DNA of 64,000 nucleotides from Neobacillus drentensis (lineage in GTDB: Bacteria; Bacillota; Bacilli; Bacillales; Cytobacillaceae), in contig NZ_CP091110.1 of NCBI RefSeq assembly GCF_021560175.1, positions 2,718,001 to 2,782,000 on the forward strand. Direction: 5' to 3'. Shown piece by piece: positions 1-64,000 of this stretch (position 1 is the first letter of the stretch; each line of letters begins with the position of its first letter). Below the pieces are notes generated by a model that saw nothing but the letters and a program-made list of their open reading frames with translations, did not search any database and was not told the DNA's origin. Position numbers and translations under genes: made by a program.

Positions 1-85
1 TAACGAAGATGAAATGAATAAACTCCTCTCATATAACGAAAGCTATACAATGGAAATATTGGAAAAAGGTGAAGATATTGCTTAA
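1..85 (+). CDS. 3' end of an unidentified protein (truncated by window edge)
   Basis: Frame 2 is open from the window edge to a TAA at 83-85 and gives 27 residues ending in EKGEDIA. The fragment is acidic and too short to assign to a family. It overlaps the next gene, which starts with GTG at 69, by 17 bases, so the two are probably translationally coupled and belong to one transcript running toward the nitrate reductase genes. The real length and function lie outside the window. Confidence 0.5.
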   Translation, partial: NEDEMNKLLSYNESYTMEILEKGEDIA

Positions 86-374
86 AGAAAGACTATTACG
101 TTTTGCGGTTCCAGCCCTATACAACCGAATGATAGAAATCTTTGCAGCCTATCATATTCATCCCCATGATGTTCAAGCGACCGTGTTAAAAAACGAGAAT
201 GGATATGAAATTCTAGTACGGTTTACAAGTGATTTTTCTCAATTGGTTACAAAACAGTTTAGCTTTGAACAAGGGGAAGTACCGGATGAAGAAGTGACTC
301 GCTTTTTTGAAGAAGCGGCAGAATCATGTAAATCCTTCCTAATTGCAGATTACTATAAAATGATGAAACGATAA
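69..374 (+). CDS. hypothetical small protein upstream of narG
   Basis: This gene encodes 101 residues from a GTG start, with AAAAAGG just upstream inside the preceding frame. The protein is soluble, with no signal peptide or membrane segment. The N-terminal part is basic and hydrophobic (about residues 1-40), followed by an alternating hydrophobic stretch and an acidic helix around residues 70-90. I do not recognise the family. Tight packing between the upstream partial gene and the next small gene, and then narG, suggests co-transcription with the nitrate reductase operon and perhaps an accessory or regulatory role. That role is inference only. Confidence 0.6.
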   Translation: MKILLKERLLRFAVPALYNRMIEIFAAYHIHPHDVQATVLKNENGYEILVRFTSDFSQLVTKQFSFEQGEVPDEEVTRFFEEAAESCKSFLIADYYKMMKR

Positions 375-390
375 AAGGAGCTGAAAGAGT

Positions 391-687
391 TTGTTCTCAT
401 TTGAATCAGATGCCCTACTTGTGGATGATCGAGAAGATTTAATCGCCTTACTTCAGATTAGATTTGGAGCGATTCCCGGTGAAATGATTGAGGACATATA
501 TGCCATCGATGATATGAATGCCTTGCAGCGCCTAATCTTATCTGCTGCCAATGCTGCCAGTTGGCCTGTTTTTTTGGAGGAATTTCATTCCGACCGTAAA
601 GCGTATCGCCTAGTGGGAGACAATTTCAATCCGCTCCGGGACATAGTGAAAGGAAGAGATGGATTCAATGGAAAAGAACAAGAATAA
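391..687 (+). CDS. small protein with a DUF4351-like helical segment, overlaps narG
   Basis: This gene encodes 98 residues from a TTG start, preceded by AAAGGAG at about 374-380. Residues 15-65 follow the pattern RFGxIP, then IxxxxDxxxLxxL, then AxxAxSxxxF. That pattern resembles the DUF4351 helical segment found alone or at the C-terminus of Rpn/PD-(D/E)XK-type proteins. No nuclease domain is present. The 3' end overlaps the start of narG by 29 bases, so translation of the two is probably linked. Membership in DUF4351 is recalled from the pattern and not searched; an alternative is an unrelated all-helical orphan. Confidence 0.6.
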   Translation: MFSFESDALLVDDREDLIALLQIRFGAIPGEMIEDIYAIDDMNALQRLILSAANAASWPVFLEEFHSDRKAYRLVGDNFNPLRDIVKGRDGFNGKEQE

Positions 688-3600
688 TTTGCTCCACTCC
701 CTTAAACATCTCGTCCGGGGAGAGCGCATTAATGATGGCTGGACGGAGGAAAGTCCGCGACCGCATGATTGGGAATCCTCTTATCGGAATCGTTGGGGGC
801 ACGATAAAGTGGTCCGTTCCACACATGGTGTGAATTGTACGGGTTCCTGCAGTTGGAAAATCCATGTCAAAGACGGCATCATCACATGGGAAACGCAGCA
901 AACCGATTATCCTTCAACAGGGGATGACTTTCCGGAATATGAACCAAGAGGCTGTCCGCGTGGGGCTAGCTTTTCTTGGTATACCTACAGTCCTACTCGA
1001 GTGAAATATCCTTATGTTCGCGGGGACCTTTATGCGTTATGGAAAGAGGAAATGGCCAAAGCGGACAATCCGGTCCTAGCATGGGAAAATATCGTGACCA
1101 CCCCGGAAAAGCGTGAACGATATGTGAAGGCAAGAGGGAAAGGCGGCTTTGTTCGGGGAACCTGGAAAGACATTTGCGAAATGATTGGCGCAGCCAGCAT
1201 TTATACGATCAAAAAGTACGGTCCAGATCGAATCGTCGGCTTTAGTCCGATTCCAGCGATGTCGATGGTCAGCTACTCTGGCGGGACAAGGTTTCTGTCG
1301 CTGATCGGCGGTACAATCTTAAGCTTTTATGATTGGTATGCAGACCTTCCGCCTGCCTCGCCGCAGGTATGGGGCGATCAAACCGATGTACCGGAAAGCG
1401 GTGATTGGTACAACTCAAAATACTTTATCATTTGGGGGACCAACATTCCCCAAACAAGAACCCCGGATGCCCATTTTATGGTCGAGGCCAGGTATAACGG
1501 AACCAAAGTCGTCGGCGTAAGCCCGGATTATGCAGAATATGAGAAGTTTGCGGACCTATGGCTTCCGGCTAAAGCAGGAACAGACGGGGCGATGGCGATG
1601 GCGATGACACATGTGATTTTAAAAGAATTTTATGTTGATAAAGAAACGCCCTATTTCCTGGAGTATGCCAAACAATATACCGATCTGCCTTTTTTAATCA
1701 CACTAAGTAAAAAAGAGGAAACCTATCGTTCTGACCGTTTCTTGCGAGCTTCCGACCTTTCTGACCAAACGGAACTAGGCGAATGGAAAACGGTTGTTTG
1801 GGATGAAACAACCGATGATTTTGCGATTCCAAATGGCAGCGAGGGCTTCCGCTGGGACAATGGAAAAGAGTGGAATCTTGATTTATATCAAATCAATCCG
1901 AAAATGAGTTTTTTAGATGATTCGGATGAAACCGCTATGGTCGAATTTCCGTACTTTGGCGAGAAAGACGGCGGGATCGTAAAACGGGAAGTACCAATAA
2001 AAAAAATAAAAGACAAATCAGGTCAGGAATTAATCATTACCACCGTCTTTGATCTCATGCTTGCGCATACGGGGATTAGCAGAGGGTTAAAAGGTGATTA
2101 TCCAACTGATTATCAAGATGAACAAAGTCCTTATACGCCTGCCTGGCAGGAAAGTATCACTGGCGTAAATCGATCCCATGTGATCCAAGTGGCAAAAGAA
2201 TTTGCCGAAAATGCGGCCCTTACCAAAGGGAAATCAATGATTGCCATGGGTGGCGGCACGAATCACTGGTACCATAGTGATCAAATTTACCGGTCGATCC
2301 TAAATCTTGTCTTATTAACAGGATCCCAAGGGGTCAATGGCGGAGGCTGGGCCCACTATGTTGGCCAAGAAAAAGTACGTCCTTTAGAAGGTTTCTCCCA
2401 AATTGCCTTTGCAAATGATTGGGTGAAAGCGCCAAGATTTATGAACGGAACGTCATTCTTTTATTTTGCAACCGAACAGTTTCGATATGAATATGAAAAA
2501 AGAGAAGAAGAAACCGAATGGGGCAGTCAGTATTCCACTATGCACCCGGCGGACTTTAATGCGCTTTCAGCCCGTTTAGGATGGCTGCCAAGTTTTCCGC
2601 AGCTATCGCAAAATTCCCTGGATGTGGTGAAAGAGGCGCGAGCCCGGAATAAGGATGACCAAGCCGTCATCAAAGACATTACCACACAACTGGTCGATGG
2701 AAAATTGGATTTTGCGATTGAAAATCCAAACGATCCCCGCAATTTCCCACGTGTCTTTTTCAATTGGCGCTCGAATCTTTTAGGGGATAGCGGCAAGGGG
2801 CATGAGTATTTCGTTAAGCATTTAATTGGGTCACAGGATTCCGTATTAGGGGATCCGGAAAATTCTTGGCAGCCGGAGCAAATCAATCTTTCTGAAAAGC
2901 CGCCAGAAGGAAAAACAGACCTGTTTGTCAGCATGGACTTCAGGATGACCAGTTCAGGCCTCTTTTCTGATATCATCCTGCCAGCTGCTACCTGGTACGA
3001 AAAACACGATATTAGCAGTACGGATTTGCATCCATTTGTCCATCCCTTCAATGCAGCGATCTCTCCTCCGTGGGAGACAAGAAGTGACTGGGATGCGTTC
3101 AGAGAAATTGCCAAAAGTTTTTCAGATTTGGCAAAAGTACATCTTCCAGCACAAGAGGACCTTGTGTTATCACCACTGGCACATGACACGGTAAATGAAA
3201 TTGCTCAGCCATTTGGAAAAGTGAAAGACTGGCGCAAAGGCGAAGTGGAAGCTATCCCAGGTAAAACACTGCCAAACTTTAATTTTGTCAAGCGGGATTA
3301 TCCCAATGTTTATGACATGTGGATCACCGTCGGACCGAATATCAAGAATGGCTATGGAACAAAAGGGGTGAAGATCCCGGGTGATCGAGTATACAAAGAA
3401 TTACTCGACCGATTAGGGCCGTCCAAACACACCGGCATCGGAAAAGGGTATCCTGATCTTTATTCGGATAAAAAGGCTATTAACGCAATTCTGTTAATGT
3501 CGGGCGCCACCAATGGAAAACGAGCGGTGGAAGGCTGGAAATCAATGGAGGAAAAGACAGGCAAAAAGCTCTCGCATGTTTCTGAAGGGCGCGAAGAAGA

Positions 3601-4333
3601 GGATTATACCTTAGATGCCTTAACCATCCAGCCAAGACCTGCCATCTCTACACCGGTTTGGAGCGGAATGGAAAACGATAATCGCCGTTATTCTCCCTTC
3701 ACCGTCAACAAAGAATTTAATATCCCTTGGCATACGCTTACGGGAAGACAGAGCTTTTATCTCGACCATGAAGTTATTCTTGATTTTGGGGAAGGACTTC
3801 CCTTATACATCCCACCGATTACCAAAGGGGCTTTTGTCAAAGGCGAACAAGAAGTTGAAAACAACGGAAAATCGATCACACTTAGGTATATGACTCCTCA
3901 CCAAAAATGGGGCATTCACACAATGTTTACTGATACGAATAATATGTCCCAGTTGTTCCGCGGCTGGCAAGTCGTTTGGATGAACGAAGAAGATGCCGCT
4001 TCCATTGGTATAAAGGACAATGATTGGATTGAAATGTATAACCGGAATGGCGTGGTGGTCGCAAGAGCGGTGTTAACGTACCGGATGCCAAGAGGGGCCG
4101 TTTATATGTATCACGCGCAGGACCGCCATATGGGCGTACCAGGGAATACAATCAACAAAGTTCGTGGCGGTACGCATAATAGTGTCACGAGAATCTATCC
4201 AAAAGCCACCCATATGATTGGCGGCTATTCTCAATTAAGCTATGGATTTAATTATTATGGACCAACCGGAAGTCAACGGGACACCATGACGATTGTCCGG
4301 CCATTGAAGGAGGTCGATTGGCTTGAGGATTAA
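659..4333 (+). CDS. narG: respiratory nitrate reductase alpha subunit NarG
   Basis: NarG is the catalytic molybdenum subunit that reduces nitrate to nitrite with electrons passed from quinol through NarI and NarH on the inner face of the membrane. The 1224-residue length matches the family. The N-terminal FS0 cluster ligands are visible as His56, Cys60, Cys64 and Cys99. The segment around residues 222-235 (SFYDWYADLPPASPQVWG) carries the aspartates, one of which corresponds to the molybdenum ligand Asp222 of E. coli NarG. The ATG at 659 follows AAAGGAAG at a good distance; an ATG three codons later is also possible. The gene is the first of narGHJI and overlaps narH by 11 bases. There is no Tat-like signal, as expected for a cytoplasmic-facing enzyme. 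Confidence 0.97.
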   Translation: MDSMEKNKNNLLHSLKHLVRGERINDGWTEESPRPHDWESSYRNRWGHDKVVRSTHGVNCTGSCSWKIHVKDGIITWETQQTDYPSTGDDFPEYEPRGCPRGASFSWYTYSPTRVKYPYVRGDLYALWKEEMAKADNPVLAWENIVTTPEKRERYVKARGKGGFVRGTWKDICEMIGAASIYTIKKYGPDRIVGFSPIPAMSMVSYSGGTRFLSLIGGTILSFYDWYADLPPASPQVWGDQTDVPESGDWYNSKYFIIWGTNIPQTRTPDAHFMVEARYNGTKVVGVSPDYAEYEKFADLWLPAKAGTDGAMAMAMTHVILKEFYVDKETPYFLEYAKQYTDLPFLITLSKKEETYRSDRFLRASDLSDQTELGEWKTVVWDETTDDFAIPNGSEGFRWDNGKEWNLDLYQINPKMSFLDDSDETAMVEFPYFGEKDGGIVKREVPIKKIKDKSGQELIITTVFDLMLAHTGISRGLKGDYPTDYQDEQSPYTPAWQESITGVNRSHVIQVAKEFAENAALTKGKSMIAMGGGTNHWYHSDQIYRSILNLVLLTGSQGVNGGGWAHYVGQEKVRPLEGFSQIAFANDWVKAPRFMNGTSFFYFATEQFRYEYEKREEETEWGSQYSTMHPADFNALSARLGWLPSFPQLSQNSLDVVKEARARNKDDQAVIKDITTQLVDGKLDFAIENPNDPRNFPRVFFNWRSNLLGDSGKGHEYFVKHLIGSQDSVLGDPENSWQPEQINLSEKPPEGKTDLFVSMDFRMTSSGLFSDIILPAATWYEKHDISSTDLHPFVHPFNAAISPPWETRSDWDAFREIAKSFSDLAKVHLPAQEDLVLSPLAHDTVNEIAQPFGKVKDWRKGEVEAIPGKTLPNFNFVKRDYPNVYDMWITVGPNIKNGYGTKGVKIPGDRVYKELLDRLGPSKHTGIGKGYPDLYSDKKAINAILLMSGATNGKRAVEGWKSMEEKTGKKLSHVSEGREEEDYTLDALTIQPRPAISTPVWSGMENDNRRYSPFTVNKEFNIPWHTLTGRQSFYLDHEVILDFGEGLPLYIPPITKGAFVKGEQEVENNGKSITLRYMTPHQKWGIHTMFTDTNNMSQLFRGWQVVWMNEEDAASIGIKDNDWIEMYNRNGVVVARAVLTYRMPRGAVYMYHAQDRHMGVPGNTINKVRGGTHNSVTRIYPKATHMIGGYSQLSYGFNYYGPTGSQRDTMTIVRPLKEVDWLED

Positions 4334-5825
4334 AGCACAAGTGGCCATGGTCATGCATTTAGATAAGTGTATTGGCTGCCACACTTGTTCTGTCACTTGT
4401 AAAAATGTCTGGACCAACCGGCCAGGAATGGAGTACGTATGGTTCAATAATGTCGAAACCAGACCAGGTGTGGGGTATCCAAAAGAATGGGAAAACACCG
4501 ACCGCTACAAGGGAGGCTGGGTTCTCCGTAATGGAAAGTTGCATCTAAGAGCGGGCGGACCGCTCTCAAAACTAGCCAATATTTTTTATAACCCCAACAT
4601 GGCCGACCTAAACGAATTCTATGAGCCGTGGACATATGATTTTCAGCATCTCCATAAACGGGAGAAAGGGGAAAGTATACCTGTTGCACGACCGCGCTCG
4701 ATGATTACGGGGAAGTATATCGATAAACCGGAATGGGGCCCCAATTGGGATGACGATTTAGCCGGCGGAAGCGAGTCTGTTCCAAATGACCCGAACGTTC
4801 GCAAACTTCAGGAACACATCAAAACCGAATATGAGAAAACGTTTATGATGTACCTGCCGAGGATCTGTGAGCATTGCTTAAATCCATCCTGTGTCGCTTC
4901 CTGCCCATCAGGTGCATTATATAAACGGGATGAAGACGGGATTGTGTTGGTGGACCAGGATGCCTGCCGCGGCTGGCGCTTTTGTACCAACGGGTGCCCG
5001 TATCATAAGGTCTACTATAACTGGAATACCCATAAAGCGGAAAAATGTAATTTCTGTTATCCACGGACAGAAGCAGGCTTGCCGACCATTTGTTCAGAAA
5101 CCTGTGTTGGCAGGATTCGCTATATCGGGGTGGTGTTATATGATGCCGATAAAGTAAAGGCAGCTGCATCAGTGGAAGATCCGAAAGATTTATATGAATC
5201 ACAGTTGTCTGTCTTTCTAGATCCGTTTGACCCAGAAGTGATTGAAAAAGCACAGGAACAAGGCATTAATCACAGCTGGATTCAAAGTGCACAAGAATCA
5301 CCAGTCTATAAAATGGCGATTAAGTGGAAAATTGCTTTGCCGCTTCATCCGGAGTACCGAACCTTGCCAATGGTTTGGTATGTACCGCCATTAAGTCCGA
5401 TTATGAATCATATCACCAATGAGCAAGAATTAAGCGCAGAAGGCTATATTCCAGCAGTCGATCAAATGAGAATCCCGATGGAATATTTGGCATCCCTTTT
5501 AACCGCTGATGATACAACCGTCATTCGTAAGGTTTTATTAAAAATGGCTGCGATGAGAGTCTATATGCGGTCAAAAACGGTCGGTGGAATCGATGCGCAA
5601 AACATGGCTAAATTAATGGATGAAGCGAGTACCACGGGTGAAGAACTTGAAGAGATGGCCCGATTGCTGGCGGTTGCCAAATACAACGAGAGGTTTGTGA
5701 TTCCAACAGGCCGCCGTGAAATGAAAGATGACCTCTATTACAAACAAGGGGCTTGCAGCATTGAAGATTTAGCACCACCTGAAGGGATGACTACGTACCC
5801 ATTTGAAAGAAGTGAAAATGCATGA
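4323..5825 (+). CDS. narH: respiratory nitrate reductase beta subunit NarH
   Basis: NarH is the electron-transfer subunit that relays electrons from the haem of NarI to NarG through four iron-sulfur clusters. The 500-residue protein has the cysteine groups expected for three [4Fe-4S] and one [3Fe-4S] cluster: Cys16/19/22/26 ([11 protein letters not shown]), CEHCLNPSC near residue 181, CRGWRFC near residue 214 with Trp replacing one cysteine (the usual mark of the [3Fe-4S] cluster), and [11 protein letters not shown] plus a later ICSETC. The TTG start at 4323 is chosen because AAGGAGGT ends seven bases before it and the [11 protein letters not shown] start is typical. The gene overlaps the end of narG. 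Confidence 0.97.
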
Positions 5826-6424
5826 CGAATGAACAAAAAGCTCTTTTAGCAATCTTGTCACGGTTAATGGATTATCCAGATGAATCGTTTTTCGTTGAAC
5901 AAGCGTCCATCCACTCGTTTATTGATGAATCGATTGCTTCAGACGAAATAAAAACGGAACTGCTAGGGAGAATGAATCCCCTTTACGAGCTGCCCTTAAA
6001 GGATTTGCAAGAGTTATACGTCAATACCTTTGATTACAAGGAACAAGCCAATCTATACTTAACGGCTCAAGAATTAGGAGACAGCAGAAAACGAGGGTTT
6101 GCTCTGATTCAATTGCAAAAACTTATTTCTGAACAAGGGTTTGAATTGGCAGGGAATGATTTGGCGGACTATATCCCGATGTTATTAGAATTTCTGGCCG
6201 TTGCAGACGAAGATGAAAGATATGACAACCTTTCCCGAAGACTAGCCTGCGCCATCCAACGGATCCATACCCAGCTGAGTGATGAAAATCCTTACAAAAA
6301 GGCGGTCGAAATCTTAATGATGTTTGTTTTTGAGGCTCCAAATGGGGAAGAAATGTCGGCACTTGAACAACTCCGGGAACAAGCAGATTTAGATGAACTG
6401 CCATATCCGTTGATGTATCGCTAA
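5822..6424 (+). CDS. narJ: nitrate reductase assembly chaperone NarJ
   Basis: NarJ is the dedicated chaperone of the TorD/DmsD/NarJ family that binds NarG and holds the NarGH complex until molybdenum cofactor and iron-sulfur clusters are inserted. It is not part of the mature enzyme. The 200-residue all-helical acidic protein contains the typical [12 protein letters not shown]-like segment (here [14 protein letters not shown], about residues 116-130) and an N-terminal SRLMDYPDE motif. It starts with an ATG overlapping the narH stop codon by four bases, which signals translational coupling. Confidence 0.95.
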
Positions 6425-6436
6425 AAAGGAGGGCCA

Positions 6437-7126
6437 ATGATGGAGGTATTATTTTGGTGGACGATTTTCCCTTATATTTGCGGAACCATTCTGATTGTAG
6501 CAACCTTTTATCGATTTGTTTTTCGAGGAAAAAGTTGGACCGCCCCTTCAACTGAAATATTTGAGAAAAGGTGGCTGCGAGTGGCATCGGTTGTCTTTCA
6601 TTATGGGATTATCTTTGCCTTTGTTGGACATGTAATGGGTGTATTAATTCCTATCGGAGTGTATAATGCGCTCGGTGTAGAAGATGAAATGTACCATTTC
6701 TTTGCGATAGTAGGTGGCGGGGTGGCTGGCCTGATGGTCGTCCTCGGATTGATTCTGATGCTAATTCGTAAATTTGTCTCTCCTAGAGTTCGTGCCCACA
6801 CCACGGGCGGCTCCTATTTTACGATCATTTGGCTGTTAGTGGTAGCGGGTTTAGGAACGTACATGACCCTCATTTTTAATACAACTGTAGGGGAATATGA
6901 ATATCGTTTATCAATCGCCCCATGGTTTAGAAGTTTGTTTACCTTTCATCCAAAATCAGCGCTTATGTTGGGGGTGCCGACTCTATTCAAGGTTCACGTC
7001 ATCTGTTCGTTTATCTTATTTGCAGCGATACCCTTTACGAAACTTGTTCATATGTTTAGCTTTCCATTGCGGTATCCTGCCCGAGCTCCGCAACAATACC
7101 GGTCAAGAAATGGTTATAATAAATAA
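6437..7126 (+). CDS. narI: respiratory nitrate reductase gamma subunit NarI (cytochrome b)
   Basis: NarI anchors the complex in the membrane, oxidises quinol and carries two b haems. The 229-residue protein has five predicted transmembrane helices. Candidate haem ligands are the histidines in the FHYGIIFAFVGHVMG segment (about residues 55-65) and the two histidines around FKVHVICSF and KLVHMFSF near the C-terminus. A good ribosome binding site (AAAAGGAGG) lies 13 bases after the narJ stop. An ATG immediately after the first (MM) makes the exact start uncertain by one codon. A strong hairpin terminator follows, closing the operon. Confidence 0.96.
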   Translation: MMEVLFWWTIFPYICGTILIVATFYRFVFRGKSWTAPSTEIFEKRWLRVASVVFHYGIIFAFVGHVMGVLIPIGVYNALGVEDEMYHFFAIVGGGVAGLMVVLGLILMLIRKFVSPRVRAHTTGGSYFTIIWLLVVAGLGTYMTLIFNTTVGEYEYRLSIAPWFRSLFTFHPKSALMLGVPTLFKVHVICSFILFAAIPFTKLVHMFSFPLRYPARAPQQYRSRNGYNK

Positions 7127-7142
7127 AAGCGATCATAAACGT

Positions 7143-7187
7143 AAAAAAGCAGAGTTTATTCAAAAAATGAATCACTCTGCTTTTTTT
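7143..7187. terminator. bidirectional terminator between narI and the ECF gene
   Basis: A stem of 13 bp (AAAAAAGCAGAGT paired with ACTCTGCTTTTTT) with an 18-base loop is followed by a T run on the plus strand. The mirror strand also ends in T residues, so it can end both narGHJI and the convergent ECF gene. Confidence 0.85.
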
Positions 7188-7246
7188 AGTTTAAAGATGG
7201 TTTTATCCTTGCAAAAACGGGTATTCCATCAGAGAACCGGCTGTGT

Positions 7247-7783
7247 CTATTTCTGTCCAGCTTGTTTCTGTAAGCGTCCGATAAGAGGAACGACAATGAT
7301 CCCAGCGAGGGTGACTTGCAAAAAGTTGCCAGGGATGGAGCCGAGTGGCTGAATCCAGTTTCCATAAAGGATGACCTCAGCAAAATAGTAGCCGACGATT
7401 TTGATAATCAGGGCAACAACAACGGCAAGTGAAAAGACAAGCGCTCTTTTCCCTGGTACCTTTTCAGCAATAAGGCCGGCGACAAAGCCCATTGCCCCTA
7501 CAATGATAAAGGTAAACGGTGCCCAAGCTCCCCAGCCAGAGATGAGGTCGAATAAGCCCATTCCAAAAGCACCTGCGATGGCTCCTGTTTTTTTACCATA
7601 AACCAAAGCGGCTATAAAAAGAGGTACGTTACCTAGATGGATTAGGCCTCCGTTACTCATGATTGGGAGCTTTACGTTGATAAACATGGTCGCAACTAGG
7701 GTTAATGCGATGAAAAGTGCATTCATGACTAGAGCTTTTGTTTTCGTTGATGCTGTTGGCGAGTATGTTGTATTCGTATTCAT
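7247..7783 (-). CDS. ECF transporter S component, substrate unknown
   Basis: This is a 178-residue integral membrane protein with about five or six hydrophobic helices. It has the features of a substrate-binding (S) component of an energy-coupling-factor vitamin transporter: an N-terminal KALVMNALFIALTLVAT helix (close to the AxxxA motif that contacts EcfT), then GLIHLGNVPLFIAALVYGKKTGAIAGAFGMGLFD as in the HmpT/ThiW-like S components. Energising subunits are not nearby, so it would use the shared EcfAAT module. AAAGGGGTT lies before the ATG. I saw no TPP, cobalamin, FMN or other recognisable riboswitch upstream, so the substrate (thiamine precursor, pantothenate or another vitamin) is open. 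Confidence 0.75.
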   Translation of the reverse strand: MNTNTTYSPTASTKTKALVMNALFIALTLVATMFINVKLPIMSNGGLIHLGNVPLFIAALVYGKKTGAIAGAFGMGLFDLISGWGAWAPFTFIIVGAMGFVAGLIAEKVPGKRALVFSLAVVVALIIKIVGYYFAEVILYGNWIQPLGSIPGNFLQVTLAGIIVVPLIGRLQKQAGQK

Positions 7784-7954
7784 TTGATAACCCCTTTCTT
7801 TTTTTAAATAATATCATAATTTACTATAAGCTCAATACTATTAATTTGCACAGTTAAAGATTCTGGTAACAACTATGGAAAGTATTTCCTGCCTGAACCA
7901 GTTTCCTTGCCCTTTCGAATTTTATAGCAATGTCGAAATTTCTGTTATATTATT

Positions 7955-7984
7955 TTGTAACATTTGAAATAAATGTAATATAAT
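7955..7984 (+). promoter_or_regulatory. predicted sigma-A promoter of the c-di-GMP riboswitch transcript
   Basis: TTGTAA at 7955-7960 and TATAAT at 7979-7984 are separated by 18 bases. A transcript would begin about 20 bases before the riboswitch aptamer. Confidence 0.6.
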
Positions 7985-8011
7985 TTACTATTAGTTAAAA
8001 CTTTTAATAGA

Positions 8012-8088
8012 TAAAGGCAAACCATTCGAAAGATTGGGACGCAAAGCTACAGGTCTAAGGTTTCACACTATGATGGCTGAGCTGCCTA
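8012..8088 (+). promoter_or_regulatory. c-di-GMP-I (GEMM-I) riboswitch aptamer
   Basis: The sequence carries the hallmarks of the class I cyclic di-GMP aptamer in order: GGCAAACCATTCGAAAGA with the GAAA tetraloop stem, GGGACGCAAAGCTAC, the receptor segment GGTCTAAGG, and the closing TGATGGCTGAGCTGCC. P1a is formed by AGGCA (8015-8019) with TGCCT (8083-8087). The tetraloop stem has one T-T mismatch compared with the common form. The aptamer lies just upstream of the orphan gene at 8119 and controls it through the adjacent hairpin. Family assignment rests on recalled consensus. Confidence 0.93.
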
Positions 8089-8110
8089 AAATAGAATATA
8101 TTTTAGGAGG
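8085..8110 (+). promoter_or_regulatory. riboswitch expression platform: hairpin hiding the Shine-Dalgarno sequence
   Basis: CCTAAAATA (8085-8093) can pair perfectly with TATTTTAGG (8099-8107). The right arm covers the start of the TAGGAGG ribosome binding site (8104-8110). The left arm shares CCT (8085-8087) with the 3' strand of riboswitch helix P1a, so the two helices exclude each other. No intrinsic terminator lies between aptamer and gene. The geometry predicts translational control, with ligand binding freeing the ribosome binding site (an ON switch). That direction is inference. Confidence 0.65.
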
Positions 8111-8118
8111 CTTATATT

Positions 8119-8328
8119 TTGATTGCTCTTACTTGGGAAAAGGAACTGGAGTTAGAATGGGAGAAAGCTAGTGACGAAAATATAGTAGAGGCATATGTAG
8201 TAAGCATATTGAATAAGTGGGACCAAAACCTAAGAAGTTTAGAACAGGAATTAATGAAAAGAAAATTATTTTTAGTTGCTTTAGAGCTCTATGATCGGAA
8301 AAAACGCAGGACCCTATTAAACCTGTAG
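8119..8328 (+). CDS. 69-residue orphan protein under a c-di-GMP riboswitch
   Basis: This gene encodes 69 residues from a TTG start eight bases after TAGGAGG. The protein is soluble, highly charged and probably helical (LTWEKELELEWEKASDENIVE, then LEQELMKRKLFLVALELYDRKKRR). It has no signal peptide, no membrane segment and no domain I recognise. It is transcribed alone: a riboswitch precedes it and a terminator follows. Control by c-di-GMP suggests a part in the switch between motility, surface attachment and sporulation, but nothing in the protein sequence itself shows the function. The start is well supported by the ribosome binding site. Confidence 0.75.
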   Translation: MIALTWEKELELEWEKASDENIVEAYVVSILNKWDQNLRSLEQELMKRKLFLVALELYDRKKRRTLLNL

Positions 8329-8365
8329 TCAATAAGAATAAAACTAGATAAATGACCATTAACGC

Positions 8366-8401
8366 AGGAGTTCCTAGTTCTTTAGGACTCCTACTTTTTT
8401 A
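8366..8401 (+). terminator. terminator of the riboswitch-controlled gene
   Basis: AGGAGTTCCTA pairs with TAGGACTCCT, with one bulged base, and is followed by ACTTTTTT. Confidence 0.8.
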
Positions 8402-8469
8402 TTCTGAGTCTTATGAAGAAAGAATAGGAAACATAAATAGAAAATAAGACGGAAAAGAGGGATTTTACT

Positions 8470-9192
8470 ATGACAACAGGAACAGATAATGAATTATCTG
8501 AACGTTTTGAAGTGGCTTTTAACAAAATCCATACTTGGCTGCAAAAAAATATTAAACATGCAAAAACAACCAAATACACGGAATTACTTAGAATCGGTTT
8601 TCCGATCCATGCCATCATTAGAAAACATTATGATGATTTAAAAATATACGGCCGGCTTAGAAACTCCATTGTTCATGACAAAGTGGAACCAGGGTTTTAT
8701 ATCGCGGAACCACATATGAGCGTAGTCGAACAAATTGAACTGATCGCTTCCAAGATTAATGAACCAAGGACGGCCCTTTCGATTGCTACCAAACCCGTAT
8801 TTTATTATCAAGAAGATGCAAAATTAAAGGATATTCTTAAGGTCATTGACCGTAAAAGGTATTCTCTTTATCCAATATACAATCAAAGTGGATATAAATG
8901 GTTGTTAACAGCTGAAGGAATCATTCAATGGTTTTCTCAAAATTTGTTGGAAAGCACAGTTTATTTAGATGAAGTAAGGGTACAAGATCTATATTCTTTC
9001 AATCGGCCCCTTGCGGTTGAGTTTGTAGGAAAGGATACAGATATGTTTGTTGTGGAAGAAATATTTGAAGAGTATCATCAGAAAAATAAAAAATTAGAAG
9101 CGGTCATCCTAACGGAAACAGGGGACCAGAGCGAAAAGCCCCTAGGGATCATTACCTCTTGGGATTTAGTTGAAATTAATGCACTTGAATAA
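8470..9192 (+). CDS. CBS-domain protein
   Basis: This is a cytoplasmic protein of 240 residues. Residues 1-95 are helical, with the segment YGRLRNSIVHDK that is common in small bacterial proteins with a conserved RNxxVH motif. Residues 100-235 look like a tandem CBS pair: MSVVEQIELIASK, the ALSIATKPVFYYQEDAKLKDI segment with YSLYPIYNQSGYKWLLTAEGII, and a second unit ending PLGIITSWDLVEINAL. CBS pairs usually bind adenine nucleotides or cyclic dinucleotides and regulate an attached or partner protein. GAAAAGAGGG lies nine bases before the ATG. Its partner is unknown; the upstream gene is separated from it by a terminator. Confidence 0.8.
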   Translation: MTTGTDNELSERFEVAFNKIHTWLQKNIKHAKTTKYTELLRIGFPIHAIIRKHYDDLKIYGRLRNSIVHDKVEPGFYIAEPHMSVVEQIELIASKINEPRTALSIATKPVFYYQEDAKLKDILKVIDRKRYSLYPIYNQSGYKWLLTAEGIIQWFSQNLLESTVYLDEVRVQDLYSFNRPLAVEFVGKDTDMFVVEEIFEEYHQKNKKLEAVILTETGDQSEKPLGIITSWDLVEINALE

Positions 9193-9321
9193 GGAAACAA
9201 AGGGTAGTCAATCATCTAGGTAAGGATAGTTGGGAAAATTTTAAAAGTTTAACTTTTCTTAAGATTCACCTAACATGAGTGTGGTATTTTAGGGAGGACA
9301 ACCTATACGAGGAGTGATGGA

Positions 9322-10959
9322 ATGAAACGTCAAAGCTTTCCCATTTTCGCATTGGTCCTTCTGCTCTTGACTTCAACTCTTTATCTGCCAACGCTTGCTT
9401 CAGCAGAAAATGCGCTCGATCCTGCCCCACAACTACAGCCTGTCGGGACAGACAATGGCAAGAAAATTTTATTTGATAATACCCATGGACAAACAGCCGG
9501 TGCAGCAGACTGGGTGTTGGATGGAGGTTTCTCGGATTTTGCCAATGCTTTAGCCAATAAAGGCTATTACGCAAAAGAGCTGCGAAAAACCACGCCGATT
9601 ACCTATCAAGATTTACAAGGCTACAATGTGTTGGTCATCGGGGAAGCGAATATCCCCTACAAAACTTCAGAGCAAGCAGCAATGATCCAATATGTACAAA
9701 ATGGCGGGAGCATCTTTTTCATTGGCGATCATTATAATGCGGATCGCAACAAAAACCGCTGGGATGCTTCGGAGGTCTTTAATGGCTATCGTCGCGGTGC
9801 CTATGCCAATCCGACCAAAGGAATGACATCAGAAGAGGCTTCGTCTGCCGCCATGCAGGGGGTCACCGGCTCTGACTGGCTGTCAGCCAACTTCGGAATC
9901 CGCTTCCGCTACAATGCGATTGGGGATGTAACAGCCAATGATATCGTCACACCGAGTCAAGCCTTCGGAATAACAACAGGGGTCTCTACAGTTGCCATGC
10001 ATGCCGGAGCCACCTTAGCGATTACGGATCCAGCCAAGGCGAAAGGGATTGTCTATCTTCCAAAAACAACACTAGCTTGGGGTAATGCAGTCGATCAGGG
10101 CGTCTATAATGGCGGAGGCAGAGCAGAGGGGCCTTATGCGGCCGTTTCCAAACTTGGGTTAGGAAAAGCAGCGTTTATCGGTGATTCCTCGGCTGTTGAA
10201 GATGCGACTCCCAAATATTTGCGTGAGGAAACAGGCGCAAAGAAGACAACCTATGACGGTTTTAAAGAACAAAATGATGGTACATTACTTGTGAATATCA
10301 TCGATTGGTTAGCAAAACAGGAAAGTTATACCTCCTTAACCCAGGTTAGCGGGTTGCAGCTAGATCAGCCAACCGCCTTGCTATCGATGGAAAATCCACA
10401 AACCTCAACTGAGCCGCAAGTAGAACCATGGGCTGCACCAGATCCAGGTTATAAATGGTATGATTCTAGCACGTTTAAATCCGGTTCCTATGGATATGGT
10501 TCAAGCGGATCTAGTGGAACAACGACAACCTTGAATGAAAAGTTTGAATCCGGTTCTAAAACAGCGTACACTTCAGGAAATGTCACGCTTTCGAGCGGTT
10601 CTTGGTATTTTGATAATGCGCTTATCGGCAATCTATCTACCGATAAAAAAACCGGCTTGCAGTCGGCACGTGTACGAGCAGCTGGAGCACTTACGATGAA
10701 TTTCAATGTCAGCGGGGCCAAGAGTATTCAGATTTCTCATGCCAATTTCGGGACAGACAGCGGTGCTAATTGGCAGCTGCAACTATCGACGAATAGCGGT
10801 TCGACCTGGACAAACGTGGGGAGTACGAATACTAGTTCATCCACTTTAACCGTTAAAACGTTCACCCTTACCCAAACGGCTCCAGTCCGCTTCCGAATGG
10901 TCGTTTCTGGTACATCGGGGAGTAGAATCAATTTTGATGATATTGTGATAAATAATTAA
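9322..10959 (+). CDS. secreted two-domain protein: GATase-like N-terminal domain and beta-sandwich C-terminal domain
   Basis: The 545-residue protein begins with a clear signal peptide (MKRQSFPIFALVLLLLTSTL, cleavage likely after the ASA near residue 28). Residues 45-330 look like a class I glutamine-amidotransferase or ThuA-like Rossmann domain, with FDNTHGQTAGAADWVLDGGF, then YNVLVIGEAN and GGSIFFIGDHYNAD; I see no obvious catalytic Cys-His pair. After a proline-rich and Gly/Ser-rich linker (about 360-400) comes a beta-rich domain with repeated SSGSWYFDNALIG and INFDDIVI motifs, similar to the jelly-roll modules attached to secreted nucleases. Substrate is unknown. A start ATG with GAGGAGTG upstream and a terminator downstream mark a single-gene unit; the next gene is a secreted thermonuclease. 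Confidence 0.7.
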   Translation: MKRQSFPIFALVLLLLTSTLYLPTLASAENALDPAPQLQPVGTDNGKKILFDNTHGQTAGAADWVLDGGFSDFANALANKGYYAKELRKTTPITYQDLQGYNVLVIGEANIPYKTSEQAAMIQYVQNGGSIFFIGDHYNADRNKNRWDASEVFNGYRRGAYANPTKGMTSEEASSAAMQGVTGSDWLSANFGIRFRYNAIGDVTANDIVTPSQAFGITTGVSTVAMHAGATLAITDPAKAKGIVYLPKTTLAWGNAVDQGVYNGGGRAEGPYAAVSKLGLGKAAFIGDSSAVEDATPKYLREETGAKKTTYDGFKEQNDGTLLVNIIDWLAKQESYTSLTQVSGLQLDQPTALLSMENPQTSTEPQVEPWAAPDPGYKWYDSSTFKSGSYGYGSSGSSGTTTTLNEKFESGSKTAYTSGNVTLSSGSWYFDNALIGNLSTDKKTGLQSARVRAAGALTMNFNVSGAKSIQISHANFGTDSGANWQLQLSTNSGSTWTNVGSTNTSSSTLTVKTFTLTQTAPVRFRMVVSGTSGSRINFDDIVINN

Positions 10960-10971
10960 CTACAAGACGAG

Positions 10972-11004
10972 CTATCCCAAATTAGTGGGATAGTTTTTTT
11001 TTTG
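10972..11004 (+). terminator. terminator after the secreted two-domain gene
   Basis: CTATCCCA and TGGGATAG form a perfect stem with a short loop, followed by a run of eleven T residues. Confidence 0.9.
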
Positions 11005-11128
11005 CAAAGATTTGAAACAAGTCTAACCTTTTTGCCTCTTTTTCTATATTTAAACGATGAAAGGCGGATGACCGATGGGAAGGGAGTCTTGGCCAATCAA
11101 AAAGACATTCCTCGGGAGGGATTTTTTT

Positions 11129-11734
11129 ATGCGAAAAAGAGTAGCCGGATGCGCCTTGATCGCTGCCACGTCGATTCTAGCTTTTCATCCAATTGGCACA
11201 CAGAACAAAGAGGATACCGGAAATGAACAGATCATTCAAAATGAGGCTCGAATAGGCGATTCCATCGTAGAAGAGGCAGGCAGTGGGGTACCTGTAACAT
11301 GGGTTGCCACGATTGATGGGGATACCATTAAAGTAAGGGTGGAAGGCAACATTGAAACGGTTCGATATTTATTGATCGATACACCGGAATCGAAGAAGCC
11401 AGGCATGTGTGTTCAGCCTTTTGCGATGGAAGCCTTTCAACGAAATGAGGAACTAGTGAGAGCAGGAGAGATCACACTTGAAGTGGAGAAAGGGAATGAC
11501 AGGGATTCTTATGGACGCCTGCTCGCCTATGTGTTTGTAAATGGAAACTCGGTTCAAGAAACTCTGCTGAAAGAAGGATTGGCTCGAGTCGCCTATATCA
11601 TCCATCCACCTTATCGGTACCTAGAGCGTTATCTGGAGGACGAAAATCTAGCAAAAATAGAAAAACGAAACATCTGGGGCAAAGCGAATTATGTAACTCA
11701 ATGGGGCTTTAGTGGCTGTGGTAGCGAATTTTGA
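11129..11734 (+). CDS. secreted thermonuclease (staphylococcal nuclease family)
   Basis: This is a SNase-fold, calcium-dependent nuclease that would cut extracellular DNA and RNA. The 201-residue protein starts with a signal-type segment (MRKRVAGCALIAATSILAF). The core VTWVATIDGDTIKVRVEG is followed by VRYLLIDTPE, whose Arg and Glu match the catalytic Arg35/Glu43 of the staphylococcal enzyme, and DSYGRLLAYVFV, matching Arg87. The family also carries the usual C-terminal NIWG segment. I chose the ATG at 11129 because GGGAGGG ends eight bases before it and the signal peptide begins there; an upstream ATG at 11075 would add 18 residues without a good ribosome binding site. Confidence 0.9.
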   Translation: MRKRVAGCALIAATSILAFHPIGTQNKEDTGNEQIIQNEARIGDSIVEEAGSGVPVTWVATIDGDTIKVRVEGNIETVRYLLIDTPESKKPGMCVQPFAMEAFQRNEELVRAGEITLEVEKGNDRDSYGRLLAYVFVNGNSVQETLLKEGLARVAYIIHPPYRYLERYLEDENLAKIEKRNIWGKANYVTQWGFSGCGSEF

Positions 11735-11771
11735 TAATAAGTGAACAGACGATAAAACATACAGGCGAACG

Positions 11772-12037
11772 GGTCAGAAAAAAGGTAATTGTGCCCGTTT
11801 GGTTAGGAACTACAGTTGATCGGTCACAAAAATCGATAATTGTGCCCGTTGGGATAGGGAATACAGCTGAGCGGTCACAAAAAAAGATAATTGTGCCCGT
11901 TGGGTTAGGGAATACAGTTGATCGGTCAAAAAAAAGATAATTTGCCCGTTGGGACGGGAGATACAGTCGAAAAGGTCACAAAAAAAGATAATCGTGCCCG
12001 TTGGGACGGGAAACTCAGCCGAGTGTCAACCGTCACG
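11772..12037. repeat. tandem array A, five units of about 51 bp
   Basis: Units begin with GGTCA at 11772, 11822, 11873, 11924 and 11974, so the spacing is 50-51 bp. Each carries the core GGTCACAAAAAAAGATAA followed by TTGTGCCCGTTGGG, then a more variable tail with ATACAGTTGATC. A 69-residue frame runs through the array (about 11731-11940) because 51 is a multiple of three; it has no ribosome binding site and I consider it spurious. The array fills most of the 498-base gap between the thermonuclease and the next gene; 12038-12232 holds only AT-rich sequence with no clear signal. Array B at 20143 shares the core. Confidence 0.9.
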
Positions 12038-12232
12038 ACAATCGCTTAATGTAACTATCGATTACGACAAAATATGAAACCTTCATAGGACTTTTTGATT
12101 AAAATTCATGAAAAATGTGGATTTTTGTAAGAAATAGCAGGATTTTTACCCTTATTAAAGGAATATTTAGAATATAAAACGAAAGCCATTTTTTTCATTC
12201 ATTCTATCAAAGTATGAAAGAAGGTATACGAT

Positions 12233-12802
12233 GTGATGGAAGATTTCTTTGCGGACTATAAGAGGTATATTGTTGAACCAGAAGATGAAAAGCGAGTGGA
12301 GAATAAAGTATTTGATCCCAAAAATTTTGCGGCCTATTATATCCTAACCTTGTCCATTTTTGATTCACGTTTAATGACATGGAACGATGCAAGTAAATTT
12401 GGCATAGATGTTGAAAAAAGCATCAAAACCATAGTAGGGGATTTCAATCAAAAACAAAGTGAAAAGTACCATCTGCAATTACTTGAATTAGATCCGTTAA
12501 AAAACTATTTTATCTTAGCTCTTTCTTCTAAAACGAAATTTAATCCAGGGGAAGAGAAGGACGGTATCGCTTATATCATTGATAGATTTTTGACTAATCC
12601 TTTTTATGTTGGACAAGGCTGGTTCAACTTAATTGGAGAAAAAGGAAGAGTGGCCCGGAAACTCTTTTGCTGCTCTTTTAAGGAATATGTTTGGGAAGGT
12701 CCCAACCAAAGGGAAGAAAAATTTGAAAATATCAGTGAACTAATCCCTAAAAATGGAGAGATTAAGCTGGTTAAAAGCTCTCCGAAGCGAGATATTCGCT
12801 AA
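12233..12802 (+). CDS. hypothetical protein
   Basis: This gene encodes a soluble protein of 189 residues (GTG at 12233; the ATG at 12236 is equally possible, both follow GAAAGAAGG). It has no signal peptide and no membrane segment. The N-terminal part is acidic (EDFFADYKRYIVEPEDEKRVEN), the middle has a hydrophobic stretch AAYYILTLSIFDSRLMTWNDA, and there is a Cys-Cys pair near residue 146. The C-terminus is basic. I do not recognise the family. It follows tandem array A and ends before a terminator shared with the convergent DUF1129 gene, so it is probably monocistronic. Confidence 0.7.
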   Translation: MMEDFFADYKRYIVEPEDEKRVENKVFDPKNFAAYYILTLSIFDSRLMTWNDASKFGIDVEKSIKTIVGDFNQKQSEKYHLQLLELDPLKNYFILALSSKTKFNPGEEKDGIAYIIDRFLTNPFYVGQGWFNLIGEKGRVARKLFCCSFKEYVWEGPNQREEKFENISELIPKNGEIKLVKSSPKRDIR

Positions 12803-12831
12803 TCTATATCATCATCATTTAATGAATGATA

Positions 12832-12884
12832 GAAAAAAATATCCCCAATATACTAGTGAACTAGTTAATGGGGATATTTTTTTC
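12832..12884. terminator. bidirectional terminator
   Basis: GAAAAAAATATCCCCA pairs with TGGGGATATTTTTTTC around an inner ACTAGT dyad. T runs occur on both strands, so it serves the convergent genes on each side. Confidence 0.85.
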
Positions 12885-13565
12885 TCACCGAAACCCAACA
12901 TTTACCCTTCTCAGCATGGTTATAATGATCCAAAGTATTCCTCCTGTTAGCAGAGATGCCCACCACGTGAAGTCTAACGTTGGACCAAAGCGTGGAAGGA
13001 ACATACCTACAGTAATAACAATTCCCATCAATAACGCTCCGATACCACCAACCATGACCATATTTTTCTTTTCATTTTTAGCTTGATGAAACAAGGATTG
13101 TTGGATGATCCGAAAGATAAACCATACTCCGAATGCAACGGATGCCAAAATAACAGCAAAAATAATAAAAGAAGAGAACAGATAGACAGTACTTTCTACT
13201 TCCCTAAATGATGAGGTTACTAGTATGCCGACACCTCGAAGAATCAACATCCAACTAATCAGATGTAAAACGATTCCCAAAAGAAAAGGAATCACTTCCC
13301 GTTTCTTTTCTTTTGGAAGGTTGTGAATAATGTCATCGGCATAACGTTTTGGGTCATCACCAAAAATATCGTAAGCTGTTTTTCCTTCCTTCTGACCGTC
13401 AATTAAGTGATCGAGCATTTCCAGCAAAACTTCCTCGGATTGTTGTTCAGATAGAGAGAGATTTAGACGGATGTAAATCAACATGTCACTATAATAGTGG
13501 TTGTTCTCTGGGTTGAGAAGCTCACGCTTTCGATTATTTTCCTCAATTAATTGTTTAGCCTTCAC
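12885..13565 (-). CDS. DUF1129-type membrane protein paired with PadR
   Basis: This is a 226-residue membrane protein. Residues 1-80 are soluble and helical, with the NHYYSDMLIYIRLNLSLSEQQSEEVLLEMLDHLIDGQKEGKTAYDIFGDDPKRYADDII pattern (shown here in part: LEMLDHLIDGQKEGKTA, then FGDDPKRYADDI) typical of DUF1129. Four hydrophobic helices follow (residues about 90-220). I start it at GTG 13565 because GGGGAGG lies just upstream and the GTGA overlap with the padR stop is a classic coupling; a longer frame begins at 13619 inside padR. PadR/DUF1129 pairs are common in Firmicutes and are thought to respond to membrane or antibiotic stress; that role is recalled, not shown here. Confidence 0.8.
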   Translation of the reverse strand: MKAKQLIEENNRKRELLNPENNHYYSDMLIYIRLNLSLSEQQSEEVLLEMLDHLIDGQKEGKTAYDIFGDDPKRYADDIIHNLPKEKKREVIPFLLGIVLHLISWMLILRGVGILVTSSFREVESTVYLFSSFIIFAVILASVAFGVWFIFRIIQQSLFHQAKNEKKNMVMVGGIGALLMGIVITVGMFLPRFGPTLDFTWWASLLTGGILWIIITMLRRVNVGFR

Positions 13566-13894
13566 GAAAAATTCCTCCCCTTGAATAATAAATGAACAGG
13601 ATTTACAATTTGCATCCACTCTGTAGTGATCGTATCTAGTGATTCTTTGCCTTGTTCGGTTAAATAATAATATTTCCGATTTGGACCAGACTCCGATGGC
13701 TGCATTTGCCCAGAAATAAGACCGTTTTTTTGTAATCGTAACAAAACAGGATAGATCGTACCCTCACTGACTTCCCCTAATCCCACTTCTTGCAGTTTCT
13801 TTGACAATTCATAGCCATACACTGGTTCCTTTTCAATTACGGATAAGACACAACCATCCAATATTCCTTTTAATAATTGACTTCTTAAGGACAT
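13562..13894 (-). CDS. PadR family transcriptional regulator
   Basis: This is a 110-residue winged-helix repressor. The N-terminal half has the PadR signature: LLKGILDGCVLSVIEKEPVYGYEL, then LGEVSEGTIYPVLLRLQKNGLI, and the wing with GPNRKYYYLTEQG. The C-terminal helix is the short dimerisation arm. Repressors of this type usually sense small phenolic or antibiotic-like ligands and repress their own operon. The gene overlaps the DUF1129 gene by four bases and is followed by it in one operon. An inverted repeat upstream (13935-13979) could be its operator. GAAAGGAAG lies before the ATG. Confidence 0.9.
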   Translation of the reverse strand: MSLRSQLLKGILDGCVLSVIEKEPVYGYELSKKLQEVGLGEVSEGTIYPVLLRLQKNGLISGQMQPSESGPNRKYYYLTEQGKESLDTITTEWMQIVNPVHLLFKGRNFS

Positions 13895-13934
13895 GGTAAA
13901 GCTTCCTTTCTTTTTTAGATGTCCCTAACTATAT

Positions 13935-13990
13935 TGTATAGCAAGGTAGTAAATGAAAAAATCACTACTTTGTTATACATAGTAGTGATT
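13935..13990 (-). promoter_or_regulatory. overlapping dyads: candidate PadR operator and terminator of the LLM gene
   Basis: TGTATAGCAAGGTAGT (13935-13950) and ACTACTTTGTTATACA (13964-13979) form an inverted repeat with 14 of 16 matches, placed in the promoter region of padR. A second perfect dyad, AATCACTACT (13960-13969) with AGTAGTGATT (13981-13990), shares bases with it and, read on the minus strand, is followed by TTTTTTC. The second dyad therefore looks like the terminator of the LLM gene. The two alternative pairings overlap. Confidence 0.6.
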
Positions 13991-14056
13991 TTATTTTATC
14001 CTTTTTTATCCAAACCTGTCAATACTAAGTTAAATTTCCAATTTTTTAGTCTGTAA

Positions 14057-15118
14057 TTACTTCCTAGTTTCTTTCCGTACAACGGGAGCAACTTCTGTTG
14101 CCAACCGTTCAATGTTCTCGGCGACTTTTTTAAAGGGCATTCCACCAATATCGATTTGGGCTAAAAATCGTTGGTGTCCAAACAACTCGTAGTGGCGCAG
14201 GATTTTTTCGATAATTTCCTGTGAACTTCCGACAAATAGGGCTTTTTCTTTGCTGCACATCTGCTCAAATTCTGCCTTCGGCAAAGTCTTATTGACCCCA
14301 TGATGACGATTGAGCTGGTGCCAATAATTGGAATGATACGGGTAATATTCATCGATTGCCTGCTGATTCGTTTTGGAAATATAGGCATGCCCGGTAACAG
14401 CAACCTTCATGTCTTCCAAAGCATGGCCGGCTAAAGCTGCCGATTCTCGGTACCGCTCGACGAACGGCTGAAAGAAACTGGGATCTCCGCCAAGAATCAC
14501 TAACGCTAATCCAGTCCCTAATCTGCCAGCTCGTTCCGCACTTTTCACTGTCCCTCCAACACCTACCCATATGGGAATCTTCCGTTGTATAGGACGGGGA
14601 GAGATGGCAGCATCCTTTAAGGAGGAACGATAACGGCCATTCCAGGTGACTATTTCCTGCTCATTTAGCTTAAGAAAAAGCTCCAAGTGTTCTTCAAACA
14701 ATTCATCATAATTCGTTAGATCATATCCGAAAAGGGGGAAGGAGTCTAAAAAAGCCCCGCGTCCCGCAATAATTTCAGCCCGCCCATCGGATAAAAGATC
14801 CAGTGTGGCAAAATCCTCAAATAATCGAACAGGATCTACCGTATTTAGCACGGTTGTAGCACTAGTAAGTTTAATTCGCTTAGTGACTTGGGAAATCGCT
14901 GACAGGACCACTGACGGGGAGGACACGGCATAATCTAAACGGTGATGTTCTCCCACGCCAAATACATCCAGCCCTGCTTCATCCGCTAACTTGGCCGCTT
15001 TGATGATTTCCTCCATCCGCTGCTTTGCGCTGATGGTTTTCCCTGTTAGCGGGTCTGGGTATAATTCCGCTAATGAATAAATTCCAATCTCCATACCGAT
15101 TTGATTTGCAGCCTTCAA
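14057..15118 (-). CDS. LLM class flavin-dependent oxidoreductase (luciferase-like monooxygenase)
   Basis: This is a 353-residue TIM-barrel oxidoreductase of the bacterial luciferase family that would use FMN or F420 to oxidise an unknown organic substrate. Family motifs include KLADEAGLDVFGVGEHHRLD (residues about 45-65), TSATTVLNTVDPVRLFEDFATLD, SDGRAEIIAGRG and IPIWVGVGGTVKSAERAGRLG. I start at the TTG at 15118, eight bases after GGAGG; a GTG at 15133 would place that ribosome binding site inside the gene. It has its own terminator downstream and no operon partner, so the substrate cannot be inferred from context. Confidence 0.88.
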   Translation of the reverse strand: MKAANQIGMEIGIYSLAELYPDPLTGKTISAKQRMEEIIKAAKLADEAGLDVFGVGEHHRLDYAVSSPSVVLSAISQVTKRIKLTSATTVLNTVDPVRLFEDFATLDLLSDGRAEIIAGRGAFLDSFPLFGYDLTNYDELFEEHLELFLKLNEQEIVTWNGRYRSSLKDAAISPRPIQRKIPIWVGVGGTVKSAERAGRLGTGLALVILGGDPSFFQPFVERYRESAALAGHALEDMKVAVTGHAYISKTNQQAIDEYYPYHSNYWHQLNRHHGVNKTLPKAEFEQMCSKEKALFVGSSQEIIEKILRHYELFGHQRFLAQIDIGGMPFKKVAENIERLATEVAPVVRKETRK

Positions 15119-15294
15119 ATTCCTCTCCTCCACAATGGTGTAAAATCACTTTTACTTAATACTATTCAATCTTTTAAAAAAAGAATTAACTAAATAAACA
15201 TCAGGAAGTTAAGCGAGTATGTATGCAAATAAGTTACCGGACAACAATGAGGGGGTTGGCCACACAAGTGGTCACCATACAATAGTTGTTAGAG

Positions 15295-15921
15295 TTAAAT
15301 TTCCTTGTGTGACAGAGGTAAAAATGGCTTTATCCCACGTTTATTAAATGGCAGGATTTTTAAATCAGCGATCAGATGACTGATGTAAGCCCCACAACAG
15401 GTATAGAACACACCACGGATCCCCAGTGAAGCCTCTAAATTGGAAGCGATTACTCCAAAGAAAACAACTCCTATGATGGAATGGGTATAGCTGCGGTGAG
15501 AAGAAAAGGACGCAATGATAAGGTAGATTCCGAGCAGAATTAACCATCGTTCGTCTATCGAGAATCCCCCCGTCATGACCGCTATCCCGGTAATCGTTAA
15601 CATGTGTTTCTGCTTAATGAAGGAGGCAACGACGATAATTAACACGCCGATGCCAACCCCCAGCCAGCGCTCTAAAACCGCTTTCTCTACGAAACTATAG
15701 ACAATCATCATCAATCCAATGATCAGGGCTGATAGCCGAATCACCTCATGCGGCAGAGTAATTTTTCCGCGCAGTTTACCATCAATATCTAAATCTGGCA
15801 TTAATCCTGAGACACCTCCTAGTCCGACAAACAAGAGTGTCTCAGCCGGAGGGGCATGATAGGTATGAGCCACAATAAATCCTGTTGCTGATCCAATGAC
15901 TGCATGTGCGGTACCATTCAA
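15295..15921 (-). CDS. YdjM-like membrane-bound metal-dependent hydrolase
   Basis: This 208-residue membrane protein belongs to the YdjM-type metal-dependent hydrolase family (the Pfam family is named for a LexA-binding E. coli inner-membrane hydrolase). Candidate metal ligands are the His in GTAHAVIG, the aspartates of GLMPDLDIDG and the histidines of SHRSYTHSIIG. Six or so hydrophobic helices are visible. I start at TTG 15921, seven bases after AAAGGTGG; a longer frame upstream lacks a good ribosome binding site. A LexA-like box overlaps its promoter, which fits the family's history of SOS control. Substrate is unknown, although relatives act on phospholipid-like molecules. Confidence 0.85.
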   Translation of the reverse strand: MNGTAHAVIGSATGFIVAHTYHAPPAETLLFVGLGGVSGLMPDLDIDGKLRGKITLPHEVIRLSALIIGLMMIVYSFVEKAVLERWLGVGIGVLIIVVASFIKQKHMLTITGIAVMTGGFSIDERWLILLGIYLIIASFSSHRSYTHSIIGVVFFGVIASNLEASLGIRGVFYTCCGAYISHLIADLKILPFNKRGIKPFLPLSHKEI

Positions 15922-15984
15922 TGTATTTCCACCTTTCATCCTATTAATCTCATAAAACAAAAACAGACAATCACTATTGTACAG

Positions 15985-15999
15985 CAAAACGTCTGTTCT
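15985..15999 (-). promoter_or_regulatory. LexA-type SOS box upstream of the YdjM-like gene
   Basis: Read on the minus strand, AGAACAGACGTTTTG matches the Bacillus SOS box (CGAAC, four bases with R-N-R-Y, GTT) except at the outer positions. It sits between a candidate -35 (TAAACA) and the -10 TACAAT that would drive the YdjM-like gene, so LexA binding would block transcription. Confidence 0.6.
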
Positions 16000-16072
16000 G
16001 TTTAGCAGTCTGATAAACTTTTGGGTTGAAAGAGTGAAAGCCTATTATTATTTTTAAATTTATTAATTGTGG

Positions 16073-16122
16073 TTGACAGTTAATGGTAAATCAATTATTA
16101 TCATTATTAATAATGATAATAA
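16073..16122 (+). promoter_or_regulatory. strong sigma-A promoter with a 28-bp perfect palindrome over the -10
   Basis: TTGACA (16073-16078) and TATTAT (16096-16101) are 17 bases apart. The -10 lies inside a perfect 28-bp palindrome at 16095-16122 whose arms are TTATTATCATTATT and AATAATGATAATAA. The GATAAT/ATTATC hexamers resemble sites of Fur, Zur or PerR type, but the arms are arranged differently from the classical 7-1-7 Fur box. It is very likely an operator for the following gene; the regulator is unidentified. Confidence 0.65.
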
Positions 16123-16148
16123 ACAGTGGTTTCTATAGGGGGAGAATA

Positions 16149-16916
16149 ATGGTTAGTACAGCAACGATTATTTCAATGTTTGTTCCAATTGTGTTTTCAT
16201 TTGCATTATTTATTGGGTTGATTTTATTTTTTCGTAAGAGGTCAGGGATTGCAGTAAAGCCAGTCATCGTAGGGGCGATTGGTTTTGTGGTGATGTCACA
16301 GGTTTTGGAAAAAGCGCTCCATCTAGCGGTCATCACGGCTTTTCCCCACTATGCTGACCACCCTTGGGCTTTTGGGGTGTATGGAGGGATGGCAGCGGGC
16401 ATATTCGAAGAACTGGGCCGCTTTCTTTTATATACTTGGCTGCTAAAAAAATTCCATGACTACAAAGGCGGGATTTCTTTTGGCGTCGGCTGGGGCGGCA
16501 TTGAGGCAGTGGTGCTAATGTTAACGATAATCGTGCCAAACATTTTGTTTGCCTTTATGATTAATGCAGGAACACTAGAAAAATCGTTGGGAGGACAAAT
16601 CTCAACAGACCAGCTTGCCATTATTAAAGATTCCCTATTAAACAATGGTATTTCCTATTATTTATTAGCCTCTGTCGAACGGTTTTTCGCCGTCTTCATG
16701 CAGATCGCCTTTAGTTTATGGGTATTGATAGCCGTTGTAAAAAAGAAGTTTGTTTACGTAATATATGCCATTCTGATTCATGCAGCGATTGATTTCCCGC
16801 TCATATTCGTACAGACGGGTCGTTTTACAAATTTATGGGTGGTGGAATTATATTTAGCCATTGTTGCGATGATTTCGTTTTGGATGATAAATAAGGCTAG
16901 GGCATATTTACCATAA
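16149..16916 (+). CDS. YhfC-family intramembrane metalloprotease-like protein
   Basis: This is a 255-residue membrane protein with seven or eight hydrophobic helices. The family features are the GIFEELGRFLLYTWLLKK segment (paired glutamates at about residues 85-86) and a histidine in ILIHAAIDFP near residue 220, arranged like the metal or active-site residues of CAAX-protease-related YhfC proteins. I start at the ATG at 16149 because AGGGGGAG precedes it; an in-frame ATG at 16083 would lie inside the promoter and operator. Control by the palindromic operator is likely. The substrate is unknown. A terminator follows. Confidence 0.8.
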   Translation: MVSTATIISMFVPIVFSFALFIGLILFFRKRSGIAVKPVIVGAIGFVVMSQVLEKALHLAVITAFPHYADHPWAFGVYGGMAAGIFEELGRFLLYTWLLKKFHDYKGGISFGVGWGGIEAVVLMLTIIVPNILFAFMINAGTLEKSLGGQISTDQLAIIKDSLLNNGISYYLLASVERFFAVFMQIAFSLWVLIAVVKKKFVYVIYAILIHAAIDFPLIFVQTGRFTNLWVVELYLAIVAMISFWMINKARAYLP

Positions 16917-16927
16917 CGATAAAGGGA

Positions 16928-16954
16928 CCTTTACGCTTGCGTAAGGGTTTTTTA
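16928..16954 (+). terminator. terminator after the YhfC-family gene
   Basis: CCTTTACGC and GCGTAAGGG form a 9-bp stem with wobble-free core and a two-base loop, followed by TTTTTT. Confidence 0.85.
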
Positions 16955-16992
16955 ATTTTAAAAATCTGAATTTCAGCTAATTCCCCAAAACA

Positions 16993-17014
16993 AGAACATT
17001 TGTTCTGTTATAAT
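16993..17014 (+). promoter_or_regulatory. LexA-type SOS box and -10 of the 72-residue gene
   Basis: AGAACATTTGTTCT (16993-17006) is a perfect palindrome around the GAAC-N4-GTTC core of the Bacillus SOS box. A perfect TATAAT follows at 17009-17014. The position is as expected for LexA repression; the -35 element is weak. Confidence 0.6.
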
Positions 17015-17032
17015 GGTATTGAGGTGATGAAG

Positions 17033-17251
17033 ATGTCTTATCATATCATGCTAACAAGGAAAATTTCAGACATAAAAGGGCATACACAGATTCAAGTCCA
17101 AGTCATGGATCCAGCTGCTGCACAAATTATTTACTTTACACTTGATGAACTTGAAAAAGATGAATTGCCGGAGAACCTAAAGGAATATATAAGAGGAATC
17201 CTACCCGAGATTGAGGAGGGAAGATGGCATTATAGTGGGAAAAAGAAATAA
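17033..17251 (+). CDS. 72-residue orphan protein, possibly SOS-regulated
   Basis: This gene encodes a small acidic soluble protein of 72 residues (MSYHIMLTRKISDIKGHTQI and onward, ending WHYSGKKK). Secondary structure looks like a beta hairpin followed by helices (FTLDELEKDELPENLKEYIRGIL). I do not recognise the family. The ATG at 17033 follows GAGGTG at six bases and is preferred to the ATG at 17027 or a longer upstream frame. A LexA-type box and TATAAT lie directly upstream, so the protein may be made on DNA damage. The downstream HAD gene is 50 bases away and may be co-transcribed. Confidence 0.7.
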   Translation: MSYHIMLTRKISDIKGHTQIQVQVMDPAAAQIIYFTLDELEKDELPENLKEYIRGILPEIEEGRWHYSGKKK

Positions 17252-17301
17252 AGTGTATACTAACTAAATGAATTCAATTGCATGCAAAGGGGGAAATTTA
17301 G

Positions 17302-18156
17302 GTGGAGGTAACACCAAAAGCGATATTTTTAGACATGGATGGAACGATATTAAACCATCAAAACCAGGTAAGTATACATACAAAAGAAATCATTGATGAA
17401 CTTAGAAACCGCGGGATCAACGTTTTCATCGCTACAGGCAGAGCATTTGAAGAAATTGAAGGCATTGTTCCGCCTGGTTTTCAAGTAGATGGGATTGTAG
17501 CCTCGAATGGGATGGTTGGATATGCAGGCCATGAAGTAATTTTTAAACATTCACTTTCTCGTGAGCTAGTGGAAACCGTTATTAAAATGGCAAGGGAAAA
17601 CAAGGTGTATTATGAACTGTTTCCATATGGCTCTCCCCGAATCACATTAAAGCAGGACAGGGACTACGTAGAAAATGAAATAAGAGACCCCAAGCCGGAG
17701 GGTGTAGGAATAAATGAGTGGAGTTCTCGTAAGGATGCGATTAAAGAAAAAATTAACTGGGCGGATGAAATAAGGGGGAATGAATTCTCCAAATTCTATT
17801 TCTTTGCCAGAACAAAGGAACAGATCAATCACTGGAAAGAAAAACTGGAGCTATTAAAGAAAGAAATAGATTTTACCACTTCCATTTCAACAGAGTATAA
17901 CGTCGAATTGATGGTGGCGAACGTCAACAAAGCAACCGGAATCCAACAAATGTTAAAGCACTTTAATTTGTCCGAGAGGGAAACAATGGCCATCGGTGAT
18001 AGCGACAATGACTTACCGATGCTGCGTCTCGTGAATTATGCAGTGGCTATGAAAAATGCACCTGATAGTATAAAAGAAGTTACAGATGATGTAACAGAGT
18101 TTACTTGTGATGAAGATGGGGTTTACCATTACCTAAAATCCAAGTTAATCTTATAA
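17302..18156 (+). CDS. Cof-type HAD-IIB phosphatase
   Basis: This 284-residue haloacid dehalogenase-type phosphatase would hydrolyse a small phosphorylated metabolite (sugar phosphate or nucleotide-like). HAD motif I is FLDMDGTIL near residue 10 with the nucleophilic Asp, motif II is FIATGRAFEE near 42, and motifs III/IV are the Lys before MAIGDSDNDLPML near 232. The cap is the large alpha/beta type of subfamily IIB (Cof). The GTG start follows AAAGGGGGAAA. Substrate and role are unknown; paralogous copy at 31607 shares the fold but not close sequence. It lies downstream of the 72-residue gene, perhaps in the same transcript. Confidence 0.85.
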   Translation: MEVTPKAIFLDMDGTILNHQNQVSIHTKEIIDELRNRGINVFIATGRAFEEIEGIVPPGFQVDGIVASNGMVGYAGHEVIFKHSLSRELVETVIKMARENKVYYELFPYGSPRITLKQDRDYVENEIRDPKPEGVGINEWSSRKDAIKEKINWADEIRGNEFSKFYFFARTKEQINHWKEKLELLKKEIDFTTSISTEYNVELMVANVNKATGIQQMLKHFNLSERETMAIGDSDNDLPMLRLVNYAVAMKNAPDSIKEVTDDVTEFTCDEDGVYHYLKSKLIL

Positions 18157-18181
18157 AATATTCAAAATTGAAAAAATAAAT

Positions 18182-18211
18182 TTGACACCTTTGCTCGAAT
18201 CATGATATAAC
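18182..18211 (+). promoter_or_regulatory. predicted sigma-A promoter of the aldolase gene
   Basis: TTGACA at 18182-18187 and TATAAC at 18206-18211 are 18 bases apart, about 60 bases before the aldolase start codon. Confidence 0.6.
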
Positions 18212-18269
18212 CCCTTTAATAATAGCAAATAATATGGCGAAAGAGTAAATAACAGGGGGAGTTACAATT

Positions 18270-19229
18270 ATGGCACATAGCAGCAAAATATTAGACTGTA
18301 CGATTCGTGATGGGGGATTAGTAAACAATTGGGATTTCAGTGTCGAATTTGTTCAGGACTTATATAATGGACTAAGTGAAGCTGGTGTGGAATATATGGA
18401 AATTGGCTACAAAAATTCCGCAAAGCTTTTGAACGCGAAGGAGCATAATCCATGGAGATTTCTGGATGATGAGTTCCTAAAAGAAGTCATTCCTGAGAAA
18501 AAGTTCACGAAGTTATCAGCTCTTGTTGATATTGGCCGTGTCGATCCAAATGACATTCTGCCCCGTGAGCAAAGCGTATTGGATATGATTCGGGTGGCAT
18601 GCTATGTCCGTGAAGTGGACAAAGGTTTAGAACTTGTCCAAATGTTCCATGATTTAGGGTACGAGACATCCCTTAACATTATGGCCTTATCCAGCGTGCC
18701 AGAGCATCAGCTGATTGAAGCAATGGAAATGGTAAAAGAAAGCCCTGTAGATGTGGTGTATGTCGTTGATTCCTTTGGAAGCTTAGATCCTGCTGGAATT
18801 GCCCATCAGGTGAAAAAGTTTCAGTCGATGCTCCCTAACAAACAGCTTGGGATTCATACCCATAATAATATGCAGCTAGCATTCGCTAACACCTTAACGG
18901 CCTACCAAAATGGAGCAATCTTCCTAGATTCATCTGTTTATGGCATGGGACGTGCGGCAGGTAACTGCAACACAGAGCTTCTCGTTAGCTATATTCAAAA
19001 ATCAAGCTATGAGCTGAGACCGTTACTGGGTGTAATTGAAAAGCACATGGTAGAAATGAGAAATAAGTGGGAGTGGGGCTATATCATTCCTTACATGATT
19101 TCTGGTGTGCTTAATGAACATCCTCGGGTCGCCATGGCGTACCGTAATAGCAACGAACGTGACCAGTTCGTGAATTTTTATGATCAGGTAACCACTCCGG
19201 AAGCAACGTTAGCGACCGTTTCGAAGTAG
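18270..19229 (+). CDS. DRE-TIM metallolyase family aldolase (4-hydroxy-2-oxovalerate aldolase-like)
   Basis: This is a 319-residue TIM-barrel aldolase/acyltransferase of the HMG-CoA lyase-like group. The signature is present: LDCTIRDGG near residue 10 (metal-binding Asp and adjacent Arg) and GIHTHNNMQLAFAN near residue 195 (metal-binding histidines). Relatives cleave 4-hydroxy-2-oxovalerate or act in isopropylmalate and citramalate synthesis; this short form, without a C-terminal regulatory domain, is often seen as a stand-alone 'aldolase catalytic domain' protein in Bacillus. Substrate is not predictable here. GGGGGAG precedes the ATG, a sigma-A promoter lies upstream and a terminator follows. 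Confidence 0.82.
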   Translation: MAHSSKILDCTIRDGGLVNNWDFSVEFVQDLYNGLSEAGVEYMEIGYKNSAKLLNAKEHNPWRFLDDEFLKEVIPEKKFTKLSALVDIGRVDPNDILPREQSVLDMIRVACYVREVDKGLELVQMFHDLGYETSLNIMALSSVPEHQLIEAMEMVKESPVDVVYVVDSFGSLDPAGIAHQVKKFQSMLPNKQLGIHTHNNMQLAFANTLTAYQNGAIFLDSSVYGMGRAAGNCNTELLVSYIQKSSYELRPLLGVIEKHMVEMRNKWEWGYIIPYMISGVLNEHPRVAMAYRNSNERDQFVNFYDQVTTPEATLATVSK

Positions 19230-19245
19230 AGGAATGATTTAAAAG

Positions 19246-19279
19246 AAAAGGTGTTTTCCTTTAAGGAAAGCACCTTTTT
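19246..19279. terminator. bidirectional terminator between aldolase and ZIP genes
   Basis: AAAAGGTGTTTTCCT pairs with AGGAAAGCACCTTTT (one wobble) around a TTA loop, with T and A tracts on both flanks. Confidence 0.85.
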
Positions 19280-19287
19280 CTCATCTG

Positions 19288-20013
19288 TCACGAAAAATGA
19301 TCCATGACCAGTGATACCAATAATCCGAGAGCAGCAATCAAACCAGTAACGGTTCCGCTTTCTTCATACGCTTCGGGCATCATGGTTGAAGTAATCATAG
19401 CAATGATCCCGCCCCCTGCGAAAGCGGCGATTCCTGCCAAAAGATAGTCAGGTGCGTTTGATAGGAAAAAGTATCCTCCCCAGGCACTAACGGTAGCAAT
19501 CACCAAAACGGATACCCACAAAAGAAAAATCTTGCTTTTATGATACCCGCTGTTTTTTAAACCAACGGTACTGGAAAGTCCTTCGGGTATATTACTAAGG
19601 AAAATCGCTGCAACTAACAACCAGCTGACAGACTGCTTTTCCAAAAGACTGGCTCCTACCATGATGGATTCGGGGATAGCATCCATCACTGTCCCGATAA
19701 AAATGGCAAGCCCTGAACCTTTTACTTGCTGATTTGATCTTTTTCGTTGATGCGCCCCTTTTTTCGAAATGAAATAATTTAGGATTGTAAAAATAAGAGC
19801 ACCCAAAATAAATCCAATCGCTGTTGCTTTTAAACCTCCATCGTGGAGGGAATCTTCAAGCAATTCATAGGAAGCTGCTCCAATCAATATTCCTGTACCA
19901 AAAGCCATGATGTCTCCAATGATCCTTTGCTTTACGGGTAGAAACATCGCCGCAAGGGCACCTAGGAAAACCGCCGAACCGGAAATGGCTCCCCACATGG
20001 CTGCATACCACAT
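19288..20013 (-). CDS. ZIP family metal transporter
   Basis: This 241-residue membrane protein of the ZIP (zinc/iron permease) family would import zinc or another divalent metal. Eight hydrophobic helices are visible. The transport-site motifs are present: GTVMDAIPESIMVG in helix IV and LSNIPEGLSSTVG in helix V, plus a third MMPEAYEES motif near the C-terminus. The loop between helices III and IV is short and basic. The ATG at 20013 follows a strong GGAGGGAGGAG; an upstream ATG would place that ribosome binding site inside the gene. Tandem array B lies directly upstream, so it may share its regulatory region. Confidence 0.88.
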   Translation of the reverse strand: MWYAAMWGAISGSAVFLGALAAMFLPVKQRIIGDIMAFGTGILIGAASYELLEDSLHDGGLKATAIGFILGALIFTILNYFISKKGAHQRKRSNQQVKGSGLAIFIGTVMDAIPESIMVGASLLEKQSVSWLLVAAIFLSNIPEGLSSTVGLKNSGYHKSKIFLLWVSVLVIATVSAWGGYFFLSNAPDYLLAGIAAFAGGGIIAMITSTMMPEAYEESGTVTGLIAALGLLVSLVMDHFS

Positions 20014-20142
20014 CGTTACTCCTCCCTCCAAAATAGGTATCACTTATGTATAAACGTAATCATTAATGCTTAAACCTTGAAGTTTAATTAGGGCTTTTGA
20101 TTCAAGCGTTTAAGGAAAAGATACCAATGCTTATATAATGGA

Positions 20143-20397
20143 GGTCACAATAAAAGAGAATAGTGCCCGTGGACTCCGAAAAAGGGGTGGACCGGTCACA
20201 ATAAAAGAGAATAGTGCCCGTGGACTCCAAAAAAGAGGTGGACCGGTCACAATAAAAGAGAATAGTGCCCGTGGAAGCTGAAAAAGAGGGAAGCCGGTAA
20301 CAATAAAAGAAATTTGTGCCCGTGGACTCCGAAAAAGAGGTGGACCGGTCACAATAAAAGAAATTTGTGCCCATGGAAGCTGAAAAAGAGAGTGGAA
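20143..20397. repeat. tandem array B, five units of exactly 51 bp
   Basis: GGTCAC (once GGTAAC) starts a unit at 20143, 20194, 20245, 20296 and 20347, exactly 51 bp apart. The unit is GGTCACAATAAAAGAGAATA, then GTGCCCGTGGACTCC, then an AAAAAGAGGTGGACC tail; a variant tail with GGAAGCTG alternates in units 3 and 5. A repetitive frame runs through it on the minus strand with no ribosome binding site and is considered spurious. The array fills most of the 470-base gap between the ZIP and MBL genes and shares its core with array A at 11772. Confidence 0.95.
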
Positions 20398-20442
20398 GGG
20401 GATTCCCGGGAATTTATCGAATAATAAAATTCTAATTCAAGA

Positions 20443-20472
20443 ATAAATCCCTTCTCAACTGGGAAGGGATTT
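20443..20472 (-). terminator. terminator of the MBL-fold hydrolase gene
   Basis: On the minus strand AAATCCCTTC pairs with GAAGGGATTT and is followed by a T-rich stretch. Confidence 0.75.
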
Positions 20473-20482
20473 CAGACTAATC

Positions 20483-21403
20483 TTATTTAATTAGTGATTC
20501 TTCTAGCCTTTTGATATTCTGGTGATAAACCTCTGGCGAAGTCCAATCTCTATAAATAGTAGGAATTTCGGCTTTATCGGCTTTGTTGTTTTCTATAATG
20601 ATGGACATCAAATACTTTATATAGGTAATTATTTTTGTAATGTCTTCTTTTGTGCCAATAGAACCGTGCCCTGGTATTGCTGCTTCGATTTCCAGGTTCT
20701 TAACCTGGTGTAAAATTTCAATCCATTTTTTAGGATTCGACTCTTCAAAAAACGTTGGGTGACAGTTAACAAATAGCAGGTCTCCCATAAAAATTACTTT
20801 GTTTTCGGGAATATAAAGCATCGCATCACAGTATGAATGCCCTCCTCCTAACGTAAAGAGCTTTGCATTTCGCGTTGTTCCCTGAATATTCAGTTCGTTC
20901 ATGAATGTTTGGCTTGGTAATACTAATTCCAGGGTCGGCAACGAATTTTTTATCTCACTTAAAAAATTAATTTGATTTTGTAACTCCGAGTTATTGGATT
21001 TATCTAATTGATTTTTTAGGGAATCAATATAATTTGATAGTCCCTGTATATCATCTTTTTGTTTCTTAATTCTTAACGGATGAAGCTCTTTTATCTTTGA
21101 AAGAGTAGTTTGGCTAGAAATGATGTTACTATCCTTAAAGGTTTGGTTACCTCGAATGTGGTCGCCATGCCAATGACTATTAACAACTAAAGTGACTTTC
21201 TGGTTAGTTATCATTTCAGCAGCATATTTTAGATCTTGTGATGCTTGTTGCGTGTTAAAAGTATCAAAAACGATCACTTTGTCTCCTAAATCCACAAAGC
21301 CTGCATTTGCTACAGCACCTCCACCTGTTTTTGCTAGAGCCGCATATACACCATCACTAACCTTTTCAAGTGTAAAGTGTTTACTGTAAAATTCCCTATT
21401 CAT
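20483..21403 (-). CDS. MBL-fold metallo-hydrolase
   Basis: This 306-residue protein has the metallo-beta-lactamase fold. The zinc-binding motif HWHGDH occurs near residue 79, followed by a helical insert (about residues 100-155), a glycine-rich GGGHSYCDAMLY with a further His and an Asp in FMGDLLF, and GHG near residue 245. The arrangement resembles broad-spectrum MBL hydrolases and class B-like enzymes but lacks a signal peptide, so it is probably cytoplasmic. The physiological substrate is unknown. I start at ATG 21403, six bases after AGAGGTG; ATG 21409 and GTG 21412 are less well placed. It stands alone between a terminator and the IS element. Confidence 0.85.
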   Translation of the reverse strand: MNREFYSKHFTLEKVSDGVYAALAKTGGGAVANAGFVDLGDKVIVFDTFNTQQASQDLKYAAEMITNQKVTLVVNSHWHGDHIRGNQTFKDSNIISSQTTLSKIKELHPLRIKKQKDDIQGLSNYIDSLKNQLDKSNNSELQNQINFLSEIKNSLPTLELVLPSQTFMNELNIQGTTRNAKLFTLGGGHSYCDAMLYIPENKVIFMGDLLFVNCHPTFFEESNPKKWIEILHQVKNLEIEAAIPGHGSIGTKEDITKIITYIKYLMSIIIENNKADKAEIPTIYRDWTSPEVYHQNIKRLEESLIK

Positions 21404-21692
21404 TTGCATCACCTCTGGGTTTTGATATATTCTATTAAACTTTTATTTTTACAGAATATTACTTATATATATTTTACCATAAATTAGAAGATGTTATTTT
21501 TTATCCAAAGATTGGCTTAATCCCTGATCAGGGGGAATGATTCACAAGAAAACGACATTTGGGGAGTGGTTGTTATGGTTCGTTTTTGATTTGGGTTCAA
21601 TGATGGGAAGGGAAGGGCTTGAAAGGGGAACAAATAAAAAAACTTGATCTCACTTTTATTTAACGGGAGAAGTAGGAGACTGGTTTAGGTAA
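21404..21692. other. intergenic stretch before the first IS copy
   Basis: AT-rich upstream region of the MBL gene. I see no gene, conserved RNA or clear repeat here apart from a CTGATCAG dyad near 21522. Confidence 0.5.
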
Positions 21693-21718
21693 AACAGAGA
21701 CTTTACTTAGTCTCTGTT
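21693..21718. repeat. 26-bp target duplication, left of IS copy 1
   Basis: The 26 bases before the IS (starting AACAGAGACT, ending AGTCTCTGTT) are repeated exactly at 23272-23297. The sequence is itself a hairpin, AACAGAGACT paired with AGTCTCTGTT. Confidence 0.95.
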
Positions 21719-23271
21719 CAGATTGTAGACAAAAGGCATCCGGATGTGCCAATCTGGGTGTCTTTTTGTTGTTTTTTTGCTCGTAAGAGCAAAAGTTAGG
21801 CCTATCCTATGCTTATTGCTACGCCATTTCTGGACTTATCCAAGTCCAATTGGCCATCTTTTTTAAATTCATGGCTGCAAAAGTAAGCATCGCTTGCATG
21901 GACAATTTTTTTAGGCCTCTTAAGGTTGTCCAACGCATACCATGCTTTTCCTTGGCATCTGCAAAAACACGTTCAATGGTTTCTTTGCGTTTTGCGTAAA
22001 TGCTTTTATTCTCTTGTGTCGAACGAAGATATTCGGCTTCTTCTATATGGTGTTCCCAGACATGACGCTGAATGAGTTTTTTATGTTCCTTACTCTGCGT
22101 GCATTTTGAAAGTAAGGGACATTTTTCACATTCAATCGGATTAGAGAAGTATTGACGGTAGCCTTCCTTCGTCGTAGTTGCATACTTCAATACTTGTCCT
22201 TGCGGACAGATATAACAATCGTAGTATTCATCATAAACATATTCATATTTTTTCATGTACCCCTCTTTCGTACGAGGGCGAGTATAAGGTAAAGCAGGTG
22301 TCATATCATTTTCAAATATGTATTGGGCAATAGCAGGTGTTTTATATCCAGCATCAGCAGCAACAGCAGAAGGTTTTCCTTGTTTCTCGATTACCTTTTC
22401 CAATAGTGGTTCGAAAATGACACTATCATGGACATTCCCAGGAGTTACAATTGCCCCTAATACAAAACCATTTCGATCAGCGGCCGCATGGAATGAGTAT
22501 GCGAACTGTTTCGTACGCTCGTCTTTTACGTAATAACCACTCTCAGGGTCAGTAGTACTTTTTTTTATTTCCTTAAATTCCTCTTTCTCAAACTTATCTG
22601 GTGGAAATGGCTTTTTATCATGTTCTTCACGGTCTTTATTAATCTCTTCTTGTAGTCTTGCTTCGTATGCTTTCGTTTCTTTTCTAACTAATTTCTTCTC
22701 GAATTTATGTTTATTTGCACTTGCTTTTACATGGGTTGAATCTATAAATACATGCTCGCTACTAATCAATTTCTTATCAGAGGCTTCCTTCAAAATACGA
22801 TAGAAGATCTGTTCAAATAAATCTGTATCTTTAAAACGTCGTTCGTAATTTTTACCGAAGGTAGAGAAGTGAGGCACTTTATCATAAAATCCAAAGCCTA
22901 AGAACCAACGATAAGCCAAATTTGTTTCGATTTCTTCAATAGTTCTTCGCATAGATCGAATACCGAAGGTGTATTGGATGAATGCCATCTTAATTAATAT
23001 CACAGGATCAATGCTTGGGCGTCCTCTTTCAGTAGAATACATTTCTTGAACCAGGGGATAGATAAATGAAAAATCAATAGAAGCTTCTAACTTGCGTACT
23101 AAATGGTTGGCCGGCACAAGTTGTTCTAAAGCTATCATTTCTAATTGGTCACGATTTATCTGTGTATTCTTACTTAACATCTTATCCACCTCAAAAAAAT
23201 TATCTATATCCCAATTATACAAAAAAGACTGCCTACAAACCCTTAATTTTTTCGGATTTGTCGACAGTCTG
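21719..23271 (-). mobile_element. IS1182-type insertion sequence, copy 1 (1553 bp)
   Basis: The element begins CAGATTGTAGACAAA and ends with the reverse complement of CAGACTGTCGACAAA, giving imperfect terminal inverted repeats. It carries one transposase gene on the minus strand and is flanked by a 26-bp direct repeat. The boundaries come from comparison with the second copy at 25656-27208, which has the same 1553-bp length and different flanks. I found one base difference (T against A near 21875), which is silent. Family assignment is from the transposase type. Confidence 0.95.
21819..23222 (-). CDS. IS1182 family transposase (copy 1)
   Basis: This is a DDE transposase of 467 residues. The IS1182/IS1380-like N-terminal domain (LVPANHLVRKLEASIDFSFIY, then YGFGIRSMRRTIEEIETNLAYRWFLGF) is followed by the catalytic core with FIDSTHVKASANKHK (first Asp), AVAADAGYKTPAIA (second Asp), a cysteine-rich zinc segment (CYICPQG, CEKCPLLSKC) and an ERVFADAKEKHGMRWTTLRG (Glu) region. 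The gene is intact and identical at the protein level to copy 2, so the element is probably active. The ATG start follows AGGTGG upstream. Confidence 0.95.
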   Translation of the reverse strand: MYNWDIDNFFEVDKMLSKNTQINRDQLEMIALEQLVPANHLVRKLEASIDFSFIYPLVQEMYSTERGRPSIDPVILIKMAFIQYTFGIRSMRRTIEEIETNLAYRWFLGFGFYDKVPHFSTFGKNYERRFKDTDLFEQIFYRILKEASDKKLISSEHVFIDSTHVKASANKHKFEKKLVRKETKAYEARLQEEINKDREEHDKKPFPPDKFEKEEFKEIKKSTTDPESGYYVKDERTKQFAYSFHAAADRNGFVLGAIVTPGNVHDSVIFEPLLEKVIEKQGKPSAVAADAGYKTPAIAQYIFENDMTPALPYTRPRTKEGYMKKYEYVYDEYYDCYICPQGQVLKYATTTKEGYRQYFSNPIECEKCPLLSKCTQSKEHKKLIQRHVWEHHIEEAEYLRSTQENKSIYAKRKETIERVFADAKEKHGMRWTTLRGLKKLSMQAMLTFAAMNLKKMANWTWISPEMA

Positions 23272-23297
23272 AACAGAGACTTTACTTAGTCTCTGTT
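23272..23297. repeat. 26-bp target duplication, right of IS copy 1
   Basis: Exact copy of 21693-21718. It contains the stop codon and 3' hairpin of the zinc-finger gene on the minus strand, so duplication left that gene intact. Confidence 0.95.
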
Positions 23298-24049
23298 TTC
23301 TTCTCATCTAATTTATCCTCTAGATAACTATCTTTCCATTTATACGGAATATCTCCAATTTTGGAGTCAATCCCTTCACGATCTAGCAGTTCCTCGTACT
23401 CTTTCATCTTTTTGGAAGGCAGAACGGTTTTTTGCTGACCCGTTAGGTCTGTTGCAGCATAAGTTTCGTAATCCTCCGCATAGGAATCTTCATTTTTACC
23501 ACGGTTATAAAGTTCATTATAGTTCGTATAATCTCCAACGAGGTCAGCAGGAGTTTCCGAGGTTCCAAACTTGGCCACTTCCTGAAAACTATCTTGGGTA
23601 TCGATTACACCTTCTTTTGGTTCATGCCTGAAGGAATTAATCTTAGGTGGTTCTATAATGTCTTCCTCGACTGGACGATAATCTCCTCCAGATGTTTCAG
23701 GGGAGTGATTGACACAATACAAGGTAGAAGGAAGAACTTCGAGCCGCTCGTAAGGAATATCGTTTTCGCAAACCAGGCATTTTCCATAGGTCCCATTTTC
23801 AATGGCCTCCAGTGCCGTGTTGATCTTTCTAAGTTCTTCATCCTGGTGTTGCTTTAAGGCAAGATCTCGTTCACGATCAAATAATTCTGTCCCCAGATCA
23901 GCAGGGTGATTGTCATAGGTTGATAATTCATCGACTGTTTCCCTCAAGCTTGTATTCAATTGACGATTAACATCTATTTGACCTTCAATGGCCTGTTTAT
24001 CCTCTTCAAGACTATTTTTTAAATGATCAAGCTGGTTTGTAGATAGCAT
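23282..24049 (-). CDS. YteA-type TraR/DksA zinc-finger sporulation protein
   Basis: This 255-residue protein belongs to the YteA group of TraR/DksA-like zinc-finger proteins found in spore formers (YteA, YocK, YlyA). Residues 1-75 form a long charged coiled coil (LDHLKNSLEEDKQAIEGQI, then DRERDLALKQHQDEEL). The C-4 zinc site is CLVCENDIPYERLEVLPS followed by TLYCVNH near residues 93-115. The long acidic C-terminal tail is unlike DksA. In the family it acts in late sporulation or on RNA polymerase; that role is recalled. Its stop codon lies in the hairpin duplicated by the IS insertion. Confidence 0.85.
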   Translation of the reverse strand: MLSTNQLDHLKNSLEEDKQAIEGQIDVNRQLNTSLRETVDELSTYDNHPADLGTELFDRERDLALKQHQDEELRKINTALEAIENGTYGKCLVCENDIPYERLEVLPSTLYCVNHSPETSGGDYRPVEEDIIEPPKINSFRHEPKEGVIDTQDSFQEVAKFGTSETPADLVGDYTNYNELYNRGKNEDSYAEDYETYAATDLTGQQKTVLPSKKMKEYEELLDREGIDSKIGDIPYKWKDSYLEDKLDEKKTETK

Positions 24050-24242
24050 TATCAGTCACATCCCTTTTGTTAGTTGCTAGTAATCTCTAAACATATACCC
24101 TTTTTGTGGTATTAAAAACCTAACCATAGGATGAATAACGGCTGCCGGATTGTTTAGCGTAAGGTTTAGTTTCCGTTTTTATTGAATGAATAAATTTCTG
24201 TTTCTTCTATTCAAAAAACGGGTATTTTACTAGAAAGACAAA
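24050..24242. other. intergenic stretch upstream of the zinc-finger gene
   Basis: It contains the divergent upstream region of the zinc-finger gene. A short dyad is visible around TTTCTTCTATTC, but I see no gene or RNA. Confidence 0.4.
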
Positions 24243-24368
24243 GTGACAAGGGCTGAAGCGATGGAGATTTATTCAAAGGATGAAAATCCTTTTATCAGAG
24301 CGGTTTGTCACGTTGCCAATGCTTATGTCTTAACCAAAGGGACCTCTAACCATTTCGAATGGGAGTAA
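24243..24368 (+). CDS. possible 41-residue protein
   Basis: An open frame from GTG 24243 (or ATG 24261) to TAA 24368 gives a protein-like sequence (MEIYSKDENPFIRAVCHVAN and on to FEWE). The ribosome binding site is weak (AAGGG before ATG 24261). Amino-acid composition looks real, but length and start are weak evidence. It could be a short degraded remnant. Confidence 0.3.
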   Translation: MTRAEAMEIYSKDENPFIRAVCHVANAYVLTKGTSNHFEWE

Positions 24369-24418
24369 AAACCAAGAAGGAAATCTTTCTATCTTCAACT
24401 CATAAGGAGGAGATCGCT

Positions 24419-24520
24419 ATGTTCAATTTTTTTATTGGGTTCATCCGAGGAATCGCGATGATGGCACCGTTTTGGTTTATGATTTATGTTGGTTTATCAG
24501 GGAAAAATGGGAGCGCATAA
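24419..24520 (+). CDS. 33-residue hydrophobic membrane peptide
   Basis: The ATG at 24419 follows a perfect AAGGAGGAG at six bases and the frame ends at TAA 24520. The 33 residues form one membrane-spanning segment (MFNFFIGFIRGIAMMAPFWF, then MIYVGLSGKNGSA) with a short polar tail, as in small sporulation membrane proteins or regulatory peptides. It is too short for standard gene calling. I do not recognise a family. It lies between the zinc-finger gene and the repeat protein, and a terminator-like hairpin (AGGAGGATATCC near 24583) follows. Confidence 0.6.
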   Translation: MFNFFIGFIRGIAMMAPFWFMIYVGLSGKNGSA

Positions 24521-24669
24521 TCAAGATTCTACATGGAGCTTTTAACGAATAATGATGTTTTATCAGTAGGGACATAAAAGATCAGGAGGATATCCTGATT
24601 TTTTTTTATGTTTTTTATTATGTTGTCCACACCTTGTTACAAATCCAATCATATTTTATCTAAAAGAGG

Positions 24670-25326
24670 ATGAAGGGAAGAAGAGTGAGATCATTGGGGG
24701 AAGAGAAAAGAGTTAGAAGGGAACCTAATGGAGAATTTGATCGGTTTTCGAGTTTAATGTTTGGAGCCAATCGGCGAAGAGAAGGAAACAAAAAGGACGA
24801 AGGTGATTTACAAGAAATTCCGAACCGAGCATTTATGTTTGGCGATAATCAACACAGAGAAGGACGTAAAAAGAATGAAAGTAGTTCACAAGAAATTCCG
24901 GACCGTAAATTAATGTTTGGAGGCCATCAACACAGAGAAGGACGTAAAAAGAATGAAAGTGGTTCACAAGAAATTCCGGACCGTAAATTAATGTTTGGAG
25001 GCCATCAACACAGAGAAGAACGTACAAAGTATGAAAGCAGTTCACAAGAATTTCTGGGCCAAAAAGAGGTACCGCCTTCTAATCGTAAATCCAATCAGTT
25101 TGATAATTGGTTTTTTGCCTCCAGGAGAAATGAAGAGGAGGACAGTCCGCCCACTCCTCAAAGTCAACTAGAACAACAAATTGGTAATCTTCTTAATAAA
25201 GTGGATGTCGAATTGCTGATGGAAACGGTTGATATGCTGGTCGAAACAACTAAACAATATAAACCATTGCTGAAAGAAATTTCTCCTATGTTTACTAAAT
25301 TTATAAAAAAGTTCAAATCCAAATAA
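24670..25326 (+). CDS. protein with four 26-residue tandem repeats, possible spore protein
   Basis: This 218-residue hydrophilic protein is rich in Arg, Lys, Glu, Ser and Gln. After a 34-residue leader come four tandem repeats of 26 residues (about 35-138), each with a His/Arg-rich head (QHREGRKKNESSSQE) and an LMFGG tail. The C-terminal 60 residues (IGNLLNKVDVELLMETVDML and onward) form a helical segment that resembles the tails of small Bacillus sporulation proteins such as YppG or YqfQ; that likeness is weak. The start is uncertain: ATG 24670 has no good ribosome binding site and GTG 24685 follows GGGAAG. The second IS copy lies 330 bases downstream. Confidence 0.65.
   Translation: MKGRRVRSLGEEKRVRREPNGEFDRFSSLMFGANRRREGNKKDEGDLQEIPNRAFMFGDNQHREGRKKNESSSQEIPDRKLMFGGHQHREGRKKNESGSQEIPDRKLMFGGHQHREERTKYESSSQEFLGQKEVPPSNRKSNQFDNWFFASRRNEEEDSPPTPQSQLEQQIGNLLNKVDVELLMETVDMLVETTKQYKPLLKEISPMFTKFIKKFKSK
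24772..25083 (+). repeat. four in-frame 78-bp coding repeats
   Basis: Units at 24772, 24850, 24928 and 25006 encode 26-residue repeats. Units 2 and 3 are nearly identical, which suggests recent duplication; units 1 and 4 have diverged. Confidence 0.9.
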
Positions 25327-25625
25327 ACGATCGAGCTTCATTGAGGAATGTGGAGGCATATGGAGGATTATTTTTCAAAGGAAAAGGGGGCATCGAGGAT
25401 GTGCTCTTTTTTGCTTTAAAATAAGCGGAGGTTTTCCGACTAAGAAAATATAAATTGCCCATTTTCATTTTTTTTGAGGCAATAGTCGGAAATTCTCCGT
25501 CTATTCAAGCCATTTTCAGAACAAAATCCTAATTAAGAGATATTTCTCCGCTTATTTATCAAACTCGCTTTAAAGGCTAATGAACTTATACATCTTACGG
25601 GTGCTCTAGTAAAAAAATTCAAGAA
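25327..25625. other. intergenic stretch before IS copy 2
   Basis: This holds AT-rich spacer with the inverted words AGCGGAGGTTTTCCGACTA and GTCGGAAATTCTCCG around 25423-25500, which may form a loose hairpin. No gene is seen. Confidence 0.4.
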
Positions 25626-25655
25626 AGGCTTAGAGATATTTGTATCTCTAAGCCT
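25626..25655. repeat. 30-bp target duplication, left of IS copy 2
   Basis: The 30 bases before the IS are repeated exactly at 27209-27238. They form a hairpin, AGGCTTAGAGATA paired with TATCTCTAAGCCT. Confidence 0.95.
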
Positions 25656-27208
25656 CAGATTGTAGACAAAAGGCATCCGGATGTGCCAATCTGGGTGTCT
25701 TTTTGTTGTTTTTTTGCTCGTAAGAGCAAAAGTTAGGCCTATCCTATGCTTATTGCTACGCCATTTCTGGACTTATCCAAGTCCAATTGGCCATCTTTTT
25801 TAAATTCATGGCAGCAAAAGTAAGCATCGCTTGCATGGACAATTTTTTTAGGCCTCTTAAGGTTGTCCAACGCATACCATGCTTTTCCTTGGCATCTGCA
25901 AAAACACGTTCAATGGTTTCTTTGCGTTTTGCGTAAATGCTTTTATTCTCTTGTGTCGAACGAAGATATTCGGCTTCTTCTATATGGTGTTCCCAGACAT
26001 GACGCTGAATGAGTTTTTTATGTTCCTTACTCTGCGTGCATTTTGAAAGTAAGGGACATTTTTCACATTCAATCGGATTAGAGAAGTATTGACGGTAGCC
26101 TTCCTTCGTCGTAGTTGCATACTTCAATACTTGTCCTTGCGGACAGATATAACAATCGTAGTATTCATCATAAACATATTCATATTTTTTCATGTACCCC
26201 TCTTTCGTACGAGGGCGAGTATAAGGTAAAGCAGGTGTCATATCATTTTCAAATATGTATTGGGCAATAGCAGGTGTTTTATATCCAGCATCAGCAGCAA
26301 CAGCAGAAGGTTTTCCTTGTTTCTCGATTACCTTTTCCAATAGTGGTTCGAAAATGACACTATCATGGACATTCCCAGGAGTTACAATTGCCCCTAATAC
26401 AAAACCATTTCGATCAGCGGCCGCATGGAATGAGTATGCGAACTGTTTCGTACGCTCGTCTTTTACGTAATAACCACTCTCAGGGTCAGTAGTACTTTTT
26501 TTTATTTCCTTAAATTCCTCTTTCTCAAACTTATCTGGTGGAAATGGCTTTTTATCATGTTCTTCACGGTCTTTATTAATCTCTTCTTGTAGTCTTGCTT
26601 CGTATGCTTTCGTTTCTTTTCTAACTAATTTCTTCTCGAATTTATGTTTATTTGCACTTGCTTTTACATGGGTTGAATCTATAAATACATGCTCGCTACT
26701 AATCAATTTCTTATCAGAGGCTTCCTTCAAAATACGATAGAAGATCTGTTCAAATAAATCTGTATCTTTAAAACGTCGTTCGTAATTTTTACCGAAGGTA
26801 GAGAAGTGAGGCACTTTATCATAAAATCCAAAGCCTAAGAACCAACGATAAGCCAAATTTGTTTCGATTTCTTCAATAGTTCTTCGCATAGATCGAATAC
26901 CGAAGGTGTATTGGATGAATGCCATCTTAATTAATATCACAGGATCAATGCTTGGGCGTCCTCTTTCAGTAGAATACATTTCTTGAACCAGGGGATAGAT
27001 AAATGAAAAATCAATAGAAGCTTCTAACTTGCGTACTAAATGGTTGGCCGGCACAAGTTGTTCTAAAGCTATCATTTCTAATTGGTCACGATTTATCTGT
27101 GTATTCTTACTTAACATCTTATCCACCTCAAAAAAATTATCTATATCCCAATTATACAAAAAAGACTGCCTACAAACCCTTAATTTTTTCGGATTTGTCG
27201 ACAGTCTG
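25656..27208 (-). mobile_element. IS1182-type insertion sequence, copy 2 (1553 bp)
   Basis: Same ends, length and orientation as copy 1, with a different 30-bp target duplication. The two copies flank 2.4 kb with a zinc-finger gene, a small peptide gene and a repeat-protein gene, but their unlike duplications show two separate insertions and not one composite transposon. Only one base difference from copy 1 was noticed. Confidence 0.95.
25756..27159 (-). CDS. IS1182 family transposase (copy 2)
   Basis: The 467-residue product is identical to that of copy 1, including the three acidic catalytic positions and the cysteine-rich segment. The reading frame is intact, and both copies are near identical, so transposition in this genome is likely recent. 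Confidence 0.95.
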   Translation of the reverse strand: MYNWDIDNFFEVDKMLSKNTQINRDQLEMIALEQLVPANHLVRKLEASIDFSFIYPLVQEMYSTERGRPSIDPVILIKMAFIQYTFGIRSMRRTIEEIETNLAYRWFLGFGFYDKVPHFSTFGKNYERRFKDTDLFEQIFYRILKEASDKKLISSEHVFIDSTHVKASANKHKFEKKLVRKETKAYEARLQEEINKDREEHDKKPFPPDKFEKEEFKEIKKSTTDPESGYYVKDERTKQFAYSFHAAADRNGFVLGAIVTPGNVHDSVIFEPLLEKVIEKQGKPSAVAADAGYKTPAIAQYIFENDMTPALPYTRPRTKEGYMKKYEYVYDEYYDCYICPQGQVLKYATTTKEGYRQYFSNPIECEKCPLLSKCTQSKEHKKLIQRHVWEHHIEEAEYLRSTQENKSIYAKRKETIERVFADAKEKHGMRWTTLRGLKKLSMQAMLTFAAMNLKKMANWTWISPEMA

Positions 27209-27238
27209 AGGCTTAGAGATATTTGTATCTCTAAGCCT
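27209..27238. repeat. 30-bp target duplication, right of IS copy 2
   Basis: Exact copy of 25626-25655, followed by TTTTTGAG, so the original target looks like a rho-independent terminator. Confidence 0.95.
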
Positions 27239-27346
27239 TTTTGAGAATGAAATATACTATGAACTTAAAGTGGTTTGGTTTACTATTTACCATTTTGCAC
27301 CTCACAAGTAAACTTGTTATGAATAGTTGGTTGCGTTTTTGAATAA

Positions 27347-27391
27347 AATTACGAATCATTATAATAAAAGTGATAATTAATGTTCGTGTTT
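27347..27391 (+). promoter_or_regulatory. candidate pair of PurR boxes upstream of purT
   Basis: AATTACGAATCAT (27347-27359) and, inverted, AATGTTCGTGTTTT (27379-27391) each contain the central CGAA/TTCG of the Bacillus PurR box and about 10-11 of 13 consensus bases. They face each other with a 19-base gap, near the 16-17 bases seen in other PurR control regions. This suggests purine repression of purT. Confidence 0.5.
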
Positions 27392-27469
27392 TGAATAAAG
27401 AAACCACTTGAAGGAAGTGTAAATATAGGTTACGATAATCAAAAGACAAACAATGAGGGGTTGTATGAA

Positions 27470-28639
27470 ATGATTGGTACCCAGACAAAGAAAGTGTTGC
27501 TGCTCGGTTCTGGTGAGCTTGGTAAAGAGACGATCATCGAGGCACAGCGATTAGGACTTGAGACCATAGCTGTAGACAGATATGAAAACGCTCCTGCCAT
27601 GCAGGTGGCCCACCGTTCCTATGTGGTGGATATGCTGGATGGAGAAGAACTTCGCAGAGTGATAGAACAAGAGAAGCCGGATTTCGTGATTCCTGAAATT
27701 GAGGCAATTGCAACAAAAACGTTAATCGACCTTGAAAACGAAGGATTCTGGATTGTACCGACTGCTAAAGCAGTGAACTTGACCATGGATCGCGAAGGAA
27801 TTCGCCGATTGGCAAGTGAAGAACTAGAAATTCCTACAGCAAAATATGCTTTTGCAAACACACTAGAGGAATTAAAGGATGCTGTAAAAGAAATTGGGAT
27901 TCCCTGTGTGATTAAACCAATCATGAGTTCATCTGGAAAAGGGCAAACCGTTTGCCGTTCAATCGAGGATGTAGAATGGTCTTGGCAAGAGGCTATTTCA
28001 GGTGGAAGAGGCAAAAAAACTCGAGTAATTGTAGAGGAATTTATCCATTTTGAATCAGAAATTACCCTGCTAACCGTTCGTTCCACTTCGGGAACAACCT
28101 ACTGTGCTCCAATCGGACATGTTCAAAAAGATGGTGATTATATTGAATCCTGGCAGCCGCATGACATGTCAATCGAACAAATCACTGAAGCGCAAGATAT
28201 GGCCAAAAAAATCACCGATGCTCTTGGCGGATACGGCCTGTTTGGAGTGGAATTATTTCTTTCTCCACAAGGTGTTTATTTTAGTGAAGTATCACCACGG
28301 CCACATGATACTGGAATGGTGACAATGGTAACCCAGGACCTGTCCGAATTTGCTTTACATATACGAGCGATTTTAGGCTACCCGATTCCTTCCGTTCAGC
28401 TAATGAGACCTGGTGCAAGCCATACGATAAAAGCAACGAAGGAGAGCAAGAACTACCAAATAACTGGAGTTTCTGAAAGCTTATCCACTCCTGACACACA
28501 GGTTAGGGTGTTTGGAAAACCGGAGACAAAAGTGGGAAGACGGATGGGCGTTGTGTTGAGTAACGGAGAATCAGTCGAAGAGGCAAGGAAGCGTGCCGCA
28601 TTAGCAGCTTCTAAGATGATAATTACTCATGACGAATAA
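27470..28639 (+). CDS. purT: formate-dependent phosphoribosylglycinamide formyltransferase PurT
   Basis: PurT is an ATP-grasp enzyme that makes formyl-GAR from GAR, formate and ATP in purine synthesis, an alternative to the folate-dependent PurN. The 389-residue protein has the N-terminal [22 protein letters not shown] nucleotide-fold motif, the [13 protein letters not shown] lid of the ATP-grasp (residues about 150-165), [19 protein letters not shown] and the metal-binding [28 protein letters not shown] start at ATG 27470, nine bases after GAGGGG; the upstream TTG would leave that site no spacing. It links to the formate genes at 56-62 kb through its substrate, and a PurR-like region lies upstream. 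Confidence 0.95.
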
Positions 28640-28649
28640 ACATAACTAA

Positions 28650-28737
28650 CAAAAAATCGGGTGGCTGATCGCTCTCTCGGCTATTGGCATTCCTATTTCT
28701 ATTGGATCAGTCTACGCTTGGAGTGTTTTTAATTTGA
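28650..28737 (+). pseudogene. remnant of an OFA-type MFS transporter gene
   Basis: Frame 28662 onward reads KIGWLIALSAIGIPISIGS and continues VYAWSVFNL, matching the N-terminal helix of oxalate/formate antiporter (OFA) family MFS proteins, RWLIALAAIGIHISIGSVYAWSVF in relatives. There is no upstream start with a ribosome binding site and the frame then runs into the next hairpin, so only a degraded 88-base piece remains. Family likeness is recalled. Confidence 0.55.
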
Positions 28738-28745
28738 CATTAAAC

Positions 28746-28786
28746 AAGGGACCACACCAGTATATGTACAAATGGTGTGGTCCCTT
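28746..28786. terminator. strong hairpin between the transporter remnant and cwlJ
   Basis: AAGGGACCACACCA and TGGTGTGGTCCCTT form a perfect 14-bp stem with a 13-base loop. A T-run is weak on both sides. It may be the terminator of cwlJ or a leftover of the lost transporter gene. Confidence 0.6.
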
Positions 28787-28827
28787 CTACATATGGTACC
28801 AATTGATGAAACAGAAAATCATGCTTT

Positions 28828-29268
28828 CTAACCTCTATAAACGGAGTCACATGTTCCAGCTTTTGGTTCATAATAACAATGATTTTTAAATTGACCAGAT
28901 TGTGGTTGACCGTACCAGGTGGGAGGACATGGAGCATGTGGATTAAAATACCAAAGGGCATATTTCCCTGGGTGTTGTCGCCAATAATCCAAATTTTGTT
29001 TGGCTAATCTTCTTTCAGACGTTCTAGCTCTTTGATAAAATACATTTCCTTTTTGAACAGCTTCAAAGGAAAAATTTCCTCCTTGTACTTGGAAAATAAC
29101 TTGGTTAATCGAACGTAAATCTTTAAAGTCTAAACAATTAGCTACAAGGCGATTTACTATTACATTTCCAACATATAACATCCCTAATTTTCCTTCACCT
29201 TCGGCTTCAGCTCTCATCATCCTTGCCATTAAGGCAACGTCCGATGTACGATAGTTTACTCTTGGCAT
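28828..29268 (-). CDS. cwlJ: spore cortex lytic enzyme CwlJ
   Basis: CwlJ is a spore-coat-located cortex hydrolase of the SleB/CwlJ (Hydrolase_2) family that breaks down muramic-lactam-containing peptidoglycan in germination. The 146-residue protein fits the short CwlJ form that lacks a signal peptide and peptidoglycan-binding domain. The family core is present: ARMMRAEAEGEGKLGMLYVG with the catalytic Glu, then VGNVIVNRLVAN and the NFSFEAVQKGNVFY segment. The ATG follows GGAGGTGAAAAA. In B. subtilis it needs GerQ and responds to Ca-dipicolinate; gerQ is not in the window. The neighbour is a Mn-catalase spore-coat-type gene. Confidence 0.92.
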   Translation of the reverse strand: MPRVNYRTSDVALMARMMRAEAEGEGKLGMLYVGNVIVNRLVANCLDFKDLRSINQVIFQVQGGNFSFEAVQKGNVFYQRARTSERRLAKQNLDYWRQHPGKYALWYFNPHAPCPPTWYGQPQSGQFKNHCYYEPKAGTCDSVYRG

Positions 29269-29362
29269 TTTTTCACCTCCAAAATATAAGTATGAAAAAA
29301 AACCTAGATAGATGTAGATTATTTATAAAATAAAATTACTTTTCATGCTACGCCCAAAAGAA

Positions 29363-29402
29363 CAAAAAAACAAGATGAACTCGGAAAGAGATCATCTTGT
29401 TA
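29363..29402 (-). terminator. terminator of the Mn-catalase-like gene
   Basis: On the minus strand AACAAGATGA pairs with TCATCTTGTT around a 13-base loop, followed by TTTTT. Confidence 0.85.
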
Positions 29403-29410
29403 AATAACTC

Positions 29411-30253
29411 TTATTTCGCTGGTAATTTAGTGAGATCTAAGTCGTGATGTAATTTTTCAGAGGGGATACTTGGATTAGGTACTTGTCCTTTGGCGATTGG
29501 CTCTTTAATAAACACAAAGTCCCCCGACCCATCGGGTGCACTTCCAGTGGCCCAAAGTCCCTCAGAGGATTCACTGCCTTCGGAGAGATTCCAAAATTCA
29601 TAGGCCTGGGGTTGAGATTCCTGTTCAGCTACAGCAGGGAAGGAAGCGGGTACGACCACACCGTTTTTCTCTTCAAGCTCTGCAATGGCCGCCATCCATT
29701 GGTATTGGTGATAACGGTCACGGGCAAGCATTTTGCGGAAGGTTGCACGGACACCTTCATCGGTTGTCATATGGTACAGACGGGCTACTTGAAGTCTACC
29801 CTGGCTTTCAGCATGTAAATTAGAACGCATATCTGCTAATAGATTTCCACTTGCAACAATGTATGCACCGTTCCAAGGTACTCCATTGGCATTAGTTGGC
29901 AGCCCGCCAAGACCGCTAACGAGTAAATGCTGAGGATTGATTCCACCCATAATGGCAGCAATAGCAGGGTCTTTTGCAGCTTCAGCCTGATCTTCTGGAG
30001 AAGCTCCATCCAGCAATTGACTGATTAGAGAGCACAACATTTCAACATGTCCTATTTCCTCTGTGCCAATATCCATCAACATGTCTTTATACTTTTCTTC
30101 ACCACGACAATTAAACCCTTGAAATAGATACTGCATCATGACGGTCATTTCTCCAAATTGACCACCAAGTACTTCCTGTACTTGTCGGGCGAGCATTGGA
30201 TCTGGTCGGTCTACTTTTACCTCAAACTGTAATTGCTTTTGGTGACGAAACAT
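29411..30253 (-). CDS. manganese catalase family protein (CotJC/YdbD-type)
   Basis: This 280-residue ferritin-like four-helix protein belongs to the dimanganese catalase family. The metal-site residues follow the pattern EMTVMMQYLFQGF (Glu near 35), EEIGHVEMLCS (Glu/His near 66-70) and LHAESQGRLQVARLYHMT plus DEGVRATFRKMLARDRYHQY later. Length matches YdbD, a forespore or general-stress Mn-catalase of B. subtilis, and CotJC, a spore-coat form. The C-terminal tail (about 220-280) is longer and Ser/Pro-rich than in CotJC. AAAGGAGG lies before the ATG. It would remove hydrogen peroxide. Confidence 0.85.
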   Translation of the reverse strand: MFRHQKQLQFEVKVDRPDPMLARQVQEVLGGQFGEMTVMMQYLFQGFNCRGEEKYKDMLMDIGTEEIGHVEMLCSLISQLLDGASPEDQAEAAKDPAIAAIMGGINPQHLLVSGLGGLPTNANGVPWNGAYIVASGNLLADMRSNLHAESQGRLQVARLYHMTTDEGVRATFRKMLARDRYHQYQWMAAIAELEEKNGVVVPASFPAVAEQESQPQAYEFWNLSEGSESSEGLWATGSAPDGSGDFVFIKEPIAKGQVPNPSIPSEKLHHDLDLTKLPAK

Positions 30254-30544
30254 AAAATCCTCCTTTGTTCATTAAAATTCTATACTTTAGTACCCGTCAA
30301 CTTTTACGATTAATCATTTTATTACATAATGGAAACGGTGAAATTTCCTTTTGTATTATTTCATTAACAAATGATATGTCGTCGCATTTACCTTTTTATG
30401 TATAAACGCAATGGTCTTGGTTAGTTTAATATAGTAGGCTTCACCCTACGGCGAATCGTTTAGCAAAAGAATGTATGTTTTAATAGAAGCTGCCTGTTAT
30501 AGGGATATAGGTGACTTTTCACTGTATAGGCAGGAGGCGTTAGC
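30254..30544. other. intergenic stretch, promoter region of divergent genes
   Basis: The region separates the Mn-catalase gene (minus) from the membrane protein gene (plus). A short GTAGG/CCTAC dyad is seen near 30437. No gene or structured RNA is recognised. Confidence 0.4.
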
Positions 30545-31108
30545 ATGTCAGGGAAACAGTACTGGGATGAAATAAACAGGGCGAGTGAGAAGGTTACATC
30601 GTTAATGCATTCTTATTGGCATAAGTATTCAGACTGGGGAAACTGGCAGTTTTGGGTGATACTGCTCTTCTTGCTAGCACCATTGATTGTGCTTTTGATG
30701 AAGCTTGACCGAATAAGAACTTTTGAAATTCTTTTCTTTGGCTACACAGTACATATGTTATGGACCTATACAGATCTCTCGCTTATAAGACAAGGTTTTT
30801 TAGACCATAACAACTTCCTATTGCCTTTCTTGCCACAAGGCTTGGCAATAACAGCATCCCTTATACCTATTTCATTAATGCTTGTATATCAATATTGCCT
30901 CAAACCTGATAAGAATTTTTTTGTATGGGCAGCGGGAATAAGTGCTATATTGGCTTTTGGTTTTGCACCCATGGAGAAGGGGATGGGACTCATTTCCTTA
31001 AAAAACGGATTTACCATTGTTCATCTTTTTTTTATCGATTTAATCATTTCAATAGTTGCTTATGGATTGACGAAGTTTTTTATAAAATTTTATACGGCAA
31101 GGCAATAA
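30545..31108 (+). CDS. membrane protein, CBO0543 family-like
   Basis: This protein has 187 residues with five or so hydrophobic helices (residues about 36-52, 60-75, 98-118, 126-142, 158-178). The N-terminus is soluble and aromatic-rich (YWDEINRASEKVTSLMHSYW). It resembles the uncharacterised CBO0543-type membrane proteins common in Bacillus and Clostridium, but that is a recalled likeness, not a search result. GCAGGAGG lies six bases before the ATG. No function is known for the family. Confidence 0.6.
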   Translation: MSGKQYWDEINRASEKVTSLMHSYWHKYSDWGNWQFWVILLFLLAPLIVLLMKLDRIRTFEILFFGYTVHMLWTYTDLSLIRQGFLDHNNFLLPFLPQGLAITASLIPISLMLVYQYCLKPDKNFFVWAAGISAILAFGFAPMEKGMGLISLKNGFTIVHLFFIDLIISIVAYGLTKFFIKFYTARQ

Positions 31109-31109
31109 G

Positions 31110-31136
31110 CTTGGGGAACTCTCCAAGTATTTTTAT
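31110..31136 (+). terminator. weak terminator after the membrane protein gene
   Basis: CTTGGGGA and TCTCCAAG can pair with one wobble around a short loop, followed by TATTTTTATTTAT. Confidence 0.5.
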
Positions 31137-31270
31137 TTATAACGTTTTTTAACGATCCTGCCAGTTAGCTCACAAGAAAAAGCCACCAATATGGCAGCTG
31201 CAAAATGGCAATCAAATTGATAGCTTTTTTTTATACATTTTTATTGGTTGTGTTAGGAAACTTACCTGTA

Positions 31271-31572
31271 TGACTTTGGTTTTGTCCCATAGGGCGGGTC
31301 TATTAGACAATAAGGATGACTTTAAGTAGATTTTGTCCTATAGAGCGGGTCTATTAGACAATAAGGATGACTTTAGGTTGATTTTGTCCTATAGGGCGGG
31401 TCTATTAGACAATATGGATGAATTTTGGTTTGGTTTTGTCCTATAGGGCGGGTCTAATGGACAATATGGACGACTTTGATTTGGTTTTGTCCTATAGGAT
31501 GGGTCTATTAGACAATAAGGATGACTTTAGGTTGGTTTTGTCCTATAGGACGGGTCTAAATGAAAAGTACCG
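31271..31572. repeat. tandem array C, six units of about 51 bp with an internal hairpin
   Basis: Units begin near 31271, 31317, 31368, 31419, 31471 and 31522 (spacing 46, 51, 51, 52, 51). The conserved core is TTTTGTCCTATAGGGCGGG followed by TCTATTAGACAATA. TTGTC-CTATAG and CTATTA-GACAA in the same unit can form an imperfect stem with a GGCGGGT loop. The array lies in the gap between convergent genes, with no ribosome binding site or credible frame. Confidence 0.92.
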
Positions 31573-31606
31573 GTAATTTTGTCATAGGAATTCATTATAA
31601 ACAACT

Positions 31607-32404
31607 CTAAATAGCATATGATTCATATGATTTAAGCAGATAACGTTCGATAAACTCAGCTAATCCATCATTTTCATGGTGTCCTGTAACAAAATTAGCT
31701 GCTGCTTTAACCTTTTCGCTAGCGTTCCCCATTGCCACACCTGTACCGGCATGACGAAGCATCTCTATATCATTTGGTCCATCTCCAATAGTGACGATAT
31801 CCTTTGGGCTAATTCGATATTCGGTAAGCAGGCTTTTTATAGCAGACCATTTGGAAACATTAGGAGCAATCAACTCAAACCCGTCTTCCCAATCGATGAC
31901 TTCTGCTTCTTCCTTAAACAATGCAGATAATTCAGGACTTGGTGCACCAGTGCGAACACTATATTTAAGAACATCCTGATAATTTGCCAGTCTTAAATCT
32001 CCAAAATATCGTGGCGGAATTTGCCCAACTTTTGTCCAATAATCGATTTCTTCATTTGTTTCCTTACAATATAGCCCACTCGCTGTATGGATCATAACAT
32101 TACAAGGTTTTTCAGCGGTTAGATGGTGGAATCGTTCTTCATTCAGTTGGACGGTTTTCATTTGTATCGCTCTGCCTGTCTCGGCATCGTGAATAGCAGC
32201 ACCATTCAAACAGATCATGGGAGTGGATAATCTAAGTTCTTTGTGGTAGGGAACGGTTACTTCATAATGTCGTCCTGTAGCTAGAAAAACCTTAATCCCC
32301 TGATTTATAAGACTATTTATAGCTTCCCTATTACGATCGGAAATGTTGTTTGAGGCTTTTAACAGTGTACCATCCATATCAATAAATATTGCACGCACAT
32401 TCAT
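31607..32404 (-). CDS. Cof-type HAD-IIB phosphatase
   Basis: This 265-residue HAD phosphatase has motif I FIDMDGTLL with the nucleophilic Asp, motif II FLATGRHYE and motif IV TIGDGPNDIEMLRHAG, with a IIB-type alpha/beta cap between. It would dephosphorylate a sugar phosphate, flavin nucleotide or similar metabolite; the physiological substrate cannot be told from sequence. It is the second Cof-type protein in the window. AGGAGGCAG lies upstream of the ATG. It stands alone beside tandem array C. Confidence 0.85.
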   Translation of the reverse strand: MNVRAIFIDMDGTLLKASNNISDRNREAINSLINQGIKVFLATGRHYEVTVPYHKELRLSTPMICLNGAAIHDAETGRAIQMKTVQLNEERFHHLTAEKPCNVMIHTASGLYCKETNEEIDYWTKVGQIPPRYFGDLRLANYQDVLKYSVRTGAPSPELSALFKEEAEVIDWEDGFELIAPNVSKWSAIKSLLTEYRISPKDIVTIGDGPNDIEMLRHAGTGVAMGNASEKVKAAANFVTGHHENDGLAEFIERYLLKSYESYAI

Positions 32405-32641
32405 TTATTCTGCCTCCTCATTTGTGGGTAAACCCATCATATCATGTTAATATTAAGCTCGTGTAAACTCTGTGTACAGACAAAATAAAGTTTATTGGAA
32501 TGCATGGGGACGGTTTTATACTGGAGATGCTACCCTTTTTCATATTTTGAGAGCCCTACCAATTGGGTTCGCTTGCATTATTTGGTATCATACTATATGA
32601 AAAACTGTAATTTAAATAAGAGGAAGAAGGGGTGGTGTAGG

Positions 32642-33232
32642 ATGGAAAAACAGCTTCCGCCAGGCCAATTTGAAACAGAAAAATGGCCAATACTTCATAA
32701 AGGGGACGTTCCCGAGTTCAATAAAACCACTTGGAATTTCAGACTTTTTGGTGAGGTAAAAGAAGAAAAGATTTTATCCTATAAGGAATTTATGGAGCTT
32801 CCGAAGACGATTTCTACCGTTAATATGCATTGTGTAACCACCTGGTCTAAATTTGATACAACCTTTGAAGGAATTGCACTCAGAGAGTTAGTAAAGCTTG
32901 TTGATTTAAAGGAAGAGGTAAAATACATCAAAATTAATGGTTACTATAATCGGGAGAGATTTGGATATTCTGCCAACCTGCCGCTCGAGCCTTTATTAGG
33001 GGACGATTCTTTGTTTGTTTACCGCTGGAAGGATCAAAATCATGATTGGCAGGATATTGATCCAAAACATGGTTATCCACTAAGGTTTATTCCACCAGAA
33101 GTATTTTACCTTTGGAAAGGCACCAAGTGGGTGTCAGGAATTGAGTTTATGACAGAAGATCAAGCAGGATTTTGGGAAGAGTTCGGCTATTCGATGACTG
33201 CAAATCCATTTAAAGAAGAGCGGTACCGTTAA
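32642..33232 (+). CDS. YuiH-type sulfite-oxidase-like molybdenum enzyme
   Basis: This 196-residue protein has the oxidoreductase molybdopterin-binding fold of sulfite oxidase. The conserved Mo-coordinating Cys is in VNMHCVTTWSKFD (about residue 60), followed by TTFEGIALRELVKLVD, YSANLPLEPLLGDDSLF and GYPLRFIPPEVFYLWKGTKWV. It has no dimerisation domain, haem domain or signal peptide, so it is a short YuiH-like cytoplasmic form whose substrate is unknown. I start at ATG 32642 after AGAAGGGG; a long upstream frame is not supported by a ribosome binding site. It is a third molybdenum-dependent enzyme in the window besides NarG and the formate dehydrogenase. Confidence 0.85.
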   Translation: MEKQLPPGQFETEKWPILHKGDVPEFNKTTWNFRLFGEVKEEKILSYKEFMELPKTISTVNMHCVTTWSKFDTTFEGIALRELVKLVDLKEEVKYIKINGYYNRERFGYSANLPLEPLLGDDSLFVYRWKDQNHDWQDIDPKHGYPLRFIPPEVFYLWKGTKWVSGIEFMTEDQAGFWEEFGYSMTANPFKEERYR

Positions 33233-33354
33233 CACCGATTCAGCTGGGAACTCGAGGTATAAAAATCAAAGGGAATTCGTCATATCTTTATAGAAGTCAA
33301 AAAATAGGACGTTAAACCCGTGATAAGCTTAAACCAAGCCTATTTAGGAATACG

Positions 33355-33408
33355 AATAAGAGAACCCAATTGTGTAATTTAACACACTAAGGTTCTCTTA
33401 TTATTTTT
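33355..33408 (+). terminator. strong terminator
   Basis: AATAAGAGAACC pairs perfectly with GGTTCTCTTATT, an inner TTGTGT/ACACAC stem adds to it, and ATTTTT follows. It ends the YuiH-like gene; the minus strand also carries T-rich sequence toward the PucR-type gene end. Confidence 0.85.
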
Positions 33409-33463
33409 GTTGTACTTTTTCAACTTTGCTGTTAGGTTATTAAATCTTTTATATTTTTATCCT

Positions 33464-35521
33464 CTAAATCGAGTTACTCGTCTTTCTTAAATAACATGCA
33501 AGCTGCAATTTCAGAATGTCTTCTGTATCCGTCAGAGAAATATCAAGGATTTCTTCAATTTTTTTAAGCCTTTTATATAAAGTATTAACGTGAACGTGTA
33601 AAAATTGTGCAGTCTTTCCCGGTGCTCGGTCATGTTCCATATAGACAAGCAGTGTTTGTTCGAGCATTAAGCTTTTATCCTTTTCTGATTGAAGTGGAAG
33701 GAAGACCTCATTAATAAATGCGTTTAATTCTTCGTTCGGATGATTAATAAAAAGCCGATTAATTCCAATTTCGTCATAGTTCATGATACCCGTCAGTCTT
33801 TTGGAAACCAGGTACGTTATGGCCTTTTCAGCTTCTGTATAACTTTTTTGTATAGATTCAAGCTCTTGATAAGTGGAACCTACCCCGATTTTTAAGTCTC
33901 CTTTATATAAGTACTTCCAACTCGTTTGAATTGTTTTAAGATTATTTAATAAATAATTTTTCTCGCTTTGACTTGAAAATTGACAAAGTATCGTGATTTT
34001 GTTCCGATATCCGAAAACAATAGGGGTATATGAATGAAAATGTTGTTTGATTAGTGAGATAAGTTTATGAATTTGGATATTGGTCAATTGGATATCCAAG
34101 TGAGTTGGAATATTAATCAGTATAACTATATTATTAGTTGTAACATCAATTCCTAGTTCAACAGCTTTTTGTGTTAGTAAATAATTATCTTTACATTCAA
34201 GGAAATCATGGAATAAATCATGATTTTTTTGATAAAACGATTCAGTGAGTGTGTGTTTTCTTATCATTTCTAATGCAATGATTGAGCTAGCTTGTTCTAA
34301 AATCATTTTATCTAAGGGCAACAGAATACCATCATTCATTTCTACTATGATTAGACCAAAAGGTACATCGATAGCTAGAATGGGATAAATGAATAAAAGC
34401 TTTTCCTCTTGTCCTAGAACTTGTATAGAATGAAAAGATGGTTCTTGACAGTAGGTAATGAGTTTCTTTAATTCGTTAGGAAACTCCGATAACCATTCGC
34501 CAGGACTTGAAAACACGTGGTCCTCGGAAAAATCAAAGATGATTAATGGCTTTTGGATTAGTTTATTTAATTCGTTTACGATGAATTTCAACCCTTTACT
34601 TTGAAGGGATATTTTAATAAAGGTGTCGTGAATTTCATCACGTTGTATCAGTAAATGATTATGTAATTTGAGATCGTTAAATAATTTTGAATTTTTTAGA
34701 GCAATGGAAACTTGGTCAGAGAAACTTGTTAGCAATCGCTGGTCCTCTTTTGTTAAAAGGGACGTGTGACCATTCTGATAAACAATTAATACACATAAGG
34801 TATTTTCCTCTACCTTTATTGGCACCGAAATAATCGATTGCAATGTTTCAAATTGAAAGGAATTAAGTAGGTGCTGGGTATTTTCAGATGACATCGTTGC
34901 TGATTCTCTAAGAATATCATCCATCGAAGTCAATCTAATTGATTGATTGGTCTGAAATGTTTTACCGATGATGCCTTCCCCAATGTTCATTTTCATATTT
35001 TTAATTTCTTCACTAGGCCCTCCTGTCCATGCCTTTGGAATTAGTTTTCCTATGTCATCGTCATACATCCAAAGGACCCCCATATCCGCACTAGGAATAA
35101 CTGATAGAGCATTTTCAAGGATTTTTGTTAGCAGGAAGTCTAAATCTTCTAAAACAGATATATCTCGTATACTCTCTATTAACTTGTTCCGAATATGTTT
35201 CTCTCTATCTAACATCAATTGTAAATAATGAAGATCCACAAGTAAGGTAAGGTGTTCCTGATCATAGATTTCCAACCTTTTCGATCTTGGTGTTCTTAGG
35301 ACAATGGTCGAGTGGCTTGGGTAATAGAAATGGAACTCAGTATATTCCGAATAAGCCAAGACGATTTTTTTTCCCAGAGTCTTTGGAGGAGGGGTCTTAT
35401 CATGAAATTGATGAGAGGAAACAAGAGAAAAATCCATTCCATTGATACTCTCCCATAACTGATAACTAGGAAGGCGACATTGCTCTGTCAAATAGTGATC
35501 GATTTTTATTAGTGTGTTCAT
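33464..35521 (-). CDS. PucR/CdaR-type transcriptional regulator with GAF domain
   Basis: This is a 685-residue regulator. Residues about 110-280 look like a GAF domain (SVLEDLDFLLTKILENALSV, then VLWMYDDDIGKLIPKAWTG and LTKEDQRLLTSFSDQVSIAL). A GGDEF-like degenerate middle domain (about 420-590) precedes the C-terminal PucR helix-turn-helix domain (HVHVNTLYKRLKKIEEIL near residues 645-662). Such proteins bind small ligands and activate uptake or catabolic genes. The gene is divergent from the MFS-amidohydrolase-serine dehydratase genes, the typical setting for their control, and an AGTGTA/TACACT dyad lies in the shared upstream region. Confidence 0.85.
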   Translation of the reverse strand: MNTLIKIDHYLTEQCRLPSYQLWESINGMDFSLVSSHQFHDKTPPPKTLGKKIVLAYSEYTEFHFYYPSHSTIVLRTPRSKRLEIYDQEHLTLLVDLHYLQLMLDREKHIRNKLIESIRDISVLEDLDFLLTKILENALSVIPSADMGVLWMYDDDIGKLIPKAWTGGPSEEIKNMKMNIGEGIIGKTFQTNQSIRLTSMDDILRESATMSSENTQHLLNSFQFETLQSIISVPIKVEENTLCVLIVYQNGHTSLLTKEDQRLLTSFSDQVSIALKNSKLFNDLKLHNHLLIQRDEIHDTFIKISLQSKGLKFIVNELNKLIQKPLIIFDFSEDHVFSSPGEWLSEFPNELKKLITYCQEPSFHSIQVLGQEEKLLFIYPILAIDVPFGLIIVEMNDGILLPLDKMILEQASSIIALEMIRKHTLTESFYQKNHDLFHDFLECKDNYLLTQKAVELGIDVTTNNIVILINIPTHLDIQLTNIQIHKLISLIKQHFHSYTPIVFGYRNKITILCQFSSQSEKNYLLNNLKTIQTSWKYLYKGDLKIGVGSTYQELESIQKSYTEAEKAITYLVSKRLTGIMNYDEIGINRLFINHPNEELNAFINEVFLPLQSEKDKSLMLEQTLLVYMEHDRAPGKTAQFLHVHVNTLYKRLKKIEEILDISLTDTEDILKLQLACYLRKTSNSI

Positions 35522-35540
35522 AAGGATCCCTCCTATTTAG

Positions 35541-35558
35541 AGTGTATATAACTACACT
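35541..35558. promoter_or_regulatory. candidate operator between the PucR-type gene and the MFS gene
   Basis: AGTGTA and TACACT are inverted repeats with a 6-base spacer, and a GTGTACAG word follows at about 35574. It lies in the common promoter region of the divergent genes. Binding of the PucR-type protein is inference. Confidence 0.45.
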
Positions 35559-35658
35559 AATTTTACCTGAAAGGTGTACAGTTAAACATTGTAGAAATAG
35601 TCAGAATTTTTTATATTTAGGATAACATCACATTACTAATTTGATAGGGGGTAGGTAT

Positions 35659-36888
35659 ATGGTAACGAGAGTACAGCAAAATTGGAAGTATATTATTATC
35701 ACCATGCTTTTTCTAGGATGGTCATTAGGGAATTTTGATCGCTTTATTATGAATTATGCGGTTTTAGGTATTTCAAAAGATTTACACTTTAGTGCATCCG
35801 AGACAGGAATTGTATTAAGTAGTTTCTTTGCTGGATATGCCATCATGCAGATTCCAGGTGGATGGCTAGCCGATCGATTCGGTTTCCGGAAAATCATTAT
35901 TACCGCCTTACTGGCATGGTCCATCTTTACCGTCTTAACAGGCTTCGCATGGTCCTTGTTATCGATGATTCTCATCCGCTTTCTGTTTGGAATTGGGGAA
36001 GGAAGTTTCTTTCCATCAGCTTCAAAAGGAATAGCCGGTTGGTTTCCAATCAATGAACGGAGTCGCGCTATGTCTATTATGCTCTCTTCGGGAACCATCA
36101 TGGGGGTTTTGACCCCGATTGTTGGAACGCATCTTATACAAGGCATTGGGTGGAGAAGTATATTTCACTCCGTTGGTGTAATTGGAATTGTAATTACCCT
36201 ATTGTTTGTATTTCTTCTTAAGGAACAAACAAGGACTAATGTAGACGGAGAGAAAACCTCTAGTAAAAAGAAACAACCGTTAAAAGAAGTATTAAAGACA
36301 CCGATGATCTGGAATTTGTTTATTGCTTATTTTAGTATTTATGCAGTGAACTGGGGATTAACTTCATGGATGCCAACATACTTAGTGAAGGTAAAAGGGC
36401 TCGATTTAACTTCTGTTGGGTACGTATCTGCTATTCCTCCGCTCGCAGGTGTTTTAGCGATGTTTTTAAGTGGATATGTCTTAGATAAATTACCTGAGGG
36501 GAAGGACAAGCTTTTGGCAGCAGTTTTTGCGATAATTTCAGCGGGTTCACTCCTTCTAATGGCTTTTGCGCCTAACATTACTATGTTTGTAATCTACCAA
36601 AGTATCATTACAGTCTTATTCTCATTTAATATTATTTTGATTACCACTGTCCCTTTGAAGATTCTTCCAGAAGATGTGGTGGGGACGGCAAATGGTTTTA
36701 TTAATACAGGTGCACAGTTTGCAGGTGTCCTAACACCTATGTTGATTGGGTTTTTAGTGGATGCCTTTAATGGTTCATACAATGCAGCATTTATTATGCT
36801 GGTTATGTTTGCTCTTTTATGTGCAGGTTCATTATTTACAATTCGGCCAAAAAAACAAATTGAGTTAACTAGTCAACATGTAGGATAG
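35659..36888 (+). CDS. MFS transporter, anion:cation symporter-like
   Basis: This 409-residue membrane transporter has 12 predicted helices. The ACS-like family motif between helices 2 and 3 is GGWLADRFGFRKIII, and the first helix has FLGWSLGNFDRFIMNYAVLGI. Relatives take up organic anions such as galactonate, glucarate, phthalate or nicotinate by proton symport. I start at ATG 35659, which follows AGGGGGTAGG; a TTG 18 bases earlier has no spacing. The gene is divergent from the PucR-type regulator and only 3 bases from the next gene, so it probably imports the amidohydrolase substrate. Confidence 0.85.
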   Translation: MVTRVQQNWKYIIITMLFLGWSLGNFDRFIMNYAVLGISKDLHFSASETGIVLSSFFAGYAIMQIPGGWLADRFGFRKIIITALLAWSIFTVLTGFAWSLLSMILIRFLFGIGEGSFFPSASKGIAGWFPINERSRAMSIMLSSGTIMGVLTPIVGTHLIQGIGWRSIFHSVGVIGIVITLLFVFLLKEQTRTNVDGEKTSSKKKQPLKEVLKTPMIWNLFIAYFSIYAVNWGLTSWMPTYLVKVKGLDLTSVGYVSAIPPLAGVLAMFLSGYVLDKLPEGKDKLLAAVFAIISAGSLLLMAFAPNITMFVIYQSIITVLFSFNIILITTVPLKILPEDVVGTANGFINTGAQFAGVLTPMLIGFLVDAFNGSYNAAFIMLVMFALLCAGSLFTIRPKKQIELTSQHVG

Positions 36889-36891
36889 GAG

Positions 36892-38334
36892 ATGAACAAG
36901 TTGAATTTAACAGAAAAAATAGCAAAAATAATTGAGAGTAAACGTTCTCTGTTTACAAATGTAAGTGATCAAATCTGGGAATTTGCAGAAACACGGTTTG
37001 AAGAATTTCACTCGGCGGATTTGCTTTGTCAAACATTAACAAATGAAGGATTCTCAGTAACTAGGGGAGTGGCGGGGTTGGAAACCGGCTTTATTGGTTC
37101 ATTTGGCAAGGGGCACCCAATCATTGCGGTACTTGGTGAATTTGATGCGTTAGCGGGGCTTAGTCAGCAAGCAGGCAGTATAAATTTTAACCCTGTATCG
37201 GTGAATGGAAATGGACATGGATGTGGGCATAATCTATTGGGGGTTGGTGCACTTTCCGCAGCAATGGCCATTAAAGAATATATGGATGAGAATCGAATGG
37301 AAGGAACTGTAAGATATTATGGGTGTCCAGCAGAAGAAAGCGGCTATGGCAAAACGTTTATGGCAAGGGACGGGCTGTTTAAGGATGTTGATGTGGCTTT
37401 CTCTTGGCATCCGGCAACAATGAACGCTGTAATGCATTCAACCTCAAACGCCGTCATTCATGTGGATTTTAAATTTTCAGGCAGAAGTGCCCATGCTGGT
37501 GCGGCTCCACACCTGGGCAGAAGTGCCCTCGATGCCGTTGAACTAATGAATGTGGGTGTCAATTATATGAGAGAACATATGGTTGACGAGGCCCGCATCC
37601 ATTATGCCGTAACCAATACAGGCGGGTTAGCACCGAATGTGGTGCAATCTGAGGCAGAGGTGACCTATTTAATTCGAGCACCCAAGCCCAATCAGGTAAG
37701 AGATTTATTTGATCGAGTGGTAGATTGCGCACGTGGTGCAGCACTGATGACACAAACAGCAATGGAGCACAGTATACAGGGATCCTGCCATAATTTAATT
37801 CCAAACCTTACACTTGAAAAAGTAATGCATCAGCATATGCAAGAATTAGGTTTTCCAAGTGTAACAGATTCGAGTATCGATTTTGCACACGAGATGTATG
37901 CCACTTTGACAGATGAAGAGAAACAAAGTGCTGCAGCCACTGTCGGTAAAGACATGGCAAGAAGGCTCGCTGAACGACCTATTGCCGATTTTGTTGTTCC
38001 TTTTTCCGAAAAGGTCAGTTTTATGAGTGGTTCGACGGATGTAGCTGACGTCAGCTGGAATGTTCCCACTGCACAATGTGTCACGTCAACTTGGGCGTTT
38101 GGTACCCCGTTTCATACGTGGCAAGTTGTCGCACAAGGCAAAGAAGAGTATGCACACGATGCCATGCTACTCGCAGGAAAAGCGATCGCTTGTACAGCTA
38201 TTTCTGCACTCAAGAATCCCGAATTAATTGAAAACGCCAAAAGAGAATTAAATGAAACGCTTGATGGTCAAACGTATGAATCACTGATTCCTTCAGGTTT
38301 GATGCCTCCGAAATTGATGGTAGCAAGCAAATAA
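36892..38334 (+). CDS. AbgB-like M20 amidohydrolase
   Basis: This 480-residue zinc metallopeptidase of the M20 family is most like the AbgB subunit of p-aminobenzoyl-glutamate hydrolase and related amidohydrolases. Metal and catalytic motifs are VLGEFDALAGL (about 81-91), NGNGHGCGHNLLG with His ligands, CPAEESGYGKTF with the catalytic Glu pair, FSWHPATMN and FGTPFHTWQVV. The dimerisation domain is around 187-310. It would cleave an N-acyl or peptide-amide bond. The ATG start follows AGGAG with almost no spacing; a TTG at 36901 has a better distance. It sits between the MFS gene and a serine dehydratase. Confidence 0.82.
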   Translation: MNKLNLTEKIAKIIESKRSLFTNVSDQIWEFAETRFEEFHSADLLCQTLTNEGFSVTRGVAGLETGFIGSFGKGHPIIAVLGEFDALAGLSQQAGSINFNPVSVNGNGHGCGHNLLGVGALSAAMAIKEYMDENRMEGTVRYYGCPAEESGYGKTFMARDGLFKDVDVAFSWHPATMNAVMHSTSNAVIHVDFKFSGRSAHAGAAPHLGRSALDAVELMNVGVNYMREHMVDEARIHYAVTNTGGLAPNVVQSEAEVTYLIRAPKPNQVRDLFDRVVDCARGAALMTQTAMEHSIQGSCHNLIPNLTLEKVMHQHMQELGFPSVTDSSIDFAHEMYATLTDEEKQSAAATVGKDMARRLAERPIADFVVPFSEKVSFMSGSTDVADVSWNVPTAQCVTSTWAFGTPFHTWQVVAQGKEEYAHDAMLLAGKAIACTAISALKNPELIENAKRELNETLDGQTYESLIPSGLMPPKLMVASK

Positions 38335-38362
38335 TAATTTCGTATAAAAGATGAATTCCATT

Positions 38363-38400
38363 ACTTTTGCCCTTCTACTATAAGGTGGAAGGGCAAAAGT
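38363..38400 (+). terminator. hairpin between the amidohydrolase and serine dehydratase genes
   Basis: ACTTTTGCCCTTC and GAAGGGCAAAAGT form a perfect 13-bp stem with a 12-base loop, followed by ATTTAT. It may partly attenuate transcription, or mark separate units. Confidence 0.75.
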
Positions 38401-38447
38401 ATTTATAAGGAATAATATGAGTGACTACAAGGAAAGGAGTACGTTAT

Positions 38448-40007
38448 ATGTCCTTTACTTCTTTAAAAGAATTAATCGAACTGGCAGAAAAGGGGAACAC
38501 AACCATCGCTCAGATCATGTTAAAAACAGAAGAAGAACAAAAGGGGATTCCTAAGCATCAATTATTGGAGAAAATGTTGGAGCAATTAGGTGTAATGGAG
38601 GAAGCGGTACGAAAAGGGACAGAAAGTCCTGTGAAGTCTCGGACCGGTTTGACAGGCGGGGATGGATATCGTATGAAACTCTATGCTCGAAAAGGGATGT
38701 CGTATATCGCCCCCAAAACATTAGATACCCTTTCCTACGCGCTGAGCGTGTCTGAAGTCAATGCAGCCATGGGGCGGATTGCTGCAACACCTACAGCAGG
38801 TGCAGCTGGCATATTACCGGCTGTTCTTATTCATGCTATCGAAAGTGGAAGATTTAAACGTGATGAGATTGTTCTTTCTATGTTCACAGCTTCTGCACTT
38901 GGATTAGTTATTGCGAATAAAGCATCCATTTCTGGAGCCGCTGGCGGATGTCAGGCAGAAGTGGGATCGGCAACAGCGATGGCAGCAGGTACGTTGGTTG
39001 AATTAGCAGGGGGAACACCATCCCAAGTCGGAAATGCGGTGGGGATCGCATTAAAGAATTCCCTAGGGCTGGTTTGCGATCCAGTGGCCGGACTAGTAGA
39101 AATTCCTTGCATTATCAGAAATGGGCTTCATGCCATCACGGCGCAAGCGGCAGCCGATATGGCGTTAGCAGGCGTCAATAGTGTGATCCCACCCGATGAA
39201 GTGATTTATGTGATGCACGAAGTAGGACAACAAATGCCGGAATCATTAAGGGAAACGGGAATAGGAGGTCTGGCAGGAACTCCAACTGGCAAGAAACTAA
39301 TGGGAAAAGTGTTTAATAAGAAAACAGTAAGTCAGCCGGCAAAATATCAGAGTGCGTATGAAATTATTGGCCCGATTATGGTCGGTCCCTCTAGTTCCCA
39401 TACCGCCGGCGCCGTTCGCATCGGCAGAATTGCCAATCAGTTATTAAATGAAAAACCTGTTCATGTGAAGTTCCCCTTTATGGGCTCATTTGCGGAAACT
39501 TATGAAGGCCATGGGACAGATGTAGCTTTATTAGCAGGGGTACTCGGGTTGGCAACAAGTGATGAAAAAGTACCCCATGCAAAACAGTTGGCAGAGCAAA
39601 ATGATTTATCTTATGAATTTACCAAAAGAATATTAGGAAGTTATCATCCTAATACGGTTCTCATTGAATTGGAAGGAGAAACTAGAAGGATCAAAATATT
39701 GGCAAGTTCATTAGGTGGTGGAAAAGTGGAGGTTCAAGAATTGGATGATTACCCGTTAAAATTCTCGGGTGAGCGGCCGACACTTGTGATCCGTCATATT
39801 GACAAAAAAGGATTTCTTGCGGAATTATCGAATATTCTTAATAAGCATGGGTTTAACATCGCCCGTTTGGGACTAGAACGGGCTAAAAAAGGCGGTTCAG
39901 CTGTTACCATTTGTGAGGTGGATGAAAGATCCGTTACCACTATCGTTCCAATTTTGAAAAAAGAACTTGCAATCTTAGAAGATATTCTACTCGTGCATTT
40001 ACCATAA
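38448..40007 (+). CDS. L-serine dehydratase, iron-sulfur-dependent, fused alpha then beta chains
   Basis: This enzyme deaminates L-serine to pyruvate and ammonia using a [4Fe-4S] cluster. Residues 1-290 match the SDH alpha domain, with cluster cysteines visible in GGCQAEVGS (about 168), CDPVAGLVEIPC (about 210 and 221). Residues 300-435 match the SDH beta domain (YEIIGPIMVGPSSSHTAGAVRIG), and the last 80 residues look like an ACT domain (PTLVIRHIDKKGFLAEL). In Bacillus the two chains are normally separate, with beta first. In E. coli SdaA the fusion is beta-alpha. Here one 519-residue gene has alpha before beta. ATG 38448 follows GGAAAGGAG. Confidence 0.88.
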   Translation: MSFTSLKELIELAEKGNTTIAQIMLKTEEEQKGIPKHQLLEKMLEQLGVMEEAVRKGTESPVKSRTGLTGGDGYRMKLYARKGMSYIAPKTLDTLSYALSVSEVNAAMGRIAATPTAGAAGILPAVLIHAIESGRFKRDEIVLSMFTASALGLVIANKASISGAAGGCQAEVGSATAMAAGTLVELAGGTPSQVGNAVGIALKNSLGLVCDPVAGLVEIPCIIRNGLHAITAQAAADMALAGVNSVIPPDEVIYVMHEVGQQMPESLRETGIGGLAGTPTGKKLMGKVFNKKTVSQPAKYQSAYEIIGPIMVGPSSSHTAGAVRIGRIANQLLNEKPVHVKFPFMGSFAETYEGHGTDVALLAGVLGLATSDEKVPHAKQLAEQNDLSYEFTKRILGSYHPNTVLIELEGETRRIKILASSLGGGKVEVQELDDYPLKFSGERPTLVIRHIDKKGFLAELSNILNKHGFNIARLGLERAKKGGSAVTICEVDERSVTTIVPILKKELAILEDILLVHLP

Positions 40008-40035
40008 TAAGAAAAAGGTCCATTCATTGAGGTTT

Positions 40036-40061
40036 AAGCTGCCATTGGCAGCTTTTTGTTT
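40036..40061 (+). terminator. terminator after serine dehydratase gene
   Basis: AAGCTGCC and GGCAGCTT pair around a three-base loop and TTTTGTTTTG follows. Confidence 0.85.
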
Positions 40062-40306
40062 TGAATAAAGGATATTTTCGCATAAATTGTTGTTTTTCGT
40101 AAAAGTTTATCAGCCCGTGATATTAAATGCTTCGTGGCATCTCCTGTAAGATAAGAACGTTTGCGAAAATTGCCCTGGAACATAGTAGATGGTCCTTAAT
40201 AAGGTCCAAAAGCAACAAAGCTTAAATTGTTTCAGAGCTAATTGTAGGTATTCTTTCTAATTTTTGTATAAAATAACAATAGTAAATAAAAAGAAAAGGT
40301 GAGAAC
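40062..40306. other. intergenic stretch before the M20 dipeptidase
   Basis: AT-rich spacer. I see no gene, riboswitch or repeat; the AAAAGGTGAG ribosome binding site of the dipeptidase lies at its end. Confidence 0.4.
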
Positions 40307-41674
40307 ATGAGTCAATTATCCGAGGTATTAGCCGAAAATCATCAACAAAATGTCGAAGAATTAAAAGAATTGCTCAGGATTCCCAGCGTAAGTTCCTTAT
40401 CTGAGCATAAAGAGGACATCCAAAAAGCAGCTTCATGGATTGCCAATAAATTAGAAAGCATTGGAATGGAATATGTTGAAATCATTCAGACAAAAGGCCA
40501 TCCGATTATCTATGGAGACTGGCTTCATCAGGAAAATGCGCCAACAGTCTTAGTGTACGGTCATTATGACGTACAGCCAGTTGATCCCGTTCATTTATGG
40601 GAAACTCCTCCGTTTGAACCAACGGTCCGTGATGAGAAGATCTATGCGAGAGGGGCAACCGACGACAAAGGGCAGACATTCTTACATATCAAAGCAGTCG
40701 AAACGCTATTGAAAGTAGAAGGTAAATTACCTGTAAACGTTAAATTTTGCATCGAAGGAGAAGAAGAAATCGGAAGTCCGCATCTTCCGCCATTTTTATC
40801 CGATAATAAAGAAAAATTAGCATGTGATGTGGTGATTATATCTGATTCTGATATGTGGGACAGAGGAGTTCCAGCTATCACCTATTCTTTACGAGGTCTA
40901 TGTGCCTTGGAATTTTCCCTTAAAACCGCTAATTCTGATTTACATTCGGGTATGTTTGGCGGGGGAGTTCAGAACGCTAACCATCTACTGGTACAGCTTC
41001 TTTCTACCCTTCACGATGGAAACGGGAAAGTAAATGTAGAGCACTTCTATGATGATGTCGTCGAACTAACAGATTTTGAAAAGGAACAAATTAAAGCACT
41101 GGGCTTCGATGAAGAAAAGCTAAAAAAATCGTTAGGGTTAACCGATTTAACCGGAGGGGAACACAACTTTCCTTATCCTGAAAGAATTAGTTCCCGTCCA
41201 ACCTTAGAAGTCAACGGCCTATGGGGCGGATTTCAGGGGGAAGGAACCAAAACTGTTATCCCGAATGAGGCACATGCCAAAATCACTTGCCGTTTAGTCC
41301 ATAATCAAAACCCTGAAAAGATTCAACAATTAATCAAAAAGCATTTGGAAGAACAAGCACCAAACGGATGCACGGTGGAAGTTACCTTACAAGATACGGG
41401 TAATCCATTTTTAACGCCGATTGATAGCCCGATGATTCAAAAAGCGGCCGAAGCATATGAAAATGTCTATGGAAAAGCACCAGTTTATAAAAGAGAAGGC
41501 GGTTCGATTCCGATTGTATCTGACTTTAACCAATCTCTAAATGTGCCTGTGGTCTTAATGGGATTCGGTTTACCGGATGAAAACCTTCATGCACCAAACG
41601 AACACTTTAACTTGGAAAACTTTGATAAAGGGATCCTAACCATTTGTTCCTTTTTCGAGCTTCTTAATAAGTAA
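40307..41674 (+). CDS. M20 family dipeptidase
   Basis: This 455-residue zinc peptidase belongs to the M20 dipeptidase group (CNDP/PepV-like). Metal ligands and catalytic residues are seen in VYGHYDVQPVDP (His, Asp), GATDDKGQTF (second Asp), CIEGEEEIGSPHL (Glu pair), IISDSDMWD and APNEHF. It would cleave dipeptides in the cytoplasm. AAAAGGTGAG lies six bases before the ATG. It has its own transcription region, so it need not belong with the amidohydrolase cluster, although it could finish hydrolysis of the same peptides. A 15-bp GTGCCTGTCACCACC palindrome follows. Confidence 0.88.
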   Translation: MSQLSEVLAENHQQNVEELKELLRIPSVSSLSEHKEDIQKAASWIANKLESIGMEYVEIIQTKGHPIIYGDWLHQENAPTVLVYGHYDVQPVDPVHLWETPPFEPTVRDEKIYARGATDDKGQTFLHIKAVETLLKVEGKLPVNVKFCIEGEEEIGSPHLPPFLSDNKEKLACDVVIISDSDMWDRGVPAITYSLRGLCALEFSLKTANSDLHSGMFGGGVQNANHLLVQLLSTLHDGNGKVNVEHFYDDVVELTDFEKEQIKALGFDEEKLKKSLGLTDLTGGEHNFPYPERISSRPTLEVNGLWGGFQGEGTKTVIPNEAHAKITCRLVHNQNPEKIQQLIKKHLEEQAPNGCTVEVTLQDTGNPFLTPIDSPMIQKAAEAYENVYGKAPVYKREGGSIPIVSDFNQSLNVPVVLMGFGLPDENLHAPNEHFNLENFDKGILTICSFFELLNK

Positions 41675-41678
41675 AATG

Positions 41679-41711
41679 GTGCCTGTCACCACCTGCGGTG
41701 GTGACAGGCAC
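41679..41711. repeat. 15-bp-arm palindrome (intergenic, terminator-like)
   Basis: GTGCCTGTCACCACC and GGTGGTGACAGGCAC form a perfect stem with a TGC loop, followed by TTTTA. The same GTGCCTGTCACC word is widely seen between genes in Bacillus relatives (recalled), so it looks like a repeated intergenic element acting as a terminator. Confidence 0.75.
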
Positions 41712-41749
41712 TTTTATGAGAAAAAATCGGATAGACAAGGAGTGATTAC

Positions 41750-42502
41750 ATGAACGAAACGATTCAACTATTAAAAAACCACCGTTCAGTCAGGGAATTC
41801 GACACTGAAAAAGAGGTAAGTGAAGCCCAGGTTGAAACGATTATGGAGGCAGCTATGGCTGCGCCTAATTGGATTAATGGTCAGCAAGTAACTGTGATTG
41901 AAGTAAGAGAGCCTGACAGAAAAGCAGCATTGTCGAAAGCGGCAGGCAACCAGAGATGGATCGAGGAAGCTCCCGTGTTTCTCGTGTTTTGCATGGATTT
42001 TTATCGGGCGAAGCTGGCAGCTGAAAAAAATGGGACTGATTTTAAAATCGTCGAGGATTTAGAAGCGATTTTGGTTGGATCCACTGATGTCGGGATCGCA
42101 CTCGGAAGCGCGGTAATCGCTGCGGAATCGATGGGACTCGGAATCGTTCCAATCGGAGGATTAAGGAGAAATCCTCAAGTCTTTGTGGATCTTTTGAATC
42201 TTCCGGAATATGTTTTTCCGATTTCAGGTCTGGTGGTTGGACATCCACGAAACGTACCTGGTCAAAAACCAAGGCTGCCACTGCAGGCTACCCTTCAGAA
42301 AGAACAGTACGATGCTAAGATACAAAAGGAAATCATTGACCAATATGATCAGACCATTTCATCCTATCTGTCCGAACGGACAAACGGACAGGATTCTAGT
42401 GACTGGTCAATTAAAATTGCACAGTTTTATGAAAACGGATTTGAACAATACAGAAAAAACTCCAGTCCTACGGTTAGAAATCAAGGATTTCAATACAAGT
42501 AG
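41750..42502 (+). CDS. NfsA-type nitroreductase family NADPH oxidoreductase
   Basis: This 250-residue FMN oxidoreductase belongs to the NfsA/FRP nitroreductase group. The N-terminal HRSVREF (residues about 11-17), a GSTDVGIALGSAVIAAESMGLGIVPIGGLRRNPQ segment and the GLVVGHPRNVPGQKPRLP segment match FMN-binding motifs of that family (the first is quoted in part only). It would reduce nitroaromatics, quinones or flavin with NADPH. GCAAGGAGTG lies eight bases before the ATG. A terminator follows and no operon partner is evident. Confidence 0.88.
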   Translation: MNETIQLLKNHRSVREFDTEKEVSEAQVETIMEAAMAAPNWINGQQVTVIEVREPDRKAALSKAAGNQRWIEEAPVFLVFCMDFYRAKLAAEKNGTDFKIVEDLEAILVGSTDVGIALGSAVIAAESMGLGIVPIGGLRRNPQVFVDLLNLPEYVFPISGLVVGHPRNVPGQKPRLPLQATLQKEQYDAKIQKEIIDQYDQTISSYLSERTNGQDSSDWSIKIAQFYENGFEQYRKNSSPTVRNQGFQYK

Positions 42503-42582
42503 AAAAAGTGGTTGACCGACAGATTGGGTGTACCTATCAATACATTTGGCAAATTTTCTTTGAATTAAACGAAACATCCCAT

Positions 42583-42612
42583 GCTCAGAGTGTTCGATCT
42601 CTGAGCTTTTTT
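42583..42612 (+). terminator. terminator after the nitroreductase gene
   Basis: GCTCAGAG pairs with CTCTGAGC around an eight-base loop and TTTTTT follows. Confidence 0.9.
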
Positions 42613-42678
42613 ATGTGAGTAAACCCAGTTCTAGAAAGGTAAAAAGTTCGCCTAACTTGTCCTCAATAGGCAGGTAAC

Positions 42679-43116
42679 CTACTTGGAAAACCGATGGTTC
42701 CGGATCAATAGTAAATCTAAAAATGCCGCAATGAGGATCCCAACGGTATAGCGAACAAGATCTGCTGTTAGGAACCCCTTGCCTAACACCAGAGCACCGA
42801 GCCACATACTGCGGATTTGATTGATCCACTCTGCTTGATAAAGTTGCGAGAATTCAATCATAAAGCTAAACAACAAACTGCAAAAGATGCTGATTTGCAC
42901 GTTCTTTCTGGCCAGCAGGAAGCGAAAGCCAAAATAGACCATCATGGCCCACAGCGCATCGCCGGCATTCTCGGCTAGAAATAAAGGCAGATATGGGCCG
43001 TATTTTCGAGAAGCAAGCCCCAAAAAAATCACAACCACTGCAGAAAAGAAATAGGTTTTCCTCAAGTTATGGGAAGTTTTGTTAGTAGATGATCGTTCTC
43101 TTGCCAACTGAATCAC
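42679..43116 (-). CDS. DUF2809 membrane protein
   Basis: This 145-residue membrane protein has four or five hydrophobic helices. It shows the DUF2809 pattern: PLFLAENAGDALWAMMVYFGFRFLLA (shown in part, AENAGDALWAMMVYFGFRFL), SFMIEFSQLYQAEWINQIRS and LGKGFLTADLVRYTVGI. No function is known for the family. The N-terminal 20 residues are basic and soluble. The GTG start at 43116 is weakly supported by AAAAGAG; a later start is possible. It stands alone upstream of, and divergent from, the fbp gene. Confidence 0.8.
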   Translation of the reverse strand: MIQLARERSSTNKTSHNLRKTYFFSAVVVIFLGLASRKYGPYLPLFLAENAGDALWAMMVYFGFRFLLARKNVQISIFCSLLFSFMIEFSQLYQAEWINQIRSMWLGALVLGKGFLTADLVRYTVGILIAAFLDLLLIRNHRFSK

Positions 43117-43370
43117 TCTTTTAAAAAAATTATTTTAACAATCATTATATCAGATAAAATAATACCTCACACTTATCATTATGCATGATAGGTAAAGGCC
43201 CATGTGTGCATAGGCCTTATGTACATAACGAAGTTTTCTCTATTAAAATAAATAAAATGATAAAAATATGTAGTAAGAAATTAAATATATTCTATTTTTC
43301 CAGTATAATAGGAAGTAAGAATTTAGTAAAAGGAGAATACATAGTCGATTTTGAAAGGGGATACATATTC

Positions 43371-45302
43371 GTGAATGCAAAATATCTGGATTTATTAGCT
43401 CAAAAATATGATAGTGCTGAAAAAGTAGTAACAGAAATTATTAATCTCGAATCCATCCTAAATCTGCCAAAAGGGACTGAACACTTTGTCAGTGATTTAC
43501 ATGGCGAGTACCAAGCCTTCCAGCATGTATTAAGAAATGGTTCTGGTAAGGTAAAAGAGAAAATCAATGACCTGTTTCAATATATCTTATCGGAAAACCA
43601 ACGGAATGAATTTGCAACCTTAATTTATTACCCTGAAGAAAAACTTCAGCTCATAAAAAATCATTTTTATAATGAATTAGAGTTAAATAAATGGTATACA
43701 GAAATTATTGTGCGAATGATTAAGCTTATTTCGTATGCCTCTTCTAAATACACACGCTCTAAGTTACGCAAAGCTTTACCAAATCAGTTTGTCTACATGA
43801 TTGAAGAGTTGCTTTACAAAAAAAATGATTCCACCAATAAGGATGATTATTATTCGAAAATTGTCCAGCAAATCATTTCTTTAGGACAGGCCGAAAAGCT
43901 GATCATAGGTCTTGCTTATACGACACAGAGATTAGTAGTTGACCATCTACATGTAGTGGGGGATATTTATGATCGTGGACCTGAGCCCGATAAAATTATC
44001 GAAACGCTGATCGGTTACCATTCGGTCGATATTCAGTGGGGAAACCATGATGTCCTATGGCTGGGGGCTTTTTCAGGGTCAAAGGTATGCCTCGCGAATA
44101 TTATTCGTATTTGTGCTAGATACGATAATTTGGATATTATTGAGGACGTATATGGAATCAATCTAAGACCATTACTTAATTTAGCGGAAAAGTATTACGA
44201 AGATAATCCAGCATTTAGACCGAAAGTCCATTCCGAAAAAAAATTATCTGACTATGAACAACTGCAAATTACAAAAATTCATCAAGCCATCGCCATGATT
44301 CAATTCAAGCTGGAAATCCCAATCATCAAGCGGCGCCCGAATTTTAATATGTCAGAAAGGCAATTACTTGAGAAAATTGATTATGAAAAGAACGAAATAA
44401 CGATCAACGGGAAAACCTACCCGCTAGAAAATAGCTGCTTTGCAACGGTTAATCCAAATCAGCCATATCAATTATTAGATGAAGAACAACAAGTGATCGA
44501 CAAGTTGCTATTTTCCGTTCAGCATTCTGAAAAGCTGGCTAGACATATGAATTTTCTAATGAAGAAAGGCAGCCTTTATTTGAAATATAACGGTAACTTG
44601 TTAATTCATGGTTGTATTCCTTTAGATGATGAAGGAAATATGGAAAAAATGACGATTGAAAATAAAACATATGCAGGCCGTGAATTACTTGATACGTTTG
44701 AATATTATTTGCGATATGCTTTTAAACACCCGGAAATGACAGATGACTTGGCAACAGATATGGTATGGTATTTATGGACCGGAGAATACTCATCCCTGTT
44801 TGGAAAAAGAGCAATGACCACCTTTGAAAGATACTTTATTAAGGAAAAGGAAACACATAAGGAGAAAAAGAACCCTTATTATTACTTACGAGAAAACGAA
44901 GATATTTGTAAAAAGTTACTGGCTGAATTTGATCTCGACCCTGAGCAGGGGCATATTATCAACGGACATACGCCCGTAAAAGAAATTGAGGGAGAAAATC
45001 CGATCAAAGCGAATGGAAGAATGATTGTCATCGATGGCGGTTTTTCCAAACCCTATCAATCTGTAACAGGTATTGCAGGATATACACTGCTTTATAATTC
45101 CTACGGTATGCAATTAGTTGCCCATAAACAGTTTCATTCCAAAGAAGATGTCTTATGTGACGGCACGGATGTCTTATCAGTAAAAAGAGTAGTCGATAAA
45201 GAACTGGTACGAAAAAAGGTTAGAGAAACAAATACAGGTAAAGAACTATTACAGGAGATTTCTATTTTAAATCAACTGAGGGAATATCGATATATGAATT
45301 AA
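43371..45302 (+). CDS. fbp: fructose-1,6-bisphosphatase class III
   Basis: This enzyme removes the 1-phosphate from fructose-1,6-bisphosphate in gluconeogenesis. The 643-residue length and motifs ([52 protein letters not shown] and the C-terminal [10 protein letters not shown] and [12 protein letters not shown]) are those of the class III, PEP-stimulated, Firmicutes-type Fbp, which has a metallophosphatase fold. I start at GTG 43371, after GAAAGGGG; a longer frame back to 43185 is not needed by family length. A terminator follows. Confidence 0.92.
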
Positions 45303-45326
45303 CGAAAAGGTAATAATAAAGCACAA

Positions 45327-45362
45327 AAAAAATCCATCCTTTCGATTGAAAAGGATGGATTT
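45327..45362. terminator. terminator after fbp
   Basis: AAATCCATCCTTT and AAAGGATGGATTT form a perfect 13-bp stem; A and T tracts flank it on both strands. Confidence 0.85.
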
Positions 45363-45455
45363 AACCATGTGGAAAACTTGACGGAAGAAAAGACTTCGTT
45401 TACTCTTATTATCCCAAGATTTCAAAATGGTATGGAGAGGTGAGGTGTAAAAAGG

Positions 45456-47762
45456 ATGAGTGCCAAAGATCAAGTGTCAGCCCGAGACCATAAAGACTAC
45501 CAAGCAGAAGTAGAGCGCTTAGAGTTTACGAAGGAATATATACGAACCGTTTTAGACATATCGAAAGAAAATAAAGAGTTTGCTGTTGAAAGTATGAAAC
45601 AATCGTTTGCCGAGCTGAATTCTAACGATAGCAGTACCAGTTACACTGATCTCCTCGCGAATGCCAATTTTCTTGAATTGGCTGAAAGTGAACTGAAAAG
45701 GTTAGAAAGTGTCATCGGTAAACCTTATTTTTCAAGGATTGACTTTACGAGCACTAGCACGAATACAGAAGAAGTTTTGTACATAGGTAAAGTGTCATTG
45801 TTTGACCGTGTCTCGCAGCAGCCCATTATCGTCGATTGGAGATCACCGATTGCCAATGTCTATTATGACGGCCGGCTGGGAGAGGTTTCCTATGAAGCAT
45901 ACGGGGAAACACAAACCGGTTACTTAGCCTTAAAAAGGCAGTATGAGATCATCGATGGATTATTAAAAGACATCAGAGACATCGATTTAACCACCCACGA
46001 TGAACTGTTGCAGAAATCGTTGTCAGGAAAAGCTGACAATCGCTTAACAGAAATCGTTGCGACGATTCAAAATGAACAAAATGAAGTGATCCGGGCTTCT
46101 TTAACGCACCCGATTATCGTCCAAGGGGCGGCCGGAAGCGGGAAAACAACGATTGCACTCCATAGAATCTCCTACTTTCTCTATTCCTTTGGGTTTCGAT
46201 TTCCTCCAGAAAAATTAATGATACTGGCACCTAACCGACTATTTATTGAGTATATCTCGGCCGTCTTACCGGAATTAGGGGTCAACAAGATTAATCAAAC
46301 CACCTATATAGACTTTATGAGAAGCTGCTTGGATTCTAAACTCAAACTATTTTCGCCAAATTCTAAGCTGATCAAGCTTTTAGAAGCGAACCGAACCACC
46401 AAATCGATGCAATGGATTTCAAGCTTCAAGGGCTCACTCGAATTTAAGGAACTAATCCAGCGATATATCAATGAATTGGAAGAGAATCTTGCCCCACATG
46501 AAGATTTTGTCGTTGAAAAATCCGTTCTGATGAAGGGCCTAAAATTGAAAAAACTATTTTTAAAAGAATACACGTATCTGCCCATCTACAAAAGGCTTGG
46601 AAAAATAAAAAACCTGTTAGAAGATGATCTAAAAAAGAAAAAGGCGATTATGTTAACGAATCTGAACAAAAAATACGAGGAAGCACTGGAGAAAGCCCTT
46701 TATAACACGAAAATGAAATCAGAAAAAAGGCAGCAACTTGTTGTTTCCTTAATGGAACGAAAGGAAGAGAGAAAAAAGAGGGTAGAACAAGAGGCAAAGA
46801 CCGCTGTAAAAAAATATATGGATGCCTTTGTCATGAAGGATATTTTCACCCTTTACAGAGAACTTATGTCTTCTCCTGCATTACTAAAAAAGCATTCCTC
46901 TACTCTTTCAGATAAAGAATGTAAGGTCCTTAGTAAGTACTGTGTGAGGATCTTTGAACGTGGTGCGTATGAATTGGAGGATTTGGCGCCGATCTTTTTC
47001 ATGAAATCAAAGCTGGAAGGCATCGATGATAAATATAAAATGCGCAGTATATTCATTGATGAAGCGCAGGATTATAGCTATTTTCAATTTGCGGCTTTAA
47101 AGGAAGGCTTTGAGACGGACTTGTTTACAATTGTCGGAGATTTAGCCCAAGGAATTCATTCCTATCGTGGTTTAAATAGCTGGACACCAGTATTGAAAGA
47201 GATCTTCCCGAATGCAAATTATCAAGCCTTACAAAAAAGCTATCGAACGACGGTCGAAGTCATGAATTTAGCGAATGAAATCCTGATGTTCATGGACCAA
47301 GAATTGCCTAAGGTCGAACCTGTTATTCGTCATGGGCAAAAACCACTGTTTAAAACGATAGACCCTTCGGAGTATGAACAGGTCAGGCTACTGCTCGAAC
47401 AAGATATTACTTCACTCAAAGAGGAAGAACTGCACTCGATCGCCATAATTGGACGGACGGATAAAGAAAGCGAAAGAATTTACCAGCTCTTCGAAAATAG
47501 TCATCTGCCGATTCAGTTGTTAGAGGAAAAAGAAGAAATGAAGAAGGGGCATGTCGTGATTTTACCTTCTTATTTATCAAAAGGCCTTGAGTTTGATTCT
47601 GTTTTGCTCGTATGCTTGGAGGAGGCGTATTCACTAGCAGACCTGGACATTAAATTGTTGTATGTAGCGATGACAAGGCCGATGCATCGTTTGTATTTAT
47701 ACGGAAAAGAGCCGGCCGACTTTTTATTAAATCGGACCGACGATTCTAAATTTGATATATAA
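45456..47762 (+). CDS. helD: HelD, RNA polymerase-recycling UvrD-like helicase
   Basis: HelD is an SF1 helicase-like ATPase that binds RNA polymerase and clears it from nucleic acid and sigma factor. The 768-residue length matches the Firmicutes HelD (774 in B. subtilis). The Walker A motif GAAGSGKTTIALHR is at residue 225, the DEAQD motif (IDEAQDYSYFQ) near 533, VGDLAQGIHSYRG near 555 and the C-terminal SKGLEFDSVLLVCLEEAY and YVAMTRPMHRLYLYG are motifs V and VI. The N-terminal helical part (1-200) is the secondary-channel arm and the segment between motif I and II (about 300-500) is the bulky clamp-like insert. AGGTGTAAAAAGG precedes the ATG. Confidence 0.93.
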   Translation: MSAKDQVSARDHKDYQAEVERLEFTKEYIRTVLDISKENKEFAVESMKQSFAELNSNDSSTSYTDLLANANFLELAESELKRLESVIGKPYFSRIDFTSTSTNTEEVLYIGKVSLFDRVSQQPIIVDWRSPIANVYYDGRLGEVSYEAYGETQTGYLALKRQYEIIDGLLKDIRDIDLTTHDELLQKSLSGKADNRLTEIVATIQNEQNEVIRASLTHPIIVQGAAGSGKTTIALHRISYFLYSFGFRFPPEKLMILAPNRLFIEYISAVLPELGVNKINQTTYIDFMRSCLDSKLKLFSPNSKLIKLLEANRTTKSMQWISSFKGSLEFKELIQRYINELEENLAPHEDFVVEKSVLMKGLKLKKLFLKEYTYLPIYKRLGKIKNLLEDDLKKKKAIMLTNLNKKYEEALEKALYNTKMKSEKRQQLVVSLMERKEERKKRVEQEAKTAVKKYMDAFVMKDIFTLYRELMSSPALLKKHSSTLSDKECKVLSKYCVRIFERGAYELEDLAPIFFMKSKLEGIDDKYKMRSIFIDEAQDYSYFQFAALKEGFETDLFTIVGDLAQGIHSYRGLNSWTPVLKEIFPNANYQALQKSYRTTVEVMNLANEILMFMDQELPKVEPVIRHGQKPLFKTIDPSEYEQVRLLLEQDITSLKEEELHSIAIIGRTDKESERIYQLFENSHLPIQLLEEKEEMKKGHVVILPSYLSKGLEFDSVLLVCLEEAYSLADLDIKLLYVAMTRPMHRLYLYGKEPADFLLNRTDDSKFDI

Positions 47763-47863
47763 ATAGAGGAAAGTAACTTCATGAAAAAGCAGGCTTTTTC
47801 TGTATCTAGCGTTTATTAGCCGAGAAGGTGTGATTGCTAATGCTCAAACGGGAAGATATGGTA

Positions 47864-47928
47864 TTAAAGGTATCATCTTCGAAGTAGATGATGCCTTTTA
47901 TATGAAAAAGTATTAGATTTTTGATATA
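47864..47928 (+). repeat. terminator-linked dispersed repeat, copy 1
   Basis: AAAGGTATCATCT pairs with AGATGATGCCTTT with one wobble, followed by TTATATGAAAAAGTATTAG and ATTTTTGATATA. A closely similar stretch occurs at 62216-62279. It probably ends the HelD transcript and lies in the 323-base gap before the LacI gene. Confidence 0.75.
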
Positions 47929-48085
47929 AAGTGGAACTGGGATTCAACAAGCATTTTGAACAGTTTGTTGACTTGGAAGCATAATTTCACAATAATTTTT
48001 TGAAGAATGCGACTTTTTCTATAGCGAAAATCTCTATTTGTATGTTATATCTAGAATACAATGAAAAATAGGAAGGTGGTCTAGA

Positions 48086-49120
48086 ATGAAAGTTACGGCA
48101 AAAATGATCGCGAAAGAATTAGGAATATCTACGGCCACCGTAGATCGAGTATTGAATAACAGAAGCGGAGTAAGTGAAAAGACAATCAGAAGAGTGAAAG
48201 AAAAAGCAGCCGAATTAGGCTACAGACCAAATGCAGCAGCCAAATTTTTGGCTACACAAAAAAGTATGAATGTCGCCTTCATTTTACCTGTTATTCCACG
48301 CTATTTTTGGGACGAATTAGAACGAGAAATTATCAACTCAGCAAAGTTATATGAAGATTTTGGATTGAACGTACAAATTTTTCGAGTAGATACAATCCCA
48401 AAAGAGATTCAAATCGGATTTATCAAAGACTTGCTCGAACAGAATGTTTTTGATGCATTCGTCATTTCTCCTCACGATGCTGATCCTTATGTCGGAATAA
48501 TAAATGATGGTGTCCGAAAGGGTATCCCAATATTCACATTAAATAACGATGTACCCAAAAGCAACAGAATCTCGTTTGTAGGAACAGATTACTATTCCGC
48601 TGGATATTTAGCTGCGGAGCTAATTCAATCATTTACAAAGGAATTGCAAAATGTTGTCATCATTAGAGAAGATGAAAATACCTATCAAATGATTAATAAG
48701 GAAAAAGGATTTAGGGATTATTTTGCGAAGCAAAAGGGGCAAATGAATATACAAACAATTCCAGTCATGAGCGATAATATCCAACTTTCTGAGGAATGGA
48801 AAAGCAATATGCTGCTTTCAAGTGATGCGATTTATGTAGCGAATGGCGTGCTGGGTGAAATTGCCGATTATATTGATCATAAAAACTATAAGAATAACAA
48901 AATCGTGATTGGTCATGATATGAGTGAAAAAATTCATCTTTACCTTCAAAATAATGTAATTAAATCAGTCATTTGTCAAGATCCCTCTAGTCAAGCAAGG
49001 TGGATGGTACAAAAGGTATTTGAGTATGTGGTTCTAGAAGATAGAAGGGATCAAAGTGATACCATTATAAAGTTAGAAATTGTGACAAAGGCAAATGCAA
49101 AGTACTATATTAACTATTAA
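48086..49120 (+). CDS. LacI family transcriptional regulator of the sugar cluster
   Basis: This 344-residue repressor has the LacI N-terminal helix-turn-helix (MIAKELGISTATVDRVLNNRSGVSEKTIRRVKE in outline, residues 6-38) with the hinge AELGYRPN, then a periplasmic-binding-protein-like ligand domain (VAFILPVIPRYFWDELE, then ISPHDADPYVG and VGTDYYSAGYLAAE). The domain suggests a monosaccharide or polyol as inducer. The gene precedes the Gfo/Idh-ABC-isomerase genes by 540 bases; three operator-like sites (49131, 49494, 49612) lie between. AGGAAGGTGG lies before the ATG. Confidence 0.92.
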   Translation: MKVTAKMIAKELGISTATVDRVLNNRSGVSEKTIRRVKEKAAELGYRPNAAAKFLATQKSMNVAFILPVIPRYFWDELEREIINSAKLYEDFGLNVQIFRVDTIPKEIQIGFIKDLLEQNVFDAFVISPHDADPYVGIINDGVRKGIPIFTLNNDVPKSNRISFVGTDYYSAGYLAAELIQSFTKELQNVVIIREDENTYQMINKEKGFRDYFAKQKGQMNIQTIPVMSDNIQLSEEWKSNMLLSSDAIYVANGVLGEIADYIDHKNYKNNKIVIGHDMSEKIHLYLQNNVIKSVICQDPSSQARWMVQKVFEYVVLEDRRDQSDTIIKLEIVTKANAKYYINY

Positions 49121-49130
49121 TTTATAAAAA

Positions 49131-49148
49131 ATGATTGACGTACATCAT
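49131..49148. promoter_or_regulatory. LacI-type operator O1
   Basis: ATGATTGACGTACATCAT is close to the palindrome ATGATG-AACGTA-CATCAT seen at O2, with one base shift on the left arm. It lies ten bases after the lacI-type gene stop. Confidence 0.6.
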
Positions 49149-49493
49149 AAAAGCCTTTAAGATAGGATTATAAATCACCTAATTTTCAGAATTAATTGAT
49201 TTGTGTGATGTTTATCTTCACGAAATGAGTTGGGGGGTGAATTCAATGCGCTAATTTAAGAATCATAAGTTTTTCCTTCGAGTAAATTTCTCCTATCATA
49301 CCAATAATAGAGAACTCAATTCTCATCATTTCATCTAGGTTTACATAATTGGAAGAGAACTTTTATTTATTTTAAAATGAAAGTGTTTCATTATGGCGGC
49401 CTTTCCCTACTTCTCCTTCTAGAAAATACATAAGTAATACAATACCTATTCTCCCTATGATTGCACACAAAAGACACTTTATTTTTGAATAAA
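49149..49493. other. gap between operator sites O1 and O2
   Basis: This AT-rich region has no gene. GGGGGGTG followed by a six-codon frame near 49233 and scattered T runs are seen; none is convincing. Confidence 0.4.
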
Positions 49494-49511
49494 ATGATGA
49501 ACGTACATCAT
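49494..49511. promoter_or_regulatory. LacI-type operator O2
   Basis: ATGATGAACGTACATCAT has arms ATGATG and CATCAT with a central ACGT-type core. It is the best of three sites and lies about 150 bases before the first enzyme gene. Confidence 0.7.
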
Positions 49512-49611
49512 TTGAATGCTAAGGATTTATTATACAAATTTAACTATTTGGGTTACCTGAAAGTAAATCATTAAGCATCACTTAATTAGATTTTCATCCT
49601 TTGGCACAAAA

Positions 49612-49629
49612 TGATGTACGTTACTCAAA
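49612..49629. promoter_or_regulatory. LacI-type operator O3 (half-site)
   Basis: ATGATGTACGTTACTCAA matches the left arm and core of O2 but the right arm is degenerate. It lies about 30 bases before the ribosome binding site of the Gfo/Idh gene. Confidence 0.5.
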
Positions 49630-49660
49630 TAACAGAAAATTATAACAAAGGAGACGGACA

Positions 49661-50677
49661 ATGGATAAATTAAAGGCGATACAAGTTGGAACAGGGGGAT
49701 TCGGATCCTCTTGGCTTGAAATATTGGATAAGTTTCAAGAAATCGAATTAGTTGCAGTAGTTGATGTCAATCCAGAAAATCTTGAAAATGCGAAGCAGTT
49801 TATTCAAAATAATTCCCCCCAATACTACACGGACCACATAGAAGCTTTTGCTAAAAGTAAGGCAGACATCGCTGTGATTGTCACCCCGCCGCAGACGCAT
49901 AAGAAGCTGGCGCTTGATGCATTAGCCTATGACTTATATGTCTTTATGGAAAAACCAATCGCTCAAAAATTTGAAGACGCTAAAGAACTGCTAGAAAAGT
50001 CCGGCACATACAAGAAATTCATTATGATTAGCCAAAATTATCGCTGGAGACCAGAAATACAAGCTGTAAAAAAGGCACTAGATGAAAATGTTATTGGAAA
50101 AGTAGAATATGTGGAATGGAACTTTCGCCGGGCAACCAAGTTCGGAGGCTGGCGAGATCAGTATTCCGAAATTTTAATTGAGGATATGAGCATTCATCAC
50201 TTTGACTTAATGAGATACCTGCTCGGTGTAAATCCTTCCACTGTATTTGCTAAAAGCTTAAAACCATCCTGGAGTTGGTTTAACGGCAATAGTGCTGCAA
50301 GTCTAATCTTGAGCTTTGAGGATATTCTGATCAATTACTTCGGAAGTTGGGTAACAAGAGGGAAAGAGACACCTTGGAATGGAGATTTTAAATTGGTTGG
50401 AGAAAGAGGTGTTATTGAATTGAATGATAATTGTCCCACGATAACGCTTGAAAACAGCGAAACCAAACAACTAGAGCTAGAGGAAATGGAATTTGAGGAC
50501 CGAGCGTACTCCATTTTCGAAATGGTACAAGCCATTAAACAAGGCAGAATCCCATCAACGGTTCTATCAGATAATATTCAAAGCTTCGCTTTAGTGGGTG
50601 CAGCCTTACAATCCATCCAACAAAATAAAGAAATCGATGTTCAAGAGATGCTAGGGATAAGGAGTGTGATTTCCTAG
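49661..50677 (+). CDS. Gfo/Idh/MocA family oxidoreductase (first)
   Basis: This 338-residue NAD(P)-dependent sugar dehydrogenase-type protein has the N-terminal Rossmann fold (IQVGTGGFGSSWLEILDK, then LVAVVDVN), the EKPIAQ segment with the catalytic-type Lys near residue 97 and the C-terminal substrate domain. It would oxidise the imported sugar, polyol or glycoside, as in inositol and keto-glycoside pathways. AAAGGAGACG precedes the ATG. It is the first gene of the sugar operon and abuts the binding-protein gene with no gap. Confidence 0.9.
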   Translation: MDKLKAIQVGTGGFGSSWLEILDKFQEIELVAVVDVNPENLENAKQFIQNNSPQYYTDHIEAFAKSKADIAVIVTPPQTHKKLALDALAYDLYVFMEKPIAQKFEDAKELLEKSGTYKKFIMISQNYRWRPEIQAVKKALDENVIGKVEYVEWNFRRATKFGGWRDQYSEILIEDMSIHHFDLMRYLLGVNPSTVFAKSLKPSWSWFNGNSAASLILSFEDILINYFGSWVTRGKETPWNGDFKLVGERGVIELNDNCPTITLENSETKQLELEEMEFEDRAYSIFEMVQAIKQGRIPSTVLSDNIQSFALVGAALQSIQQNKEIDVQEMLGIRSVIS

Positions 50678-51928
50678 ATGAAAAATAAAATTCTGATTTT
50701 CGCAAGTATTCTGATGCTTATTTTATTAGCGGCTTGTAGCAATTCTTCCATTTCTTCCACGGAAGCCACAACGAAAGATGGGAAAGTAATCATCAAAATA
50801 TGGGATTATCTAGCACCCGATTCCTCATCAGCGCGTGAGCAGGTAGCATTGATTAATAAATATGAAAAAGAAAATCCAAATATCAAGTTAGAGAGAACGT
50901 ATATACCTTTTGCCGATTTGAAAACAAAGTTACTTCAAGGTGTAGCAGGCAATGAACTGCCTGATATCGTGGTCATTGATAACCCGGATCATCAGGCCTT
51001 TGCTGAAGCGGGTGTGTTTGCCGATATAACGAAGGAAGTCGAAGCATGGGGCCAGGCGGATAAATATTTTCAAGGACCTATGGATTCGGCCAAACTGAAT
51101 GGCAAGTATTATGGGATTCCAAATAACAGCAACGCCTTGGCTATCTATTACAACAAGGACTTATTTAAGCAAGCCGGTATAACGGAGTTACCTAAAACAT
51201 GGGATCAGTTTGCAGAAACGGCTAAGCAGTTAACAAAAGGGGATGTCAAAGGGTTTGCGATGGCTGGAAAGAAAAGCGAAGAAGGGACATTCCAGTTCTT
51301 GCCTTGGTTATGGTCAGCCGGCGCTGATATTAACACCTTTGATAGTCCAGAAGCCCAAAAGTCAATGGGCTATATTCAAGGCCTTGTGAAGGATGGTTCA
51401 TTATCAAAGAATATGATCAACTGGGATCAGTCGGATGTATTGGTGCAGTTCCAAACCCAAAAGGCGGCAATGATGGAAAATGGACCTTGGCAGATTCCTA
51501 TATTAAAGGAAAAATCAAAGGACATTAATTGGGGTGTGTTCCTGATGCCAAGCGATAAGCAATCCGCTTCCGTCCTTGGAGGGGAAAACTGGGCAATCAC
51601 TGCCAATTCTCAGCACAAAAAAGCAGCATGGGATTTCCTCAAGTGGACGCAGAAGCCGGAGGTCCTAGGACCAATGCATGAACTTGGCGGAAGATTACCA
51701 AGCAGGGAAGATGTCGCGTCTGATACTCAATATGAATGGGCGAAGGACGAGAACGTGAAGAGTTATATGGAGCAATTGAAAACCGCCAAACCACGTGCGT
51801 ACGGAACAAAGTATCCTGAAATTTCTACCTCCATCCAAGAAGCCATCCAACGTTCCATCACAGGGGAAAATGTGAAAAAAGTTATGGGTTCTACGGCAGA
51901 TAAAATTAAGCCACTATTACCTAAGTAA
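50678..51928 (+). CDS. sugar ABC transporter substrate-binding lipoprotein
   Basis: This 416-residue lipoprotein has a signal peptide ending in the lipobox LLAACSNSS (about residue 20) and a family 1-type extracellular solute-binding fold (KVIIKIWDYLAPDSSSAREQ; ALAIYYNKDLFKQAGI; WAITANSQHKKAAWDFLKW). It would capture a sugar and hand it to the permeases that follow. Its start codon follows the previous stop directly. A hairpin lies after the gene, which could raise the amount of binding protein relative to the permeases. No ATPase gene is present, so a shared MsmX-type ATPase is likely. Confidence 0.92.
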   Translation: MKNKILIFASILMLILLAACSNSSISSTEATTKDGKVIIKIWDYLAPDSSSAREQVALINKYEKENPNIKLERTYIPFADLKTKLLQGVAGNELPDIVVIDNPDHQAFAEAGVFADITKEVEAWGQADKYFQGPMDSAKLNGKYYGIPNNSNALAIYYNKDLFKQAGITELPKTWDQFAETAKQLTKGDVKGFAMAGKKSEEGTFQFLPWLWSAGADINTFDSPEAQKSMGYIQGLVKDGSLSKNMINWDQSDVLVQFQTQKAAMMENGPWQIPILKEKSKDINWGVFLMPSDKQSASVLGGENWAITANSQHKKAAWDFLKWTQKPEVLGPMHELGGRLPSREDVASDTQYEWAKDENVKSYMEQLKTAKPRAYGTKYPEISTSIQEAIQRSITGENVKKVMGSTADKIKPLLPK

Positions 51929-51933
51929 TAAAT

Positions 51934-51954
51934 GGGAGAGTTTTTTTCTCTCCC
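51934..51954 (+). terminator. intercistronic hairpin after the binding-protein gene
   Basis: GGGAGAG pairs with CTCTCCC around a TTTTTTT loop; no T run follows. It is more likely a stabiliser or attenuator than a full terminator. Confidence 0.6.
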
Positions 51955-51971
51955 GTTTAAGGGGGTTCAGT

Positions 51972-52925
51972 ATGTACAGTTCAACTAAAACCAATACCAA
52001 TACCATCAACAGAACAGAGGCCGGCAATAGCGTGGTAAAGTTTTCTGTGTTGAAGCAAAGCTTACCACTCTATCTTTTTATCCTCCCTGCAGTATTATTC
52101 ATCATCTGCTTTATGGTGTACCCAATCATCTATAACATTATTGTCAGTTTTCAAAATCTAACCATACTTAATTTAAAAACTGGCGGTACTTTTATAGGCT
52201 TGGAAAATTACCTCGAAGTAATCAAATCAGAAAAGTTTGGGATTGCGTTAAAAAATACATTTATTTACACAGGTGTGTGTATCGTTTTCCAAGTAGTGTT
52301 TGGATACTTATTAGCTGTTTTTTTCAATCAGCAATTTCCATTCCGAAATTTCTTTCGTTCTATTTTTCTACTAGCTTGGATGACTCCATTAGTCATCACT
52401 GGAACTCTATTTAAATGGTTATTCGATGTTGACTATGGTGTCATCAATGAACTTCTCATGAATTTTCATTTCATTGATAAGCCGGTCAATTGGCTGGGAC
52501 AAGAAAGTACAGCGTTAGCTGCAGTGATCGTGACAAACATTTGGATAGGGATTCCTTTTAATATGATCCTGATATTATCTGCGCTACAAGCGCTTCCACT
52601 CGATGTATATGAAGCAGCAAAAATAGATGGGGCAAATAGATTCCAGACATTCCGCAAAATCACATTGCCACTTTTAAAGCCAACACTTTTCGTCATCCTA
52701 GTATTAGGTATTATTTATACTTTTAAAGTGTTTGACATTATTTTAGTCATGACGGGCGGTGGACCGGTAAACGCAACCCAGGTGCTGCCATTCTTTGGCT
52801 ATGAGCAGGCGTTTGTGAACTTTAACTTTGGTGCAAGCGGTGCCGTTGCGACAATTATTCTCGTCATATTGATGTGTTTTTCACTCGTTTACTTATATTT
52901 GGTTAAGAAGGAGGAGTCAGCGTGA
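51972..52925 (+). CDS. sugar ABC transporter permease 1 (MalF-type)
   Basis: This 317-residue membrane protein has six predicted helices and a longer hydrophilic N-terminus. The coupling motif EAAKIDGANRFQTFRKITLPLLKPTL (residues about 215-240; central part EAAKIDGANRFQTF) is the ATPase-docking loop of CUT1 permeases. AAGGGGG precedes the ATG. It overlaps the second permease by four bases. Confidence 0.92.
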   Translation: MYSSTKTNTNTINRTEAGNSVVKFSVLKQSLPLYLFILPAVLFIICFMVYPIIYNIIVSFQNLTILNLKTGGTFIGLENYLEVIKSEKFGIALKNTFIYTGVCIVFQVVFGYLLAVFFNQQFPFRNFFRSIFLLAWMTPLVITGTLFKWLFDVDYGVINELLMNFHFIDKPVNWLGQESTALAAVIVTNIWIGIPFNMILILSALQALPLDVYEAAKIDGANRFQTFRKITLPLLKPTLFVILVLGIIYTFKVFDIILVMTGGGPVNATQVLPFFGYEQAFVNFNFGASGAVATIILVILMCFSLVYLYLVKKEESA

Positions 52926-53752
52926 AGAAGTATACGGTCAAGCAGTATTTATTACTTCTTGCTGCCATCCTGATAACCATCATCTTTTTATTTCCGATTT
53001 ACTGGATGGTGACAACATCGGTCAAGCCCATTCAGGATGTTTTTGCCACACCACCGATGATCATTCCGGAAACGATTCGATTCGATGCCTATGTAAAGAA
53101 TTTAATCGAAGACCAAAGTCTTCTGCCTTACCTAAGGAACTCCTTTATTGTCGCGATTGGTACGGCAGCTTTGACGTTACTTATTAGCTTGCCATGTGCC
53201 TATGCCATCGCACGTTTTCGGTTAAAGGGAGCATCGATTTTACTATTAATTTTACTAGTTACACAGATGATCCCAGGCATTATGACCGCCATGCCTCTAT
53301 TCATCTTGTTTACGAAGCTTGGTCTATTAAATAGTTATATGGCTTTGATTATCGGAAACACAACCACCGCACTTCCATTTGCGATTGTGGTCATGAGGCC
53401 CTTCTTTTTATCAATTCCAAAGGGGTTGGAGGATGCTGCGGTAGTGGATGGCTGTAATCGATTTACAGCATTTTTGCGGATTATTTTGCCTTTAACGAAA
53501 CCTTCTGTTCTAACTGTAGGGACATTTAGCTTTTTGTTTGCTTGGGGTGACCTCATATTCGCGTTAACTCTAGCAACAGATGAAAAAATCAGACCACTGA
53601 CCATGGGGTTAACGAAGTTTATCGGTCAGTATGGAACGCAATGGGATAATTTGATGGCGGTTTCTACTATTGCAGCAGCACCAATCATTCTCTTATTCTT
53701 GCTGTTGCAAAAGTATATAGTAAGTGGAATCACAGCAGGTTCCGAAAAATAA
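52922..53752 (+). CDS. sugar ABC transporter permease 2 (MalG-type)
   Basis: This 276-residue permease has six helices and the MalG-type EDAAVVDGCNRFTAFLRIILPL docking loop near residue 180 (first part EDAAVVDGCNRFTAFLR). GTG overlaps the stop of the first permease (GTGA). It partners the first permease to form the membrane pore. Confidence 0.92.
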   Translation: MKKYTVKQYLLLLAAILITIIFLFPIYWMVTTSVKPIQDVFATPPMIIPETIRFDAYVKNLIEDQSLLPYLRNSFIVAIGTAALTLLISLPCAYAIARFRLKGASILLLILLVTQMIPGIMTAMPLFILFTKLGLLNSYMALIIGNTTTALPFAIVVMRPFFLSIPKGLEDAAVVDGCNRFTAFLRIILPLTKPSVLTVGTFSFLFAWGDLIFALTLATDEKIRPLTMGLTKFIGQYGTQWDNLMAVSTIAAAPIILLFLLLQKYIVSGITAGSEK

Positions 53753-53771
53753 TTGATAGGAGTGGAGAAGA

Positions 53772-54734
53772 ATGAAACTAGGTGTATTTGCGGTATTATT
53801 TTCTAAAATGTCATTAGGCGAAATGTTGGATCACGTAAAGGAAAGCGGGTTGGACACAGTCGAAATTGGTACAGGAGGCTATATCGGAAATGCCCATTGT
53901 AACCCGAAGGAATTACTTGGAGATCGAACCAAATTGGCGCAATTTAAACAAGCATTCGAATCAAGAGGGATCAAAATCAGTGCATTAAGCTGTCATGGAA
54001 ATCCGCTGCATCCAAATACAGAGATCGCCTATGAACACCATGACGTATTTGTTGATACCGTTAAGCTTGCATCTGTTTTGGGTGTAGAAAGTGTGGTTAC
54101 TTTCGCGGGATGTCCAGGTGAATCGGACTTTTCACAACACCCAGTATGGATCACAAATCCTTGGCCAGATGACTTTTCCCAGGTGGTTCAGTGGCAGTGG
54201 GAAAAGAAAGTCATCCCATATTGGAAGAGACAGGTGGAACTGTTAGAGGAGTGTAATGTTCGCGTGGCCATCGAACCACACCCAGGCTTCGTGGTCTATA
54301 ATACGGAATCGGCTTTGCGCTTACGCAAGGAGTGCGGCGAGCGAATCGGCATTAACTTTGATCCAAGCCACTACTTCTGGCAAGGAATGGATCCGGTCGC
54401 CAGTATAAAGGCATTAGGAGAGGCAATCGTCCATTTCCACGCGAAAGACACGAAGATCGATAACCAAAACTGTCTTTTGAATGGGGTTCTTGATACCAAA
54501 TCCTACCGCGATATCGCAAACCGATCCTGGGTATTTAGAACCGTCGGATATGGTCATGGAGAAGAGGTATGGAGGGAGATCATTAGTACTCTTCAAGTCG
54601 TCGGATACCAAGGGGCTATTAGCATTGAACATGAAGACGGGCTTATGAGTGTAGAAGAAGGGTTTAGTAAAGCGGTTACATTCCTCAAGGATATGGTGAT
54701 TCAAGAGGGGGCTAAGGAATTATGGTGGGCATAA
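53772..54734 (+). CDS. TIM-barrel sugar isomerase/epimerase
   Basis: This 320-residue protein has the xylose isomerase-like/AP endonuclease 2 TIM barrel. Candidate metal ligands are the Glu in VAIEPHPGFVVY (about 160), the Asp and His in NFDPSHYFWQGMD (about 195), HFHAKD (about 225) and ISIEHED (about 290). Such proteins isomerise or epimerise keto-sugars made by adjacent Gfo/Idh/MocA enzymes. AGGAGTGGAG precedes the ATG. The gene overlaps the next by 13 bases. Confidence 0.88.
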   Translation: MKLGVFAVLFSKMSLGEMLDHVKESGLDTVEIGTGGYIGNAHCNPKELLGDRTKLAQFKQAFESRGIKISALSCHGNPLHPNTEIAYEHHDVFVDTVKLASVLGVESVVTFAGCPGESDFSQHPVWITNPWPDDFSQVVQWQWEKKVIPYWKRQVELLEECNVRVAIEPHPGFVVYNTESALRLRKECGERIGINFDPSHYFWQGMDPVASIKALGEAIVHFHAKDTKIDNQNCLLNGVLDTKSYRDIANRSWVFRTVGYGHGEEVWREIISTLQVVGYQGAISIEHEDGLMSVEEGFSKAVTFLKDMVIQEGAKELWWA

Positions 54735-55933
54735 GGAAAGAAGTCAGAATCGGGCTGGTCGGCTATAAATTCATGGGAAAGGCTCATTCGCATGCCTATC
54801 AAGGTCTATCCACTTTCTTTCAATTGGGAGTCAAACCAATAAAACAAGCCATTTGTGGAAGAAATGAAGCGGGAGTCCGGGAAGCGGCAGAGCAATACGG
54901 CTGGAATAGTAATGAAACCGATTGGAGGGAATTGATCGCCAGGGATGATATCGACTTGATTGATATTGTGACTCCGAATAACAGTCATGCAGAAATCGCG
55001 ATTGCTGCGGCCGAAGCGGGTAAGCATGTCTTTTGCGAGAAACCGCTTTCGCTGACGCTGGACGAATCGAAGAGAATGCTCGAAGCAGTAAGGAAAAATA
55101 AGGTCGTTCATATGGTGAATTATAATTATCGGTTTGCTCCTGCAGTTCAGTTTGCGAAAAAACTAATTGATGAAGGGAAACTAGGCAAGATTTATCATAT
55201 CCGGGCTAATTATCTTCAAGATTGGATCATGGACCCGAACTTCCCTTTGGTTTGGAGACTGGAGAAATCGGTTTGCGGTTCCGGGTCACACGGCGATTTA
55301 GCCGCCCATTTAATCGATCTGGCGCGTTTCCTAGTGGGAGAGTTCGAAGAGGTTTCTGGTGTGCTGGAAACTTTCATTAAAGAACGTCCGGCAGTGGCGG
55401 ACAGTTCAGGCTTAAGTGGTATCGCTTCTACGACCGAATTCAAAAAAGTGGAAGTGGATGATGCCAGTATTTTTGTGGCCAGATTCAAGAATGGAGCCCT
55501 GGGCACATTCGAGGCCACTCGATTTGCAGCAGGCAATAAAAATGCCAATAAATTTGAGATCAATGGGGAGAAGGGCTCGATTAAATGGAATGCCGAAAAT
55601 TTAAACGAGTTAGAAGTTTATCTCGCCTCTGATGAACCCGGATTACAAGGGTTCCGGAAAATCAATTGTACCGAGGAGCCGCATCCATTTGCGGGAGTCT
55701 ATTGGCCTGCCGGGCATATTATTGGATACGAGCATACCTTCATTAATTTGATCGCTACTTTGATGAATGGAATTGAAAAAGGGGAAACGCCTTCTCCAAA
55801 TTTTATGGATGGCTACATTACTCAAGCTATTATGGAGGCTGTTGAGAAGTCATCCAAACATAGGAGTTGGGAACAAATCGATCAATACATCAAACAGGAA
55901 GTATTGGAGAAAGAGAAGGTAACGCTTGTTTAG
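54722..55933 (+). CDS. Gfo/Idh/MocA family oxidoreductase (second)
   Basis: This 403-residue dehydrogenase-type protein has the Rossmann start IGLVGYKFMGKAHSHAYQG, then the FCEKPLSLT catalytic-type motif and a longer C-terminal domain than the first family member at 49661. Two Gfo/Idh/MocA enzymes with an isomerase suggest a redox-neutral route: oxidise the sugar at one position, isomerise, and reduce. The ATG is 12 bases inside the end of the previous gene; a GTG next to it is an alternative start. Confidence 0.9.
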   Translation: MVGIRKEVRIGLVGYKFMGKAHSHAYQGLSTFFQLGVKPIKQAICGRNEAGVREAAEQYGWNSNETDWRELIARDDIDLIDIVTPNNSHAEIAIAAAEAGKHVFCEKPLSLTLDESKRMLEAVRKNKVVHMVNYNYRFAPAVQFAKKLIDEGKLGKIYHIRANYLQDWIMDPNFPLVWRLEKSVCGSGSHGDLAAHLIDLARFLVGEFEEVSGVLETFIKERPAVADSSGLSGIASTTEFKKVEVDDASIFVARFKNGALGTFEATRFAAGNKNANKFEINGEKGSIKWNAENLNELEVYLASDEPGLQGFRKINCTEEPHPFAGVYWPAGHIIGYEHTFINLIATLMNGIEKGETPSPNFMDGYITQAIMEAVEKSSKHRSWEQIDQYIKQEVLEKEKVTLV

Positions 55934-56297
55934 AGCAATTTTCAGATAGTAAAAATAATAGATGAAGTTATAATAATGAGAAAAAAGTCGAATGTGAGAG
56001 AACTCCAGACGACTATACATTCGAAACTTAAAGGCAGGCAAGTACCATAGTTATATAAAGAGGATGTATTTTTTTTGAAATGGTAAGTTATATTTTTAAA
56101 AAAATTTTTTCCGAATGTAAAAACAAAAAAATTCGTAAAATGTTCACAAATGTACTTTTCCATGATAATATTAGATAGATTTATAGAGTATGGCAAGTTC
56201 ATAGATGCCAGTTAATAAAAAATTGACTGCAGCATCCTGTCTTGACATAGTGTCTATGGCGGGAAAGATTGCTAGTATGATAAAATGCTCAGCTATC
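55934..56297. other. intergenic stretch before the formate module
   Basis: It is very AT-rich and holds no gene. A TATGATAAAAT -10-like word lies near 56277, without a convincing -35. Confidence 0.4.
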
Positions 56298-56356
56298 AGC
56301 CCACTATAAAACGGTACATGCATTAGCATGAAAACCGGTTTATGGTGGGCTTTTTT
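56298..56356 (+). terminator. long hairpin upstream of the formate transporter gene
   Basis: AGCCCACTATAAAACGGT pairs with ACCGGTTTATGGTGGGCT with few mismatches, enclosing an inner CATGC/GCATG stem, and TTTTTT follows. It may end the sugar operon transcript or act as an attenuator of the formate genes. Confidence 0.75.
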
Positions 56357-56374
56357 GCGTTTTTGAAACAAGGG

Positions 56375-56431
56375 GAAGCATGGGGACGGTTCTCCTGCTT
56401 CTAAAGGAGCAAGAGAACCGCCCCATGCTTC
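56375..56431. repeat. imperfect palindrome of an intergenic repeat family
   Basis: GAAGCATGGGGACGGTTCTC pairs with GAGAACCGCCCCATGCTTC around TGCTTCTAAAGGAGCA. The 14-base word GCATGGGGACGGTT is also found at 32502-32515, as a fragment. Confidence 0.7.
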
Positions 56432-56459
56432 TAGAATTAACTAACGGGAGGAAAAGAAT

Positions 56460-57272
56460 ATGGCGTTTCATAGTTCCAAGCGGATTGTAGAATTAGCAGT
56501 TGAGGCTGGTGCCAAAAAGGCATCAATGAGGCTTGGACATACACTTTTATTAGGATTTTTAGGTGGAGCCTTTATTGCATTTGGATTCCTCTTAGATATT
56601 CGAGTAACGGCAAATTTACCAGAGGAATGGGGTTCCTTCAGCTCACTAATAGGTGCTGCGGTTTTCCCAATAGGACTAATATTAATCGTAATTGCAGGGG
56701 GAGAATTGGTAACAGGAAATATGATGGCACTTCCGATTGCCGTTCTAGCAAAGCGTGCGACGATCGTACAGTTAATGAAAAATTGGCTCTTACTATTAAT
56801 AAGTAATTTTATTGGAGCAATCTTTGTTGCCTACTTCTTTGGTCACATAGTCGGGTTAACGGAAACAGGTCCTTTCCTAAACAAAACCGTTGCAATCGCA
56901 GAAGAGAAAATACACCAAACCTTTATTCAAAGCTTCATTTCCGCCGTTGGATGTAACTGGCTCGTTTGCTTAGCTGTTTGGATGGCTTTTGGTTCAAATG
57001 ATATTGTTGGAAAAATGTGTGCCATTTGGTTGCCGATTATGGGGTTTGTAGCGATCGGCTTTCAGCAAGTTGTAGCTAACATGTTCGTAATCCCGGCAGC
57101 TATCTTCTCAGGGCACTTTACATGGGGAAATTATTTTATTAATTTTGTCCCAGTATTAATGGGAAATTCTATTGGAGGTGCGGTTTTTGTTGCCTTCATC
57201 TATTGGATAATTCATAAAGAATCTTTTCAAACACTAGCAATAGCAAAGCCAAGTATCAAAAAAGCTAGTTAA
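56460..57272 (+). CDS. formate/nitrite transporter (FNT) family channel
   Basis: This 270-residue membrane protein has the FNT fold with six helices plus the amphipathic ends. Motifs are GGELVTGNMMALP (residues about 80-92), SAVGCNWLVCLAVWMAF (160-176) and the VANMFVIPAAIFSG helix. It would import or export formate for the adjacent dehydrogenase. At the position equivalent to the central His209 of E. coli FocA (GFEHSIAN) this protein has Gln203 in GFQQVVANM, which is unusual. CGGGAGG lies nine bases before the ATG. Confidence 0.88.
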   Translation: MAFHSSKRIVELAVEAGAKKASMRLGHTLLLGFLGGAFIAFGFLLDIRVTANLPEEWGSFSSLIGAAVFPIGLILIVIAGGELVTGNMMALPIAVLAKRATIVQLMKNWLLLLISNFIGAIFVAYFFGHIVGLTETGPFLNKTVAIAEEKIHQTFIQSFISAVGCNWLVCLAVWMAFGSNDIVGKMCAIWLPIMGFVAIGFQQVVANMFVIPAAIFSGHFTWGNYFINFVPVLMGNSIGGAVFVAFIYWIIHKESFQTLAIAKPSIKKAS

Positions 57273-57435
57273 CGACTAGTATTTGTTTTTGTACATTATG
57301 CATATTAATAGTTTTATAGAAAAAGAAGGACTAGTTTTAGGTAAGAGAGAATACCTGATACATTGTCATTAAATGTGATCTTATTGGTTGTTAAATAGAT
57401 ATTCTTTGCTTGCTTTGAACGTAGGAGGACGTACA

Positions 57436-60408
57436 GTGAAAGAAAAGGTAAATGTGTTTATTAATGGAACAGAACATGAGGTAGAAAAAGGAACGCGTAT
57501 TTTAGATTATTTACTACAACAGGAAATGGAGCATCCACACATCTGCTATTCGGATGTCTTGGGTCCGGTTCAGAGCTGCGATACATGTATGTGTGAAGTA
57601 AATGGCAGCATTATGCGCGCATGTTCAACGGTGCTGGAAGATGGCATGGACATTATGACCTCATCGGAGATTGCAAAGAAAGCCCAAGAGGAAGCAATGG
57701 ACCGTATTCTGGAGAACCATCTATTATATTGCACAGTTTGTGACAATAACAATGGCAATTGTCGTGTTCATAATACAGCAGAAATGATGGGAATAGAACA
57801 TCAAACACGACCGCATCGCTCAAAGGGCTATGAAGTAGATATGTCTCACCCGTTTTATCGCTACGATCCTGATCAATGCATTTTGTGTGGCCGTTGTGTG
57901 GAAACATGTCAAGATCTTCAAGTGAATGAAACGCTAACCATCAACTGGGAAACCGGGCAGCCGCGTGTCTTATGGGACGGAGGAAAAAGCATTAATGAAT
58001 CCTCTTGCGTATCCTGTGGTCAATGTGTGTCCGTTTGTCCTTGTAACGCATTAATGGAAAAATCGATGCTGGGAAATGCTGGATTTATGACCGGAATTTC
58101 TGACGACTTACTTACACCCATGATCGACATTGTCAAAGCGGTAGAGCCTGATTATCAAACAATCATGGCAGTTTCAGAAGTAGAAGCAGCCATGCGTGAA
58201 ACTCGTATTGAGAAAACAAAAACCGTTTGTACGTTCTGCGGGGTAGGCTGCTCATTTGAAGTTTGGACAAAAGACCGTGAAATTCTCAAAATTGAACCAT
58301 CTGAAAATGCCCCTGTAAACAGTGTTTCGACCTGTGTAAAAGGTAAATTTGGATGGGATTTTGTCAATTCACAAGAACGGATCACCGCACCTTTAATCCG
58401 CAAAGGTGATGTATTTGTGGAAGCAAGTTGGGATGAGGCTCTTTCTCTCGTTGCGAATAAGCTTGGCCGTATAAAAGAAAAGTATGGTAGCGATGCGATT
58501 GGTTTTATTTCGTCATCTAAAATTACGAACGAGGAAAACTACCTCATCCAAAAGCTGTCTCGTCAAGTGTTTGGAACCAATAATGTGGACAATTGCTCCC
58601 GTTATTGCCAATCACCTGCTTCATGGGGATTACAGCAAACGGGAGGCATCGGAGGCGACTCTGGATCGATTCAGGATATCGCGGGTGCAGGGCTTGTCAT
58701 CCTTGTGGGATGCGCGCCTGCAGAAGGACATCCTGTACTTGCCACACGTATTAAACGGGCGCAAAAACTTCACGGACAAAAATTAATTACCGTTGACGTG
58801 CGCAGACATGAAATGGGAGACCGTGCGGATTTGTTTGTTCGTCCAAAACAAGGAACGGACTATGTTTGGCTTTCCGCTATTACGAAGTATATCATTGACC
58901 AAGGCTGGCATGATGTGAAATTTATCACAGAACATGTCAATCACTATGACGAGTTTTTAAAAATGATGGAGCCATATAGTCTTGAAGAGGCAGAAAAGAT
59001 TACAGGTATTGCAAAAGAAACATTAATTCAAATGGCAGAAATGGTCCGTGATGCGGATGGAACAACGATTTGCTGGGGAATGGGTGTAACGCAAAATATC
59101 GCAGGTTCACACACATCCGTTGCGATTGCCAACCTGCTTCTTGCAACAGGCAACATGATGCGTCCAAACGCTGGTGCTTACCCATTACGCGGGCATAATA
59201 ATGTGCAAGGCGCAGCTGATATGGGAACAATGCCAAATATCTTCCCAGGATATCAATCAGTTACAAATGTCGAAATTCGTGAGAAATTTGAAAAGGCTTA
59301 TGGGGTTGAAATCCCTGTAAATCCAGGTCTAGACAATATTGAAATGCTCGGGGCTGTTGATAAAGGCGAGATGAAAGCGATGTTCATTGCTGGGGAGGAT
59401 ATGGCATGGGTTGATGCTGACTCGAATCATACACAGGCTATGCTTGCAAAGTTAGATTTCCTTGTCGTACAAGAGATCTTCTTAACAACAACCGCCCAAT
59501 TTGCAGATGTTATTTTACCAGGGACTCCTTCTCTTGAAAAAGATGGAACCTTTACAAATACCGAGCGTCGCGTGCAGCGCTTGTACCAAGCATTACAGCC
59601 TCTAGGCGATAGTAAACCGGACTGGTGGATTCTTACACAGCTCGCTAAAAAGATGGGCTTTGATTGGAATTATAATCATCCAAGTGAGATCTTTGCCGAA
59701 ATGGCAAGCTTAACCCCATTCTTCAGCCAGTGTAACTATGATGTTCTCGAAGGGTGGAACAGTTTCCACTGGGGATCTCTTGATGGATCGAACACACCGC
59801 TGCTTTTCCAAGACGGCTTTGTTTTCCCAGATAAAAAAGCACGGTTCGGTTTGTTCAATTATGTACCGCCTATGGAGTTTCCGAAAGAATTCGATCTTTC
59901 ATTAGATAATGGACGTCTGTTGGAGCACTTCCATGAAGGTAACTTAACACAGAAATCAGAGGGACTTAACTATAAATTCCCGAAAGTTTTCGTTGAAGTA
60001 TCACCGGAACTTGCGAAAGAACGCGGTGTAAAGGACGGTTCACTTGTACGTCTATTATCACCGTACGGAGCTATTAAGCTACCAGTTCTTGTAACAGATC
60101 GTGTGACAGGAAAAACCGTATATGTACCAATGCATTCCTCAAGTCACGAAAGTGCGGTTAACCTTCTTACTGGTGGGGCAGTTGATGTCGTGACACATAC
60201 ACCGGCTTACAAACAAGTGAAAGTGCGGATGGAAGTCCTTGAACTGGACGGAGAAAATCCGCTTCCAAGGTACAATCCGCGTAATGCGACTCGTATACCG
60301 CAAATGGGCCTTGAAATCTATCGCAAGTGGGAACGCGGTGATTATGTTCCAATTGCCAGTGTCAACGAACATATTAAGCCTGGATTCTATGACAGGAGGA
60401 ATGCGTAA
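57436..60408 (+). CDS. fdhF: formate dehydrogenase alpha subunit (FdhF type)
   Basis: This molybdenum enzyme of 990 residues oxidises formate to CO2. An N-terminal NuoG-like part has a [2Fe-2S] domain (CYSDVLGPVQSCDTCMCEV), a HLLYCTVCDNNNGNCRVH segment and two [4Fe-4S] sites (CILCGRCVETC near 148; CVSCGQCVSVCPC near 193). The catalytic part begins with CTFCGVGCSFEV near 265. The molybdenum ligand is Cys in NCSRYCQSP near 390, not selenocysteine. GTG 57436 follows AGGAGG at seven bases; a longer upstream frame is not supported. It overlaps the DUF1641 gene by one base. Confidence 0.93.
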   Translation: MKEKVNVFINGTEHEVEKGTRILDYLLQQEMEHPHICYSDVLGPVQSCDTCMCEVNGSIMRACSTVLEDGMDIMTSSEIAKKAQEEAMDRILENHLLYCTVCDNNNGNCRVHNTAEMMGIEHQTRPHRSKGYEVDMSHPFYRYDPDQCILCGRCVETCQDLQVNETLTINWETGQPRVLWDGGKSINESSCVSCGQCVSVCPCNALMEKSMLGNAGFMTGISDDLLTPMIDIVKAVEPDYQTIMAVSEVEAAMRETRIEKTKTVCTFCGVGCSFEVWTKDREILKIEPSENAPVNSVSTCVKGKFGWDFVNSQERITAPLIRKGDVFVEASWDEALSLVANKLGRIKEKYGSDAIGFISSSKITNEENYLIQKLSRQVFGTNNVDNCSRYCQSPASWGLQQTGGIGGDSGSIQDIAGAGLVILVGCAPAEGHPVLATRIKRAQKLHGQKLITVDVRRHEMGDRADLFVRPKQGTDYVWLSAITKYIIDQGWHDVKFITEHVNHYDEFLKMMEPYSLEEAEKITGIAKETLIQMAEMVRDADGTTICWGMGVTQNIAGSHTSVAIANLLLATGNMMRPNAGAYPLRGHNNVQGAADMGTMPNIFPGYQSVTNVEIREKFEKAYGVEIPVNPGLDNIEMLGAVDKGEMKAMFIAGEDMAWVDADSNHTQAMLAKLDFLVVQEIFLTTTAQFADVILPGTPSLEKDGTFTNTERRVQRLYQALQPLGDSKPDWWILTQLAKKMGFDWNYNHPSEIFAEMASLTPFFSQCNYDVLEGWNSFHWGSLDGSNTPLLFQDGFVFPDKKARFGLFNYVPPMEFPKEFDLSLDNGRLLEHFHEGNLTQKSEGLNYKFPKVFVEVSPELAKERGVKDGSLVRLLSPYGAIKLPVLVTDRVTGKTVYVPMHSSSHESAVNLLTGGAVDVVTHTPAYKQVKVRMEVLELDGENPLPRYNPRNATRIPQMGLEIYRKWERGDYVPIASVNEHIKPGFYDRRNA

Positions 60409-60887
60409 TGGCAAAACCGATTAAAATTATTCAAAAGACAGAACTGACTGAAGAACAAAAGAAAATGCATTCCCTGGAGAATCTCCTCTCTGGGGTTGCA
60501 CAAAATAAGGATTCATTGCTAGAGACATTGAATCTGATACAGGAATTACACGATAGCGGTATTATGGACGCTTTAGGAAGTCTTCTAAAAGCGAAAGAGA
60601 AAGCAACAAAAATTGCGGTTGGTCAACTTACACGCCAACCTGTCACAAACATGATTAATAATGCGATGGCTGCAGGAGGAATTCTGACTGAGCTGGACCC
60701 GGAAACAACAAATAAGCTAGCCAAAAGCTTGACGGCTGGATTGAAAAAGGCGGAACAAGGATTAAAAGCCGATTCCAAGCTAGGACTCTTTGATTTAATG
60801 AAGGTCTTAAAGGATCCTGATATTAACCGGGCGTTAGGATTTGGATTTAACCTGTTAAAAGGGATGGGTGAAGGTTTAAAAGAGTAA
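60408..60887 (+). CDS. DUF1641 family protein (formate dehydrogenase associated)
   Basis: This 159-residue helical protein has the DUF1641 features (GIMDALGSLLKAKEKATKIAVG in part, LKKAEQGLKADSKLGLFDLM). In Bacillus, DUF1641 genes (yrhD, yjgD) lie directly after fdhF-type genes, so the protein is thought to act with the dehydrogenase. The ATG overlaps the fdhF stop by one base (TAATG). Its exact role is unknown. Confidence 0.88.
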   Translation: MAKPIKIIQKTELTEEQKKMHSLENLLSGVAQNKDSLLETLNLIQELHDSGIMDALGSLLKAKEKATKIAVGQLTRQPVTNMINNAMAAGGILTELDPETTNKLAKSLTAGLKKAEQGLKADSKLGLFDLMKVLKDPDINRALGFGFNLLKGMGEGLKE

Positions 60888-60980
60888 CAAGAGATACAAA
60901 ACGGAAACCCATTCGTTTTATTAATAAATGGGTTTCCTCCATAGAATCAAATTAACTTGTATGGAAAAGAAGGGACAGTA

Positions 60981-61337
60981 ATGGGAAAGAATCTGGAGCA
61001 TCAATTTAGTATGCTTGTTCGCGAAATTAGGAAAGAACATGTAGGAAATGGTCCGAAGGAAATCACCACAAAATTTATCGGTTCTTGGGCGATCAGTGAA
61101 ATGAAAGGGAACCTGACAAATATAGAGAAGTTTATGCTTCATTCAGAAAATGGCGAAAAGATGGTACATCAAACGAGAACGACATTTGTGAAGAATATAT
61201 ATAAAAAGCCAGAGGTCCTTTTAAGATTTGAAAACTTGATGGGGGCAAAAGTAATACGGTTATTTTCCGATATTAATGTTGATGAAGATATTGCTATGAC
61301 TGTATTCGTATTTGACCAAACGATTGAGGGGAAGTAA
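60981..61337 (+). CDS. DUF2294 family protein
   Basis: This 118-residue protein has the DUF2294 pattern (KEITTKFIGSWAISEMKGNL, then EKFMLHSENGEKMVHQTRT, ending in DIAMTVFVFDQ). No function is established. I start at ATG 60981 after GAAGGGAC; an upstream TTG is less likely. It is between DUF1641 and fdhD and is probably in the formate dehydrogenase operon. Confidence 0.85.
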   Translation: MGKNLEHQFSMLVREIRKEHVGNGPKEITTKFIGSWAISEMKGNLTNIEKFMLHSENGEKMVHQTRTTFVKNIYKKPEVLLRFENLMGAKVIRLFSDINVDEDIAMTVFVFDQTIEGK

Positions 61338-61352
61338 TTAGGAGTGAAAAGT

Positions 61353-62159
61353 ATGGATCAGCCAATGAAAATGGAAACCATTATATGGCGGTATGAGGAT
61401 GGGGCCATACTCAGAGTAACGGATACGATCGTCACTGAATATCCGATCACCATTGTTCTAAATGATCAGGAATTTGCTACACTTGTTTGTAGCCCAGAGC
61501 ACTTAGAAGAATTAGTAGTTGGCTTTTTGGCGTCAGAAGGAATCATCAGAAGTCATACAGAAATTAAAGAGCTTACGATTATAGAAGCAACTGGCCGTGC
61601 AATTGTAAATACGTATAGGGTCAACAAACTAAATGAATTGTTCCATTCTAAACGAGTAGTAACATCTTGCTGTGGGAAAAGCCGTCAAAGCTTTTATTTT
61701 TATAATGATGCTAGAACCGTTAAACCACTGGATAACGTTGATGTGACGGTTTCTATTGACCAATGCTTTCATTTGATGCGACTTATGCAGGAGTCGTCTG
61801 CTATCTTTCAGGATACAGGCGGAGTCCACAATGCAGCCCTTTGTGACCGTAACGGTATCATTGTCGACAGAACGGACATAGGACGACACAATGCCCTAGA
61901 TAAAATTTATGGTCATTGCTTACAGCATTCAATAACCCTTTCAGACAAGGTCATTGTATTTAGTGGTCGACTATCTTCGGAAGTACTACTAAAAGTAGCC
62001 AAAATAGGATGCGGCATTGTTCTGTCAAAATCAGCTCCGACCGAATTGGCTCTCAGGCTGGCGGAAGAGCTACAAATTACGACCGTTGGTTTTCTCCGCA
62101 ATCATTCTTTAAACATCTATACAAGAACCGATCGTATTGAGATACATCCATCTATATAG
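61353..62159 (+). CDS. fdhD: FdhD, formate dehydrogenase accessory sulfurtransferase
   Basis: FdhD passes sulfur from a cysteine desulfurase to the molybdenum cofactor of formate dehydrogenase. The 268-residue protein has the family segments EEFATLVCSPEHLEELVVGFLASEG-like (here QEFATLVCSPEHLEELVVGF), VVTSCCGKSRQSF with the loop cysteines near residue 110, and DIGRHNALDKIYGHCL. ATG 61353 follows AGGAG at eight bases; the GTG at 61344 overlaps that site. It completes the formate module. Confidence 0.93.
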   Translation: MDQPMKMETIIWRYEDGAILRVTDTIVTEYPITIVLNDQEFATLVCSPEHLEELVVGFLASEGIIRSHTEIKELTIIEATGRAIVNTYRVNKLNELFHSKRVVTSCCGKSRQSFYFYNDARTVKPLDNVDVTVSIDQCFHLMRLMQESSAIFQDTGGVHNAALCDRNGIIVDRTDIGRHNALDKIYGHCLQHSITLSDKVIVFSGRLSSEVLLKVAKIGCGIVLSKSAPTELALRLAEELQITTVGFLRNHSLNIYTRTDRIEIHPSI

Positions 62160-62215
62160 CTTGGGGAATTTTAGCCATTGCTATTATTTTTAGGTGAATC
62201 TATATGAGTGATCAT

Positions 62216-62279
62216 TAAGGCATCATCTTCAAATTAGATGATGCCTTTTTATATGAACAAAAATTAGATTTTTGGATAT
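62216..62279 (+). repeat. terminator-linked dispersed repeat, copy 2
   Basis: AAGGCATCATCT pairs with AGATGATGCCTT, followed by TTTTATATGAACAAAAATTAG and ATTTTTGGATATA. It matches 47864-47928 almost base for base, including the tail beyond the terminator, and ends the fdhD transcript. Confidence 0.75.
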
Positions 62280-62295
62280 AGATAAATGAACTTTT

Positions 62296-63021
62296 TTATT
62301 TACCAATAAAATCCTGTGCCCAATAATTTCCTTGAGCCACATAACCAACGCCTATGTAGTTGAAGTTCGGGCTGAGAATGTTTTTGCGGTGACCCTCACT
62401 ATTCATCCATGCATTGACAACTTCCTGAGGAGTTTGCTGTCCCATGGCGATATTCTCACCAGCATAGTTATAGGTAATGCCATATTTCTTCATCATATCA
62501 AAAGGAGACCCATAAGTAGGACTAGTGTGGCTAAAATAGTTGTTTGCCGACATGTCACGTGCTTTTTCGTGTGCCATTTTGCTCAACGTTGTATCCACTT
62601 TAAGGGCTGGTAAGCCATTTTTAGCTCGCTCTTGATTTGTTAGATCAACCACTTTTTGTTCAAAAGCACTTAATGTGCCGGTTGTTTGAGTTGTAGTGGT
62701 TGTTCTCGCTGTTGACGGCTGTACTGGCTGTGTGTTGACGGTTTGCACTGGCTGAGCTTGAGTTGGCTGTTGGCCCGTTTGAGCAGGCTGAGTCTGGGCC
62801 GGCTGCTTTTGGGAAACAGAAGTTTGTGAGTTGCTTTCCATTTTACTTAAATATACTTCTATCATTCTGTTAATCTCATCTGAATTTACATTGGTTCCTT
62901 GAATCGAATAAATTTTCTGCTGTACAGGTGTGGTTGATGAATGATCTTGATGTAATGTAGGATTTGCCCCAAACAAGGCACCCGATGCTGCTAAAGTTAG
63001 AATTGTTTTACTCAATAACAT
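62296..63021 (-). CDS. secreted CAP-domain protein (YkwD-type)
   Basis: This 241-residue secreted protein begins with a signal peptide (MLLSKTILTLAASGALFGA). A Gln/Thr/Pro-rich spacer (about 65-115, QTQPAQTGQQPTQ) leads to the C-terminal CAP/SCP domain: VVDLTNQERAKNGLPALKVD, MAHEKARDMSANNYFSHTSP, GENIAMGQQ and SEGHRKNILSPNFNYIGVG. It resembles B. subtilis YkwD/CotCAP-like proteins of unknown activity found near spores or in the medium. The ATG follows AGGAGGATCTTAAC. Confidence 0.88.
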   Translation of the reverse strand: MLLSKTILTLAASGALFGANPTLHQDHSSTTPVQQKIYSIQGTNVNSDEINRMIEVYLSKMESNSQTSVSQKQPAQTQPAQTGQQPTQAQPVQTVNTQPVQPSTARTTTTTQTTGTLSAFEQKVVDLTNQERAKNGLPALKVDTTLSKMAHEKARDMSANNYFSHTSPTYGSPFDMMKKYGITYNYAGENIAMGQQTPQEVVNAWMNSEGHRKNILSPNFNYIGVGYVAQGNYWAQDFIGK

Positions 63022-63485
63022 GTTAAGATCCTCCTGTATGAAAGTTTACTAGTTAACATATAATTATCCTAACATATGTTTTTTGTCATATTTCTGGGAC
63101 GATTTTACAGTCAAAGCAATTCAGGCGAATTTTATTTAGATAAAACAACTTTAGAACCCTTATCTATTAAGACTTTCGGGAAACTTTTTTAGAAAGTACT
63201 AATTAGGTCTAATAGTGTGATAAAATAGTTAAATTTTCACTGAAATTGAGGGTTGACAACCTTAAGCAAACTGGAGTTATTTTACATATATTTCAGAAGA
63301 GTATCAAAGCTTACAGGAAAGTATACAAGTTAAAGTGGCAGCAGTTGAAGATTGTGTTTAACTTTTGTTCAATAGTTCCATTAAGTGGACCAACGGTTTT
63401 GGGCTAAGTTCGCCCTGCGCATAAGTACATTCCCACAAAATTGTCATAAGATAATTAGAATAAATTTGTGAAGGGATTGGATAAG
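63022..63485. other. intergenic stretch between the CAP and cupin genes
   Basis: A stretch of coding-like sequence at about 63270-63360 (YISEEYQSLQESIQVKVAAV, then a stop) has no start with a ribosome binding site and may be a gene remnant. No riboswitch or clear repeat is seen. Confidence 0.4.
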
Positions 63486-64000
63486 ATGTACTATACCCCT
63501 TGGATGCAGCCATACCCATATCAACCATATGGTAATTATGGCAATGTCCCAAATTATAATCATTATATAAGACAACCCGATTACTGGAATATTTATGATG
63601 ACGCACGAAATAGGGTAAAAGATTATGGGCGGAAACCATTTGTAGTTAATATTAATGAGGCTGCCAAGCAGAACAATACGTATCGCACCGCTTTGTGGAC
63701 AGGAAATCATTTGCAAGTTACCTTGATGAGTATTAATGTTGGTGATGACATCGGTTTAGAAATTCACCCTAACGTTGATCAATTCTTAAGGATTGAACAA
63801 GGTCAAGGGATTGTGCAAATGGGCAAGAGAAAAGATCATTTAAGCTTTGTTCAAAAGGTATCTGATGATTTTGCCATTATGATACCGGCTGGCACCTGGC
63901 ATAATGTAACCAATACAGGTAATACCCCGTTAAAACTTTACTCGATCTATGCTCCTCCACAACATCCATTTGGTACGGTTCATTTAACTAAAGCACAGGC
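63486..64000 (+). CDS. cupin-domain protein (cut off at the window edge)
   Basis: The frame is open from ATG 63486 to the window end (171 codons), so the 3' end is missing. A Tyr/Pro/Asn-rich N-terminus (MYYTPWMQPYPYQPYGNYGN) leads to a cupin with LTLMSINVGDDIGLEIHPNVDQFLRIEQGQG and the second motif FAIMIPAGTWHNVTNTGNTPL. The N-terminus resembles spore-coat-like Tyr-rich leaders. The cupin could be a sugar isomerase or mannose-6-phosphate isomerase-like protein. GAAGGG lies upstream of the start. Confidence 0.8.
   Translation, partial: MYYTPWMQPYPYQPYGNYGNVPNYNHYIRQPDYWNIYDDARNRVKDYGRKPFVVNINEAAKQNNTYRTALWTGNHLQVTLMSINVGDDIGLEIHPNVDQFLRIEQGQGIVQMGKRKDHLSFVQKVSDDFAIMIPAGTWHNVTNTGNTPLKLYSIYAPPQHPFGTVHLTKAQ

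Follow-up and report, generated by a model that had tools for sequence, protein, structure and literature searches.

What does a c-di-GMP riboswitch control when the gene behind it encodes a protein of only 69 residues, and how could the RNA decide whether that protein is made? This question is raised by a locus in the window, by which we mean the whole 64,000-nucleotide stretch that was analysed (positions 2718001-2782000 of the 6.26 Mb source genome). Segment 7955-8400, on the plus strand as are all window features given below, is best explained as a self-contained single-gene unit of promoter, c-di-GMP-I riboswitch with a hairpin that masks the ribosome binding site (RBS), chimeric small protein and terminator. 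A consensus scan placed a sigma-A-type promoter-like site, TTGTAA-18-TATAAT, at 7955-7984 with 10 of 12 matches; the stretch has five promoter-like sites against 2.3 expected, and this one is weak by itself. The Shine-Dalgarno sequence AGGAGG (8105-8110) lies 8 nt upstream of the start codon, and the ORF runs from TTG at 8119 to the stop codon at 8326-8328. Behind it a terminator-like stem (8366-8392) with a U run (8395-8400) folds at -13.7 kcal/mol (z -4.18); a simple terminator scan of the stretch listed no terminator, not even the stem at 8366-8400. The downstream gene (8470-9192) codes for a CBS-domain protein of 240 aa (PF00571, 32.1 bits), and it adjoins the riboswitch unit only in the window and in its closest relative.

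The aptamer occupies 8007-8090 and matched RF01051 with 80.4 bits and RF03167 with 71.4 bits, above the Rfam gathering scores of both families (35 and 59 bits, respectively). The initial annotation had called a c-di-GMP-I aptamer starting at 8012; the call was confirmed and the 5' edge moved five bases upstream. The P2 stem-loop with its GAAA tetraloop (8017-8042) and the P3 stem (8045-8083), both placed by the Rfam alignment, have standard pairs in 11 of 11 leaders. This leader alignment consists of the ten leaders of the 69-aa gene family and one sinI leader of the same genome, L001. P1 pairs 8008-8010 with 8086-8088.

By E-value the best Rfam label of the aptamer is RF03167 (c-di-GMP-I-GGC), yet the window has A8043 where the RF03167 consensus has G at the A47 position, and we rejected the GGC label as to the ligand site. 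The use of a G at this position as the mark of the GGC type is our own reading of the RF03167 consensus and name. The contact positions of c-di-GMP-I riboswitches, as named in PMC4744006, are G20, A47 and C92, and these map to G8016, A8043 and C8085. The ligand is read as c-di-GMP because the three bases are the contacts of ordinary c-di-GMP-I riboswitches. Compared with RF01051 (c-di-GMP-I, GEMM-I), the window aptamer has the same architecture, tetraloop and contacts. It differs in its output gene, a chimera of Sda type, and in its platform, a short hairpin that masks the RBS and has no terminator.

To identify the genes behind this type of leader, we ran a leader covariance model on 193 genomes and read the genes behind the 51 best matches (at least 92.4 bits). 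The model also catches ordinary c-di-GMP-I aptamers, with 183 of the 193 genomes matching at E 1e-8, so the matches below the 51 best are a mixture. Ten of the 51 precede the gene studied here, 36 precede sinI, two precede a broken sinI followed by a Spo0E-like ORF and three precede other ORFs. All 36 sinI genes match PF08671, and they come from six genera. The dedicated output that had been proposed is not an isolated one, as the leader type sits mostly on sinI, including one sinI copy of the same genome. There, the riboswitch of L001 (5172482-5172565, minus strand) precedes a sinI of 48.8 bits to PF08671, and that of L003 (982518-982608, plus strand) precedes a sinI of 53.3 bits which adjoins a SinR-like gene; the PF08671 cut-off is 31.4 bits. 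L001 scored 123.9 bits with the leader model and has the same hairpin leader, whereas L003 scored 66.1 bits and is a more distant version. The genome has five SinI-domain matches, and L168 and L170 are without such a leader.

The likeness to sinI continues into the coding sequence. Over codons 2-15, the DNA of the window gene shares 76% identity with a sinI gene behind the same leader, and over the next 55 bases identity drops to 33%. Control ORFs (156 in the window, the gene itself skipped) reached at most 50% for these codons, and the ten members of the gene family have 52%-79%, all above the control maximum. The leader and first codons are thus sinI-derived, and the remainder of the gene is of Sda-like origin. 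Judged by its sequence, the gene is a sinI-Sda chimera in which the leader and the first 15 or so codons (8119-8163) are sinI-derived. A plain SinI protein was rejected: the window protein has no PF08671 match, and its sinI-derived part is confined to roughly codons 1-15. PMC4342826, in its available part, lists a putative c-di-GMP riboswitch before sinI in Bacillus methanolicus MGA3 and contains no test of its mechanism. The leader and first 15 or so codons of the window gene are of that kind, whereas the remainder of its protein is Sda-like and not SinI. A leader tree of 46 rows of the 51 best matches (L145, L146, L158, L161 and L164 left out) is compatible with one origin of the Sda-like gene and with several.

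Residues 16-51 (8164-8271) form, by profile comparison, a domain homologous to Sda that falls outside the Pfam definition. Profile-profile alignment (hhalign) against 24 Sda proteins gave a probability of 93.3, P = 2.7e-7 and a score of 35.9. The initial annotation had seen no recognised domain; Pfam gave no line for the window protein at E 10 and NCBIfam nothing meaningful (one line at E 0.24), but the profile brings out a divergent Sda domain. About 36 residues are homologous to Sda (PF08970; 1pv0, 3fyr, 3d36), with the SDExxxExY start followed by the helix-2 motif ExE(L/I)xxR(x)L in the same order, and both motifs are kept in the window protein family. In contrast to Sda, the domain is one residue shorter at the turn and has no proline there, and the protein adds a SinI-derived N-terminal extension, a C-terminal helix and riboswitch control. 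The C-terminal extension (LVALELYDRKK...) with the stop codon, 8272-8328, is kept in ten homologues. The Sda residues L21 and F25, which we take to be KinA contacts, are not kept in the alignment with the family, and the kinase may therefore differ from KinA.

Its most likely mode of action is that of Sda: the protein would bind a sporulation histidine kinase and hold down the phosphorylation of Spo0A; we infer both the kinase target and the effect on sporulation. According to PMC4923064, PMC8749435 and PMC12189002, Sda of B. subtilis prevents the activation of Spo0A by blocking KinA, and SinI acts against SinR. In Neobacillus, high c-di-GMP would then yield SinI, which counteracts SinR and promotes matrix, together with an Sda-like brake on the phosphorelay, so that matrix would be favoured over spore. 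PMC4923064 also reports that loss of Sda raises matrix expression in B. subtilis, which complicates this picture as far as the net effect on biofilm is concerned. Two other studies bear on c-di-GMP and sporulation: mid-exponential cells of B. thuringiensis contain more c-di-GMP than those in the sporulation phase (PMC5816809), and in C. difficile it inhibits early sporulation, likely via an unidentified regulatory pathway (PMC8653836).

An alternative of some weight, although doubtful, is that the riboswitch is read correctly and the protein has its target elsewhere, either another histidine kinase or the SinR/SlrR network reached through the SinI-derived start. The loss of the presumed KinA contacts fits this, as do the position of the domain below the Sda cut-off and the SinI-like N-terminus present to some degree in all ten members (52-79% DNA identity). 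Moreover, an Sda-family gene was found in 60 of 60 genomes searched, which makes a new target for the chimera plausible; in the source genome, three further loci exceed the PF08970 cut-off. Against it, the family has kept both the SDExxxExY start and the helix-2 motif, and the part of SinI that binds SinR is missing, in keeping with the absent PF08671 match. We return to the sporulation kinase as the most likely target. With ON control by the riboswitch and a sinI-Sda chimera that works as a kinase-inhibiting brake on sporulation, the whole account has, in our estimate, a little better than an even chance of being right.

How would the leader control this protein? In the leader, CCTAAAATA (8085-8093) pairs with TATTTTAGG (8099-8107) in nine base pairs, closing the loop 8094-8098. 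The hairpin 8085-8107 has a folding energy of -7.3 kcal/mol (z -4.07), which one among 200 dinucleotide shuffles equalled. Pairing of 8079-8083 with 8109-8113 adds five pairs and extends it to an OFF hairpin of 14 pairs with one G.A mismatch (8079-8113; -14.7 kcal/mol), and none of 200 shuffles was as stable. The basic hairpin traps C92 together with the P1 3' strand and half the Shine-Dalgarno sequence. The extended hairpin covers five of the six AGGAGG bases and leaves A8108 unpaired; the extension is absent in some relatives. C8085 is the ligand contact C92, and the two bases after it, C8086 and U8087, are part of the 3' strand of P1, so the hairpin and the liganded aptamer exclude each other. 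In these respects the earlier reading of the leader stood: its hairpin over the RBS, the exclusion of P1 by that hairpin and the 69-residue ORF behind them were all recovered.

The hairpin is kept in all 11 aligned leaders, with standard pairs in 98% of cells, and its loop and spacer vary. C92 pairs downstream in every one of these leaders with a probability of 0.90-1.0. No double changes occur at any hairpin pair among the 11 leaders, so the helix is backed by conservation and not by covariation. In the free fold the middle hairpin pair has a probability of 0.997; with the aptamer pairs forced it drops to 0.015-0.31, varying with the stretch folded. Under RNA parameters that ignore the ligand and tertiary contacts, the aptamer fold is 11-13 kcal/mol less stable than the free one. 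Switching therefore depends on ligand energy and timing, and we infer that the gene is off by default and needs ligand capture during transcription.

Sequence, folding and conservation thus support a c-di-GMP-I riboswitch in which the liganded fold and an RBS-hiding hairpin compete. The best reading of the leader, though unproven, is a translational ON switch, both the ligand response and the ON direction being predictions. In the absence of c-di-GMP, C92 and the P1 strand at the 3' edge of the aptamer would pair downstream, hide the Shine-Dalgarno sequence and keep translation off. When c-di-GMP is captured during transcription of the leader, P1 and C92 would be held in the aptamer, the hairpin would not form and translation would proceed. 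A transcription terminator within the riboswitch platform was also considered and rejected, as the hairpin has no U run after it.

It is unlikely that the leader fails to raise translation with c-di-GMP, being either an OFF switch or controlled by a hairpin that damps translation regardless of c-di-GMP. The hairpin is indeed much more stable than P1, and c-di-GMP-I riboswitches that switch expression off or that bury the RBS once ligand is bound are described in PMC4744006 and PMC11218506. The latter describes Bc1 of B. thuringiensis, which runs in the opposite direction, with the RBS exposed without c-di-GMP and trapped with it. However, the window hairpin is built from C92 and the P1 strand, so that ligand binding and masking exclude each other, and it has no terminator after it. 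The ON switch remains our favoured reading.

The gene had been called an orphan. The homology search named as a check in the initial annotation instead returned nine close relatives, besides the relationship to Sda. Homologues occur in 10 of 61 Neobacillus genomes, the source genome included, and are absent from 51; four weak places (E 0.014-0.094) in this search were excluded from the count. The nine genomes besides the source genome are those of Neobacillus cucumis, N. citreus, N. rhizophilus, N. dielmonensis, N. muris, N. niacini and three Bacillus sp. strains. Over 397 genomes of the order, an even draw that included few carriers, the family profile found the window's own gene alone at E 1e-5. 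The aptamer lies directly upstream of the gene in all ten homologues. The ten loci have six different neighbourhoods, and the constancy of aptamer and gene while the flanks differ indicates that the pair stays together.

That the ORF is an untranslated relic behind a duplicated sinI leader is very improbable. Broken sinI copies do exist behind the same leader type (L139 and L141), but none of the ten homologues has its reading frame interrupted over the matched length, and eight of the nine relatives are only 45-57% identical to the window protein while 19 columns remain invariant. A start codon and a Shine-Dalgarno-like stretch are likewise kept in all ten.

The protein family was also compared with known domains and structures. 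Membership of the Sda family by the Pfam cut-off was not found: the domains of two relatives alone, L016 and L018, scored 16.3 and 15.6 bits with PF08970, whose gathering score is 22.6 bits. The L016 domain matched only PF08970, and the L018 domain scored slightly higher with the T7 Gp5.9 phage family (16.3 bits), both below the cut-offs. In a PDB sequence search with the family profile, Sda chains appeared at E 0.10-0.17 over residues 14-50, ranked under CorA coils (E 0.022). AlphaFold with the ten members only gave one long helix, 19-68, and not the Sda hairpin (pLDDT 83.1, pTM 0.47). The addition of 18 Sda rows turned the model into a hairpin with helices 19-31, 38-47 and 51-68 (pTM 0.72). 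In Foldseek the top match of the latter model was Sda in the KinB-Sda crystal (3d36_C, E 3.9), with all matches at E > 1. A VIA-align comparison had 3d36_C as the best match, with Z 5.5 and an rmsd of 1.4 for 41 residues, but the unrelated chain 3bey_E ties with it in Z (Z 5.4, rmsd 4.4). The 3d36_C match is consistency and not proof, because Sda rows were in the alignment of the model.

The ten-member profile, searched over 193 genomes of the taxonomic family, found the ten genes and 11 weak places in nine genomes at E <= 0.001. By eye, all 11 are of the Sda family: five are canonical sda genes, four of which sit where PF08970 finds sda, and six are paralogues, two of them broken by stops. 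Among the four intact paralogues scanned, three exceed the PF08970 cut-off of 22.6 bits and L066 narrowly misses it with 20.4 bits. A chance likeness between short charged helices, the protein being a new fold or a decayed SinI, is suggested by its shortness, the weak single-sequence scores and the long-helix model, but is hardly credible and was rejected, since none of 200 column shuffles reached half of 35.9 (best 16.6), the reversed profile gave 12.0, SinI against Sda gave 19.7 and all 11 weak places are of the Sda family.

The paralogues L066 (G125) and L068 (G024) have a C-terminal extension, LMKRDLxFEALxR, similar to that of the chimera family, and are possible parents of the chimeric protein. 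They differ from it in having no riboswitch leader, and L068 has an internal stop. None of 44 other Sda loci has the leader of the chimera (43 distinct genes; L038 is the same as L071).

PMC4342826 has thus already reported a putative c-di-GMP riboswitch in front of sinI. No c-di-GMP riboswitch joined to an Sda-type gene was found in a literature search of titles and abstract openings. Our broader proposal is that, in Neobacillus, a c-di-GMP riboswitch with a sinI front end captured an Sda-type kinase inhibitor and made a direct RNA-level circuit that chooses biofilm over spore, with one leader type governing the matrix anti-repressor SinI, the Sda-like brake on the phosphorelay to Spo0A and, in two other genomes, a Spo0E-like gene that follows a broken sinI. 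We regard this proposal as evenly balanced between right and wrong. If true, the c-di-GMP signal would be wired directly into the choice between biofilm and spore by one riboswitch, and small regulators around SinR and Spo0A (SinI, Sda-like and possibly Spo0E-like) would stand under one signal. The locus offers a concrete candidate route by which c-di-GMP could restrain sporulation, made of one riboswitch, one 69-residue protein and one kinase family. It would also illustrate a route to a new riboswitch output, in which the leader and first codons are retained and the rest of the gene is swapped.

The Spo0E-like ORFs, which stand a short way behind the broken sinI in L139 (G170) and L141 (G013), match PF09388 with 51.6 bits each and are a possible further link of c-di-GMP to Spo0A. 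Three more ORFs stand behind the same leader type and belong to no recognised family: a 130-aa ORF in L131 (G037) and similar ORFs of 63-64 aa in L161 (G037) and L164 (G010).

The source genome has seven c-di-GMP-I matches and 16 GGDEF domains, and the latter indicate that c-di-GMP signalling is present. Besides the window riboswitch and the two before sinI, the other four (L004-L007) lie in front of a 54-aa ORF, a hydrophobic peptide of 36 aa that matches DUF3789 weakly and below the cut-off, an ORF of about 300 aa and a short ORF that precedes a LytR-CpsA-Psr gene. In 30 genomes of the genus, with the best c-di-GMP-I match taken in each (L086-L115), several of the thirty riboswitches seem by eye to lie before pilus, motility and EAL-type genes.
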